48,391 nucleotides of DNA from Clostridia bacterium (GTDB lineage: Bacteria > Bacillota > Clostridia > Oscillospirales > QAKW01): contig JAFSCX010000014.1 in the NCBI GenBank assembly GCA_017436525.1, forward strand, positions 1 to 48,391. The letters run 5' to 3'. Made by a program: the position numbers and the translations under genes. Of this stretch, positions 1 to 48,391 are shown one piece after another. Each line of letters begins with the position of its first letter. The first letter of the stretch is position 1. The notes below the pieces were generated by a model. It searched no databases. It was given only the letters and a program-made list of their open reading frames with translations, and was not told the origin of the DNA.

Positions 1-2012
1 AAAGAGCAGTTCTTCATGTTGACGGTATACGCACCATTCTTTTTAGCGTAATTACTCATAAAGATCGCATTCCGGTTGGCTTCACCGTTGACCGAGCAAT
101 TCTTTACATGGACATTTTCCATGGTGAACTCAGAGGCCATACAGTCGAGGCCGGCATCTTCACCCCAAGTGGTGAAAATCAATGCAGTATTAGCGCCGCC
201 GGAGCCGGTGGTATGGCAATTTTCAAATTTCAGGTTTTTAATGAATTTGATTCCTTGACCATCCGCAGCATACGGAACATTACTATCGCTCTGAATTCTG
301 ATCAAACCAGCGGTTGCAAAGCGATTATTTTTTGTTCCCCAGTTTTTGATAGTCTTATTATGGCCGTCAATAGAGAAAGAAGGATTCATAAAGCTATAAC
401 GACCGGAGGGGCAACCTGCAATCGTGGTAACACCGCTCATATCGATATCTCCGATCAAGTGGATCGTTACATCTTGACTTTGGAAATACGGATATACGGT
501 ATAAAAGTGTAACCATTCGGTTACATTTGCAATAGTATAATCCTTTTGTGTGCGGTCTGCTGCTTCATTGACAGTCGTAACAGAAGGATAATTAAGGTAA
601 TCAAATGCGTCTGTTGTGGTAGAAACCACAATCTTGGTAACAGAGCCGTCCTGCGGCATAGTCAAGGTCTTGCCGGAAAGGGTGCCGCTTCCGCTCTGCC
701 ACTCAAAGGTGGCATTAGGATCCTCGGCAAGGCTCAGCTCGATACTCTCGCCGCCGTTGGCATAGACGCTCTTGATGACTTTTCCGTTTGCCAGCACCAA
801 TTCTGCCTTATGGGTGGAATGGGCCAGATCGCTTGGAACAATCTTGCCGTTATCCATTGCCCAGAACATGGTGTAGTTACCCTTGGCATTATTACTCATG
901 GTATATGCCTGCTCACCGGAGGTGTACTGATCAGCAGTGATCACATTGAAAGGAACCTTAGTAGTGGCAGATCCGCTGCCATTGGTTAAGCCGTAATTGA
1001 AGGATACGGCGCTGGTATACAAATTAGTGCTATGACCATAGGTATACCAATCGAGATTGCCCCAAACATAATAAGGAGTCGGAGCATTGATGGTAGGATT
1101 GTAAATTAAAATATTATCCAGGGTAGGGTTACCGCTGATTCTTCCGCCAAGCACGCCTGTATCTCCGGTTGCAGTCATGGAGCAATTGGATACTACAGCA
1201 TTCTTCACGATAGGAGTGGTAGAACTGGTATCGGGTTTACCGATCAGAATACCACCGTTATCTTTACCGCCCGTGATGGTTACGTTATCGGCATAAACAT
1301 TGGTTACATTTAATGCCTTTGCGGTAGGAATTCTTGCCACGATGATAGCCAGGTTATTCCAGGGGCCGCCAGTACCGGTAATGGTACTGTTCTTAACGAT
1401 AATATCGCTAATCGTAGCAGGTCTCTGCTGCAAATTAGGAAGAATAAATGCCACCTGATCGGAGGTGTTGGTGATATCGCAGTTCTCAATAGTAATGCCG
1501 CTGATGGTCAGAGAGCCGTTGCTCACACCATCGTTGTTATGAGAGCCATAAACCAAAGCGGAGTGATTCGTAGTCTTCAAATCACAATCATAGAACTTGA
1601 TGTTCTTAATGCTCTCGGTCTTCCCCTTCATTACAAGGGCTACCTGAGCTGCGGTCGTGTTTTTCCAATTGGAAATCGTATGACCCTGGCCGTCGATATT
1701 AAACTGAGCGGCTCCGAAGCCTATGAAGTCTCCTTTGCCGGTCAGATTAATGTCGGCCGCCAAATACACAGTAGTATTTTTCAGCAAATCATTGTTTGCA
1801 ATTGTAGCTGCGTATTCCATCTCCTCGGGAGTGGTAATGACATACGCAGATTCTGCAGTTGCAGTACTTTCGGTGAACGCTGTGATCTTCGCTGTATTTT
1901 CTGCATTAAATGCATCTTCCGCATGGACATGGATTACAATACATGCCATCATGGAGATCATCATGCATACAGTCAGGATCGCAGACATCACCCGTGTTTT
2001 CCGTGTGAACAT
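1..2012 (-). CDS. Large exported beta-helix-type surface protein, 5' part only (C-terminus beyond window)
   Basis: Reading the minus strand from the ATG at 2012 gives 670 codons with no stop; the frame leaves the window at base 1. Residues 1-32 form a signal peptide (basic MFTRKTR, hydrophobic core, likely cleavage after VHA). Two similar modules follow. The first starts near residue 57 (TTPEEMEYAATIAN, YLAADINLTG, then IDGQGHTISNW); the second near 496 (HLIGDIDMSG, then IDGHNKTIKNW). Each continues with short 'KNIKFYDCDL / KNLKFENC' strands typical of right-handed parallel beta-helices. They are joined by a SGEQAYTM segment (about 364) and a beta-rich stretch. GGAGG at 2023-2027 supports the start. 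I see no catalytic residues; adhesion or glycan binding at the cell surface is inference. The plus-strand open frames across this stretch are shadows. Confidence 0.82.
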   Translation of the reverse strand, partial: MFTRKTRVMSAILTVCMMISMMACIVIHVHAEDAFNAENTAKITAFTESTATAESAYVITTPEEMEYAATIANNDLLKNTTVYLAADINLTGKGDFIGFGAAQFNIDGQGHTISNWKNTTAAQVALVMKGKTESIKNIKFYDCDLKTTNHSALVYGSHNNDGVSNGSLTISGITIENCDITNTSDQVAFILPNLQQRPATISDIIVKNSTITGTGGPWNNLAIIVARIPTAKALNVTNVYADNVTITGGKDNGGILIGKPDTSSTTPIVKNAVVSNCSMTATGDTGVLGGRISGNPTLDNILIYNPTINAPTPYYVWGNLDWYTYGHSTNLYTSAVSFNYGLTNGSGSATTKVPFNVITADQYTSGEQAYTMSNNAKGNYTMFWAMDNGKIVPSDLAHSTHKAELVLANGKVIKSVYANGGESIELSLAEDPNATFEWQSGSGTLSGKTLTMPQDGSVTKIVVSTTTDAFDYLNYPSVTTVNEAADRTQKDYTIANVTEWLHFYTVYPYFQSQDVTIHLIGDIDMSGVTTIAGCPSGRYSFMNPSFSIDGHNKTIKNWGTKNNRFATAGLIRIQSDSNVPYAADGQGIKFIKNLKFENCHTTGSGGANTALIFTTWGEDAGLDCMASEFTMENVHVKNCSVNGEANRNAIFMSNYAKKNGAYTVNMKNCS

Positions 2013-2079
2013 CTTTCATGTTCCTCCTTTTTTATTATTATAACGCCTCTCTTTGGGCACACTGACCCATCAAGAGATT

Positions 2080-2102
2080 ATTATACAATGGTATTTTACC
2101 AT
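2080..2102 (-). promoter_or_regulatory. -10 box with adjoining palindrome upstream of the beta-helix gene
   Basis: On the minus strand TATAAT lies at 2085-2080, about 70 bases before the start codon. The perfect palindrome ATGGTA-TTT-TACCAT (2088-2102) lies where the promoter spacer would be. No good -35 hexamer is visible, which fits a promoter that depends on a regulator. Operator function is inferred. Confidence 0.45.
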
Positions 2103-2209
2103 ATCCCCCTTGAAAAATGAAGCACCTTATGTTGTTTTTTTTGCACTATTTGTGAAATATTTATTAAAAACTCTAAAAAACATCGGCAAATTTGAACAAG
2201 AAAAGCGAA

Positions 2210-2247
2210 CAATAGCGAGATACTCCCTTCGGAGCATCTCGCTATTG
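2210..2247 (-). terminator. Intrinsic terminator after the epimerase gene
   Basis: A perfect 12-bp stem (CAATAGCGAGAT at 2210-2221 with its complement at 2236-2247), extended inside by CTCC/GGAG, lies just past the epimerase stop. The following T-rich stretch on the minus strand is interrupted (TTCGCTTTTCTTG), so termination may be partial. Confidence 0.7.
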
Positions 2248-2257
2248 CCCGCTCTTT

Positions 2258-2923
2258 TTATTTAATGATTGCTCTCATTTTTTTGATATTTTCTTCGATG
2301 GTCGCCTCTTTGGAGAAAACCGAGGAGGTCCCGCCCACAAATATATTCGCGCCGGCTTCCTTCATCCGCTTGGCATTCTCGAAGCTGACATTCCCATCGC
2401 ACTCGATCTCTACATGGGAATATCCTTTTTTATCAAGATATTCACGCAAGGCAGTGATCTTTTCAAGAGTGCTCTCGATCAGCTTTTGGCCTGCAAAGCC
2501 GGGGTTCACCGTCATGACCAGGACGCCATCCAAAAGATCTAGGACATTTTCCAACGCCGCGATCGGGGTGCCGGGGTTGAGAACTGCCATTGCTTTGGCG
2601 CCCCGCTCTTTAATGGCCGAAAGAGCCTTATGAAGGTGAGGGGTGGCCTCACAATGGACCGCTATATAATCCCCTTTCCCAAAATCGATCCAAGATAGCT
2701 TTTCCTCCGGACGCTCTACCATCAGATGAATATCCATCGGAATGAAAGTATGCTTTTTCAGCTGCTTGATAAAATCAGTACCAAGAGTGAAATTGGGGAC
2801 AAAATGCCCATCCATTATATCTACGTGGATATATTCAATCCCCTCTTGCTCAAAAACTGCGATCGCCTCTTTTAATTCAAAGAAATCCACGCACATAACA
2901 GAGGGAGAGATTTGCATCTTCAT
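2258..2923 (-). CDS. Ribulose-phosphate 3-epimerase family protein (Rpe / allulose-6-phosphate epimerase-like)
   Basis: A 222-residue TIM-barrel epimerase that inverts C3 of a ketose phosphate. Visible family motifs: SPSVMCVDF at the N-terminus, DIMDGHFVPNFTLG (metal and catalytic Asp), DIHLMVERPE, NPGTP, MTVNPGFAGQ, ECDGN (second catalytic Asp) and VGGTSSVF (phosphate binding). The opening 'SPSVMC' resembles AlsE (D-allulose-6-phosphate 3-epimerase) more than housekeeping Rpe, so the substrate is open. The ATG at 2923 is chosen because GGAG lies 7 bases upstream; it follows the stop of the dehydrogenase (2925) directly, so the two are translated from one mRNA. The pairing suggests catabolism of a polyol or rare sugar phosphate. 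Confidence 0.85.
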   Translation of the reverse strand: MKMQISPSVMCVDFFELKEAIAVFEQEGIEYIHVDIMDGHFVPNFTLGTDFIKQLKKHTFIPMDIHLMVERPEEKLSWIDFGKGDYIAVHCEATPHLHKALSAIKERGAKAMAVLNPGTPIAALENVLDLLDGVLVMTVNPGFAGQKLIESTLEKITALREYLDKKGYSHVEIECDGNVSFENAKRMKEAGANIFVGGTSSVFSKEATIEENIKKMRAIIK

Positions 2924-2924
2924 T

Positions 2925-3932
2925 TTATTTCTCCTCATTCATATTCAGCATCACTTTATTGAAAAATTCCTTGCGCTCCTTCATCAGCTCAAAAGCATCA
3001 TGAACCTGGGACAAGGGGAACTTATGAGTGATCAAGGGCTTCACATTCAGTTTCCCTTCTGCAAGGGCTTTAAGGCTTTCCTTCCAATCGTTCTGCAGCT
3101 CGCTATAGGAAGAATTCCAAGTGCCCAGCACCTTGAGCTCTTTACGCAGGATATGCCAATAAGTCGCCTGAGAGAGGACAACCTCACCTGCAGGATTGCC
3201 CATCAGAACCATTCTGCCGAAGGGTTTGATGGCAGAAAGGCACTTTGCGATGGCATCGCCATACCCTGTCCCCTCCAGAACGCAATCAATCACCGCATCT
3301 TCGGTATATTCCTTAAAGCCCATGGATTTTGCAAATTCGATCTTTCGATCATCAATATCAAAATAATAGACATCCTTCGCGCCGAACATTTTTGCCCATT
3401 GGCCTGCGATCAGACCGATGGGGCCTGCGCCGGAGATCAGAAGATTCTCCCCCTCGCGGATTTCCAGCTTGCCGATCGCATGGCGGCCTACCGATACGGG
3501 CTCGCACATCGCGCCCTCATCATAGCTGAGATTTTCCGGCATCTCCAGAAGATTCCAGCGCTTGACGGCCAGATATTCCGCCATACCGCCATCTCTTCTG
3601 GAGCCATAATAATCATAATCACTGCAGGTGGCATAATTCTGCGCTTTGCAGCTTTCACATTCAAAGCAAGGGAGCAGCGGGAATACCGCCACCTTCTTAC
3701 CCAGCCACTCGCCCTTCGGATCTTCTACGACCTTACCGGAAAATTCATGGCCGATCACGGTAGGAAAATGATAGGTTCCTTTGGTATAGACTCTGGGAAC
3801 ATCGCTGCCGCAGACACCGCAGCTTTTCAATTCCACCAAGACTTCATCTTCCCCGCATACGGGCATATCCATATCTTCATAACGCAAATCCATAATAGCA
3901 TGGAGATTTGCGGCCTTCATTTTTTCTTGCAT
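2925..3932 (-). CDS. Zinc-dependent medium-chain dehydrogenase, galactitol-1-phosphate 5-dehydrogenase (GatD)-like
   Basis: A 335-residue medium-chain dehydrogenase. CGVCGSDVPR carries the catalytic zinc Cys, GHEFSGKV the zinc His/Glu, and four cysteines of the structural zinc loop lie in 'LLPCFECESCKAQNYATC'. The Rossmann motif is SGAGPIGLIAGQ. 'YDYYGSRRDGGMAEY' and 'LRKELKVLGTWNSS' match GatD of enteric bacteria closely as I remember it, so a polyol-1-phosphate or sorbitol-type substrate is likely. The start at 3932 has GGAG 5 bases upstream. First gene of a two-gene operon with the epimerase. No PTS or sugar kinase is in the window, so the sugar is unidentified. Confidence 0.85.
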   Translation of the reverse strand: MQEKMKAANLHAIMDLRYEDMDMPVCGEDEVLVELKSCGVCGSDVPRVYTKGTYHFPTVIGHEFSGKVVEDPKGEWLGKKVAVFPLLPCFECESCKAQNYATCSDYDYYGSRRDGGMAEYLAVKRWNLLEMPENLSYDEGAMCEPVSVGRHAIGKLEIREGENLLISGAGPIGLIAGQWAKMFGAKDVYYFDIDDRKIEFAKSMGFKEYTEDAVIDCVLEGTGYGDAIAKCLSAIKPFGRMVLMGNPAGEVVLSQATYWHILRKELKVLGTWNSSYSELQNDWKESLKALAEGKLNVKPLITHKFPLSQVHDAFELMKERKEFFNKVMLNMNEEK

Positions 3933-3961
3933 CTTTTCTCCTCTTTTCAAGGTTTTTATTC

Positions 3962-3990
3962 ATTATACCCCACAATTTTATTTTCCGCAA
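3962..3990 (-). promoter_or_regulatory. Sigma-A promoter of the dehydrogenase-epimerase operon
   Basis: Minus strand: -35 TTGCGG (3990-3985), 17-base spacer, -10 TATAAT (3967-3962), about 30 bases before the start codon. A short palindrome, AACGA-A-TCGTT (4008-4018), lies just upstream and could bind a regulator. Confidence 0.65.
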
Positions 3991-4035
3991 GAGTTATTAA
4001 TAAAATTAACGAATCGTTCACTCTCGTTTTTTATA

Positions 4036-4087
4036 TTGACATTTTAATATAGGTAAGGTATAATGCCAAATATGAGAACCGTTCTCA
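4036..4087 (+). promoter_or_regulatory. Promoter and Fur/Zur-type operator of the zinc operon
   Basis: Consensus promoter: TTGACA (4036-4041), 17-base spacer, TATAAT (4059-4064). The perfect 7-1-7 palindrome TGAGAAC-C-GTTCTCA (4073-4087) covers the expected transcription start and precedes the Fur-family gene by 15 bases. A metal-loaded Fur-family repressor bound here would block initiation, so autoregulation is likely. The box is related to Fur-family operators but is not the Bacillus Zur consensus. Confidence 0.85.
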
Positions 4088-4102
4088 AATTGGAGGGACA
4101 TT

Positions 4103-4513
4103 ATGAGTCATTATCAAACCAAGCAACGGCAGTTGCTCCTTGCCTTTATGAAAGAAGATCCCCAAAGAAGCTATACGGCAGAGGAACTCTCCGAAGCCTT
4201 GCAGCATAAATACGGCGATAAGGCGCCGGGGAAAAGCACCGTTTACCGCCTGCTCCCCCGCCTTACGGAAGAAGGTGCCATCCGCCGGTTTGAGCAGGAA
4301 GGGACCCATTGCAACCGCTATCAATTTACCGACCGCGCTTGCCACAATCACCTTCATCTCCAATGCACCGATTGCGGCAGGCTGATTCATATGAACGATC
4401 AGGAATCGAAGCATCTGCTGGAGCAGATCAGCCAAGGCTTTGATTTTTGGGTGGACGGGCAAAAGGCGGTGCTTTTCGGAAGATGCCGCGGATGCAGAAA
4501 GGAATTATCATGA
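4103..4513 (+). CDS. zur: Fur-family metalloregulator, probable zinc uptake regulator Zur
   Basis: A 136-residue Fur-family repressor: N-terminal winged helix (about residues 1-80, with the recognition region around KSTVYRLLPRL) and a C-terminal dimer and metal domain. HLHLQC supplies metal-binding residues; CTDC and the C-terminal CRGC form the structural zinc site. It is the first gene of an operon with znuACB, so it most likely senses zinc, although the sequence alone does not exclude iron. A palindromic operator sits on its own promoter. GGAGG precedes the ATG. Its stop (4511-4513) overlaps the ATG of znuA (4510). Confidence 0.88.
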   Translation: MSHYQTKQRQLLLAFMKEDPQRSYTAEELSEALQHKYGDKAPGKSTVYRLLPRLTEEGAIRRFEQEGTHCNRYQFTDRACHNHLHLQCTDCGRLIHMNDQESKHLLEQISQGFDFWVDGQKAVLFGRCRGCRKELS

Positions 4514-5466
4514 GTATAAAAAGAATTATTGCAGTTTTTACTACTATTTTACTATTACTTGCCTTAGCAAGCTGCGCCGCACCTATGGCGGAGGTAAAAG
4601 GGCTTCATATTATTTGCACGGTCTTTCCCCAATACGATTGGGTGAGAAATATATTGGGCGAAAAGGCAGAAGAAAACACTCTTACGCTCTTAATGGACAA
4701 CGGTGCCGATCTTCACAACTATCAAGCGACCGCCGAGGATCTTTTGGCCATCGGGGAATGCGATCTCTTTATTTATGTAGGCGGTGAATCGGATGAATGG
4801 GCAACAGAAGCTCTTGCCAATCATCCCAACGAAAAGCGCAAAACCATCAGGCTTTTAGATGCGGGCGCCTTAGAAGTGCCCCATATTGAGGAAGCCGAGC
4901 ATGATCACGATCACGATCATGAAGAGGCTTTGGACGAGCATATCTGGCTTTCTTTACAGCGTGCAGAGATCATCTGCGAAAAGATCGCTCTCACTCTCGG
5001 AGAATTAGATCCGAAAAGCAAAGAGCTTTATCAAAGCAATGCAAAAGCTTATTGTAAAAGCCTTTCCGATCTCAATAAAAAATATGCTGCCGCCGCCAAA
5101 AGCGGCCGGCGAAACACCCTTTTGGTGGGAGACCGATTCCCCTTCCTCTACCTTGCGAAAGACTACGGCTTGGAATATTTTGCCGCTTTTTCAGGCTGCT
5201 CCACCGAAACCCGCGCCAGCTTTGAAACCCTCGCCTTTTTGAGAGAAAAGCTGGATGAGCTGGCTCTTCCCTTTGTTGTGGTAACGGAGACCTCCGATCA
5301 ATCGGTAGCAAAATCGGTGATTGCCAACAGCAACGATCCGGATCGGCAGATTCTGGTATTGGATTCCTTGCAATCGGTAACCAAAAAGCGGATTGAGGAC
5401 GGGGAAACCTATCTTTCGATCATGGAAAAAAATCTTAAAATATTGGAGCAAGCATTAGGAGCATAA
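4510..5466 (+). CDS. znuA: Zinc ABC transporter, substrate-binding lipoprotein
   Basis: A 318-residue cluster A-I metal-binding protein. The signal peptide ends in the lipobox LASC, so it is a lipoprotein outside the membrane. Early motif VFPQYDWVRNILGEK, metal ligands in 'DLHNYQAT' and 'DEHIWLSL', and a short acidic-His loop (HDHDHDHEEALDEH, about residues 135-148) that is characteristic of zinc rather than manganese binding proteins. 'VGDRFPFLYLAKDYGL' and 'VVTETSDQS' match the C-terminal lobe. The ATG at 4510 overlaps the regulator's stop codon; longer starts would bury the signal peptide. It passes zinc to ZnuB/ZnuC. Confidence 0.92.
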   Translation: MSIKRIIAVFTTILLLLALASCAAPMAEVKGLHIICTVFPQYDWVRNILGEKAEENTLTLLMDNGADLHNYQATAEDLLAIGECDLFIYVGGESDEWATEALANHPNEKRKTIRLLDAGALEVPHIEEAEHDHDHDHEEALDEHIWLSLQRAEIICEKIALTLGELDPKSKELYQSNAKAYCKSLSDLNKKYAAAAKSGRRNTLLVGDRFPFLYLAKDYGLEYFAAFSGCSTETRASFETLAFLREKLDELALPFVVVTETSDQSVAKSVIANSNDPDRQILVLDSLQSVTKKRIEDGETYLSIMEKNLKILEQALGA

Positions 5467-5467
5467 A

Positions 5468-6181
5468 ATGAGACAATTAACCTGCCGAGAGGTTGCCCTC
5501 GGCTACGAAGGAAAGGCAATCGTAGAGGACTTAAATTTTCATGTAGATAAAGGCGACTATCTTTGCATTGTGGGCGAAAACGGGAGCGGCAAAAGCACCT
5601 TGATGAAGACCCTCTTAAATCTCAAAAAGCCCCTGCGCGGCGCCTTGGAATTGGATGCTTCCCTCTCCCATAAAATGATTGGGTATCTTCCTCAGCAAAC
5701 GATTGTGCAAAAGGATTTTCCCGCATCGGTGCGTGAGATTGTCCTCTCCGGCTGCTTAAATCGCGGCGGTATTCGCCCCTTCTACAGCAAAGCAGAAAAA
5801 GAGGCTGCACGCAGCAATATGGAGAAGATGGGGATTTTGCCCCTTGAAAAGCGCTGTTATCGAGAGCTTTCCGGCGGGCAGCAGCAGAGAGTTCTTTTAG
5901 CAAGAGCCCTCTCTGCCACAAGAGAAGTCTTGCTTCTGGATGAGCCGGTTGCGGGATTAGACCCCAAAGTAACCAAAGAAATGTATGAACTGATCGGCAA
6001 GCTGAATCGCGAAGAGGGGATCACGATCATCATGGTATCCCATGATATTGCCGCTGCCGTTCGATACGCTTCCCATATATTACACATCGGAAGAAAACCG
6101 CTCTTCTTCGGCAAAACGGCCGATTATCTTCAAACCCCCATCGGCAAAGCCTTCGCCGAGATGGGAGGTGAGCAGGAATGA
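5468..6181 (+). CDS. znuC: Zinc ABC transporter, ATP-binding protein
   Basis: A 237-residue ABC ATPase. Walker A GENGSGKST (about residues 38-46), Q-loop in GYLPQQ, signature LSGGQQQRVLLARAL, Walker B VLLLDEPVAGLD, and switch His in MVSHD. Length and the RPFYSKAEK segment fit the zinc/manganese class. It starts one base after the znuA stop and overlaps znuB by ATGA (6178-6181), indicating translational coupling. It powers uptake through ZnuB at the inner face of the membrane. Confidence 0.92.
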   Translation: MRQLTCREVALGYEGKAIVEDLNFHVDKGDYLCIVGENGSGKSTLMKTLLNLKKPLRGALELDASLSHKMIGYLPQQTIVQKDFPASVREIVLSGCLNRGGIRPFYSKAEKEAARSNMEKMGILPLEKRCYRELSGGQQQRVLLARALSATREVLLLDEPVAGLDPKVTKEMYELIGKLNREEGITIIMVSHDIAAAVRYASHILHIGRKPLFFGKTADYLQTPIGKAFAEMGGEQE

Positions 6182-7029
6182 GTGAGCTGATTTATCGCTT
6201 TCAATATTATTTTTCCATGCCCATGGTGCAATATGCCATGGTGGTAGGGGTGTTGATTGCCCTTTGCTCTTCTCTTTTGGGTGTGCCCTTGGTGCTCAAG
6301 CGCTTTTCCTTTATCGGAGACGGCCTCTCCCATGTGGCATTCGGAGCTTTAGCCATTGCTACGGTGCTGAAGATCACCAATGATATGCTGCTGATCCTTC
6401 CCATCACCATCATCACCGCCATCCTGCTTCTTCAAGCAGGGCAAAACACCAAGATTAAAGGAGATGCGGCGGTTGCCATGATCTCGGTGGGGGCGCTGGC
6501 CATCGGCTATCTGCTGATCAGCGTATTTTCGGAATCGGCCAATATCTCGGGCGATGTCTGCTCCACCCTATTCGGCTCTACCCAGATTCTGACGCTGACT
6601 GTTACGGATGTATGGATGTGCGCAGGAATGTCGGTGCTGGTCCTTTTGCTCTTTGCCCTTTTTTATCGGCAGATTTTTGCCGTTACCTTTGATGAGAGTT
6701 TTGCCGCCGCAACGGGTGTGCGCGCCAATCTCTATAATTTGCTGATTGCGGTCATTACAGCCATTGTCATCGTATTGGCCATGAATTTGGTGGGCTCTTT
6801 GCTCATCTCTGCATTGGTGATTTTCCCCGCGCTTTCCGCCATGCGGGTATTCAAAAATTTCAAAGCGGTCATCCTCTGCTCTGCTTTGATCTCGGTATTG
6901 GCTTCTGCCCTCGGAATCCTTCTTTCTCTGCTGGGCACGCCTGTAGGGCCCACCATTGTGGCGGTGGATATTGCTGTATTTTTGATTTTCACCCTGATCG
7001 GGAAAATCTTTGGAGGTAAGGTTGCATGA
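6178..7029 (+). CDS. znuB: Zinc ABC transporter, permease
   Basis: A 283-residue ABC-3 family permease with about eight hydrophobic segments. Family landmarks include 'LVLKRFSFIGDGLSHVAFGALAIA' near the N-terminus, 'TGVRANLYNLL' in the cytoplasmic coupling loop, and 'LVGSLLISALVIFPALSAMR'. It overlaps znuC upstream and the lipoprotein gene downstream (ATG 7026, stop ending at 7029). It forms the membrane channel of the zinc importer. Confidence 0.92.
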   Translation: MSELIYRFQYYFSMPMVQYAMVVGVLIALCSSLLGVPLVLKRFSFIGDGLSHVAFGALAIATVLKITNDMLLILPITIITAILLLQAGQNTKIKGDAAVAMISVGALAIGYLLISVFSESANISGDVCSTLFGSTQILTLTVTDVWMCAGMSVLVLLLFALFYRQIFAVTFDESFAAATGVRANLYNLLIAVITAIVIVLAMNLVGSLLISALVIFPALSAMRVFKNFKAVILCSALISVLASALGILLSLLGTPVGPTIVAVDIAVFLIFTLIGKIFGGKVA

Positions 7030-7457
7030 AAAAAATAGGATCTCTTCTCCTTTGCTTTATGCTGCTTCTCAGCGGCTGTAAGGTTGATAAAAATGTGGAT
7101 ATCGACATGATTACCGGCGATATCATTACCCCTGCCATCGCCTATTCCACTGCCGCCGCACTGATGCAAAGCCCTGAAAACTACCTCAAGCAAACGGTGC
7201 AGGCAGAAGGATGCATCTATGCCAGAACGGATAGTAAAACCGGCATCACTTATCACTTTATTGACATTGCGGATGTAAAGGGATGCTGCAATCAGCCGCT
7301 GGAGATCACCCTTGCAGAGGGAATGGAATATCCCGACGAAGAAACGATCGTCTATGTATACGGAATTTGGAATTCTTATCTTGAGAACGGAAGCACCTTC
7401 TATCGCATTGAAGCCGACCGGATGGAGCTTTCTCGCTTTGAAACGGTGGTGGAATAA
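7026..7457 (+). CDS. Small lipoprotein of unknown function in the zinc operon
   Basis: A 143-residue protein with a lipoprotein signal (MKKIGSLLLCFMLLLSGC, lipobox LSGC), so anchored outside the membrane. The mature part is short and beta-rich, with 'YLKQTVQAEGCIY', 'ADVKGCCNQPLEI' and 'VYVYGIWNSYL...YRIEADRMEL'. The spacing of strands suggests an OB-fold-like barrel (inference). The Cys-Cys pair could hold a metal. It is coupled by overlap to znuB and to the GNAT gene, so it is made together with the zinc importer. I do not recognise a named family. Confidence 0.75.
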   Translation: MKKIGSLLLCFMLLLSGCKVDKNVDIDMITGDIITPAIAYSTAAALMQSPENYLKQTVQAEGCIYARTDSKTGITYHFIDIADVKGCCNQPLEITLAEGMEYPDEETIVYVYGIWNSYLENGSTFYRIEADRMELSRFETVVE

Positions 7458-7933
7458 TGGTAAGACCTGCAAAATATGAAGACCTGCCCGCGATCCTCGC
7501 GCTCTACGCTGCTGCCCGCGATTTTATGAGAAGGACCGGCAATCCCAATCAATGGGTAATCCCCTTCTCGGAAGAACTTCTGAAAGAGGATATTGATACA
7601 GCGCGGCTGTTTGCCGTTGAACGGGGCGAGAAGGTGGTTGGCGTATTCTATTTCTATATCGGAGAAGATCCCACCTATGGCTATATTGAAGGGGCATGGA
7701 AGGACCTCTCCCCTTATGGCACCATTCACCGCATCACCGGTGCGGAAGAGGAAAAGGGAATCTTCAAAGAAGCCTTTGATTTTTGCCGCAGCAGAATCAG
7801 CCATGTGCGGATCGACACCCATCACGATAATAAAATCATGCAGCATACGGTTGAAAAATATGGATTTGAGCGTTGCGGCATCATTTATCTGCCCGACGGC
7901 GATCCTCGGATTGCTTATGAATACAAAGAATAA
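7457..7933 (+). CDS. GNAT-family N-acetyltransferase
   Basis: A 158-residue single-domain GNAT. 'VRPAKYEDLPAILALYAAARDFMRRTGNPNQW' is the usual N-terminal strand-helix of a common Firmicutes subfamily; 'VVGVFYFYIGEDPTY' is the central strand; 'HDNKIMQHTVEKYGFERCGIIYL' is the C-terminal signature. The acetyl-CoA-binding loop is less clear than in typical members. The start codon shares a base with the lipoprotein stop (TAATG), so it belongs to the zinc operon, though a link to zinc is not obvious. Substrate unknown. Confidence 0.82.
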   Translation: MVRPAKYEDLPAILALYAAARDFMRRTGNPNQWVIPFSEELLKEDIDTARLFAVERGEKVVGVFYFYIGEDPTYGYIEGAWKDLSPYGTIHRITGAEEEKGIFKEAFDFCRSRISHVRIDTHHDNKIMQHTVEKYGFERCGIIYLPDGDPRIAYEYKE

Positions 7934-7945
7934 TCACTTTTCTCC

Positions 7946-7974
7946 TTTACAAAGAGCGGAAAATACGATATAAT
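7946..7974 (+). promoter_or_regulatory. Sigma-A promoter of the cytidylate-kinase-like gene
   Basis: TTTACA (7946-7951), 17-base spacer, TATAAT (7969-7974), starting 13 bases after the GNAT stop. It gives the next gene its own transcript. No terminator for the zinc operon is visible between. Confidence 0.75.
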
Positions 7975-8009
7975 AAATATGAAAATAATCAGAAATGAGG
8001 ATACACGCT

Positions 8010-8594
8010 ATGTCTTTACCCATTATTACCATTGCAAGGCAATTCGGATCCGGCGGCCGGATCGTAGGCGAGAAGGTATCCACCCTGCTGAATATCCCCC
8101 TTTATGATCGCAAGCTGGTGGAATTTACTGCCGAAAAGAGCGGTTTTTGCGCTGCGGTAGTAGAGCAGATGTCCCAAAAGAAGCCTGCAAGCTTGCTTTA
8201 TGCCCTCTCCGGCGCTTCTATTGAATTTCCTTTGCAGGATCAGGTTTACTTTGCGCAGGCAAAGGTCATCCGCGAGATCGGTGAGCAGGGTGCCAGCGTA
8301 ATCGTAGGGCGCTGCGCCGATAGTATTCTGGAAGAAAAGCGGTTGCTGCGGGTATTCCTCTATGCAAGCGATGAGGCGCGCATCAAGCGCACCAAAGAAG
8401 AATATAAAATCGAAGCCAAGAATTATGCTGATTTTATCCGCAAAAAAGATAAAAAGCGGAAGGGCTATTATGATTATTTCACCCATCGTTCCTGGGGCAA
8501 GAGCGAAAATTATGATCTTTGCATCAATACCGATATCGGGCTGGACCTTGTGGCCGATATTATCGCTCGCACCGCAAGAGAGATGGAATTCTAA
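8010..8594 (+). CDS. Cytidylate kinase-like family protein
   Basis: A 194-residue P-loop protein of the cytidylate-kinase-like family, distinct from housekeeping Cmk. 'IITIARQFGSGGRIVGEKVS' at the N-terminus contains the phosphate-binding loop; 'IPLYDRKLVEFTAEKSG' and 'SVIVGRCADSILEE' follow the family pattern; the lid region is 'RIKRTKEEYKIEAKNYADFIRKKDKKRKGYYDYF'. The ATG at 8010 has a GAGG nine bases upstream. The natural substrate of this family is not established. Own promoter and terminator. Confidence 0.85.
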   Translation: MSLPIITIARQFGSGGRIVGEKVSTLLNIPLYDRKLVEFTAEKSGFCAAVVEQMSQKKPASLLYALSGASIEFPLQDQVYFAQAKVIREIGEQGASVIVGRCADSILEEKRLLRVFLYASDEARIKRTKEEYKIEAKNYADFIRKKDKKRKGYYDYFTHRSWGKSENYDLCINTDIGLDLVADIIARTAREMEF

Positions 8595-8614
8595 AGCAAA
8601 AAATCGAAATAATA

Positions 8615-8639
8615 CGGGAATTTGAAATTCCCGTTTTTT
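8615..8639 (+). terminator. Intrinsic terminator between the kinase-like gene and the MATE gene
   Basis: CGGGAATTT (8615-8623) pairs with AAATTCCCG (8625-8633) and is followed by six T. The downstream ATG at 8661 is only 21 bases away, leaving no room for a promoter. Confidence 0.8.
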
Positions 8640-8660
8640 CATGGAAAAAGAGGATGGTTT

Positions 8661-10073
8661 ATGACTAAAATCCAGCGCTTCAAATATAATTTGATCGGCG
8701 ATAAAAATTTCTATCGCAAAGTAATATTGATCCTTTTGCCCATCATTATTCAAAATACGGTAACCAATGTAGTCAGCCTTTTGGATAATGTGATGGTTGG
8801 GCGGGTTGGTACACTGCCGATGTCGGCTGTGGCCATTGTAAATCAGCTGTTATTCATCTTCAACCTCTGCATCTTCGGCGGTCTTGCGGGAGCGGGAATC
8901 TTTTCCGCTCAATATGCAGGCGCGGATGACCATGCGGGAATGCGCCATTGCTTCCGCGCAAAGCTTTATATCGGAGCCGCCATGCTGGGAATCGCCTTCT
9001 TGGTATTTCTCCTTGCACCAAAGCCTTTGATCTCGATGTATCTTGCCGAAAGCACCTCCCCCGCCGATGCCGAGGCTACCATCGGCTATGGGCTCCAATA
9101 CCTTGCCATTATGCTGGCAGGCTTGCTTCCCTTTGCGGTCTCTCAAGCCTATGGAAGCACTTTAAGAGAGCTTGGAGAAACCCGCCTGCCGATGATTGCA
9201 AGCGTCAGCGCCATTTTGGTCAACCTTGTATTCAACTATATTTTGATTTTTGGCGATGAAGGGCTTCCCTTCCTATGGTTTGGCCCTATGGGCGTGGCAG
9301 GCGCCGCCATCGCAACGGTGCTTTCCCGCTATGTGGAGGCTATCATTATCATTCTCTTTGTTCATAGAAATAAACAAAGATTTCCCTTTATTAAAGGGGT
9401 TTATCGCAGCTTTAAGATTCCCTTGGAGCTTTGCAAGCGGATCGGAAAAAGAGGGCTTCCCCTTTTGGTTAATGAGTTTCTTTGGTCCTTTGGCATGGCA
9501 ATTCTGATGCAGAGTTATTCGATCAGAGGGCTGGAGGTGGTAGCCGCCACCAATATTTCTTCCACTGCCTCCAATCTTTTCAATGTAGTCTTCCTTTCCA
9601 TGGGAAATGCGCTGGCGATCATGGTAGGCCAGCAGCTGGGGGCCAACAAAGCAAAAGAGGCCAAAACAACCGTATGGCGGTTGATCGCCCTATCGGTAGT
9701 CGCCTGCGCATGCTTGGGGCTGATCATGTATTTCCTCTCCTCCTTGATCCCTATGCTTTATAACACTTCCGCAAGCGTGCGAAATCTTGCTGCTCAGCTG
9801 ATTCGCATTGTAGGGCTGATGATGCCCTTCTACGCCTTCTGCCATTGCTGCTATTTCACCCTGCGCTCCGGCGGTAAGACGATGATCACCTTTATCTTCG
9901 ATTGCGGCTTCACTTGGGGAATCGCAGTACCGATGGCGTTTGTCCTTGCCAATTTTACCTCTCTTCCCATTCTGCCGCTCTTCTTTGCCGTGCAGGCGGT
10001 GGATGCCGTAAAATGCATCATCGGCTTCATTCTCATCAAAAAAGGAATCTGGATCAACAACATTGTTGAATAA
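8661..10073 (+). CDS. MATE-family multidrug/metabolite exporter
   Basis: A 470-residue integral membrane protein with about twelve hydrophobic segments in two homologous halves. 'LPIIIQNTVTNVVSLLDNVMVGRVGTLPMSAVAIVNQ' is the hallmark N-terminal MATE region; 'FLWSFGMAILMQSYSIRGLEVVAATNISST' begins the second half. Exports cationic compounds with Na+ or H+ antiport; substrate unknown. The ATG at 8661 is chosen over an in-frame upstream start inside the terminator hairpin. Because a terminator lies just upstream, expression probably depends on read-through. Confidence 0.9.
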   Translation: MTKIQRFKYNLIGDKNFYRKVILILLPIIIQNTVTNVVSLLDNVMVGRVGTLPMSAVAIVNQLLFIFNLCIFGGLAGAGIFSAQYAGADDHAGMRHCFRAKLYIGAAMLGIAFLVFLLAPKPLISMYLAESTSPADAEATIGYGLQYLAIMLAGLLPFAVSQAYGSTLRELGETRLPMIASVSAILVNLVFNYILIFGDEGLPFLWFGPMGVAGAAIATVLSRYVEAIIIILFVHRNKQRFPFIKGVYRSFKIPLELCKRIGKRGLPLLVNEFLWSFGMAILMQSYSIRGLEVVAATNISSTASNLFNVVFLSMGNALAIMVGQQLGANKAKEAKTTVWRLIALSVVACACLGLIMYFLSSLIPMLYNTSASVRNLAAQLIRIVGLMMPFYAFCHCCYFTLRSGGKTMITFIFDCGFTWGIAVPMAFVLANFTSLPILPLFFAVQAVDAVKCIIGFILIKKGIWINNIVE

Positions 10074-10077
10074 AAAG

Positions 10078-10119
10078 GGGCTGTAAAAAAATCAAAATGA
10101 TTTTTTTACAGCCCTTTTT
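10078..10119. terminator. Bidirectional terminator between the convergent MATE and M20 genes
   Basis: GGGCTGTAAAAAAATCA (10078-10094) pairs perfectly with 10098-10114 and is bordered by A5 on the left and T5 on the right, so it can act in both directions. It is one of several related hairpins in the window. Confidence 0.9.
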
Positions 10120-11554
10120 ATCTTTTTTTGATTAGACGAATATAAAATTCTACCGCGCGATGGATGGTTTCCAAAGGAATCCGCTCATCGTTGCCATGGA
10201 TCATCCCCCGCTCCTCTTTGGAAAGGGCCATAGCAGAAAAGCGATAGACGCAATCGGAAAGATCCCGATAATGGCGGGAATCCGAGCAAGCCATCATCAA
10301 ATAGGGAGAAACCAAGGCTTCAGGCCAAGTATCATGGATCGCGGCAGAGACATCTTCCCAGCCTTTCCCCTCGGTCCGAGAGATAGGCGAAGGGTCGGTG
10401 CCGTTCATCAAGGAGATTTTGATTTTAGGGTCCGCCACAGTCTTTTTTACATATTCAAGGGTCTCCTTCACCGTATCCTCGCAGATAATCCGCATATTGG
10501 CGGTCATCTTGGCATAAGGAGGCATTACGTTGAGCCCCTTACTTCCCTGCATGGTGGTAAAAGCGCAGGTGGTGCGGACCATGGCGTTGAGCTCGCCGCC
10601 GGAGAATTTGCAGATCAGCTTCAAAAGCGGGCTGAAGCACCAAAGATTGGCAAAGATCAGCTTATAGGCAAAGGTGCTATGGCGGCCCAATACATTAAAC
10701 ATTTCCGCCACCGGCTTGGTAAGCTTCCCCTTAGGCGGATGGCCCTCCAGCCGCAGGCAGGCGCGGGAAAGAAGCCCTACAGCCGTATGAACGGGAGGCG
10801 CAGAGGCGTGGCCGCCGTTGCCCGAAAATTCAAAGGCAACGTTCATCAGCCCTTTTTCGGCAATCCCCACCAAAGCGCAGGAGCGCTTGACTCCGGGGAA
10901 TGCCCCTTGGACCACGGCTCCGCCTTCATCCACCACCAAAGCGGGATGGATCGAATGGTCCTTAAACCATTGGACAATAGAAGGAGCGCCGTTGCCGTTG
11001 ATTTCCTCATCGCCGCCGAAAGCGAGATAAATGGTATTCTTCGGGGTAAAGCCCTTTTGAATATAGTATTCGACGCTCTGCAGAATGGCATTGAGGGTGC
11101 CCTTGGTATCCAAGGTGCCGCGCCCCCAGAGCACACCATCCTCAATCTCCCCGCAAAAGGGATCCCGGCTCCAATTTTCCGCCTCTACCGAGACTACATC
11201 ATAATGAGCCATCAATACAGTGGGATCCCCCTCTTCCCTGCCCTGCCAGCAATAAAGCAGGGCTCTTCGATCGGGGCGGTGGAGGGAGCAGGTCTTATGA
11301 ACCAGCGGGAACCGCTCGGAAAGTAAGGCAATGAATTTTTCGAATTCACCCTCATCCTCTTTGGATGAATCCTGATCGGAGATGGTCTTGCAGCGGATCA
11401 TGGCGGCAAGATCCTCTACCGCCTTTTCTTTATCAAAATCGATGGGTGCATGGTTTGCTTCCCTTTCGGGCAGCGGGCAAAAGGCAAGGGTGCGGATCAG
11501 CACTACGGCCAAAAACAGCACTAACAGCCCAAGAGCAATCCAAAGAAAAATCAT
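10118..11554 (-). CDS. Membrane-anchored M20-family metallopeptidase (carboxypeptidase S / PM20D1-like)
   Basis: A 478-residue M20 hydrolase with an N-terminal membrane anchor (IFLWIALGLLVLFLAVVLIRTL), so the enzyme probably faces outward. Metal and catalytic residues are in MAHYDVV, GRGTLDTKGT, GGDEEINGNGA and the C-terminal 'MIHGNDERIP'. A dimerisation domain sits around residues 225-360. Carboxypeptidase S/PM20D1 relatives cleave dipeptides or N-acyl amino acids. The gene starts two bases after the stop of the upstream membrane protein, so it is the last gene of a four-gene run, and its job is probably to process what the membrane pair transports (inference). Confidence 0.87.
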   Translation of the reverse strand: MIFLWIALGLLVLFLAVVLIRTLAFCPLPEREANHAPIDFDKEKAVEDLAAMIRCKTISDQDSSKEDEGEFEKFIALLSERFPLVHKTCSLHRPDRRALLYCWQGREEGDPTVLMAHYDVVSVEAENWSRDPFCGEIEDGVLWGRGTLDTKGTLNAILQSVEYYIQKGFTPKNTIYLAFGGDEEINGNGAPSIVQWFKDHSIHPALVVDEGGAVVQGAFPGVKRSCALVGIAEKGLMNVAFEFSGNGGHASAPPVHTAVGLLSRACLRLEGHPPKGKLTKPVAEMFNVLGRHSTFAYKLIFANLWCFSPLLKLICKFSGGELNAMVRTTCAFTTMQGSKGLNVMPPYAKMTANMRIICEDTVKETLEYVKKTVADPKIKISLMNGTDPSPISRTEGKGWEDVSAAIHDTWPEALVSPYLMMACSDSRHYRDLSDCVYRFSAMALSKEERGMIHGNDERIPLETIHRAVEFYIRLIKKR

Positions 11555-11556
11555 TC

Positions 11557-12216
11557 TTACAGTTTTCCTTTCTTATAGAGTACGCGGGCCACTGCAATCG
11601 CGATAATAGCACCAACGGGGACCAACATTCCCACAGCGCCGGAGAGACCGGGCACCGCAATAAAGAGGACCAGCATCACCGCCACCGGTGCAATGGCCAG
11701 CTTCCAATTGCGAGAGATATAGACCACGCCCAAAGCGCCGAAAAGGGCGGGCAGGATATTATCAAAAGCGGGCGTCAGGGTGGGATTTTCCAAAATAGGA
11801 GTCAGCGGCACAATCATCAGCACGCCCAAGGCAATGATCAGAATGGTTACAATGGAAGAGGTGGCCACCGCGATGGTGGAGATAATCTCCGCCTCCTTAG
11901 AGCCTGCCTTTACCTCGGCATTTTCCATGGCGTTGATGGCGCAAGGTGCTTTCAGATTGGTAATATTACCGGTAACAAAAGCAAGATAAGAGCTGCCTGC
12001 ACCCAGCATGGGGATATAGGTAAAGACTTCGATCAGACCGACCGTCCAGAAAATCGGCGCAACGCCGATCAGCCCTTTCAGAACTACGCCCCAATCGGGC
12101 TTTAATCGGAAAAGGATCGCCACCAGAAGCGGAAATGCACAGATAGCTACTGCGGCAACGGCGCCCCAGATTCGCCCATCGATATGGATTTGCTCGTCAT
12201 AAGGTCTTTTTTTCAT
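11557..12216 (-). CDS. Multi-spanning membrane protein, partner of the DUF5058-like protein
   Basis: A 219-residue protein with about six hydrophobic helices, for example 'IWGAVAAVAICAFPLLVAILF', 'ILIIALGVLMIVPL' and 'LAIAPVAVMLVLFIAVPGLSGAVG'. The loop 'LGAGSSYLAFVTGNITNLKAPCAINAME' is rich in small and polar residues and looks like a substrate or ion path. The ATG at 12216 lies 8 bases after GGAGGT; an ATG at 12222 overlaps the upstream stop but sits too near that site. It is sandwiched between the DUF5058-like gene and the M20 peptidase. I do not recognise a named family. Confidence 0.75.
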   Translation of the reverse strand: MKKRPYDEQIHIDGRIWGAVAAVAICAFPLLVAILFRLKPDWGVVLKGLIGVAPIFWTVGLIEVFTYIPMLGAGSSYLAFVTGNITNLKAPCAINAMENAEVKAGSKEAEIISTIAVATSSIVTILIIALGVLMIVPLTPILENPTLTPAFDNILPALFGALGVVYISRNWKLAIAPVAVMLVLFIAVPGLSGAVGMLVPVGAIIAIAVARVLYKKGKL

Positions 12217-12221
12217 TTTCA

Positions 12222-12953
12222 TCAACCTCCGATCCAATTGGTAACGGGAATGGCGGAAGCCATCCCCACCAGCATGCATATCGGCAACGCATAATCATTG
12301 AGCCATTGCCATTTTGTAATCTTCATCAAAAGGCCCATCAGCGCCATGCAAACCGCTGAGATCAGCATGATAAAGACGGGAATCCAGCCGGAAAGGCCGC
12401 TTCTGATATCGGTAAAGATCAGGCCCATAAAAGCTGAGATCATGCCCATGAAAAGCGCATTGGTAAGAATCTCGCCCCATTTGGTATCCTTCTTTTTCAT
12501 CTTATCCATGCCGCCTTGAATCTTTTTGCAAAGGATCGGCACCAAAATCAAGCCCACGATAATTCCCAAGGTCATCACGATCGTGATATTGAGGAATTGA
12601 GACCCGCTCACTTGAGCAGCAGAATCGGAAAGAGATGTACCGGCCGCATTGGCGGCATTTTCGGCGGCGGTAAGCTCATAAGTAAGAGCGCCGATTACCG
12701 AAAGGCGCAGCCAAGGCAGCGCAAGGCCAAGCTTTTTGGAAAGGACAATCACACCCATCAGAATGGATACGGCCGGTGCGATGGTGAAGACGGCAGAGGA
12801 TATCACCGCCTTGCGCAGCTTGGATTTTGCAATTCCTATCTCTTTACCTGCCTGCCAAGCACGGATCAAAAAGAAGACCGATTGGGCCAGCACCAGCAGC
12901 AAAATTCCGCCAACGATCACAAAGAGGATCGGGCTGTTCAAACTAAATTCCAT
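12222..12953 (-). CDS. DUF5058-like multi-spanning membrane protein
   Basis: A 243-residue membrane protein with six or seven hydrophobic helices, starting 'NSPILFVIVGGILLLVLAQSVFF'. 'FLIRAWQAGKEIGIAKSKLRKAVISSAVFTIAPAVSILMGVI' matches my memory of the DUF5058 family found in Clostridia next to M20 peptidases; this assignment is from memory. 'LPWLRLSVIGALTYELTAAENAA' and 'MKITKWQWLNDYALPICMLVGMASAIPV' are further conserved-looking parts. Its stop (12224-12222) touches the next gene, so the two proteins are probably made in equal amounts and may form a heteromeric transporter. Confidence 0.72.
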   Translation of the reverse strand: MEFSLNSPILFVIVGGILLLVLAQSVFFLIRAWQAGKEIGIAKSKLRKAVISSAVFTIAPAVSILMGVIVLSKKLGLALPWLRLSVIGALTYELTAAENAANAAGTSLSDSAAQVSGSQFLNITIVMTLGIIVGLILVPILCKKIQGGMDKMKKKDTKWGEILTNALFMGMISAFMGLIFTDIRSGLSGWIPVFIMLISAVCMALMGLLMKITKWQWLNDYALPICMLVGMASAIPVTNWIGG

Positions 12954-12971
12954 TTGTTTGCTCCTTCTTTC

Positions 12972-14093
12972 TTAATATTTGAAATATTGAAAATAATTAC
13001 ATTCCAGCATGCCGTTATAAAGCTTGCGCTTTTTATCGGCTTTTCTGCCAAAGAGTTTTTCAAAATCCGCGTCGGGCGCAATAATAAAATACCGCTTGCC
13101 CGGCTCTTGCAGGAACACCTTGCCCATCAAGCGATAAAGCTCCTGCGCCTGCTCCTTTTCCAAAAGGCGCTCGCCATAGGGAGGATTGGTTACCACCATT
13201 CCGCGGGGCGTTTCGATTTTGAAATCCTTTACATCCGCCACTTTGAATTCCAAGCAATCGGCCACTCCTGCCCGCTTGGCATTATCCTCTGCCATTTTGA
13301 CCGCCTTCGGATCAATATCGCTGCCGATCCCGCGGAAGGGAATCTCCTTCTTGGCGGCGGCGCGGGCCGCTTCCCTTCGCTGCTGCCAATGCGCTTTGGG
13401 GAATAGCGCCCATCCTTCCGAGATGAAGCCGCGCCCAAGGCCGGGCGCCATATTGCGGGCCAGCATTGCGCCCTCAATCAAAAGAGTGCCGCTGCCTGCA
13501 AAAGGATCATAAAGCACCGTATCGGGATAGGGCCTTGCGATGCTCACCAGCGCCGCGCCCAAGGTCTCCCGAATGGGAGCGGGCATGGCGGCAGGGCGGT
13601 AGCCTCGCTTATGAAGGGCCGTGCCGGTGGTATCCAGCATCAAAACCGCCTGATCCTTCAAGAGGGAGAAACGGATGCTATAAAGCATTCCGCTTTCTTG
13701 AAAAACGCTTCTTTTATAATGGCCCTCCAGCCGCCGCACGATTGCTTTTTTTACAATGGATTGGCAGGCAGGAATGCTGCTGAGCTTGGAATTGAGCGCA
13801 TGGCCCTTCACGGGGAAACGCCCATCTTCGGGAATAAACTGCTCCCATGGGAGCTTTCTTACGCCCTCAAAGAGCTCTTCAAAGGTTCTTGCGGGAAATT
13901 GGCCCAATACAATTTCCACCCTTTGGCCGCAGCGCAGCCAAAGGTTGGCATCAATGAAGGTTTCGGGAGTACCCTCAAAATAGACCCGACCGTTATCGGC
14001 GCGGACCTCTTCCGCTCCGATTTTTCTCAACTCTTCCGCCACCAAGGCTTCCAAGCCAAACAAACAAGGCACACAGCCTTTGATTTTTTTCAT
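12972..14093 (-). CDS. THUMP-domain class I SAM-dependent RNA methyltransferase (RlmL/YpsC-like)
   Basis: A 373-residue methyltransferase. The N-terminal part (about 1-165, opening CVPCLFGLEALVAEELRKIG) is a ferredoxin-like/THUMP RNA-binding region. The C-terminal Rossmann fold has 'LYDPFAGSGTLLIEGAMLARNMAPG' (SAM binding) and NPPYGERL, the N6/N2 methyltransferase motif IV. Length and order match the N-terminal half of RlmL and B. subtilis YpsC, which probably make m2G in 23S rRNA. It lies 18 bases upstream of the DUF5058-like gene and shares its transcript; a functional link is not evident. Confidence 0.87.
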   Translation of the reverse strand: MKKIKGCVPCLFGLEALVAEELRKIGAEEVRADNGRVYFEGTPETFIDANLWLRCGQRVEIVLGQFPARTFEELFEGVRKLPWEQFIPEDGRFPVKGHALNSKLSSIPACQSIVKKAIVRRLEGHYKRSVFQESGMLYSIRFSLLKDQAVLMLDTTGTALHKRGYRPAAMPAPIRETLGAALVSIARPYPDTVLYDPFAGSGTLLIEGAMLARNMAPGLGRGFISEGWALFPKAHWQQRREAARAAAKKEIPFRGIGSDIDPKAVKMAEDNAKRAGVADCLEFKVADVKDFKIETPRGMVVTNPPYGERLLEKEQAQELYRLMGKVFLQEPGKRYFIIAPDADFEKLFGRKADKKRKLYNGMLECNYFQYFKY

Positions 14094-14126
14094 AGGGTTT
14101 CATCCTTTTATACATATAATGGATCT

Positions 14127-14155
14127 ATTTTATCATATTTTTCGGCGTATTTCAA
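14127..14155 (-). promoter_or_regulatory. Sigma-A promoter of the methyltransferase operon
   Basis: Minus strand: TTGAAA (14155-14150), 17-base spacer, TAAAAT (14132-14127), about 33 bases before the start codon. It is back to back with the pflB promoter. Confidence 0.65.
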
Positions 14156-14177
14156 CCGAATCATTTCCAAAAATAGA

Positions 14178-14206
14178 TTGACTTTTTTGCTTCTTCGTGG
14201 TATGCT
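14178..14206 (+). promoter_or_regulatory. Sigma-A promoter of the pflB leader
   Basis: TTGACT (14178-14183), 17-base spacer, TATGCT (14201-14206). Transcription would begin near 14213, just ahead of the riboswitch. Confidence 0.75.
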
Positions 14207-14225
14207 AAAGGCGAACAAAGATTTT

Positions 14226-14333
14226 TTCGGTTTCTGACGGAAATAAGATGGAATAAACCATCGTGTAACCGAAAAAATGGCTGATAGCCGACCGTCTGGG
14301 CAGTGAAGAGATCTTTTCTTCACTGCCTTTTTT
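14226..14333 (+). ncRNA. ZTP riboswitch (pfl RNA motif) controlling pflB-pflA
   Basis: The leader folds as the pfl motif does. An outer helix pairs TTCGGTT (14226-14232) with AACCGAA and encloses an inner hairpin GATGG-N6-CCATC. A short GGCTGATAGCC hairpin follows, then the conserved CCGTCTGGGCA (14292-14302). The GGGCA segment also forms the base of an intrinsic terminator, so ligand binding would prevent termination. The family senses ZTP/ZMP, the signal of 10-formyl-tetrahydrofolate shortage. Placement before pyruvate formate-lyase is the association that named the motif; formate feeds formyl-folate synthesis. Confidence 0.87.
14299..14333 (+). terminator. Riboswitch expression-platform terminator
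   Basis: GGCAGTGAAG (14299-14308) pairs with CTTCACTGCC (14318-14327), followed by six T. Its 5' arm overlaps the conserved GGGCA of the ZTP aptamer, the classic mutually exclusive arrangement. Confidence 0.88.
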
Positions 14334-14353
14334 AGTGCAAGGAGGAAATCGAT

Positions 14354-16579
14354 ATGGAGCAATGGAGCGGATTTACTGCCGGAAAATGGCAGGATGAGAT
14401 TGATGTGCGGGATTTTATCCAGCGCAACTATACCCCTTATATGGGGGATGATGCTTTTTTGGCAGGCCCCACTGAGCGTACCAAAGGCCTTTTGGAAAAA
14501 TGCCGCGCGCTGATGGCAGAAGAGCAGGCAAAGGGCGGTGTATTGGATATTGATACCGAGACGGTAAGCTCCCTGACCAGCTATAAGCCCGGATATATCG
14601 ATAAAGACCACGAATTGATCGTTGGCCTTCAGACCGATGCACCCTTAAAACGGGGGGTCAATCCCTTCGGGGGCATTAATATGACCCGCAAGGCCTGCAA
14701 AGCCTATGGTTATACCCTTTCGGATAAGATTGAAGAGGAGTTCACCTATCGAACCACCCATAACGACGGTGTATTCCGCGTCTATAGCAAAGACATTCGC
14801 AACGCCCGCCATAGCGGCATTATCACCGGCCTGCCCGACGCCTACGGCAGAGGCCGCATTATCGGCGACTATCGCCGCATCGCTCTCTACGGAATTGACC
14901 GGCTGATTGAAGAAAAGCAAAAGGATAAAGATCAGCTTGCCGATCGGGTGCCCGATGCAGAGAATGTGCGCCAATTAGAGGAGCTTTTCCAGCAAATCGC
15001 ATTTCTCGGCAAGCTCAAGGAAATGGCCGCCATGTATGGTTGCGATATTTCCGCCCCTGCGAAGGATGCAAAAGAAGCGGTGCAATGGCTTTATTTCGGC
15101 TATCTTGCCGCCAACAAGGAGCAAAACGGTGCAGCCATGAGTTTGGGAAGAGTCTCTACCTTCCTTGATATCTATCTGGAGCGCGATCTGGCAAGAGGTA
15201 TCCTCACGGAGGAGACAGCGCAGGAGCTGATTGATGATTTTGTCTTAAAGCTTCGGATGGCGCGCCATCTCAGAACCCCCGAATATAATGAGCTTTTTGC
15301 AGGAGATCCCATGTGGATCACCGAAGCGCTGGGCGGCATGGGAATTGATGGGCGCACCTTGGTTACCCGCTCCACCTTCCGCATGCTCAATACCCTGCGG
15401 AACTTAGGGCCTTCCGCCGAGCCGAATCTTACGGTCCTTTGGTCTCAGCGGCTGCCTCTCCCCTTTAAGCATTTTTGCAACCGCCTCTCCTGCGAAACCT
15501 GCGCCATTCAATATGAGAATGACGATGTAATGCGGGAAGGCTTTGGGGATGATTATGCCATCGCCTGCTGCGTTTCCGCTATGCGGGTCGGCAAGGATAT
15601 GCAATTCTTCGGCGCAAGAGCCAATCTTGCAAAGCTGCTGCTTTACAGCCTCAACGGCGGTCGGGATGAGAAAAACGGTGAGCAGGTAGCGCCGCCCATG
15701 CCTGTATATGAAGGAGATACGCTGGATTATAATGTGGTATTGCAGCGGATGAATTTCTATCGCGGCTGGCTTGCCAAAACCTATGTATCCGCCATGAATA
15801 TGATCCATTATATGCATGATAAATATGCCTACGAGAAGACGCAGATGGCCCTTCACGATACCGATGTCCATCGGTTTATGGCCTTTGGTGCGGCAGGGCT
15901 TTCGGTATTGGCCGATTCCCTTTCTGCCATTCGCTATGCCAAGGTTACTCCCCTGCGGGATGAGCGTGGGCTGATCACAGATTTTAAGGTTGAGGGAACA
16001 TTCCCCACCTACGGCAACGACGATGATCGGGTTGATTCCATCGCTGTCGAGCAGACCAAGCTTTTTGCCGATGCCTTGAAAGCAATCCCCACCTATCGCA
16101 ACGCAGAGCACACCCTCTCCATTCTGACCATCACCTCGAATGTGGTCTACGGCAAAAAGACCGGCGCCACCCCCGATGGCCGCAAAGCAGGAGAGCCCTT
16201 TGCGCCCGGCGCCAATCCCATGCACGGCAGAGAGAAAAACGGCGCTCTTGCCTCCCTCAATTCGGTGGCCAAGCTTTCCTATGATATCTGCAAGGATGGT
16301 ATTTCCAATACCTTTACCATTGTACCTGCGGCTCTGGGCGAAAATCAGCAGATCCGCGAGCAAAATCTTTCCAATATTATCGATGGCTATTTCGGCAAAG
16401 GCGCCCAGCATATCAACATCAACGTTTTGGATCGGGCCACCTTACTTCGCGCCAAGGCTCATCCCGAGGAATATCCCAATCTCACCATTCGCGTCAGCGG
16501 CTATGCGGTAGATTTCCATAAGCTTTCCCCTGCCCAGCAGGATGAGGTGATCTCCCGCACCTTCCACGAGGAATTCTAA
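14354..16579 (+). CDS. pflB: Formate C-acetyltransferase (pyruvate formate-lyase)
   Basis: A 741-residue glycyl-radical enzyme, the usual PflB length, converting pyruvate and CoA to acetyl-CoA and formate in the anaerobic cytosol. The catalytic Cys-Cys pair lies in '[22 protein letters not shown]' (split here as [11 protein letters not shown] and [11 protein letters not shown]). The radical glycine is in RVSGYAV near the C-terminus. '[19 protein letters not shown]' is another family signature. GGAGG eight bases before the ATG gives a firm start. Its stop is followed directly by the ATG of the activating enzyme. Controlled by the ZTP riboswitch and terminator upstream. Confidence 0.97.
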
Positions 16580-17278
16580 ATGATCGGGAAAATCGCCTCT
16601 TTTCAATCCATGGGCTGCGCCGACGGGCCGGGAGTGCGCTCGGTGGTTTTTCTGCAAGGCTGCCCTCTTCACTGCCCCTATTGCCATAATCCCGAGACGC
16701 AAAGCACCGAAGGCGGAGAAGAAACAACCGTAGATGCGCTGATTCGGAAAATCTTGCGCTTTTTCCCCTATTTCGGCGCAGAGGGCGGCGTTACCCTCTC
16801 GGGCGGTGAGCCGCTTCTGCAGCGGGATTTTGCCGAAAAGTTCCTAAAAGAATGTAAAGCAAATAGCCTTCACACTGCACTGGATACCAGCGGAATTCTG
16901 CATGGTGGCGCGGTTTTAGACCATTGCGACCTTGTACTCTGCGATTTGAAATTCACCACCGATGCTCTTTATCGGCAGCATACGGGTGGATCTCTTGAGA
17001 GCGTACTATCCTTCATGGAAGAGACTGCAAAAAAAGAGATTCCCTTATGGATTCGCCATGTGGTTGTGCCGGAATTGACCGATGAAGATATCGACGAGGT
17101 TATCAAAATCGCCATGCAATTTCCTAATCTGAAAAAGATTCAGCTTTTACCCTTCCGCAAGATCTGCACCCATAAATACGAAGAATTGGGGCGCACCTTT
17201 CCCCTTGCCGGCACTCCCGCTTGCGGCAAGGAGCTGCTGGAGAAATTAAATCAAAAGATTCCATTAAATTTGCGATAA
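16580..17278 (+). CDS. pflA: Pyruvate formate-lyase activating enzyme (radical SAM)
   Basis: A 232-residue radical SAM protein that installs the glycyl radical on PflB. The [4Fe-4S] ligands are in CPLHCPYCHNPET (CxxxCxxC). 'GCADGPGVRSVVFLQG' precedes them and 'GGVTLSGGEPLLQ' carries the SAM-binding GGE motif. 'IRHVVVPELTD' and the C-terminal 'LLPFRKICTHKYEELG' also fit. The ATG follows the pflB stop with no gap, so translation is coupled. The gene is closed by a strong hairpin shared with the convergent neighbour. Confidence 0.96.
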   Translation: MIGKIASFQSMGCADGPGVRSVVFLQGCPLHCPYCHNPETQSTEGGEETTVDALIRKILRFFPYFGAEGGVTLSGGEPLLQRDFAEKFLKECKANSLHTALDTSGILHGGAVLDHCDLVLCDLKFTTDALYRQHTGGSLESVLSFMEETAKKEIPLWIRHVVVPELTDEDIDEVIKIAMQFPNLKKIQLLPFRKICTHKYEELGRTFPLAGTPACGKELLEKLNQKIPLNLR

Positions 17279-17315
17279 AAAAATTGCTTGGAGCTTTCAG
17301 CTCCAAGCAATTTTT
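17279..17315. terminator. Bidirectional terminator between pflA and the kinase gene
   Basis: AATTGCTTGGAGCT (17282-17295) and AGCTCCAAGCAATT (17299-17312) form a perfect 14-bp stem with a 3-base loop, bordered by A and T runs on both sides. It serves pflA on plus and the kinase gene on minus. Confidence 0.92.
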
Positions 17316-17318
17316 ATT

Positions 17319-18071
17319 TTATTCGTAATCTACTACATCGGCCCAGCGAAGAAGGAATTGACGTTCCTCTTCCTTGCCCTTGACAGATTGAGAAGCGGCC
17401 ACGATCGGAAGCCATTTCTGCACATACTGCATGGCGGTATCGCTCTTTTGGCAGAAAAGCGCCATATATTTCTTGGCGATCTCCTCTTTGCCCTCCAAGC
17501 AGAAAAGCAGATAGGTGCGAGCCACATCGGCAGAGGCATTGCCCTGAGTAGCATGCGCCCAGTCGATTACATAAGGAGTGCCATCCTTAGCAATAATCAC
17601 ATTAGTGGGATTGAAATCGCCATGGCAGACCTTGGTATGCTTCTTCATCCCCTCCAGGCGGGTATGAAGCTCATAGCGGGTGGTGGCATCCAGCTGAGCC
17701 TGAGAGATCTTCAGATTCATCTTATCTTTCAGTTTATTGAGATAAGGAGCACGCTTTGCATGAACAGAAAGCTGAAGATCTACGAAAAGCTCCAGATATT
17801 CATCCATCTTATCGGGATTCTTATCCATTAACTCCTGAAGGGTCTCCCCCTCAATATAATCAGAAATAATCACCCAGCGGCCGTCTTCCAAATGGGTAAC
17901 CGCCTGCACATGGTTCATTTTCAAGCCGGTCTCCTCTACTCTGGCCTGATTGAGGGCCTCATTAAGGATATCCGCCTTAGAATAACCTTGGTCGAAGATC
18001 TTATAAATCTTATCGCCATCCTTGCAGATGGTTTTTCCACCACGCTGCATCATTACATGATCAAGTTTCAT
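17319..18071 (-). CDS. Aminoglycoside phosphotransferase/choline kinase-like small-molecule kinase
   Basis: A 250-residue protein of the APH/choline kinase fold. 'KTICKDGDKIYKIFDQGYSKADILNEAL' corresponds to the N-lobe with the ATP-binding lysine. CHGDFNPTNVI (about residue 144) carries the catalytic Asp and Asn, and 'PYVIDWAHATQGNASADVAR' the metal-binding Asp. True resistance enzymes are usually larger and better conserved, so a metabolic substrate is more likely. A strong AGGAGGG precedes the ATG, which lies 14 bases after the adhE stop; the two are probably cotranscribed. Confidence 0.8.
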   Translation of the reverse strand: MKLDHVMMQRGGKTICKDGDKIYKIFDQGYSKADILNEALNQARVEETGLKMNHVQAVTHLEDGRWVIISDYIEGETLQELMDKNPDKMDEYLELFVDLQLSVHAKRAPYLNKLKDKMNLKISQAQLDATTRYELHTRLEGMKKHTKVCHGDFNPTNVIIAKDGTPYVIDWAHATQGNASADVARTYLLFCLEGKEEIAKKYMALFCQKSDTAMQYVQKWLPIVAASQSVKGKEEERQFLLRWADVVDYE

Positions 18072-18085
18072 ATGGATTTCCCTCC

Positions 18086-20701
18086 TTATACATTCTCATG
18101 CTTGCCATAGTAGGCATTGAGATACATTTGCTTGATCTCGCTCATCAAGGGGTAGCGAGGATTAGCACCGGTGCACTGATCGTCGAAGGCCTGCTCTACC
18201 ATCTCATCCAAATTCTCAAGGAAACCCTTTTCATCAATTCCGTAATCCTTGATAGAGGCTTTGATTCCGACAGATGCCTTCAGATCATTGATGGCCTTGA
18301 TCAAATTCTCCAGCTTTTCCTCATCGCTCTTGCCGCCGAGCTTCAGATAATCTGCAATCTCTGCGTAGCGGGCAAGGGTATGAGGATGATCATATTGGGA
18401 GAAGGTGCCCATCTTAGCGGGGGCTTCGGATGCATTGAAGCGCAAAACCTCCTCGATCATCAGCGCATTGGCAACACCATGGGGCAGATGATGGAAAGCG
18501 CCGAGCTTATGAGCCATAGAGTGGCAAACACCCAAGAAGGCATTAGCGAAAGCCATACCCGCCATGGTAGCGGCATTGGCCATCTTCTCGCGGGCTTCAA
18601 TATCATTTTGCCCATTTTCATAGGCGCGGGGCAGATAGCGGAAGATATTTTTGAGGGATTGCAGGGCAAGGCCATCGGTATAATCGGTAGCCAGCATTGC
18701 CGCATATGCCTCTACTGCATGGGTTACCGCATCAATACCGGATGCTGCGGTAAGGCCCTTCGGTGCGCTCATATGAAAATCGGTATCGATAATCGCCATA
18801 TTGGGGAGCAATTCATAATCGGCAAGAGGATATTTTACGCCGGTGGTCTCATCGGTAATGACAGCAAAGGGAGTAACCTCAGAGCCGGTACCCGCAGAGG
18901 TGGGGACAGCAATGAAATAGGCCTTCTCACCCATTTTCGGGAAGGTGTAAACCCTCTTGCGAATATCGATAAAACGCATCGCCATATCCATAAAATCGGC
19001 TTCGGGATGCTCATACATCACCCACATAATCTTAGCCGCATCCATTGCGGAGCCGCCGCCCAACGCGATAATCGTATCGGGCTTGAAGGCAGCCATCTGC
19101 GCTGCACCTTCCTTTGCGTTGCCGAGAGTAGGATCGGGCTGCACATTGAAGAAGGTGGTATGGGCAATCCCCATCTCATCCAGCTTATCGGTGATGGGCT
19201 TGGTATAGCCATTTTCATAAAGGAAAGTGTCTGTTACGATAAATGCCTTTTTGGCACCGCGAACGGTTTTAAGCTCATCCAATGCCACAGGCAGGCATCC
19301 TTTTTTGATATATACCTTTTCAGGTGCGCGGAACCAAAGCATATTTTCCCTTCTTTCAGCTACAGTTTTAATATTCAAAAGGTGCTTCACCCCTACATTC
19401 TCGGAGACTGAGTTGCCGCCCCAGGAGCCGCAACCCAAAGTAAGAGAGGGGGCAAGCTTGAAATTATAAAGATCGCCGATGCCGCCATGAGCGGAAGGGG
19501 TATTGAGCAGAATACGGCAGGTCTTCATCCGAGCGGCAAAAAGATTGAGCTTTTCTCGCTCGCATACTTCATCGAGATAGATGGAAGAGGTATGGCCAAA
19601 GCCGCCATCCTCCACCAACCGCTCTGCTTTATCAAGCGCATCCTCAAAAGAGGTGGTCTTATACATTGCAAGGACAGGAGAAAGCTTCTCATGTGCGAAT
19701 TCCTCGGAAAGCTCCACGCTCTCTACCTCACCAATCAAAATCTTGGTGCTTTCAGGGACGGTTACTCCCGCCAAAGCAGCAATGGTAACAGGACGCTGAC
19801 CTACAATCTTGGCATTCAGCGCACCGTTGATGATGATGGTCTTGCGGACCTTTTCAATCTCATCCTCTTTGAGGAAATAGCAACCGCGCTTCTCAAATTC
19901 AGCTCGGACAGTATCATAAATCTTATCGCTGACCAACACTGCTTGCTCCGAGGCGCAGATCATGCCGTTATCAAAGGTTTTGGAATGGATGATGGAATTG
20001 ACCGCCAGCAGAATATCCGCACTCTCATCAATGATTGCGGGGGTATTTCCTGCCCCTACGCCCAGAGCGGGAGTGCCGCTGGAGTAGGCGGCCTTTACCA
20101 TGCCGGGACCACCGGTTGCAAGAATGATATCGGCTTCCTTCATGATGGTATTGGTCATCTCCAGAGAAGGGACATCGATCCAGCTGATAATCCCTTCGGG
20201 AGCACCTGCTGCCACGGCTGCATCCAAAATCAGCTTTGCAGCTGCGATGGTGCTCCCCTTTGCACGGGGATGGGGGCTGATCATAATACCATTACGGGTC
20301 TTCAGTGCCAAAAGACATTTGAAGATGGCGGTGGAGGTGGGATTGGTGGTGGGAATTACCGCCGCAACCACACCGATGGGCTCCGCAATCTTCATCGTGC
20401 CAAAGGCTTTATCCTCTTCAATGACGCCGCAGGTCTTGGTATCTTTATATGCATTATAGATGTATTCAGCAGCATAGTGATTTTTAATTACTTTATCTTC
20501 CACAATGCCCATCCCCGTCTCTGCTACTGCTTCTTTCGCAAGGGAGATACGGGCCTGATTGGCTGCCACCGCAGCCGCCTTAAAGATCTCATCCACCTGC
20601 TCTTGAGTATAGGTAGCAAAAACCTTTTGAGCTGCTCTTACGCGGGAGAGCTCTTGCATCAACTGCTCCACACCATCTACTATGGTACGATTTTTTCCCA
20701 T
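18086..20701 (-). CDS. adhE: Bifunctional acetaldehyde-CoA/alcohol dehydrogenase
   Basis: An 871-residue AdhE, full length, reducing acetyl-CoA to ethanol with NADH. The N-terminal aldehyde dehydrogenase half has the catalytic Cys in FDNGMICASEQ and 'GGPGMVKAAYSSGTPALGVG' in the cofactor region. The C-terminal iron alcohol dehydrogenase half has GGGSAMDAAK and the iron-binding histidines in 'GIDAVTHAVEAY' and 'CHSMAHKLGAFHHLPHG'. The ATG at 20701 follows AAGGAG by 10 bases. It works with PflB: pyruvate to acetyl-CoA and formate, then ethanol, balancing redox. No obvious Rex box is visible upstream. Confidence 0.97.
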   Translation of the reverse strand: MGKNRTIVDGVEQLMQELSRVRAAQKVFATYTQEQVDEIFKAAAVAANQARISLAKEAVAETGMGIVEDKVIKNHYAAEYIYNAYKDTKTCGVIEEDKAFGTMKIAEPIGVVAAVIPTTNPTSTAIFKCLLALKTRNGIMISPHPRAKGSTIAAAKLILDAAVAAGAPEGIISWIDVPSLEMTNTIMKEADIILATGGPGMVKAAYSSGTPALGVGAGNTPAIIDESADILLAVNSIIHSKTFDNGMICASEQAVLVSDKIYDTVRAEFEKRGCYFLKEDEIEKVRKTIIINGALNAKIVGQRPVTIAALAGVTVPESTKILIGEVESVELSEEFAHEKLSPVLAMYKTTSFEDALDKAERLVEDGGFGHTSSIYLDEVCEREKLNLFAARMKTCRILLNTPSAHGGIGDLYNFKLAPSLTLGCGSWGGNSVSENVGVKHLLNIKTVAERRENMLWFRAPEKVYIKKGCLPVALDELKTVRGAKKAFIVTDTFLYENGYTKPITDKLDEMGIAHTTFFNVQPDPTLGNAKEGAAQMAAFKPDTIIALGGGSAMDAAKIMWVMYEHPEADFMDMAMRFIDIRKRVYTFPKMGEKAYFIAVPTSAGTGSEVTPFAVITDETTGVKYPLADYELLPNMAIIDTDFHMSAPKGLTAASGIDAVTHAVEAYAAMLATDYTDGLALQSLKNIFRYLPRAYENGQNDIEAREKMANAATMAGMAFANAFLGVCHSMAHKLGAFHHLPHGVANALMIEEVLRFNASEAPAKMGTFSQYDHPHTLARYAEIADYLKLGGKSDEEKLENLIKAINDLKASVGIKASIKDYGIDEKGFLENLDEMVEQAFDDQCTGANPRYPLMSEIKQMYLNAYYGKHENV

Positions 20702-20787
20702 GATATTGAATCTCCTTTTCATAGAATTCTTTTCTACCGCTATATTCTATCTCAGAAAATCCTAAAAGTGAAATATAAAAAAAGCAT

Positions 20788-20819
20788 AAGTGCCATGCTT
20801 TATGAAGCATGGCACTTTT
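20788..20819. terminator. Terminator hairpin, left copy beside repeat element 1
   Basis: AAGTGCCATGCTT (20788-20800) pairs with 20805-20817 around a TATG loop, followed by T4. It is nearly the same sequence as the hairpin at 21110-21139 on the other side of the repeat element. Confidence 0.82.
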
Positions 20820-21106
20820 CAGCGTGTCAAAAAACTCCTGCGGAGGTTTTTGACACGCTGGGAGACTCTCAAAAAAGAGTGCAGATTTCGTCGATCTGTT
20901 CTCGTCGGCGTACATAGGTACGGTAGAGAGCAGATCAGCGGAAAGCAGAAAATTTTATTCAAAATCCGCATCATCATGCGGATTTTTTCCTTATAATAAG
21001 AAAGCAAGAAAAAAGAGTGGGCTTTCTTTTCTCTTGCTAATTTATAGAATCGGCAGAATTCTTTAGTTCTCTTATTTTCTGCGGTCTGTGCCTTTTTTGA
21101 CAGTCT
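20820..21106. repeat. Intergenic repeat element, copy 1 (about 287 bases)
   Basis: About 90 percent identical by eye to 29702-29989. It opens with a hairpin (CAGCGTGTCAAAAA at 20820-20833 pairing with TTTTTGACACGCTG at 20847-20860). The following core has imperfect inverted ends: AGACTCTCAAAAAAG (20863-20877) against CTTTTTTGACAGTCT (21092-21106). Internal hairpins include GATCTG...CAGATC (20893-20935) and AATCCGCATCATCATGCGGATT (in two arms, 20963-20984). No convincing reading frame. Probably a MITE-like or structured RNA element; origin unknown. Confidence 0.82.
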
Positions 21107-21140
21107 AATAAGTGCCATGCTTTCTAAAGCATGGCACTTT
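21107..21140. terminator. Terminator hairpin, right copy beside repeat element 1 (lysR terminator)
   Basis: AAGTGCCATGCTTT (21110-21123) pairs with 21126-21139, a 14-bp stem with a 2-base loop. It lies 5 bases past the stop of the LysR gene on the minus strand. It duplicates the hairpin at 20788-20817. Confidence 0.85.
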
Positions 21141-21144
21141 TGGC

Positions 21145-22074
21145 TTATAAATTGGGGATTCTCTCTTTTTCTTCCAGCAAAGCCTTAATAAATGCACGAT
21201 CCAAATCCGAGAGGGTATAGCCCTGCCGATAGATCAGCACATCCCGATAGACTCTGCGATTGACATTACATTTCTTTTGGACCAAGCCATATTTTTCCGG
21301 CATTTCATCGGTAAGCGGAGATACCCACATAAAGGAATTGGGAATCTTCTCCAAAAGAGAGAATTGGCTCGCCCGCTCAAAAATATTGATCCGCTTATCC
21401 ACATATTCCGAAAGTTCTGCCTTTTTGACATCGATCTGAGGCAGATTGGGGACATAAGGGTCCGCATGGCAGATTTCAAAATAAGGCGCCAAATCCTCGG
21501 GGCAAATCTGATCCTTTTTAGCCAAGGGATGATTTTTACTCATCAGAAGGCAATAGGAGAATTCAGAAATTGTCTCACAAACCAGCTTTTTATCATGAAA
21601 CTGATTTTTGAAATACTGCTCAAAGCCTTCCTGATAACGGACGATTCCCAAATCAAATTCTTCCCGCACCACATTCAGAATGGTACGCATGGAATTGGTC
21701 TCTTTATAATAGATATCTGCCGGCTCCCCTACGCCAAGCTTGGAAGCAAATGCGGCAAATGCGGCCGAGATATAGCTGGCGCGCGGAGCAGAAAGGGAAA
21801 ACCGACGCGCCTGAACGCGCCCTTTCCGATAAAGCTCCTCCATTTCATCTACTTGAGAGATGATCCGCTTGGCATAGCGCAAAAATTCCTCACCGTCCGC
21901 TGTAATGGAGATTCCCTTGGAGGTACGATTAAAGATGGTAATCCCCAAGCTTTCCTCCAGCTCCTTAACGGCGCGGGAAAGATTGGGCTGACCCATATAA
22001 AGATTTTCCGCCGCCTTGCTGATGGATCGGGTTTTTTCAATTTCTACTGCGTATTTTAGATGAACAATGTTCAA
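21145..22074 (-). CDS. LysR-family transcriptional regulator
   Basis: A 309-residue LysR regulator. The winged HTH is at residues 1-65 (LKYAVEIEKTRSISKAAENLYMGQPNLSRAVKELEESLGITIFNR, read as consecutive parts), followed by the linker helix and a periplasmic-binding-like effector domain from about 90. It is the last gene of a minus-strand run, 15 bases after the zinc-ribbon gene, and lies upstream of adhE on the same strand with the repeat element and two terminators between. Effector and targets are unknown; adhE is a plausible but unproven target. Confidence 0.93.
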   Translation of the reverse strand: MNIVHLKYAVEIEKTRSISKAAENLYMGQPNLSRAVKELEESLGITIFNRTSKGISITADGEEFLRYAKRIISQVDEMEELYRKGRVQARRFSLSAPRASYISAAFAAFASKLGVGEPADIYYKETNSMRTILNVVREEFDLGIVRYQEGFEQYFKNQFHDKKLVCETISEFSYCLLMSKNHPLAKKDQICPEDLAPYFEICHADPYVPNLPQIDVKKAELSEYVDKRINIFERASQFSLLEKIPNSFMWVSPLTDEMPEKYGLVQKKCNVNRRVYRDVLIYRQGYTLSDLDRAFIKALLEEKERIPNL

Positions 22075-22089
22075 AGAACTGCCTCCATT

Positions 22090-22497
22090 TTACCAAACTT
22101 CAGATACGCCAAGGGCGCCAAACATCCCTACGGAAAAGATCACAACAAGAACGATCATCAAGATTCCAAGCACCAAAGAGATTCCTGCCAAAATCAGATT
22201 GCTTCTGGCCCAATTGCGGAAGGTCTCATTCTTTGCGCTATCGCCAAAGCCCCATACAAAGAGCATGACAATATAAATAATGCCGCCTACTACGGGAATC
22301 AAGGGGATCAATTGATAAAGAAGCCATTTACCGGTAGATATATCCTCGCCCTCGTTCTTTCCACAATAATCCTGAGGAGGTTGGTATGTAGGGGGGATCG
22401 GCGCAGCTTCTGCCGCATCGGGGATTGCCTGCCCGCAGACAGTGCAGAATTGCACCTCATCATCAAAGGTTGCATTACATTTCGGACAAATCTTCAT
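22090..22497 (-). CDS. Zinc-ribbon membrane protein of unknown function
   Basis: A 135-residue protein. Residues 1-25 form a double-CxxC zinc ribbon (CPKC ... CTVC, ending GQAIPDA). A proline-rich linker (PIPPTYQPPQDYC) leads to two hydrophobic helices: 'LIPLIPVVGGIIYIVMLFVWGF' and 'AGISLVLGILMIVLVVIFSVGMF' (given in parts). Between them the short charged stretch GDSAKNETFRNWARSN faces one side of the membrane. This layout is common in Clostridia, with unknown role. It sits 23 bases after alr and 15 before the LysR gene. Confidence 0.8.
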   Translation of the reverse strand: MKICPKCNATFDDEVQFCTVCGQAIPDAAEAAPIPPTYQPPQDYCGKNEGEDISTGKWLLYQLIPLIPVVGGIIYIVMLFVWGFGDSAKNETFRNWARSNLILAGISLVLGILMIVLVVIFSVGMFGALGVSEVW

Positions 22498-22520
22498 TTT
22501 TATTTCCTCCTATATGAAAT

Positions 22521-23627
22521 TTAATTATTATATGTTCTCGGCACTCGTTTTCCAATGCCGCAGATCAACTCATAATGGATGGTGCCCAGCTCCTTTGCCA
22601 GCGCATCATAAGGAATTTCATCCCCCATCAAAATCACTTCATCCCCCGCTTTGCAAGGAATCTCGCTCACATCCGCCATCATCTGATCCATACATACATT
22701 ACCCAAAATCTTGGCCTTTTTCCCGCCGATCAGCACATAGCCCTTATTGGAAAGAGAGCGAGGATATCCATCGGCATAGCCTGCGCTCAAAGTAGCCACC
22801 CGCATGGTATCTTTACTTTCAAAGCGGCGGCCGTAGCTGATAAATCGGCCTTTCGGCAGATCTTTTACAAAAGAGATGGTGGTCTTCATCACCATGGCAG
22901 GGCGATAAGGATTTTCTCTTCCGCCTGCCTCCAGACCATAAAGGACAATCCCTGCCCGCACCATATCCAGATGGTAGGAAGGATTCAAAAATACCCCCGC
23001 ACTGTTGGCAACATGGCAAATAGGAGAAAGGCCGTTTTTCTTCAAAAGATCTCTTACTGCCATAAAGCGCTCAAATTGCTGAGCGGTATAGGCCTCTTCC
23101 CCATCGGTATCGGCTACCGAAAAATGGGTAAACAGCCCTTCCAATTCCAAGGCAGGCATGCGGCTCACCTCAAGGATCGCCTCTGCTGCGGCCTCGCAAT
23201 CGAATCCATCAAAACCGATTCGGCCCATGCCCGTATCTAAAGCGCAATGGACCTTTGCACGCGTTCCCGCCTGCTCTGCCGCTTCGCTTAAGAGAGCGGC
23301 CGATTGCTTTTCAAAGACCGTCTGGCAAAGATCATATTCCAAAAGATAGGGAAAAAAGGCAGGGTCGGTATAGCCCAAAATCAATATGGGCTTTTGGATT
23401 CCAAGCTTCCTCAGCTCCACTGCCTCCTGCAGGCAGGAAACGCCGAAATAATCTGCGCCCTTTTGCTGCAGCAAGGGAGCAACCTGCGCCACTCCATGGC
23501 CATAGGCATCGGCTTTAACCACTGCCATAACCATGACGGATGAGCCTACCTCTTTACGGACAGTATCATAATTTTCAGCGATGGCGGAAAGATCCACCTC
23601 CGCCCATGTTCTCTTAAAATTCTTCAT
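22521..23627 (-). CDS. alr: Alanine racemase
   Basis: A 368-residue PLP enzyme making D-alanine for peptidoglycan. 'VVKADAYGHG' holds the PLP-binding lysine near residue 39; DTGMGRIGF and 'HVANSAG' line the barrel; 'LSAGYADGYPR' carries the catalytic tyrosine of the C-terminal domain; MDQMMADVSEI follows. The start overlaps the stop of nnr by ATGA (23624-23627). Alr next to the NAD(P)HX repair gene is a common Firmicutes arrangement. In cells that sporulate, Alr can also matter for spore dormancy. Confidence 0.95.
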   Translation of the reverse strand: MKNFKRTWAEVDLSAIAENYDTVRKEVGSSVMVMAVVKADAYGHGVAQVAPLLQQKGADYFGVSCLQEAVELRKLGIQKPILILGYTDPAFFPYLLEYDLCQTVFEKQSAALLSEAAEQAGTRAKVHCALDTGMGRIGFDGFDCEAAAEAILEVSRMPALELEGLFTHFSVADTDGEEAYTAQQFERFMAVRDLLKKNGLSPICHVANSAGVFLNPSYHLDMVRAGIVLYGLEAGGRENPYRPAMVMKTTISFVKDLPKGRFISYGRRFESKDTMRVATLSAGYADGYPRSLSNKGYVLIGGKKAKILGNVCMDQMMADVSEIPCKAGDEVILMGDEIPYDALAKELGTIHYELICGIGKRVPRTYNN

Positions 23628-25036
23628 TCCAGCTCCTTAAAGGCTTGATCGATATATTCTGCAATGATTTCAGGCTGAAGGGTACGGGGAGAATGATCCT
23701 TGCAAGCAAGGTGCGCCCCACGATTATGGAGCCACACCCCGCATTTTACCCCCTCAAAGGGGTCTGCCTGAAAATCGCTTGCCAAGAGGCCCGCAATCAG
23801 CCCTGCCAGAAGATCTCCGCTTCCCCCGCGGGAGAGCGCAGAGCAGGGTTTGGAGAGGATGGCGGTGCGAGAGCCATCGGTTACCAAAGTGGCGGCATCC
23901 TTCAGCACCAAAATCACCTGATGCTTTTTCGCAAAGGCGGCAGCCAGTTGAAGGCGATCTTTTTTGAGGGCCTCTACGCTTACCCCTAAAAGGCTGGCAA
24001 ATTCCCCTAAATGAGGAGTCAGCACGGTAAGATACCCCTTGCGGGAAGAAAGGGCCTCTCGGATATGCCAAAGGCCATCACCATCCACCACAAGGGCAGG
24101 CGCATTCTTCCAAAGGTAATGCATCCTGCGGCCGGCCGATATTCCTCGCCCAAGGCCGCTTCCCGCCAACCAAATGCTGCGAAAATCAGATCGCACTGCC
24201 GCAGGGCTTTTTAATATCGGGCCGTAAAATTTGGCTGCAGCGGCTTTTCTGGGAACGGCGGGCAGATAGCCATAGATCAGCCCTACGCCGCTTTTCAGCG
24301 CGCCCAAAAGGGCAAGGGCGGCGGCTCCGCTATAGCGGGCGCATCCCACCAAAAGACCTACATCCCCAAAGCTGCTTTTATGCCCCCATTCCTCGCGGGG
24401 AGAGATAGCACATTCCAGCTCTTCAAGCATCATATCATCGGCATAGGATTTCGGAATTCCGATATCCGCCACCACCACCTTGCCGCAATCAGAAAAAAGA
24501 TGGCAAGGCTTTTTATAAGCAAAAGTTACCGTCAGGACCGGCTTCAGGGTGCCTTCGGCGGGAATCCCGCTTGCACCATCCATCCCGCCGGGCAGATCAA
24601 TGGCCACAACAGGCGCATCAATCCGATCAAAAAGCGCTTTCACATCTTGGGGCAACGCTCCATGAAAGCCGGTGCCGAAAACACCCTCTACCACCAAAGG
24701 ATAACCCTCCGGATCTTTCACAAAAGGGATACCGAGTTCTTTTGCTTTATCATAATAATGGCGGCAATCGGGGCTCATCTCCCCTTCTCCTACCCTTAAG
24801 ATCGCGGGAGCATATTGAGGATAAAGAAGGCAAGCCAAAGCATAGGCGTCGCCGCCGTTATTTCCGTTGCCCGCCAGCAGCAATACCCGCTCATAGCCTT
24901 GCTGATTCATCAGCGCCTCTACTTCTTTATAAAGGGCTTCCGCTGCATTCTGCATCAGTTCCAAAGAGGAGAGCACGCCCTCCTCAACGGTGCGCTGATC
25001 CATCCTCTTCATTTCTTGAGGCAAAAGGATTTTCAT
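23624..25036 (-). CDS. nnr: Bifunctional NAD(P)H-hydrate repair enzyme (epimerase and ADP-dependent dehydratase)
   Basis: A 470-residue fusion of YjeF-type epimerase (about 1-205, with GNGNNGGDAYALA and the active-site 'AIDLPGGMDG') and ribokinase-fold dehydratase (about 215-470, with DGDGLWHI, LTPHLGEFASLLG, and 'LSRGGSGDLLAGLIAGLLAS' near the C-terminus). It restores damaged hydrated NADH and NADPH. It overlaps alr downstream and the small membrane protein gene upstream, so all three are coupled. Confidence 0.93.
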   Translation of the reverse strand: MKILLPQEMKRMDQRTVEEGVLSSLELMQNAAEALYKEVEALMNQQGYERVLLLAGNGNNGGDAYALACLLYPQYAPAILRVGEGEMSPDCRHYYDKAKELGIPFVKDPEGYPLVVEGVFGTGFHGALPQDVKALFDRIDAPVVAIDLPGGMDGASGIPAEGTLKPVLTVTFAYKKPCHLFSDCGKVVVADIGIPKSYADDMMLEELECAISPREEWGHKSSFGDVGLLVGCARYSGAAALALLGALKSGVGLIYGYLPAVPRKAAAAKFYGPILKSPAAVRSDFRSIWLAGSGLGRGISAGRRMHYLWKNAPALVVDGDGLWHIREALSSRKGYLTVLTPHLGEFASLLGVSVEALKKDRLQLAAAFAKKHQVILVLKDAATLVTDGSRTAILSKPCSALSRGGSGDLLAGLIAGLLASDFQADPFEGVKCGVWLHNRGAHLACKDHSPRTLQPEIIAEYIDQAFKELE

Positions 25037-25515
25037 TGCTTCTTTCCCCTTGCCCGCGCTTCAAAGACCTTTAAGATCCGCTCATCGGGCTGGAAGAGGA
25101 TGCAAACCCGCTCCCCCTTCTCATTGGAGCAAAGCCAATAATAGCAAGGCTGCTCTCCTTGATTGGAAAGATAGGAGATTACTTTACAATTTATATGAGG
25201 CATATTCTCAATAGGGCCGTAACGCTCGGTTTTGGCAATGGAGATCTTGGAAAGCTCCTTGCGGCGCTCTTTATTGATGATCTTCCCAAAGCGGATCTCA
25301 TCCTCCAAAAGGGTATATTCCCATTCAAAAAAGAAGGAGAGATACAGCCGATAGGCAAGATAGCAAAGGCCTGCGCAAAGAAGCACACCCAGCAGCCCAA
25401 GATACATAATCAAAAAGACGCCCACTAAAATGGGCAAGCCCGCATAAGCCGCTCTCTTGGCTTGATCGGCGGCAGTTAATTTATATGGCAAAGTATATTC
25501 AACAAAATTTTCCAT
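25033..25515 (-). CDS. Two-helix membrane protein of unknown function (DUF6106-like)
   Basis: A 160-residue protein. After a short N-terminus (ENFVEYTLPYKLTAADQAKR) come two close hydrophobic helices (about residues 25-65, 'LPILVGVFLIMYLGLLG' and 'LLCAGLCYLAYRLYL'), then a soluble beta-rich domain with FEWEYTLLEDEI and 'ILFQPDERILKVF' at the end. This resembles the clostridial DUF6106 family as I remember it. It is the first gene of the nnr-alr run and overlaps nnr by ATGA. Role unknown. Confidence 0.72.
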   Translation of the reverse strand: MENFVEYTLPYKLTAADQAKRAAYAGLPILVGVFLIMYLGLLGVLLCAGLCYLAYRLYLSFFFEWEYTLLEDEIRFGKIINKERRKELSKISIAKTERYGPIENMPHINCKVISYLSNQGEQPCYYWLCSNEKGERVCILFQPDERILKVFEARARGKKQ

Positions 25516-25584
25516 TTATGCGCCCTCTCATCATAATATATGAATTATTATATCATGCTCGAATAATAATTTCAATTAAATTAC

Positions 25585-25613
25585 TTGATTTTCCATTATT
25601 AATATGTTAGAAT
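25585..25613 (+). promoter_or_regulatory. Sigma-A promoter of the pheST leader
   Basis: TTGATT (25585-25590), 17-base spacer, TAGAAT (25608-25613). The transcript would start near 25620, ahead of the T-box. Confidence 0.7.
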
Positions 25614-25619
25614 AATGCA

Positions 25620-25862
25620 AAATGCGATGAACAGGTGTATAAAGACCGACGAAATCCCCTGCAGAGAGAAAGCGCCGTTGGGCTGCAAGCGCTTTTGGGA
25701 AGAGCGGCGGTTTATCTTCAGCCTTGGGAGCAGCGCTTTCGGAAAAGGCGCCGGCTTTTCCGCCGTTATGGGATTTCAATGAGCGCCGCATATTTTTGCG
25801 GAATCAGGGTGGTAACACGAGGTATTATACCCCGTCCCTTTATGAGGGGCGGGTTTTTTATT
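25620..25862 (+). ncRNA. T-box riboswitch of pheST (tRNA-Phe sensing)
   Basis: The T-box core AGGGTGGTAACACG is at 25806-25819, just before an intrinsic terminator, and the leader ends 18 bases before pheS. Upstream is a Stem I-like region with the AGAGA motif (25664-25668). A candidate Phe specifier UUC is at 25717-25719, followed by A as expected. A stem III-like hairpin CCGCATATTTTTGCGG lies at 25786-25801. Uncharged tRNA-Phe would pair with the T-box sequence and prevent termination. The exact specifier is provisional; another UUC is at 25774-25776. Confidence 0.9.
25829..25859 (+). terminator. T-box terminator
   Basis: ACCCCGTCCC and GGGGCGGGT form the stem around a short loop (25829-25853), followed by six T. 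Its 5' arm competes with the T-box antiterminator. Confidence 0.85.
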
Positions 25863-25879
25863 TTTTTGGAGGTTCTTAA

Positions 25880-26899
25880 ATGAAAGAGAAACTGCAAGAG
25901 ATCCGCGCCGAGGCGCTGGACCTACTGAAGGAATGTAAGGACAAAAATGAGCTGGACGCTTTGCGGGTGCGCTACCTTGGCAAAAAGGGAGAACTGACCG
26001 CTCTGCTGCGCGGCATGGGCGCCCTCTCCCCCGAAGAGCGGCCCAAAATGGGCGCTATGGTGAACGAGGTGCGGGGGCTGATCGAAAAGGCCCTTGAGGA
26101 GAAGCTTCATGCTTTAGAAGCAGAAGAGCTTTCCCGCCGCCTTGCAGAGGAGCAGCTGGATGTTACTGTACCGGGTGTGCAAAACCGCCTTGGCAAAAAG
26201 CATCCTTTGAGCACTGTTTTGGATGAAATTAAGGATATCTTCTTGGGGATGGGCTTCCAGATTGCCACCGGCCCTGAGGTGGAGCTGGATCATTATAACT
26301 TTGAGGCATTGAATATGCCTAAGAACCATCCTGCCCGCGATACGCAGGATACCTTCTATATCACCGAAAATATTTTGCTTCGTACCCAGACCTCTCCCAT
26401 GCAGGTCCGAGTCATGGAGAAGCAAAAGCCCCCCATCAAGATCATCGCTCCCGGCAGAGTATACCGCTCCGATGAAGTGGACGCCACCCATTCCCCCCTC
26501 TTCCATCAGGTAGAAGGATTGGTTGTAGACAAGGGGATCCGCATGAGCGATCTGAAGGGCACTTTGGAGCTTTTTGCAAAGCGGCTCTATGGCGAGGAGG
26601 CGGTTGTACGCTTCCGCCCCCATCATTTTTCCTTTACCGAGCCCTCTGCCGAAATGGATATCCGCTGCTTCTCTTGCGGCGGGAAGGGCTGCCGCCTTTG
26701 CAAGGGCGAGGGTTGGATTGAAATTTTGGGCGCCGGCATGGTTCATCCGAAGGTATTGGAAGGCTGCGGCATCGATCCCGAAGTCTATAGCGGCTTTGCC
26801 TTCGGCCTCGGCCTTGAGAGAATTGTAATGCGGCGGTTTAATATCGACGATCTGCGATTGTTCTTTGAGAATGATCTGCGGTTCTTAGAGCAATTTTAA
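25880..26899 (+). CDS. pheS: Phenylalanine--tRNA ligase alpha subunit
   Basis: A 339-residue class II synthetase subunit. The N-terminal coiled coil (1-85) binds tRNA-Phe. Motif 2 is in '[19 protein letters not shown]', motif 3 in '[20 protein letters not shown]', and [12 protein letters not shown] and TSPMQVR are conserved parts of the active site. '[16 protein letters not shown]' (a cysteine-rich loop) is common in Firmicutes. GGAGG eight bases before the ATG. It pairs with PheT to form the heterotetramer, under T-box control. Confidence 0.97.
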
Positions 26900-26914
26900 G
26901 GAGGGAGCAATAGA

Positions 26915-29314
26915 ATGAACGTTACTAAAAATTGGCTGAATGATTTTGTCTCCCTGCCGGAGAGCGCGGAGCAGATCGCAAAGGATATGACCATGAGCGG
27001 CTCTAAGGTGGAAACCTTCAGCTGCTGGAACGACAATGTAAAAAAAGTGGTAGTCGGTAAAGTGCTTTCCACGACCGATCATCCCGATTCCGATCATCTG
27101 CATGTATGCATGATCGACGTAGGGGAAGCAGAGCCGGTGCAGATCATTACCGGCGCCCAGAATGTGCGGGAGGGCGATTTTGTCCCCGCCGCTTTGGACG
27201 GCTCGGATCTGCCCTGCGGAATTCATATTAAGAAAGGCAAGCTGCGCGGCCTGCCTTCCAATGGTATGCTCTGCTCCTTGGGTGAGCTGAATCTGACGGT
27301 CGGCAATTTCCCCGAGTGCATTGAGGATGGCATTATGATCCTTCCCGGAGAGTATACCCCCGGCACGCCCATCGATGAAGCTTTGGGCCTCAATGATCCC
27401 ATGATTGAATTTGAGATCACCCCCAACCGCCCCGATTGCCTCTCGGTATTGGGCCTTGCAAGAGAAGCGGCCGCCACCTATGGCAGACCCTTCCGTAAGC
27501 CCGATTGCACCTTCCATGAAGATGCAACCGATAAAATTGAGAATTATTTGAAAATCTCTGTCGAAGATCCTATTGCCTGCCCTCGCTACAGCGCGAGAGT
27601 GGTAAAGAATATCAAGATCGGTCCCTCTCCCCTTTGGCTGCGAAATCGGCTTTTCGCAGTGGGGGTACGGCCTATCAATAACATTGTTGATATCACCAAC
27701 TATGTAATGCTGGAGTATGGCCAACCCATGCACGCCTTCGACTATCGGCAGATCGGCGGCGGCGAGATCATTGTGAAGATGGCCGAGGAAGGCGAACTCT
27801 TCACCACCCTCGATGAGCAGGAGCGTAAGCTCAACAGCGAGATTCTGACCATTGCCGATGCCAACCATACCATCGCAGTAGCCGGTGTGATGGGCGGGCT
27901 CAACAGCGAGATTGAGGACGATACCACCACCATCGTCTTTGAATCGGCCAATTTCGACGGGGTGCGGGTCCGCAAGGCTTCCCGTGCGCTCGGCCTTCGT
28001 ACCGACGCTTCCTCCCGCTATGAAAAGGGCTTGGACCCTGTATTGGTAGAGGCTGCTCTTGATCGTGCTTGCGCTTTGGCGGAGCAGCTGGCAGGCGGTA
28101 CGGTTGTTTCCGGAAAATTGGATATCAACAACGATCCCCGCACCACCCGCATCATCAACCTGCGCCCCGATCGGATCAATGCCTTTTTGGGCACCGATAT
28201 CGATGAGAAATTCATGAAGGATTCGCTGGTTGCTTTGGAATTTACTGTAGATGACAGCAAGACCCCTTGGGCAGTAACCATCCCCTCTTTCCGCGACGAT
28301 GTAGAGGGAGAGGCAGATTTGGCCGAAGAGATTGTGCGGCTTTACGGCTATGATAATATCCCCACCACCCTGGTCCATATGGCTACCACCCAAGGAATGC
28401 TGACGCCCGCTCAGCAGCTGCAGAAAACCATCAACAACACCTTCCTTTCCTGCGGCTACAGCGAGATCTGCACCTATAGCTTTATCAGCCCCAAAATCTA
28501 TGATAAGCTTCTGCTTCCCGCAGAAAGCCCCTTCCGCAAGAGCGTGGTCATCTCCAATCCCTTGGGAGAGGATACCAGCGTGATGCGGACCACCGCTTTG
28601 GGCAGCCTTCTGACCGCCCTTGCAACCAACTATAATAATCGAAATCTCACCGCTTGCCTCTTTGAGCCTGCTACCACCTATACCTACACCGGCGCCGATA
28701 CCCTGCCCTTTGAGCAGATTGAATATGTGGCCGGTTGCTTCGGGAAGGACGAGAGCTTCTATACCTTAAAGGGTGCCATCGAGCAGGTGTTGGAGGCCGC
28801 AGGCCTTGATAAGAAGGCGGTAGAATTTGAGCCTAAAAAGGATTGCCCCGTGCTTCATCCGGGGAAGGCCGCATCCATCCTCTATAAAGGTGCTTTGATC
28901 GGTATTATGGGCGAGGTCCATCCCTTGATCCCCGAGCAATTCGGCCTGCCGGAAGGCGTATGCGTAGCCAATCTTTATTTCAATGCCATCATGGAGGCCG
29001 AGAAGGCTTCCAAGGATTATAAGCCCAGCCCCAAATTCCCTGCTACTACCCGTGATCTTGCCTTTGTATGCGAGAAGAGCCTGACCGTAGGTGCCATGGA
29101 GAAAGTAATGTGGGAAAAAGGCGGCAACATTTTAGAGAATGTGGCTCTCTTTGATATCTATGAAGGAAAGCAGATCGCCGAAGGAATGAAGAGCGTAGCC
29201 TTCAATCTCACCTTCCGCGCCGCCGACCGCACCTTGAGCGACGAAGAGATCGATAAAAAAATCAAAAAAATGATCGATTCCATCACCGCCCTCGGCGCAA
29301 CCTTGCGCAGCTGA
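26915..29314 (+). CDS. pheT: Phenylalanine--tRNA ligase beta subunit
   Basis: A 799-residue subunit of normal length. Residues about 40-150 form the EMAP-like tRNA-binding domain (HPDSDHLHVC, ITGAQNVREGD). B3/B4 editing domain about 210-370 (RPINNIVDITNYVMLEYGQP, HAFDYRQ), B5 about 400-480, the catalytic-like core, and the C-terminal anticodon-binding FDX-ACB domain from about 705 (FPATTRDLAFVCEK, FNLTFRAADRTLSDEEI). It starts 15 bases after pheS with GGAGGG upstream. Confidence 0.97.
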   Translation: MNVTKNWLNDFVSLPESAEQIAKDMTMSGSKVETFSCWNDNVKKVVVGKVLSTTDHPDSDHLHVCMIDVGEAEPVQIITGAQNVREGDFVPAALDGSDLPCGIHIKKGKLRGLPSNGMLCSLGELNLTVGNFPECIEDGIMILPGEYTPGTPIDEALGLNDPMIEFEITPNRPDCLSVLGLAREAAATYGRPFRKPDCTFHEDATDKIENYLKISVEDPIACPRYSARVVKNIKIGPSPLWLRNRLFAVGVRPINNIVDITNYVMLEYGQPMHAFDYRQIGGGEIIVKMAEEGELFTTLDEQERKLNSEILTIADANHTIAVAGVMGGLNSEIEDDTTTIVFESANFDGVRVRKASRALGLRTDASSRYEKGLDPVLVEAALDRACALAEQLAGGTVVSGKLDINNDPRTTRIINLRPDRINAFLGTDIDEKFMKDSLVALEFTVDDSKTPWAVTIPSFRDDVEGEADLAEEIVRLYGYDNIPTTLVHMATTQGMLTPAQQLQKTINNTFLSCGYSEICTYSFISPKIYDKLLLPAESPFRKSVVISNPLGEDTSVMRTTALGSLLTALATNYNNRNLTACLFEPATTYTYTGADTLPFEQIEYVAGCFGKDESFYTLKGAIEQVLEAAGLDKKAVEFEPKKDCPVLHPGKAASILYKGALIGIMGEVHPLIPEQFGLPEGVCVANLYFNAIMEAEKASKDYKPSPKFPATTRDLAFVCEKSLTVGAMEKVMWEKGGNILENVALFDIYEGKQIAEGMKSVAFNLTFRAADRTLSDEEIDKKIKKMIDSITALGATLRS

Positions 29315-29346
29315 CAAATATTATAAAGATTTTAACAAATTTTAAC

Positions 29347-29375
29347 TTGTAATATTCTCTGATCGATTGTATAAT
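29347..29375 (+). promoter_or_regulatory. Sigma-A promoter of ireB
   Basis: TTGTAA (29347-29352), 17-base spacer, TATAAT (29370-29375). It lies in the 92-base gap after pheT and gives ireB its own start. Confidence 0.65.
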
Positions 29376-29406
29376 AAAGATATAAATTCACAGGAGGTTT
29401 ATTAAA

Positions 29407-29652
29407 ATGCTGGAAGAAACACTTGCCTTCAAAATTAAAAAAGAGGAAAAGATGAAGATGAAGGAGATCCTCACAGCGGTTTACGATGCCCTGAAGGAAA
29501 AGGGATACAACCCCCTGAATCAGATCGTCGGCTATATCCTCAGCGAAGATCCCACCTACATCACTAATCATAATAATGCCCGCGCACTCATTCGTAAAAT
29601 TGATCGGGACGAGCTGCTGGGTGAATTGGTGAAATTCTATTTAGACAACTAA
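29407..29652 (+). CDS. ireB: IreB-family regulatory phosphoprotein (DUF965/UPF0297)
   Basis: An 81-residue member of the IreB/YrzL family. '[39 protein letters not shown]' (in parts) is the family core; the threonine-containing N-terminus is where the Ser/Thr kinase IreK phosphorylates IreB in enterococci. The family regulates cephalosporin tolerance there. GGAGG nine bases before the ATG. In most Firmicutes the gene is followed by ruvX; here it stands alone, closed by a terminator and a repeat element. Confidence 0.92.
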
Positions 29653-29663
29653 TTCTATTCAAT

Positions 29664-29701
29664 AAAAAATCCTCATTCGCTATTGCGAATGAGGATTTTT
29701 T
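29664..29701. terminator. Terminator hairpin, left copy beside repeat element 2 (ireB terminator)
   Basis: A perfect 17-bp stem (29664-29680 with 29685-29701) around a TATT loop; core CCTCATTCGC/GCGAATGAGG, with A6 and T6 borders. It is nearly duplicated at 29991-30032. Confidence 0.92.
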
Positions 29702-29989
29702 CAGCGTGTCAAAAAACTCCTGGGGTGGTTTTTGACACGCTGGCAGACTCTCAAAAAAGAGTGCAGATTTCGTCGATCTGTTCTCGTCGGCGTACATGGG
29801 TACGGCAGAGAGCAGATCGGCGGAAAGCAGAAAATTTTAATCAAAATCCGCATTATCATGCGGATTTTTCCCTTATAATAAGAAAGCAAGGAAAAAGAGT
29901 AGGATTTCTTTTTCCTTTGTGGATTTATAGAATCAGCAGAATTCTTTTATTTTCTTATTTTCTGCGGTCTGTGCCTTTTTTGACAGTCT
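29702..29989. repeat. Intergenic repeat element, copy 2 (288 bases)
   Basis: Second copy of the element at 20820-21106, in the same orientation, about 90 percent identical by eye. Same opening hairpin (29702-29742), same imperfect inverted core ends (29745-29759 and 29975-29989), same internal hairpins. The most diverged part is around 29900-29925. Here it separates the convergent ireB and M81 genes. Confidence 0.82.
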
Positions 29990-29990
29990 G

Positions 29991-30032
29991 AAAAAAATTC
30001 CTCATTTGCTATTGCAAATGAGGAATTTTTTT
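29991..30032. terminator. Terminator hairpin, right copy beside repeat element 2 (M81 gene terminator)
   Basis: A perfect 19-bp stem (29991-30009 with 30014-30032) around a TATT loop; core CCTCATTTGC/GCAAATGAGG. It reaches into the stop codon of the M81 gene. Compared with 29664-29701, a C-G pair has become T-A, keeping the stem. Confidence 0.9.
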
Positions 30033-31530
30033 ATTTGATTTTCGCTTGGTCCGGCTGATAGCCTTCAGGCAGATCAAAGGGATAAAGCCCTTTGGGAAGA
30101 TTTTTCCATTGGAAAAGCTTCAGATTGGAAGCGCCTGCACCCGGCGTATCCGCCACATAGATCAGATCGCTGATGACAGAATAAGGCGCTCTGAAGGAGG
30201 TATTGGCCTTAACGACCACCAGATCATAAAAGCTGGGCTCCATGCCGAATTGGCGGTAAATAAAGGGAGAACCCGAGTTGGACCCTTGCTCGCAGAGGAG
30301 AATATCGATATTACCGAAATTCACGACCGCAGAAAGGCCCAAATAGCCGGTTCCGCTCTTATAGGTGCGGAAGTAGCCATCATGCAGGGAGCGGACCATT
30401 CCCTCTCCCTTAAAGGGGCCGGGCATTCCTGCTGTATAGCCGGCACCGATTGAGAATTCACCTTTTTTGCCAACGCCGATCTCAAAGGCTTTTTTAACCG
30501 ATACGGGATCTACAACAAACATACATGCACGCAGCTTGCTTCCCCGCTCCTGCAACCGCATGGCTACAACCGGACTATCGCCCACACATCCGCCGTTGGG
30601 AGAATCGGCAGAATCAGCCAGAATCACCGGCTTACCGCTCTGATTTTCCTCGGCAATATCGATAATTTTATCCACATCCACCAGATCGGGCCAAGCTTCA
30701 TCCCGCAGATCAAAAAGCCCTTTAGCCAGAATATCTGCGCATTGCTTTGCTTGCTCTGCATCCTCACCGATGGTTACAACGCGGCTTGTAATTTCGGGAA
30801 TATCCAGCCAAGGCTGCACGGGGAAGATCGTAAAATCGGCAATCTTTCCTTGCGCTACCATCTCCTTCGCCCGATCCATCAGCACCTTAAAAGCCCCCTC
30901 CTTATCGGTATAGCCGGCAGGAGGAATCAGCATGGGGATCTCAGCGATAGCCATCTGATGCTTTTTGCCCTCCAAAAGATCCATGCAGAGGGTGGAGGCA
31001 CGATGGCCGGTCTTAAAGTGATCGATATGGGGATAGGTATTATAGCCGCAGATGATATCTACGCTCTTTATCATTCGCTCAGTAATATTGGCATGGAGAT
31101 CAAAAGCTGCCGCAATGACTACCTTCTCCCCTACCAAAGCGCGAATTCTTTCCATTAATACGCCGCAGGCATCATCGCAGCTTTCAGTGCAGGTAGCGCC
31201 ATGAAGGGTGGCAACGATTCCATCCAATTCCCCTGCGGCTTTGATATGATGCTCCAGCCGCTCGGTTAGATGAGAAAGCACCTGATCATCTACCCGACCG
31301 CCGGAAGCGGCATGCATGAATACAGAAGGAATGACCTCTGCACCGCGCTCCCAAAGCGCTTTTATAGAGCCACTTCCCACTCCAAGAAGATCTACTCGGC
31401 TCTTAAAACATTCTTCCCCTTCAAAAATCATTTGGGGATTGAATCGCTCAATAGGTTCAATTTTGGGATTAAACGTATTGCTTTCTTGATGAAATTCAAA
31501 TACAAGAACGCGTGGTTTTTTATTGCTCAT
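30031..31530 (-). CDS. M81-family metallopeptidase (MlrC / microcystinase C-like)
   Basis: A 499-residue protein of the MlrC family. 'RVLVFEFHQESNTFNP' opens the N-terminal domain with the H-x-E metal residues; 'LHGATCTESCDDACG', 'AAFDLHANI' and 'GYNTYPHIDHFKTGHRA' supply further metal ligands; DSADSPNGGCVGDS is in the middle. The family includes a microcystin-degrading peptidase, but most members have unknown substrates. The ATG at 31530 follows AAGGAAG by eight bases; a GTG nine bases upstream sits on that site. It lies 46 bases after the DUF362 gene and is probably cotranscribed. Confidence 0.88.
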   Translation of the reverse strand: MSNKKPRVLVFEFHQESNTFNPKIEPIERFNPQMIFEGEECFKSRVDLLGVGSGSIKALWERGAEVIPSVFMHAASGGRVDDQVLSHLTERLEHHIKAAGELDGIVATLHGATCTESCDDACGVLMERIRALVGEKVVIAAAFDLHANITERMIKSVDIICGYNTYPHIDHFKTGHRASTLCMDLLEGKKHQMAIAEIPMLIPPAGYTDKEGAFKVLMDRAKEMVAQGKIADFTIFPVQPWLDIPEITSRVVTIGEDAEQAKQCADILAKGLFDLRDEAWPDLVDVDKIIDIAEENQSGKPVILADSADSPNGGCVGDSPVVAMRLQERGSKLRACMFVVDPVSVKKAFEIGVGKKGEFSIGAGYTAGMPGPFKGEGMVRSLHDGYFRTYKSGTGYLGLSAVVNFGNIDILLCEQGSNSGSPFIYRQFGMEPSFYDLVVVKANTSFRAPYSVISDLIYVADTPGAGASNLKLFQWKNLPKGLYPFDLPEGYQPDQAKIK

Positions 31531-31576
31531 TGGGGGCACTTCCTTTCATTTTTTACAGCCTTTTTTACAGCCTTTT

Positions 31577-32701
31577 TTATTTCAAAAAAGGTAACGTTTT
31601 TCGCACCTTCATTGCGCCTTTGGGGCAAAGCTCCTGGCAGCAGAAGCATCGGATACATGCGGCACGATCGATTTTGGGAAGGTGATCCTTCATCTCAATC
31701 GCCTTCGCAGGGCAGACTTCTGCACATTTTTTGCAGCCGACACAGCTCTTCTTCCGAACCACCGGCCGAGAAAGCAGCAACCAGCGAAGCAGCGGCCCTG
31801 CCAATTTAGAAAAGACACCCTTCTCCGAAAGAAAGGTCAAAGGCTTTGTGGTGGGCGGGATCTTAAAATCCTTGCAGCTAAAGGGCAAAAGATCCTGATA
31901 GCAAGAAAGAGAGTGCGGGTCTTTTTCACTGAGGCCGCGGCGGATCGCCGCTTCCACCGTAGGTACTTTTTCAGGGTCAATAGACATCAGCATGCAGCAC
32001 GCAAGGTCCAGCTGATAAGGATTCTCCCCTGCCAGTAGCAAGCCAAGGGGCTTGGGGGTGCCTTGAGTGGGGCCGTTGCCCTCCATGCCTACAATCGCAT
32101 CTACCACATTCAACCGAGGCTTAAAATAACTTTGGATATCCAATATCATATCGGAAAAATCCCGCGGATCGGGGAATCGATAATGATATTGAGGCTTGGT
32201 AATCCCCGGAATTGCGCCAAACATATTTTTTACGGCGGCGCTCATCCCCATCATTCCATGGGATTTAAGCTTGCAGATGTTGATAATAGCATCGCAGGCA
32301 TCTAAATAGCCTGTATATTCAAAGCTTTTTGCGATTTTTGCATCGGGATGGGAAGCGGTCTTTACAGAGAAATCCCGATTCAGAGTAACCCCTTCCCGCT
32401 CAAGGGCTGAAAGGCCGGTCGCCCGATAGACATAATCCAGATAAGCAGCCGTCCATACCCCGCCGGGGCTATCTCCGATTACAACCGATGCCCCCTGCTC
32501 CAAAAGCAGATCGCACATGGCATCAATGACCACCGGATGAGTAGTACCGGCCCGATCGGGAGAGAGGGCAGTAATCAGATTGACCTTGATGGCTACCTTC
32601 ATCCCCTCTCTCACCCAAGAAAGATCGCAAATCCCTCTGAGAGCCTCTTTGACATCCTCTTTATTATATTCTTTGCAAGGAGCAAATAAAAGATCTGCCA
32701 T
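31577..32701 (-). CDS. DUF362 protein with C-terminal 2[4Fe-4S] ferredoxin domain
   Basis: A 374-residue cytosolic iron-sulfur protein. The DUF362 domain fills residues 1-290 (IKVNLITALSPDRAGTTHP, GDSPGG, ICKLKSHGMMGMSAAVKNMFG). Two ferredoxin motifs follow: CVGCKKCAEVCPAKA and CIRCFCCQELCPKGA, near residues 315-360. DUF362 proteins are widespread in anaerobes; the reaction is unknown, but electron transfer is implied. It lies upstream of the M81 gene on the same strand, with a tandem GGCTGT repeat in the gap. Confidence 0.88.
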   Translation of the reverse strand: MADLLFAPCKEYNKEDVKEALRGICDLSWVREGMKVAIKVNLITALSPDRAGTTHPVVIDAMCDLLLEQGASVVIGDSPGGVWTAAYLDYVYRATGLSALEREGVTLNRDFSVKTASHPDAKIAKSFEYTGYLDACDAIINICKLKSHGMMGMSAAVKNMFGAIPGITKPQYHYRFPDPRDFSDMILDIQSYFKPRLNVVDAIVGMEGNGPTQGTPKPLGLLLAGENPYQLDLACCMLMSIDPEKVPTVEAAIRRGLSEKDPHSLSCYQDLLPFSCKDFKIPPTTKPLTFLSEKGVFSKLAGPLLRWLLLSRPVVRKKSCVGCKKCAEVCPAKAIEMKDHLPKIDRAACIRCFCCQELCPKGAMKVRKTLPFLK

Positions 32702-32776
32702 TTGATTTTACCGCCTTTTTCATATAACGTTCGGTTTTTTGTTATCTTACCATATTTTCTGCATAAATTCAATATA

Positions 32777-32821
32777 AAAAGGGGCTGAAAAAAATCTCAA
32801 TGATTTTTTTCAGCCCCTTTT
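32777..32821. terminator. Terminator after dnaJ
   Basis: A 20-bp perfect stem, AAAAGGGGCTGAAAAAAATC at 32777-32796 with its complement at 32802-32821. It touches the dnaJ stop on the minus strand and closes the heat-shock operon. Same design as the hairpin at 10078. Confidence 0.92.
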
Positions 32822-32822
32822 C

Positions 32823-33968
32823 TTACTTAAAGAGGTTTCCGAGCTTTTCCATGAATCCGGTTTTTTTCTCAAAATTCTTATTTTCAAGGGTCTTGGAAAA
32901 TTCTTTCAATATGTCTTTTTGCTTCTTGGAAAGGTTGCGGGGGATTTCCACCTCGATGGTTACATAAAGATCGCCTTTATTTTTTGTACCGATACGGGTA
33001 ACGCCCTTACCGCGGAAACGGAAGGTACTGCCCGTCTGCGTGCCCTCGGGAAGATCATATTCCACCTTCCCTTCAAGGGTAGGCACCTGCAGCTTTGCGC
33101 CCAAGGATGCATCCACGAGGCTTACGGGGATCTTGCAATAAAGATCCGTCCCCTGCCGCTCAAAAAGCGCATGGGGCTTTACCCGAACACCGATATAGAC
33201 ATCGCCGTCCGGCCCGCCGTTCACCCCTGCATGGGCTTGATTACGCATGGTCAGAGTCTGGCCATCATCGATCCCTGCGGGGACGGTAACCTTGATCTTT
33301 TTATCCTCGGTGATGATTCCGCTCTGGCAATGGGGGCAAGGAGTCTTAATCCGCTTTCCTCTACCGCCGCAGGAAGGGCAGGTGGTCTGGGATTGAATAT
33401 TCCCCAAGATGGTGCGCTGAACACTGGTTACTACGCCGCTTCCCTTACATTGGGAGCAGGTCTCAAGCTCAGTACCATCCTTTGCGCCCGTGCCCTTACA
33501 ATGGCTGCAGCTGCGCCGCCTGCGAAGCTTCAGTTCCTTTTCGCAGCCAAAGGCCGCTTCTTCAAAGGTAATATGGATGAGGGTCTCAATATCCTCTCCT
33601 TTTCGAGGCCCATTGGCATTGCGGCCTCTGCCGCCCATACCGCCGAAACCACCGCCGAAAAAGGAGCTGAATACATCCCCGAAATCGCCCATGCCGCCGA
33701 AGCCGCCGAAACCGCCTCCGCCGCCTGCGCCGAAATTCGGATCCACCCCTGCATGGCCAAATTGATCATAGCGGGATTTCTTTTCCGGATCGGAAAGGAT
33801 TCCATAGGCCTCATTGACCTCTTTGAATCGTTCCTCAGCAGTGGCATCGCCGGGATTGAGATCGGGATGATATTTTTTTGCCATTTTGCGGTAGGCTTTC
33901 TTAATATCGTCCTCCGACGCACTCTTTTCCAAGCCTAACACTTCATAATAATCACGTTTGTCTGCCAT
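32823..33968 (-). CDS. dnaJ: Chaperone protein DnaJ
   Basis: A 381-residue Hsp40. J domain 1-70 with the HPD tripeptide ([10 protein letters not shown]); glycine/phenylalanine-rich linker 75-125; zinc domain with four CxxC pairs ([32 protein letters not shown]); then the C-terminal substrate-binding domains. The fourth repeat departs from CxxCxGxG after its cysteines. It recruits clients to DnaK and stimulates its ATPase. The ATG at 33968 fits the family start ([11 protein letters not shown]); a GTG four codons upstream is less likely. Last gene of the CIRCE operon. Confidence 0.96.
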
Positions 33969-33992
33969 ATTATATCTCACTTTTCAGTGCAA

Positions 33993-34021
33993 TTCCGGGC
34001 AGAAGGAGCTTCTGCCCGGAA
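33993..34021 (-). other. Hairpin between dnaK and dnaJ
   Basis: TTCCGGGCAGAAG (33993-34005) and its complement (34009-34021) form a perfect 13-bp stem with a 3-base loop, just after the dnaK stop. No T run follows on the minus strand, so it is more likely an mRNA-stabilising or processing element, or a weak attenuator, than a terminator. Confidence 0.75.
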
Positions 34022-34030
34022 AAGTGATGG

Positions 34031-35857
34031 TTATTGGTTATTTTCGTCTACATCCTTAAAGTCGGCATCATAGACACCGTCTGCAGGTGCGCCCTGAGCG
34101 GCAGCAGGATCGCCTGCTGCGCCGGGATTTTGCTGATAAATCTTAGAGGAAAGCTCATAAACCTTCGCTTGCAGCCCTTCGGTGGCAGCCTTAATGGCAT
34201 CGGTATCGGTGCCTTTAAGCGCCTCTCTGAGCTTATCAAGCTCGGCATTAACAGCCGCCTTATCCGCCTCATCCAGCTTATCGCCTGCTTCGTTGATGAG
34301 CTTCTCGGTCTGATAGAGCATCTGATCGCCGTTGTTGCGAATCTCTACGCCCTCTTTAATCTTCTTATCCTCGGCGGCGCAAGCCTCCGCTTCCTTCACG
34401 GCCTTATCGATATCTTCCTTGGAAAGATTGGTGGAAGCGGTAATGGTAATCTTCTGCTCCTGACCGGTGCCCAGATCCTTAGCAGATACATTTACAATGC
34501 CATTAGCGTCAATATCAAAGGTTACCTCGATTTGGGGCACTCCGCGGGGAGCGGGAGCGATACCGGTGAGTTGGAATTTGCCAAGCGTCTTATTGGCAGC
34601 CGCCATTTCACGCTCACCCTGCAGAACATGGATCTCCACGCTGGGCTGATTATCAGCGGCAGTGGAGAAAACCTGGCTCTTCTTGGTGGGGATGGTGGTA
34701 TTGCGCTCGATGAGCTTGGTGAATACACCGCCCAGAGTCTCAAGACCCAAGGACAAGGGAGTAACATCCAAGAGGACTACGCCCTTTACATCGCCGCCCA
34801 ATACACCGCCTTGGATGGCAGCGCCGCAAGCAACGCACTCATCGGGATTGATGCCCTTATGAGCCTCCTGACCCATGAATTTGCTGATGGCCTCAGCAAC
34901 AGCGGGAATACGGGTAGAACCGCCTACCAGCAGCACCTTCTTTACATCGGAAGGAGAAAGCTCTGCATCCTGCAAAGCCTGACGAACAGGAGCCATGGTG
35001 CCCTCTACGAGATCGGCAGTCAGCTCATTGAACTTTGCACGGGTAAGGGTCATATCCAAATGGAGAGGACCTGCAGGGCCGCCGCTGATGAAGGGCAGAT
35101 TAATATTGGTCGTCATCATACCGGAAAGCTCGATCTTCGCCTTCTCTGCAGCCTCTTTGAGACGCTGATTGGCCATATTATCAGCCTTCAGATCAATGCC
35201 GTTTTGCGCCTTGAAATCAGCAGCCATCCAATCGATGATCCGCTGATCGAAATCATCACCGCCCAAGCGGTTGTTACCGGCGGTGGCCAAAACTTCGCAG
35301 ACACCGTCGCCAATCTCCAGAATAGAAACGTCGAAGGTACCGCCGCCAAGGTCATAGACCATGATCTTTTGCTCGCCTTCCTTATCAACGCCATAGGCCA
35401 ATGCTGCGGCAGTGGGCTCGTTGATAATTCTCTTTACATCCAAGCCTGCGATCTTGCCGGCATCCTTGGTAGCCTGACGCTGAGAATCGCTGAAATAAGC
35501 GGGGACAGTAATCACCGCCTCGGTTACAGGCTCGCCCAAAAAGGCTTCTGCATCTGCTTTAAGCTTCATCAAAACAAAAGCAGAGATCTCCTCGGGAGAA
35601 TAATTCTTATCGTCGATGGCGACTCTTCTTGCGCTGCCCATATCGCGCTTAATGGAAGCGATGGTGCGATCGGGATTGGTGATCGCCTGGCGCTTTGCAA
35701 CCTGGCCGACCATCCGCTCGCCGGTTTTACTGAATGCAACGACAGACGGAGTAGTCCGTGCGCCTTCGCTGTTTGCAATAACAGTTGCTTCGCCGCCTTC
35801 CATGACAGCTACGCAGCTATTGGTGGTACCTAAGTCAATACCGATAATTTTACCCAT
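34031..35857 (-). CDS. dnaK: Chaperone protein DnaK (Hsp70)
   Basis: A 608-residue Hsp70 of usual length. The ATPase domain opens [18 protein letters not shown] and contains '[19 protein letters not shown]' and '[12 protein letters not shown]'; the substrate-binding domain starts near 385 with [10 protein letters not shown]. The C-terminal lid ends in an acidic DFKDVDENN tail. AGGAGG precedes the ATG. It follows grpE by 44 bases. Long plus-strand open frames across this gene are antisense shadows. Confidence 0.98.
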
Positions 35858-35901
35858 TTTTAGTTCCTCCTTATATGAGTATGATAAATTTGAAACAAAT
35901 G

Positions 35902-36441
35902 TTAATTGGCAGTCTTTACAACTGCGGCGCGGATTACAATCTCTTCATTATAGAGATAACCGCGCTGAAAGACTTCTACAATCTCCCCTTCTTTATAGGC
36001 GGGATCTTCGATATGCATAATCGCCTCATGGCGATTGGGATCGAAAATTTCACCGATCTCGCCGATGGAGGTTACGCCGATATTTTTCAGCTGCTCCAAT
36101 AATTGGCGAAGGGTCATCTCCACTCCGCTCTTAAGGGCGCCTTCGCCCTCCCCTGCAGCGGCAATCGCACGCTCCAGATTATCGATGGCGGGCAATACTG
36201 CGGCGATCCCGCGAGCCACACCATCGCTCACCAAGCGATCCCGCTCCTTGGCGGTACGCTTACGAAAATTATCATATTCTGCATACAAGCGAAGATATTG
36301 ATCGTGCTCCGCATTGTATTTTTCTTCCCATTCATTCTTTTTCTTCTTTTTCTTTTCCGCCTTCGGAGCGTTCTCCTCTTGAGCAACTGCCTCTTCGACT
36401 GCTGCTTCCTGCTCCGTTTCTTGCTTCTTTTGCTCTTCCAT
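35902..36441 (-). CDS. grpE: Nucleotide exchange factor GrpE
   Basis: A 179-residue GrpE. The N-terminal 60 residues are highly charged ([18 protein letters not shown], then a KKKKKK block). The long dimerising helix follows, with '[19 protein letters not shown]' at its centre. The C-terminal beta domain has 'IDNLERAI' and [12 protein letters not shown]. It releases ADP from DnaK. It starts two bases after the hrcA stop. Confidence 0.96.
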
Positions 36442-36443
36442 TT

Positions 36444-37466
36444 TTATCCCTCGCGATCTTTCAAATATTGCTCAATACATTTTGCAAAATACTCTACCTG
36501 AGAAGCATTGGCACCATAGTCCATTCGTTTGGGTCCAAACAGAGAAATTGCGCCCACACCGCTGCGGCTTCCGTATTTTTTAATAATCAATCCCATATCA
36601 CTCAGATCCAGCCCTGCAATCTCACTGCCGATGGAGATGGATAGTTCTTCCCCGCTTTGGCTTTGGAGCAGATTGCGAATCTCATCCTCATGGCTTAGGA
36701 AATTGAGCAGATTCTGCACCTTATGCACTTCATAAAATTCCGGATGGGATAGCAGATTGCTCTGGCCCGATACAAATACTTTAGGATTGCGGATGGAATT
36801 AACCATGTTTTTCACAATGCCCGCCAAAAAGCACCAATTTTCATGGAGAGCAGAAAGCTGCTGCTCCAAATCGGCAAAATCTTCATCCGTCAGACTGGCA
36901 AAGCTTACATCACCTAAAAAACCGTTTAATACATTGGAGAGAGAAAGAATCTCTTCATCATCTGCCAAAAAGTAAAAGCGGCAAAAGCTATTTTTTACCG
37001 TCCCGCTGCGGGTAATGGCCACAAGGTTCAAGCAATCATCCGCCGTACGGATCAGCTCTACCTTAATGATACGATCTTCATCGGAATGGGCCATGACCGC
37101 CGCTGCCGTATAGCCGGTTATCTCCGAAAAGCGAGACAGCGCGTGCTTAAGGAATTCATCCACGTTTCCGCTGGGATCCATCATCGCCTCTTCAATTACT
37201 GCCGCCCGCTCAATAGAAAGGGCAGGTGCATTCAGCAGATAATCTACATAATAACGATAGCCCTTCTCTGTCGGGACACGGCCTGCGCTGGTATGAGGCT
37301 GCTCCAAATACCCTTCCCGCTCCAGCTGCGCAAGATCATTACGCACCGTGGCAGAGGAGACATTCAAATCGGATCGCTCAAGGATCAGCTTGGAAGAGAC
37401 CGGCTCGCCGGCATCCACATAGGCTTCAATTACTGCCTTCAGAATTAAGCTCAACCGCTCTTTCAT
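36444..37466 (-). CDS. hrcA: Heat-inducible transcription repressor HrcA
   Basis: A 340-residue repressor of class I heat-shock genes. N-terminal winged helix (about 1-85: LILKAVIEAYVDAGEPVSSK, SSATVRNDLAQLEREGYLEQPHTSAGRVPT, in parts), then a GAF-like dimer domain ending 'AISLFGPKRMDYGANASQVEYF'. The ATG at 37466 is chosen because GGGGAG lies seven bases upstream; an ATG 15 bases earlier lacks a site. It binds the CIRCE element just upstream and needs GroEL for activity in relatives. First gene of hrcA-grpE-dnaK-dnaJ. Confidence 0.96.
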   Translation of the reverse strand: MKERLSLILKAVIEAYVDAGEPVSSKLILERSDLNVSSATVRNDLAQLEREGYLEQPHTSAGRVPTEKGYRYYVDYLLNAPALSIERAAVIEEAMMDPSGNVDEFLKHALSRFSEITGYTAAAVMAHSDEDRIIKVELIRTADDCLNLVAITRSGTVKNSFCRFYFLADDEEILSLSNVLNGFLGDVSFASLTDEDFADLEQQLSALHENWCFLAGIVKNMVNSIRNPKVFVSGQSNLLSHPEFYEVHKVQNLLNFLSHEDEIRNLLQSQSGEELSISIGSEIAGLDLSDMGLIIKKYGSRSGVGAISLFGPKRMDYGANASQVEYFAKCIEQYLKDREG

Positions 37467-37490
37467 GCCTTTTCTCCCCATCCTTTCGTT

Positions 37491-37517
37491 TTAGCACTCT
37501 TGACTTTCGAGTGCTAA
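37491..37517 (-). promoter_or_regulatory. CIRCE operator (HrcA binding site)
   Basis: Perfect consensus TTAGCACTC-N9-GAGTGCTAA at 37491-37517, immediately downstream of the -10 box and over the expected start of transcription. Confidence 0.98.
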
Positions 37518-37524
37518 CACCCAT

Positions 37525-37553
37525 ACTTTATCATGTTTTTATGCCCTTGTCAA
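37525..37553 (-). promoter_or_regulatory. Sigma-A promoter of the hrcA operon
   Basis: Minus strand: TTGACA (37553-37548), 17-base spacer, TAAAGT (37530-37525), with the CIRCE element eight bases further on. Confidence 0.88.
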
Positions 37554-37585
37554 CACTTTGTTTGTAAAAAAAATAAGAATAATTC

Positions 37586-37615
37586 TTGACAATAGGATGA
37601 ACACACATATATAAT
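37586..37615 (+). promoter_or_regulatory. Sigma-A promoter of the PC4-like gene
   Basis: TTGACA (37586-37591), 18-base spacer, TATAAT (37610-37615), diverging from the hrcA promoter 32 bases away. Confidence 0.78.
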
Positions 37616-37656
37616 ATTATTAATATTAATTATAATATTATAAAGGAGGGATACCA

Positions 37657-37881
37657 GTGGCAGAATTCAAGTATGAGATTACCGAGCGTTTCGGTGCATT
37701 GCCCGAAAATGCAAACGGCTGGGCCAAGCAACTCAATAAAATCAGCTGGATGGAGCGTGCTCCCAAATATGATTTGAGAGAGTGGTCCCCGGATGGCACC
37801 AAAATGAATAAGGGCGTTTCCTTTACCGATGAAGAACTGAAAGCGCTGCGTGATCTTCTCAATTCTCTGAATTTAGACTAA
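37657..37881 (+). CDS. YdbC/PC4-family single-stranded DNA-binding protein
   Basis: A 74-residue protein, GTG start with AAAGGAGGG six bases upstream. 'FKYEITERFGALPENANGWAKQLNKISWMERAPKYDLREWSPD' (in parts) followed by a C-terminal helix (FTDEELKALRDLLNSL) matches lactococcal YdbC, a bacterial homologue of the human coactivator PC4 that binds single-stranded DNA as a dimer. Its cellular role in bacteria is not settled. Monocistronic, with own promoter and terminator. Confidence 0.87.
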   Translation: MAEFKYEITERFGALPENANGWAKQLNKISWMERAPKYDLREWSPDGTKMNKGVSFTDEELKALRDLLNSLNLD

Positions 37882-37888
37882 GCAAAAA

Positions 37889-37920
37889 AAGGCTGTGAAT
37901 TTTTTCACAGCCTTCTTTCA
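37889..37920 (+). terminator. Terminator of the PC4-like gene
   Basis: AAGGCTGTGAA (37889-37899) pairs with TTCACAGCCTT (37904-37914), bordered by A7 on the left and CTTTC on the right. Another GGCTG-type hairpin. Confidence 0.82.
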
Positions 37921-37934
37921 TATTATAAATATAG

Positions 37935-37966
37935 AGGAGCTGCAAAGCAAAGGCTTTGCAGCTCCT
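37935..37966. terminator. Hairpin after the DUF3810-like gene
   Basis: AGGAGCTGCAAAGC (37935-37948) pairs with 37953-37966 around a 4-base loop. T6 follows on the plus strand; on the minus strand the tail is CTATATTTAT. It lies 11 bases past the minus-strand gene and probably stops both directions. Confidence 0.78.
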
Positions 37967-37977
37967 TTTTTGATTCT

Positions 37978-39513
37978 TTATTCTGCAGATTCAACTGTTT
38001 CTACAGGAACATTATTAACAGGAGGCTCCGGATTATATTCTGCATATACAGATTGAACGTCGCCCAGCCAGTCGTATTGATAATTCATATTATAGTAGTT
38101 GATCAGATAGCGCGCATAGAGAAAATTATTATTAAGAGGAACCGTACCGGTATTCTCATCGTTATAAGTGAGAATCAAATTGCCGTTGGCAAGTTTGGTA
38201 TGATAATCCATATAGAGAAGCTTTGCAAGGATTCTATAATTATTGGTACTGGTCTTATCCCCTGCAGGCTGGAAGGAGATGTTGGAAATATTTCCGTAAA
38301 GAGCATCCAAATCGGTAACATAAGCTACCACATCCTTCTTTACGCTCTCTTTCAAAGCAGATGCACAATAGAGATGCATATCAGCGCCCAGCAGATATAC
38401 CACATCGCCAACCTCTAAATAAGCGTCGAAATAAGCGGCATATTTGAGATAATCGGTATTATAAGAAGCGCCGTTATTTGCAATGATATCGGAATATCTT
38501 GCTAAGACAAGGAACGCCACAAAGCTTGCATCCGCATCATTGGTGATTCCCCGTTGCTTCGCAATGGCGCGGGCCACTTGCATGGGGACAATGACCTCGG
38601 GATAATCTGTATTAATCAATACCTCAGAGGTAATGGGGCTATAAATACTGCCCACACCCATCGCCGTATAGAGGCCGGGGAACATCAATTTCTTTGCAGT
38701 AACCTTACTCCCCTTCAGGAAAGGATAATCTTGAGCAGCTGCATCAAAGCAAGCATTGACTGCTTCTGCAATTTCTTTTACAGAGCTGCCGGTAGATGCG
38801 TATCTGGAATTACCGTCTGCCGTATAGAAGATGCTGTTGTTGGTGATTCCGTCTACAGCAATATTATTGAGCTGATCTACATAATAAATCATGGAGCTAT
38901 CAACGGCTTCTTCATATGTATGCAAAGGAGCATATTGACCTTTAAGGCCGGAATTATAAAGCAGGTAGCGATTGGTGGTAACACCATAGCACATGGAATA
39001 GAGCAAGAACCCAAATCCGAATACAGCCAGCAATACATAGCCGAACTGCACCCAGATCCCTGCAATCTTGATTCCCTCTTTTTCCTTGATGGTTTTATAT
39101 ACCAAGAATCCTGCATAGCCCAAAAGCCCTACAACCACTACGATCGCAAGCACCTCCATCAAGGAGAAGGGCAGGATGTTGGTGACGGTGGTAATCGCAA
39201 GGCGAACGCCGGCAGATACGGTAGTGCTCAAGGCTTCGCTGATATCGGGAGAGATCATCGCCAAAATATATAAAATCAAACCGATCAGGCCAAGGCCTGC
39301 AAAGCACCATTTAATGATAGAGAACACCTTATTGTTCATAAGGATCAATCTCCATTTTTCTTTTGTAGTATAAACGGGCTTGATGGATTCTAAATCCGCT
39401 ATATCAAACTCCAGTTCATCGTCAAATTCAGCCAAATCGTCAAGAGTGAACTCGTTTGCAAGGGCCTCCAGATCTTCCATCTGCAAACCTTCGAGTTTTT
39501 CATTCTCAGCCAT
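37978..39513 (-). CDS. DUF3810-like membrane protein with degenerate metallopeptidase motif
   Basis: A 511-residue membrane protein. An acidic N-terminus (LEDLEALANEFTLDDLAEFDDE) is followed by three hydrophobic helices (about 66-88, 113-137, 148-176) and a long extracellular domain. 'VPMQVARAIAKQRGITNDADASFVAFL' (in parts) aligns with the DUF3810 core, where I remember HExxH-type HELAHQRG...EDEANF; here both histidines and the glutamate are replaced, so zinc peptidase activity is unlikely. The tail is proline-rich and acidic. GAGGAGG seven bases before the ATG. Monocistronic. Function unknown. Confidence 0.78.
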   Translation of the reverse strand: MAENEKLEGLQMEDLEALANEFTLDDLAEFDDELEFDIADLESIKPVYTTKEKWRLILMNNKVFSIIKWCFAGLGLIGLILYILAMISPDISEALSTTVSAGVRLAITTVTNILPFSLMEVLAIVVVVGLLGYAGFLVYKTIKEKEGIKIAGIWVQFGYVLLAVFGFGFLLYSMCYGVTTNRYLLYNSGLKGQYAPLHTYEEAVDSSMIYYVDQLNNIAVDGITNNSIFYTADGNSRYASTGSSVKEIAEAVNACFDAAAQDYPFLKGSKVTAKKLMFPGLYTAMGVGSIYSPITSEVLINTDYPEVIVPMQVARAIAKQRGITNDADASFVAFLVLARYSDIIANNGASYNTDYLKYAAYFDAYLEVGDVVYLLGADMHLYCASALKESVKKDVVAYVTDLDALYGNISNISFQPAGDKTSTNNYRILAKLLYMDYHTKLANGNLILTYNDENTGTVPLNNNFLYARYLINYYNMNYQYDWLGDVQSVYAEYNPEPPVNNVPVETVESAE

Positions 39514-39619
39514 ATGCGTCCTCCTCGCCTACCTATAGGATTATATACTTATTTATATATTACATGAAAGTAGACAAAATTTCAAGTGCCTAATTCATAA
39601 TTTTTATATTTTTTTATAA

Positions 39620-40651
39620 TTATGATTCTTCATTAAAGATGATGCCGCCGCCCAACAAAAAATTCTCCCAATAGACCACCGCGCTCTGCCCTGCCGCCGG
39701 TGCAAATTTAGGGCTCTCAAAACGAAGGATCGCTCGATCTCCCTCTAAAAGCTCCACCCGCACCGGAGCATCCTGATCCCGATAACGGACTTTCGCCGTC
39801 AGCCCCTCTTCAGGGAGAGGCAGATGCCAGCAGGTATCCCGCAGGAGCACCCGATGCTCCATCACATCTTCACGAGGTCCAAGAATCACTTGATTGCTCT
39901 TTGGCCGGAGCGCCGTTACATACAGCCGCTGCTCTGCCGCCACTCCCAGCCCTCTGCGCTGGCCGACTGTATAATGACAGATTCCCTTATGATCGCCAAG
40001 GATCTTGCCCTCTTTGGTACAGATCTTTCCGCAAGCAGGCGCCGAGCCGGTATAAGCCTTAATAAAATCAGCATGATTCTCCTCAGGATCCAAAAAGCAA
40101 AGATCCATGGAATCCTTTGCATCGGCCGATGAATAGCCCCTCTCATCCGCGAAAGCGCGCACCTGATCCTTTTCTTCAAAGGCCCCCAGAGGGAGCAATA
40201 AGCGGGAGAGAACCTCCTCACCCAGCCCATATAGCATATAGCTTTGATCCTTCTTTTGGCGAGGGATACGCTTGATCAGATGCCTGCCTTGGTATTCTGC
40301 TACCGAAGCATAATGGCCGGTGGCTATTTTTTCGCAGCCCAGCGCATCTGCCGCCTCAAGAAGGCCTGCAAATTTAACTGCAGGATTGCAAAGAATGCAG
40401 GGATTGGGCGTCTCTCCGATTTTATATAAGGCCGCAAAGGGGCGAAGCACCTGCTCTTCAAAGCGGGCGGTAAGATCCACCTCATGGTAGGGAATTCCAA
40501 GCTCTTCTGCCGCTTTTTGGGCGGCGAAAGTATCCCCGCCGGCATGCATCTTCAAGCAAACGCCGACAAGGGAGAGGCCCTCTTCTTTTAACAAAGCAGC
40601 AGCGGCGGTGCTATCCACCCCGCCGCTGAGCCCTATTGCCACCTTAATCAT
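39620..40651 (-). CDS. mnmA: tRNA-specific 2-thiouridylase MnmA
   Basis: A 343-residue PP-loop enzyme that thiolates U34 of Lys, Glu and Gln tRNAs. GLSGGVDSTAAAALL is the PP-loop; NPCILCNPAVKF has the first catalytic cysteine and SMDLCFL the second; 'GHYASV' and 'YTVGQRRGLG' are further signatures. Slightly shorter than E. coli MnmA, with no missing motif. The start overlaps the degV stop (ATGA, 40648-40651), so they share a transcript. A weak AT-rich hairpin lies just downstream, before the DUF3810-like gene. Confidence 0.93.
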   Translation of the reverse strand: MIKVAIGLSGGVDSTAAAALLKEEGLSLVGVCLKMHAGGDTFAAQKAAEELGIPYHEVDLTARFEEQVLRPFAALYKIGETPNPCILCNPAVKFAGLLEAADALGCEKIATGHYASVAEYQGRHLIKRIPRQKKDQSYMLYGLGEEVLSRLLLPLGAFEEKDQVRAFADERGYSSADAKDSMDLCFLDPEENHADFIKAYTGSAPACGKICTKEGKILGDHKGICHYTVGQRRGLGVAAEQRLYVTALRPKSNQVILGPREDVMEHRVLLRDTCWHLPLPEEGLTAKVRYRDQDAPVRVELLEGDRAILRFESPKFAPAAGQSAVVYWENFLLGGGIIFNEES

Positions 40652-41502
40652 TCGGTAACCTCATAAAGAATACCAAGCGTGCCTGCGCCGCAATGGCTGG
40701 TGATTACACAACCGGCTTCGGTCTCGAGAATCTCCTCGAAAACACCGGCCTCTGCCACCAAGGCCTTTACCTTTTCCACGGTCTCTGCATTGCACTTGGT
40801 ATGGGTAACAAAGCAACGATTTTTGCGAAGCTTATCCCCATCTCTGCCCAGCATCTGCCGCACATACTGCACCATGACGTTATCAATCGTACCCCGATAC
40901 TTTTCGGCAACACTCATCTTTCCGCCTTCCACGTAAATACGGGGATGCAGCTTCAAAAGATTGGCGCCCAAAGCCGCCACGGCAGAGCAACGGCCGCCCA
41001 TTCTCAAATAATCAAGGGTATCTACCACAAAGCTTGCGCGGACTTGAGGAACTCTCTTTTCAATCTCTGCCACGATCTCCTCTGCAGCCTTTCCCTCATC
41101 CCGAAGATCGCAAGCGTCCAGCACCAAAAGACCGGAGCCGGTGGAAAGATTAGCGGAATCGATTACATATACATTACCCTCTACCTCTTCTGCGGCAAGG
41201 CGGGCATTCTGATGAGAGCAGGACATGGAGGAGGAAATGCTGAAATGAATGACATCATAGCCTTCTCCGACCCACTGAGAAAATTTTTCAATATAATCGG
41301 GAATGGTGGCAGCGGCCGTTTTGGGCAGCTGATGATTTTCAGCCACATAGCCATAGATCTCATCTGCCTTTAACTCCAGCCCGTCTTTGAAGGACTGCTC
41401 TCCCAAATTCACATACAGAGGAATCACCTCAACCCCATAGCGTTCTACCAACGCGGCAGATAAATCGCAAGTGCTATCGGATGAAATAATTACTTTGTTC
41501 AT
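40648..41502 (-). CDS. DegV family protein (fatty-acid-binding)
   Basis: A 284-residue DegV protein. 'IISSDSTCDLSAALVERYG' opens the N-terminal domain, 'TAAATIPDYIEKF' and 'HFSISSSMSCSHQNARLAAEEV' line the lipid pocket, and 'RMGGRCSAVAALGANLLKLHP' starts the C-terminal domain. In staphylococci and pneumococci such proteins (FakB) present fatty acids to the kinase FakA; FakA is not in the window. The ATG at 41502 is the family start; upstream in-frame codons lie in the promoter region. Cotranscribed with mnmA. Confidence 0.9.
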   Translation of the reverse strand: MNKVIISSDSTCDLSAALVERYGVEVIPLYVNLGEQSFKDGLELKADEIYGYVAENHQLPKTAAATIPDYIEKFSQWVGEGYDVIHFSISSSMSCSHQNARLAAEEVEGNVYVIDSANLSTGSGLLVLDACDLRDEGKAAEEIVAEIEKRVPQVRASFVVDTLDYLRMGGRCSAVAALGANLLKLHPRIYVEGGKMSVAEKYRGTIDNVMVQYVRQMLGRDGDKLRKNRCFVTHTKCNAETVEKVKALVAEAGVFEEILETEAGCVITSHCGAGTLGILYEVTE

Positions 41503-41536
41503 AATAATACTACCTTTCGTAAGTGTCATTATGTAT

Positions 41537-41565
41537 AATATAACCGATCTTTGAGGAAATGTCAA
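41537..41565 (-). promoter_or_regulatory. Sigma-A promoter of degV-mnmA
   Basis: Minus strand: TTGACA (41565-41560), 17-base spacer, TATATT (41542-41537). Back to back with the fba promoter, nine bases apart. Confidence 0.8.
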
Positions 41566-41573
41566 AGAAATTG

Positions 41574-41602
41574 TTGATTTTTTTGATTGGTTGGCTTATA
41601 AT
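41574..41602 (+). promoter_or_regulatory. Sigma-A promoter of fba
   Basis: TTGATT (41574-41579), 17-base spacer, TATAAT (41597-41602), 37 bases before the start codon. Confidence 0.8.
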
Positions 41603-41638
41603 AGCAGCAGTAATTATTTTTTTAGGAGGATATCTAAG

Positions 41639-42502
41639 ATGCTCGTTTCCGCAAAAGAGATGGTAAGAAAGGCTTATGAGGGCCACTATGCAGTAGGCCA
41701 GTTCAACATCAACAATTTGGAGTGGACCAAGGCGATTCTTTTGACTGCCGAGGAGAATAAATCCCCTGTGATCCTTGGTGTATCCGAAGGCGCCGGCAAA
41801 TATATGTGCGGTTATAAGACCGTAATGGGCATGGTAAAAGGTATGATCGAGGAGCTGGGAATCACGGTCCCCGTTGCTGTTCATCTGGACCACGGCAGCT
41901 ATGAAGGCGCTAAGAAGGTTATTGCAGATGGCTTCTCTTCTGTTATGTTTGATGGTTCCCATTATGGAATCGAAGAAAATATCGAAAAGACCAAAGAAAT
42001 TATTGCTCTTGCAAATGCCAAGGGAATGTCGGTAGAGGCTGAGGTTGGCTCGATCGGCGGCGAAGAAGACGGTGTTGTCGGTCAGGGTGAAGTTGCCGAT
42101 CCCGATGAGTGCAAAAAGATTGCCGATCTGGGTGTTGATTTCTTGGCCGCAGGTATCGGTAATATCCATGGTAAATACCCCGCTAATTGGGCAGGCCTTG
42201 ATTTTGATGCATTGGCAGCCATTCAGGCAAAGACCCCCGGTATGCCCTTGGTTCTCCATGGCGGTACCGGTATCCCTGCCGATATGATCCGGAAGGCGAT
42301 TTCTTTGGGTGTATCCAAGATCAATGTAAATACCGAGTGCCAGCTCTCTTTTGCTGCTGCCACCCGCGAGTATATCGAAGCAGGCAAAGATCAGCAGGGC
42401 AAGGGCTTCGACCCCAGAAAGCTGCTGGCTCCCGGCGTTGAAGCAATCAAGGCTACCGTTAAGGAAAAGATGGAGTTCTTCGGCTCTGTAAACAAAGCGT
42501 AA
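41639..42502 (+). CDS. fba: Class II fructose-bisphosphate aldolase
   Basis: A 287-residue zinc aldolase of glycolysis, cleaving fructose 1,6-bisphosphate. VAVHLDHGSY holds the catalytic Asp and a zinc His; 'SVMFDGSHYGIEENI' and 'EAEVGSIGGEEDG' follow; a second zinc His is in AGIGNIHGKYP and the third in LVLHGGTGIP; 'KINVNTECQ' binds phosphate. The ATG at 41639 has AGGAGG ten bases upstream. Codon use is strongly biased, as in highly expressed genes. Monocistronic. Confidence 0.96.
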   Translation: MLVSAKEMVRKAYEGHYAVGQFNINNLEWTKAILLTAEENKSPVILGVSEGAGKYMCGYKTVMGMVKGMIEELGITVPVAVHLDHGSYEGAKKVIADGFSSVMFDGSHYGIEENIEKTKEIIALANAKGMSVEAEVGSIGGEEDGVVGQGEVADPDECKKIADLGVDFLAAGIGNIHGKYPANWAGLDFDALAAIQAKTPGMPLVLHGGTGIPADMIRKAISLGVSKINVNTECQLSFAAATREYIEAGKDQQGKGFDPRKLLAPGVEAIKATVKEKMEFFGSVNKA

Positions 42503-42514
42503 ATCTCATTTTAT

Positions 42515-42545
42515 AAAGGATGTGTAGAATTTCTACACATCCTTT
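42515..42545 (+). terminator. Terminator of fba
   Basis: AAGGATGTGTAGAA (42516-42529) pairs with TTCTACACATCCTT (42531-42544) almost without a loop; T-rich tail follows. Confidence 0.85.
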
Positions 42546-42576
42546 TCGTTTTTGCCCCTTTGCCTATCAAGTTCGA

Positions 42577-43300
42577 TCACAATACATCCGATAGAATTGC
42601 CCAATCATCACTACCAATATCATCGGAATAGTGATCCATACAGATGCAAAGTTCGTCGGTTGTTGCATCATTGCGGACGATACCGCCCTTTAAGCCGTGT
42701 TCTTCAAGATATGCTTTCAGCACACCGAATTTTTTCGGTGTATAGAGGTCTATATCTTGGCTATTGCCGCTACGGTCAAAGCCGCCCTTTGTTTCGATAA
42801 TCCACAACGCACCGTTTACAGAAATAATATAATCGGGATAGAATAATTTTTGCCTATTGGAATTATCCTTATAGACGATAGAAAAATACTCATTGCCCTT
42901 GTCCCTGTTCTTATACCACCATTCAACGCTATCGGAACGCTCACAGAATTTCTCAAATTTAACCTCCGGTATAGAGCGTGGTGCCGCAGAGGAAAGATAA
43001 TTCTGATACACATTCTTTTTCATAATAAGCTGCGTTTTCGCTTCGCCGTTTTCGATAAAAAGGTCGGTATCTTCGGTCAAAAACAGGTGTATGGGTATCC
43101 AGCACCTCATCAATCTCCTCGCGGTGTTCCTCGAACACAAGACCGTATTTTTTACCGTTTACATCCTTTTCAAGATCGGAAAGGTATGACAAAAGATTAC
43201 CCGTATTTTCATCCTGCGGTGCAGCAGAAATAAAGGTGCGAATTTCTTTTATTTTCGCAAGGAGATCCTCACGCTTTTGTTTTGAAATATTGGTACTCAT
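42577..43300 (-). pseudogene. Type III restriction-modification remnant: Mod N-terminus fused to Res C-terminus, frameshifted
   Basis: The first ~75 codons (from the ATG at 43300: NISKQKREDLLAKIKEIRTF, LLSYLSDLEKDVNGKKYGLVFEEH in parts, DTHTPV) match the start of type III DNA methyltransferases. The frame then shifts by one base at an A5 run on plus (43079-43083); after correction it reads LTEDTDLFIENGE. From there it becomes the end of a type III Res subunit: KTQLIMKKNVYQNYLSSA, then the nuclease motif FYPDYI...IIETKGG. The methylase core and the helicase are gone. The family assignments are from memory. A non-functional scar. Confidence 0.82.
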
Positions 43301-43320
43301 TTCTATCAATCGCCTTCTTT

Positions 43321-43454
43321 TTGATTAAAATAATATCCTTCATAGAGCCGGAATTTTTACATCGACTGTGCCGATGATACCGGCTTGAGAAAAGACATAT
43401 GCGGGATAATATTGCGTTATCCAAATTCATATTTTTTTCGTTTTTGGGAAGCGG
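43321..43454. other. Gap between the RM remnant and the ATPase gene, with two hairpins
   Basis: No gene. A GCCGG...CCGGC stem with inner ATCG/CGAT lies at 43351-43385, and GGATAAT-N6-TTATCC at 43405-43423. These lie just past the ATPase gene on the minus strand and may end its transcript, though no T run follows clearly. Confidence 0.45.
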
Positions 43455-44648
43455 TTATTTGTTTAGCAGCCAGTCTGCCACGTCGACAACTCGAACGCCC
43501 TCGTATTGATATTCGGGGTTTCTTGTTCGTGCTATGACCATCTTGGGATAGGCATCCTTGATTTTGAGCAGAGGATCCACTTCTCGCTTAAAGGTATCGG
43601 GATGGGTAATATTGTCCGAAACCTGAATATAAATTTTCTCGTTTCTCTTCAGAGCCACAAAGTCGACCTCTTTTTTATATAAGACACCGACATAAACCTC
43701 GTAGCCGCGTCGGAGCAATTCCATGGCAACGATGTTTTCGATTACTCTGCCGTTATCTAAGTTTTTCGTACCGAGCTTGGCGTAGCGGAAAGTGTGATCA
43801 CTTAAATAGTACTTATCGTTGGAAGCGAGATATTTTTTACCTTTAATGTCATATCTGCGGAATTTGTAAAAAGCAAAAGCATTGCAAAGATAATTCAGAT
43901 AATTACCCACCGTCTTATGATTGATTTTATCCTTGTTTGAGGTGAGGGTATCGGTGATGCTTCTTGCCGAGGTTAAGTTGGATACGTTATCCATCAAGAA
44001 TTGAGAAATACGATCCATCAAAGCGGGATTTTTGATGTTATACTTTTGACGTATATCCCTTAGAATCAACGTATCAAAGACGGTTTCGATATAATCGTAT
44101 TTATCTTCCTGCTCGTTATACAGATAAGAGCCGGACATACCGCCTTCAAGCATATAATTTTCAAAGGCAGCATATTTATCCGTAAGTCCGAAATAATGCA
44201 CATATTCGGCAAAGGAGAACGGATATACCTTGATTTCAAATGTTCTGCCGGTAAACAATGTTGCCAAGTCTGAACTGAGCAGAAAGGCATTAGAACCCGT
44301 GATATAAATATCGTACATCTCGGTTGCGTGGAGATTGTTTATGCACAGCTCAAAATTATCGCACATTTGAATCTCGTCAATTAAAACGAAATTTTCCTTG
44401 TCTTCTGCATAGTTGTTTTCGATATATTCATTTAATGCTTTGTATTCTTTAAGGTTGTCATACTTAGACAGATTAAAGTTGATATGGATAATATTGGCGT
44501 CGGCAATGTTCTTTTGCACATAGGCTTTGAAGGCTTCGAGCAACTTTGATTTACCGGAACGGCGCACCCCCGTCAAGACTTTAATATCGGGCGTTCCGAT
44601 CACACCTATCATTTTATCTAAGTATTGTTTTCTTTCGATCAGTTTCAT
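43455..44648 (-). CDS. AAA ATPase with DUF4143-type C-terminal domain
   Basis: A 397-residue ATP-binding protein. 'DIKVLTGVRRSGKSKLLEAF' contains Walker A; 'FVLIDEIQMCDN' is Walker B; 'DIYITGSNAFLLSSDLATLFTGR' holds sensor I. 'YPFSFAEYVHYFG' and 'DTLILRDIRQKYNI' lead to a winged-helix part and the DUF4143 domain, which has a PD-(D/E)xK-like motif (KKEVDFVALKRNEKIYIQVS). Such proteins are very common, laterally mobile and of unclear function; mobile-element or toxin-like roles have been suggested. It sits in a patch with the RM remnant and inverted repeats. Confidence 0.9.
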   Translation of the reverse strand: MKLIERKQYLDKMIGVIGTPDIKVLTGVRRSGKSKLLEAFKAYVQKNIADANIIHINFNLSKYDNLKEYKALNEYIENNYAEDKENFVLIDEIQMCDNFELCINNLHATEMYDIYITGSNAFLLSSDLATLFTGRTFEIKVYPFSFAEYVHYFGLTDKYAAFENYMLEGGMSGSYLYNEQEDKYDYIETVFDTLILRDIRQKYNIKNPALMDRISQFLMDNVSNLTSARSITDTLTSNKDKINHKTVGNYLNYLCNAFAFYKFRRYDIKGKKYLASNDKYYLSDHTFRYAKLGTKNLDNGRVIENIVAMELLRRGYEVYVGVLYKKEVDFVALKRNEKIYIQVSDNITHPDTFKREVDPLLKIKDAYPKMVIARTRNPEYQYEGVRVVDVADWLLNK

Positions 44649-44669
44649 AGAAAATCACCTCGCAACGAT

Positions 44670-44885
44670 ATTATACCTTAAACGCAAAGCGTTTTGGTAT
44701 AATCGTCCATCATTTTCGGTTGCCTGCCGTGCAGGCGAGAAAATCGGACATCCTATAATATCCGCAAAAACCGGTAACCAATAATTCAAGTAGATGCTTA
44801 TGCGGATATTATACCACATTTGTTTCCCAAAATCAATGGATTTTCAATATTGGGAAACAAGCACATCAAACATATTATAATCCGC
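44670..44885. repeat. Cluster of inverted repeats upstream of the ATPase gene
   Basis: No gene in this stretch. In order: ATTATACC...GGTATAAT hairpin with AACGC-AAA-GCGTT inside (44670-44703); GCCTGC-CGT-GCAGGC (44722-44736); a perfect 12-bp inverted repeat TATAATATCCGC (44754-44765) / GCGGATATTATA (44802-44813); TTGTTTCCCAA (44820-44830) / TTGGGAAACAA (44850-44860); and a third TATAATCCGC near 44875-44884. It may be the edge of a mobile element or a set of operators. Confidence 0.7.
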
Positions 44886-45076
44886 AACAATGCAAAGGGA
44901 AAATTTACTTCACGACAATTGGATTGTTCACCATACCGCGGGAACAGAAACTTTTTTAGATGATAGAAGAATACGCAAAGAAAACCGGCCAAGTGTCCTT
45001 AGGAACACTTGGCCAAAGCGGGAGGTATTTTTTTATTTTCTTTTACATAGGCTTGTACCAAAGGAAGTGAAGCATT
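44886..45076 (+). other. spoIID upstream region with a strong hairpin
   Basis: GGCCAAGTGT (44987-44996) and ACACTTGGCC (45005-45014) form a strong stem whose 8-base loop can pair further. T7 begins 14 bases later, too far for a canonical terminator. I cannot identify a sigma-E promoter with confidence. No gene is visible. Confidence 0.5.
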
Positions 45077-46045
45077 ATGATAAAAAAGCATTGGATCGCC
45101 CTCTTTTTTCTTTTTCTCCTGCTCCCCTATCTGATCTTAACAATATTTGTGGAGGTAAAACCCGAGAAAACTCCGCAAAAAGAAGAGGAGCAAAAAAGTT
45201 CCGGCTTTACCGTAACCCTCTACCGCAGCGAGCAAAATCGCTTTGAGGAACTGCCGCTGCGGGATTACTTATGGGGTGCATTGGCCGGAGAGATGCCCGC
45301 CTCTTATCCCAAAGAGGCTTTGAAAGCTCAGGTGGTGGCTTGCTATAGTTATCTTCTTCATCGGCAAAAGACCGTAGCAGAGCATCCCGCTCAAAACTTT
45401 GGCCATGATGGGGATATCTGCGATAATCCTGCCCATTGCAAAGCCTATCTCCCTCCCGATGAGGCTGCCGCACGCTATGGAGAGGATTGGTATGAAACCA
45501 GCGCACCCATCCTCTCTCAAGCAGTGGATGAGGTCTTTGGTCAAGCGCTTTTATATGATCAACAACCGGTCAATGCGGTCTTTCATGCCATGTCCGGCGG
45601 ATATACGGAAAATGCTGCCGATGTATGGGGGGCAGAAGTGCCCTACTTGCAATCGGTCGATTCCAATTGGGATAAAAAAGCAAAGGATTTTTCCAGCACT
45701 GCAGAATTTTCTTTGGATGAAATGCGGGAAATTTTAGGGCAGCAGGATTGCTCCTTAGGAGCAGTAACCCTCACCGAGGGAGGATCGGTCGCCACTCAGG
45801 TGATCGGCGGAAAAAGCTATACCGGCCGAGAGCTACGCAATCTCTTTTCCTTAAGAAGCACCCGTTTTACATTAAACATCGAAGAGGATACTGCCGTATT
45901 CTCCGTATCGGGCTACGGCCATCAAGTTGGGCTGAGCCAGCATGGGGCAAGCATTTTAGCAGAAGAAGGGTATCAATACCAAGAGATTCTTTTTTATTAC
46001 TACACCGGCACCACACTCCAAAAAGACTATTATCCCTCTTTTTGA
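45077..46045 (+). CDS. spoIID: Stage II sporulation protein D (SpoIID)
   Basis: A 322-residue lytic transglycosylase of spore engulfment, anchored by one N-terminal helix (WIALFFLFLLLPYLILTIFV). 'LPLRDYLWGALAGEMPASYPKEALKAQVVACYSYL' (in parts) carries the catalytic Glu; 'FHAMSGGYTENAADVWGAEVPYLQSVDSNWD' and the C-terminal 'YGHQVGLSQHGA' are the other conserved blocks. Made in the mother cell, it cleaves glycan strands as the membrane migrates. It is followed by a SpoIIQ-like gene, the usual clostridial order. Confidence 0.95.
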   Translation: MIKKHWIALFFLFLLLPYLILTIFVEVKPEKTPQKEEEQKSSGFTVTLYRSEQNRFEELPLRDYLWGALAGEMPASYPKEALKAQVVACYSYLLHRQKTVAEHPAQNFGHDGDICDNPAHCKAYLPPDEAAARYGEDWYETSAPILSQAVDEVFGQALLYDQQPVNAVFHAMSGGYTENAADVWGAEVPYLQSVDSNWDKKAKDFSSTAEFSLDEMREILGQQDCSLGAVTLTEGGSVATQVIGGKSYTGRELRNLFSLRSTRFTLNIEEDTAVFSVSGYGHQVGLSQHGASILAEEGYQYQEILFYYYTGTTLQKDYYPSF

Positions 46046-46102
46046 ATATCCTTTGAAAATTCGGTCAATATTATTAGCAAACGACCGAAAGGAAGAAAAA
46101 AT

Positions 46103-46771
46103 ATGAAAAATAAATTGCTTCATTTTTTCAAAACAAAAGGATACTATACGGTATTGGCTGCGGCAGTGCTGACAGTTGGTGTGATCGGCCTTCTCTCCTA
46201 TCGAGCCTCTCAAAAGGAATTGGCCGAGACCCCCATCACAGAAGAATCCAAGGATGTGGAAAAGGTAGAAGAGAATGTAACCGATGATCGGAAAGAGACA
46301 GAAAGCGATGATAAAAAAGAGCCTGTTTCCGATGGTCAATCTGCTCCGTCTGTGGAAAAATTGGAATATACCGCTCCCTTAAAGGGCGAGATCATCGGCC
46401 ATTATTCCCCCGATCAGCCGGTTTATTCCTATACCTTAAAGGATTGGCGGGTCCACAATGGGATTGATATTGCCGCCAAAGCCGGCACCGAAGTTTCCAA
46501 TGTGGCGGAGGGCATGGTCGAGCGAGCAGGAGTAGACGACCTTTTAGGAAATTTGGTTGTCATCCGCCATACCGACGGAAAAATCTCCCGCTATGCCTCT
46601 TTGGATAAAATCACAGTAAGCGAAGGGCAGGTTGTGGAAAAGGGTGCATCCATCGGCACGGTGGGGACCTCTATGCTGCTGGAATGCGGCGAAGCGGCTC
46701 ATCTCCATTATGAGCTTTGGAGCGAGGAAAAACCAAGCGACCCCACCTTTTTATTTGAAAGCGCCAAATAA
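46103..46771 (+). CDS. spoIIQ: M23 metallopeptidase, SpoIIQ-like
   Basis: A 222-residue protein: one N-terminal transmembrane helix (VLAAAVLTVGVIGLLSYRAS), an acidic charged linker (about 37-85), and a LytM domain. Zinc ligands appear intact: HNGIDIAA (H-x3-D) and HLHYELW (H-x-H), unlike the degenerate B. subtilis SpoIIQ. Adjacent to spoIID, so a role in the forespore-side channel or engulfment is likely. Its 3' end overlaps a minus-strand gene by 64 bases. An inverted pair TTCGGTC/GACCGAA lies upstream (46060-46089). Confidence 0.87.
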   Translation: MKNKLLHFFKTKGYYTVLAAAVLTVGVIGLLSYRASQKELAETPITEESKDVEKVEENVTDDRKETESDDKKEPVSDGQSAPSVEKLEYTAPLKGEIIGHYSPDQPVYSYTLKDWRVHNGIDIAAKAGTEVSNVAEGMVERAGVDDLLGNLVVIRHTDGKISRYASLDKITVSEGQVVEKGASIGTVGTSMLLECGEAAHLHYELWSEEKPSDPTFLFESAK

Positions 46772-47070
46772 CGATCGTGCTTCATCCGCGCTGCGTTTGG
46801 GGTAAGGCGGGTAGGCATTTCGGCAGCCACTTGCTGCCATGTGAAGCCTCGAAAATAGCGTAATTCAAAAATCAGCCGCAGCTCAGAATCGGGAATGGTT
46901 GCGATAAATTTGGTAACCTCCCATAGAGCATCGGCAAGAATGGCGGCATGCCGGCGAAGTTTTTTCTCCCATGCCGCCACTTTCCATTCTCCCCCTTGAG
47001 GCATCATGGAAAGAAGCCTTTGATATTCCTCTAATTCCCTGCGAACAAAACGTACATCAGGCAGATTCAT
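46708..47070 (-). CDS. Phage-like protein with sigma-70 region 4-type HTH
   Basis: A 120-residue protein. A charged helical N-terminus (FVRRELEEYQRLLSMM) precedes 'IPDSELRLIFELRYFRGFTWQQVAAEMPTRLTPNAARMKHDRYL' (in parts), a sigma-70 region 4-like HTH found in phage late regulators and DUF1492-type proteins. The ATG at 47070 has GGAGG nine bases upstream; an ATG at 47076 is closer to that site. It overlaps the zinc-ribbon gene upstream and runs 64 bases into the tail of spoIIQ, so its last 21 residues are encoded opposite SpoIIQ. Role unknown; probably phage-derived. Confidence 0.77.
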   Translation of the reverse strand: MNLPDVRFVRRELEEYQRLLSMMPQGGEWKVAAWEKKLRRHAAILADALWEVTKFIATIPDSELRLIFELRYFRGFTWQQVAAEMPTRLTPNAARMKHDRYLALSNKKVGSLGFSSLQSS

Positions 47071-47218
47071 GCTCATCCGCCTCCTCCAGCATCCCCGTAA
47101 TCTTGCAATGAGGACACCCGAGATACTCCTTTTCCCAAGGGCCATGCAAACCATGTCGCTCAGAAATGATGATTGGTTGCGAAAAAAGACGATGGCAATT
47201 ATAGCATCGGTAAATCAA
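47057..47218 (-). CDS. Small zinc-ribbon protein, phage-like
   Basis: A 53-residue protein from a TTG start at 47218, with GGAGGTG seven bases upstream inside the preceding gene. Two CxxC pairs (CYNC near residue 5 and CPHC near 35) separated by about 27 residues form a zinc ribbon, with HGLHGPWEKEYLG between. The tail is acidic (EEADEHES). Similar small proteins are frequent in phage early regions. It overlaps the XRE gene by 20 bases and the HTH gene by 14. A longer reading from 47353 would overlap almost the whole XRE gene and is unlikely. Confidence 0.72.
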   Translation of the reverse strand: MIYRCYNCHRLFSQPIIISERHGLHGPWEKEYLGCPHCKITGMLEEADEHESA

Positions 47219-47402
47219 CGGGAAACACCTCCAAAAAAGCACATCCCAAAGCATTGCAAAGCGCTGTTGCCACCCGCATGGAGGGATACCCTCCACGCCG
47301 CTCCAACATACTGACTGTAGTGCGGGAAACACCCGCCCTTCTTGCAAGTTCACTTTGGGTCATACGGCGCTTGGTTCGCGCAAAATATAAGCGATTATTC
47401 AT
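47199..47402 (-). CDS. XRE-family HTH regulator
   Basis: A 67-residue Cro/C1-type HTH protein, essentially the DNA-binding domain alone. 'ARTKRRMTQSELARRAGVSRTTVSMLERRGGYPSMRVATALCNALGC' (in parts) spans the five helices. GGAG eight bases before the ATG. It is the first of three overlapping minus-strand genes and diverges from the NUDIX gene, so it may repress its own cassette. Confidence 0.9.
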   Translation of the reverse strand: MNNRLYFARTKRRMTQSELARRAGVSRTTVSMLERRGGYPSMRVATALCNALGCAFLEVFPVDLPML

Positions 47403-47501
47403 ATTCTTTTCTCCTTATTCTCGGGATATCGGAATCCCGTTATTGATCTCTGCGTACCTCTATTTTATGCACAATATTTCGACAATGTAAAGAAAAACCA
47501 T

Positions 47502-47530
47502 TTGACATAATTCGACTGATGAAATAAAAT
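47502..47530 (+). promoter_or_regulatory. Sigma-A promoter of the NUDIX gene
   Basis: TTGACA (47502-47507), 17-base spacer, TAAAAT (47525-47530), 24 bases before the start codon. The gap to the XRE start (47403-47501) also holds that gene's promoter; I cannot assign its boxes. Confidence 0.78.
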
Positions 47531-47554
47531 GGTAGATAAGAGGTGAGATTGACC

Positions 47555-48100
47555 ATGTCTTTTGTCGAAAAAAAATTGGACGAGCGATTAGTTTATGACG
47601 GAATGATCTTTTCTGTCTATCATTCAAAAGTGGTGCTGCCCGATGGGCGAGAAGCTTGGCGAGATTATATTACCCATCATGGCGGCGCAGGAATTCTGCC
47701 CATCAGCGCAGATGATACGATATTTTTGGTCAAGCAATACCGCATCGGTGTAGAGAAGGAATTACTGGAGATTCCTGCCGGAAAATTAGAAGAGGGAGAA
47801 GATCCTCTTTTCACTGCAAGCCGTGAGCTGGAAGAAGAGGTCGGCTATACACCAAACCGCATTATCCCCTTGGGCCATATGGAGCTCTCCCCCGCTTATC
47901 TTGGCGAGCTGACCCATCTTTTCATCGGCACCGAGCTTACTCCTAAAAAAGCCGCTCTGGATGAGGATGAATTTCTCTCGGTGGTAGAGCTTCCCTTTGA
48001 AGAAGCGCTACGCATGGTATTAGAAGGCGAGATTACCGACGGCAAGACGCAAAATGCCATTTTGAAAGCGGCATTGCTGAAACAAAAAGGAATTCTATAA
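47555..48100 (+). CDS. NUDIX hydrolase, ADP-ribose pyrophosphatase-type
   Basis: A 181-residue NUDIX enzyme. The Nudix box is complete: GKLEEGEDPLFTASRELEEE followed by VG (G-x5-E-x7-REUxEExGU). 'FLVKQYRIGVEKELLEIPAGKLE' before it and 'SPAYLGELTHLFIG' after it are typical of ADP-ribose/ADP-sugar pyrophosphatases (NudF-like). The ATG at 47555 fits the family length; a GTG four codons upstream is less likely. It ends in a strong terminator. Confidence 0.92.
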   Translation: MSFVEKKLDERLVYDGMIFSVYHSKVVLPDGREAWRDYITHHGGAGILPISADDTIFLVKQYRIGVEKELLEIPAGKLEEGEDPLFTASRELEEEVGYTPNRIIPLGHMELSPAYLGELTHLFIGTELTPKKAALDEDEFLSVVELPFEEALRMVLEGEITDGKTQNAILKAALLKQKGIL

Positions 48101-48104
48101 ATTT

Positions 48105-48144
48105 GTGGCTGTAAAAAACGGAAGTTTTTTACAGCCACTTTTTT
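48105..48144 (+). terminator. Terminator of the NUDIX gene
   Basis: GTGGCTGTAAAAAAC (48105-48119) pairs perfectly with 48124-48138 around GGAA, followed by six T. Member of the GGCTG-type terminator family in this window. Confidence 0.92.
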
Positions 48145-48391
48145 ATTTTAGGGTGAGCAATTATACTTGAACACCGTTTTGAAAAGGTGTTTTTTCGCTC
48201 ACTCATTGTTAAAATACTCGCCAATACGGCAGTATTGGCTGCGTTTTATGCCTCGATTGAACAAAAAAATACTCTTTTCAAAATCCTTGACCGCAAAGGG
48301 AGAAGATTTTGTGGAATTTTTGCTCAATTTGGATGAAGCAAGGCTGCCGCCTTGCGAGAACAAATTGGGTGAAAAGTACCGAAATATGCCG
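48145..48391. other. Structured, repeat-like segment at the right edge
   Basis: Nested inverted repeats: GTGAGC (48155-48160) with GCTCAC (48197-48202) enclosing AACACC-N10-GGTGTT (48171-48192), then GCCAATAC-GGCA-GTATTGGC (48220-48239). The texture resembles intergenic repeats I recall from gut Clostridia rather than a unique gene. Only one copy is in the window. Confidence 0.5.
48248..48391 (+). CDS. Possible partial reading frame in the edge repeat
   Basis: From ATG 48248 the frame stays open for 48 codons to the window end, beginning PRLNKKILFSKSLTAKGEDF. There is no ribosome-binding site and the segment looks repeat-like, so this may be a spurious frame rather than a gene. Confidence 0.2.
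   Translation, partial: MPRLNKKILFSKSLTAKGEDFVEFLLNLDEARLPPCENKLGEKYRNMP

Follow-up and report, generated by a model that had tools for sequence, protein, structure and literature searches.

The analysed window is a stretch of 48,391 nt which makes up positions 1 to 48,391 of contig JAFSCX010000014.1 of a Clostridia bacterium (assembly GCA_017436525.1). On its minus strand, a gene for a DUF5058 protein, a gene for an unnamed membrane protein, here called the partner, and a gene for an M20 hydrolase form a tight operon (Table 1). The three open reading frames were found at the positions given for them in a preliminary description of the sequence, and the ATG of the M20 gene follows two bases past the stop codon of the partner gene, as claimed there. 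The contact between the DUF5058 stop and the partner start, which was also claimed, exists for the first possible ATG of the partner (12222, with a TGATG overlap) but not for the second one (12216), which is the likelier start. Since a GGAGG sequence is located 9 nt from the second ATG (3 nt from the first) and partner orthologues mostly start at or near the second one, a gap of 5 nt between the two genes is more likely than an overlap.

Table 1. Features of the DUF5058 locus. Positions refer to the window, residue numbers to the respective protein.
Feature	Position	Strand	Basis or remark
RlmL-like 23S rRNA methyltransferase, directly upstream	12972..14093	-	Pfam match
DUF5058 subunit of 243 aa with six TM helices predicted and both termini predicted to lie outside	12222..12953	-	PF16481
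DUF5058 conserved segment W81-A97, W.RLSviGa..yEl.AA, invariant R83 and E93	12663..12713	-	homologue alignment
Partner, 221 aa (219 aa from ATG 12216), six predicted TM helices, both termini predicted inside	11557..12222	-	no named family
Partner conserved segment P71-A97, P.LG..gtYl.FvtGNi.NLk.PcA..A	11932..12012	-	homologue alignment
PM20D1/CPS1-like M20 hydrolase of 478 aa with a membrane anchor at the N terminus and intact metal ligands	10118..11554	-	Pfam/NCBIfam
M20 N-terminal anchor, residues 1-20, no K/R ahead of it, R21 and further K/R behind; N terminus predicted outside, catalytic domain in the cytosol	11495..11554	-	
M20 metal/catalytic residues H117, D119, D149, E183, E184, D209, H453	10196..11206	-	alignment
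Bidirectional terminator hairpin, strong, near-perfect, z -8.85	10073..10119	.	closes operon

The DUF5058 gene starts 18 nt past the end of the RlmL-like gene, which is probably co-transcribed with the operon in this genome and in near relatives and which stands outside the module of DUF5058, partner and hydrolase. The terminator hairpin is common to the operon and a convergent MatE gene. Elsewhere in the window, a pyruvate formate-lyase-like glycyl radical enzyme directly followed by its radical SAM activase (14354-17278, plus strand), an M81/MlrC-type metallopeptidase (DUF1485; 30031-31539, minus strand) and a DUF3810 protein of 511 aa without known function (37978-39513, minus strand) are encoded.

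The first protein matches PF16481 over the complete model (positions 1-222 of 222) with an E-value of 2.6e-69 and 233.6 bits against a gathering threshold of 28.2. Hydropathy and the charge profile of 68 homologues predict six spans with both ends outside. The segment W81-A97 is the best-conserved part of the protein, lies just past TM2 and appears re-entrant-like. Sequence searches of the PDB with DUF5058 and with the partner returned no match for either, and no paper on DUF5058 was found in the literature collection searched. Profile matches to UppP/BacA (E 3e-5 to 9e-4) stayed below the cut-off and are probably due to composition. They cover the second half of the DUF5058 model (L025, L095, L096, L098, L100) and may reflect composition or perhaps a distant relation among inverted-repeat membrane proteins.

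No match to Pfam or NCBIfam was found for the partner, and none was consistent across its 70 homologues. Hydropathy and conserved charges predict six spans with both ends inside, so that the predicted topologies of the two proteins are opposite. The conserved segment of the partner is also located just past TM2, contains the invariant residues G74, Y79, G85 and P93, and is equivalent in register to W81-A97 of DUF5058 in a profile comparison. Only these conserved segments of the two profiles align (hhalign P 0.035-0.04, probability about 1%), which is suggestive of inverted halves at the level of sequence but is not evidence by itself.

The M20 protein is a member of Peptidase_M20 (E 8e-29, 101.5 bits, cut-off 24.6) with an M20_dimer domain (38.9 bits, cut-off 21). 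It matches NF006113 of the PRK08262 group from end to end with 330 bits, and falls short of the PRK08262 equivalog cut-offs (329.8 vs 503, 318.8 vs 825 and 300.8 vs 510 bits). By these scores it belongs to the PM20D1/CPS1-like PRK08262 group, but not to those curated equivalogs. With mammalian PM20D1 and yeast CPS1 it shares the match to this group and the metal ligands. The metal site is intact: H117, D119, D149, E183, E184 and D209 are invariant in 41 sequences, and H453 is present in the window protein.

Most PM20D1-like M20 enzymes of the module carry a membrane anchor. In all 35 enzymes with a detected anchor, the stretch ahead of it is free of lysine and arginine, and two to six of these residues follow within 15 positions. 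Orthologues in the spirochaete Treponema have neither anchor nor signal, and the hydrolases which replace the M20 enzyme elsewhere (AbgB-like, HipO-like and others) are soluble. Because of these anchor charges, read by the positive-inside rule, and of the soluble orthologues and replacements, the catalytic domain is predicted to face the cytoplasm, whereas the mammalian PM20D1 is extracellular. The same three observations speak against the outward-facing option of the preliminary description.

PF16481 was searched in 299 genomes from the phylum and in 245 from the class, of which 23 and 20, respectively, were above the cut-off, i.e., about 8% of the species. Within the genus of the window, DUF5058 is missing in one sister species and present in another. 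Such a patchy distribution is in keeping with an accessory trait that spreads by horizontal transfer. In total, 81 distinct loci were collected, three of them cut by contig ends. In each of the other 78, whose context is intact, the partner gene directly adjoins DUF5058 and the gene order is the same. It had been considered that the genes might rarely co-occur in other genomes, and the opposite was found for the pair. A search with the partner profile, which is independent of the DUF5058 profile, recovered the same genes and, where the samples overlap, the same genomes. The pairwise distances of the two proteins are correlated with r 0.95, to which shared ancestry contributes.

Bacteria that carry the pair belong to Bacillota, Spirochaetota and Izimaplasma. 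Both genes are also present in nine plasmid loci, which add three more phyla, so the two were always encoded together, as expected for subunits of a heteromeric transporter. Plasmid-borne pairs were found in six haloarchaea, Paracoccus, Arthrobacter/Paenarthrobacter and Vibrio. The DUF5058 frame is broken in Vibrio, and the partner frame is split in Paracoccus ACCC10489, Arthrobacter and Paenarthrobacter and intact in P. pantotrophus DSM 2944. Natural fusions of the two genes were absent among the loci examined for fusions.

The neighboring hydrolases were counted only in loci found via DUF5058 itself, 42 of which were evaluable. In 38 of them the pair is directly followed by an amide hydrolase gene, namely for a PM20D1-like M20 enzyme in 18, an AbgB-like in 8 and a HipO/TIGR01891-like enzyme in 6 loci, in addition to one amidohydrolase and one enzyme each of the CPG2-, ArgE-, PepT-, M42- and D-aminoacylase-like types. 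Since the genome of the window, at 1.75 Mb, contains no more than three M20-family genes, this adjacency in 38 of 42 loci is not due to chance. In a further locus (L126), the next gene resembles a C45 acyltransferase/amidase on visual inspection. About 10% of the loci lack an adjoining hydrolase. The exceptions include a few unrelated neighbors and two related pairs (L069, L119) with a gene for a PGA_cap (CapA-like) protein in the place of the amide hydrolase gene.

A PM20D1-like M20 enzyme as an obligate third part does not agree with these counts, as 24 of the 42 loci encode a different hydrolase or lack one. The type of hydrolase switches between loci, and therefore the pair of DUF5058 and partner is the constant unit and the amide hydrolase the interchangeable one. 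In a phylogeny built from the concatenated pair, the hydrolase type tracks the clades with 16 changes compared to 31.8 in shuffles, and one genome (G430) encodes three pairs with AbgB-, ArgE- and PepT-like enzymes. Among the 299 genomes, PM20D1-like M20 enzymes (13 genomes) and DUF5058 (23 genomes) coincide in 8, with a Fisher p-value of 3.5e-7 that overstates the association, since the genomes are not independent. In genomes without DUF5058, a DcuC/AbgT-type carrier is encoded directly after two of five PM20D1-like M20 genes (L144, L147), which again ties the PM20D1-like enzyme to an importer. These carriers are the natural counterpart of the DUF5058 pair, but they are single-chain proteins of another family.

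A joint structure of the pair was modelled with AlphaFold2 for the homologue L030, in which both genes lie in one frame and the stop codon was read as glycine (alignment of 130 rows, 26 of them paired). The resulting chain of 465 residues reached a pLDDT of 86 and a pTM of 0.79. If two unrelated domains of equal size were tethered, a pTM near 0.5 would generally be expected. DUF5058 alone was modelled with a pLDDT of 78 and a pTM of 0.60, and its pLDDT rose to about 88 with the partner, with the largest gain in the conserved segment; this comparison is a cautious one because the query sequences differ. The two proteins are thus predicted by the model to form one assembly, and the outcome which would have spoken against the preliminary description, a predicted complex without an interface, did not arise for this homologue read through its stop codon.

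In a Foldseek search, no solved structure matched the modelled pair at E <= 1e-3, and DUF5058 alone gave no match. The best matches of the pair were SLC4/SLC26 proteins (E 1.3e-3, probability 1.0, TM-score 0.30). Carriers of the SLC4/SLC26/UraA type with a 7+7 inverted repeat consist of two inverted halves, as proposed for the pair. An SLC26/UraA fold itself was not accepted due to the TM-score of 0.30 and a charge distribution which favors six instead of seven spans per half. YjiH-YjiG, SpmA-SpmB and paired SMR subunits are further cases in which two small adjacent membrane genes act as a pair, and in a comparison by sequence only neither subunit matched their Pfam families.

The haloarchaeal loci give the most specific hint at the substrate. 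The order DUF5058, partner, amidohydrolase is kept in all six of them. Five adjoin glycine-cleavage or lipoate genes (gcvT, gcvH, gcvPA, gcvPB, lpdA, lipA, glyA), and the sixth adjoins genes of beta-oxidation coding for an enoyl-CoA hydratase and a 3-hydroxyacyl-CoA dehydrogenase. On account of the glycine-cleavage neighbors, these haloarchaeal neighborhoods, from which alone the hint comes, would fit N-acylglycines of which glycine and the acyl group may both be burned. The six loci are, however, relatives of one another and may go back to a single ancestral arrangement. A divergent gene of the TRIC cation channel family lies near the operon in four of the six plasmids (L152, L153, L154, L161). 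Across all clades, what the swapped enzymes share is the amide of an amino acid as their target, be it N-acyl, N-aroyl or a dipeptide. For the PM20D1-like clade of the window, N-acyl amino acids or dipeptides are candidate substrates, as the preliminary description had proposed, and its link between the pair and a hydrolase was supported.

Taken together, the pair is probably an inverted-topology two-part importer of N-blocked amino acids or dipeptides which is combined with a cytosolic amidase encoded next door. DUF5058 and the partner would each make up one half of a single secondary-type membrane transporter, with inverted topology relative to each other, and would be assembled as a heterodimer in vivo. 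The substrates imported by this transporter would be dipeptides or small amino acids with an N-acyl or N-aroyl block. The downstream hydrolase, in the window the PM20D1-like M20 enzyme with its anchor on the inner side of the membrane, would cleave the amide within the cytoplasm to set free the amino acid and the acid, which would keep the inward gradient. Hydrolysis after import is the consistent reading because the M20 enzyme is predicted to be cytosolic, from charge rules and soluble relatives, and its replacements are soluble. From the earlier transporter-plus-hydrolase reading, the heteromeric transporter-like pair is retained, in line with the obligate co-occurrence, the joint structure prediction and the inverted topologies. 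A further-reaching view, which we regard as tentative and would not yet favor, is that the pair represents a new transporter superfamily, formed by an obligate antiparallel heterodimer with a fold absent from the solved structures, specific for N-acyl amino acids, served by interchangeable cytosolic amidases and distributed over bacteria and archaea.

The pair could also import ordinary dipeptides or other peptides, in which case the hydrolases would be dipeptidases and N-acyl amino acids would not be a substrate. Dipeptidases and aminopeptidases do occur among M20, M42 and PepT-like enzymes, yeast CPS1 is a carboxypeptidase, and gut hosts are rich in peptides. The clades linked to AbgB-, HipO-, D-aminoacylase- and amidohydrolase-like enzymes point instead to blocked amino acids and make a restriction to peptides rather unlikely, although the mechanism would be common to both and only the substrate would differ.

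Two further explanations deviate in the mechanism. The membrane pair might be a scaffold or regulator of the hydrolase, e.g., by presenting lipidated substrates, and not a transporter, which would agree with the missing fold match to a transporter and with the anchor in most PM20D1-like M20 enzymes of the module. This seems improbable, as the hydrolase is interchangeable and mostly soluble outside the window clade, and as two six-helix proteins of opposite topology with invariant charged residues in their conserved segments fit a carrier better. Export, with intracellular synthesis of N-acyl amino acids by the PM20D1-like enzyme from a fatty acid and an amino acid, would suit an enzyme anchored on the cytosolic side, and the mammalian PM20D1 was described as N-acyl amino acid synthase and hydrolase (PMC7145423). 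Such an outward module is nevertheless quite unlikely, because other clades swap in degradative AbgB-, HipO-, CPG2-, ArgE-, M42- and D-aminoacylase-like enzymes and the haloarchaeal copies adjoin genes of glycine catabolism.

For the favored import reading, the closest described logic is that of Escherichia coli, in which the p-aminobenzoyl-glutamate importer AbgT and the M20 hydrolase AbgA/AbgB are encoded in one apparent operon (PMC5082436). In both systems an importer is encoded with an amide-splitting M20-family hydrolase, and some DUF5058 clades use AbgB-like enzymes. Unlike AbgT, which is a single polypeptide with its own Pfam family, the DUF5058 carrier would consist of two small proteins, and ABG_transport (PF03806) matched neither the two subunits nor their 67 and 70 homologues. 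In Clostridioides difficile, the operon CD630_08470-08500 comprises two unannotated genes followed by an AbgA-like gene, is reported to be repressed by CodY and is upregulated under fidaxomicin (PMC8739712). CD630_08470 and CD630_08480 are only a lead as candidates for a DUF5058-partner pair. The DUF5058 pair is a predicted new kind of importer component inside a known kind of import-and-hydrolyse module.

N-acyl and conjugated amino acids are exchanged between gut bacteria and their hosts, and to our knowledge few carriers for them are known. The analysis provides a testable function for DUF5058 and names its missing second half, which is covered by no Pfam or NCBIfam model. The module recurs from gut bacteria to salt-loving archaea, a spread beyond what the first reading of the sequence could see. 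As the adjoining hydrolase hints at the substrate of each clade, the family may be decoded genome by genome. If the pair is indeed a two-gene carrier of inverted topology, it would be a natural case for the origin of internal-repeat transporters.
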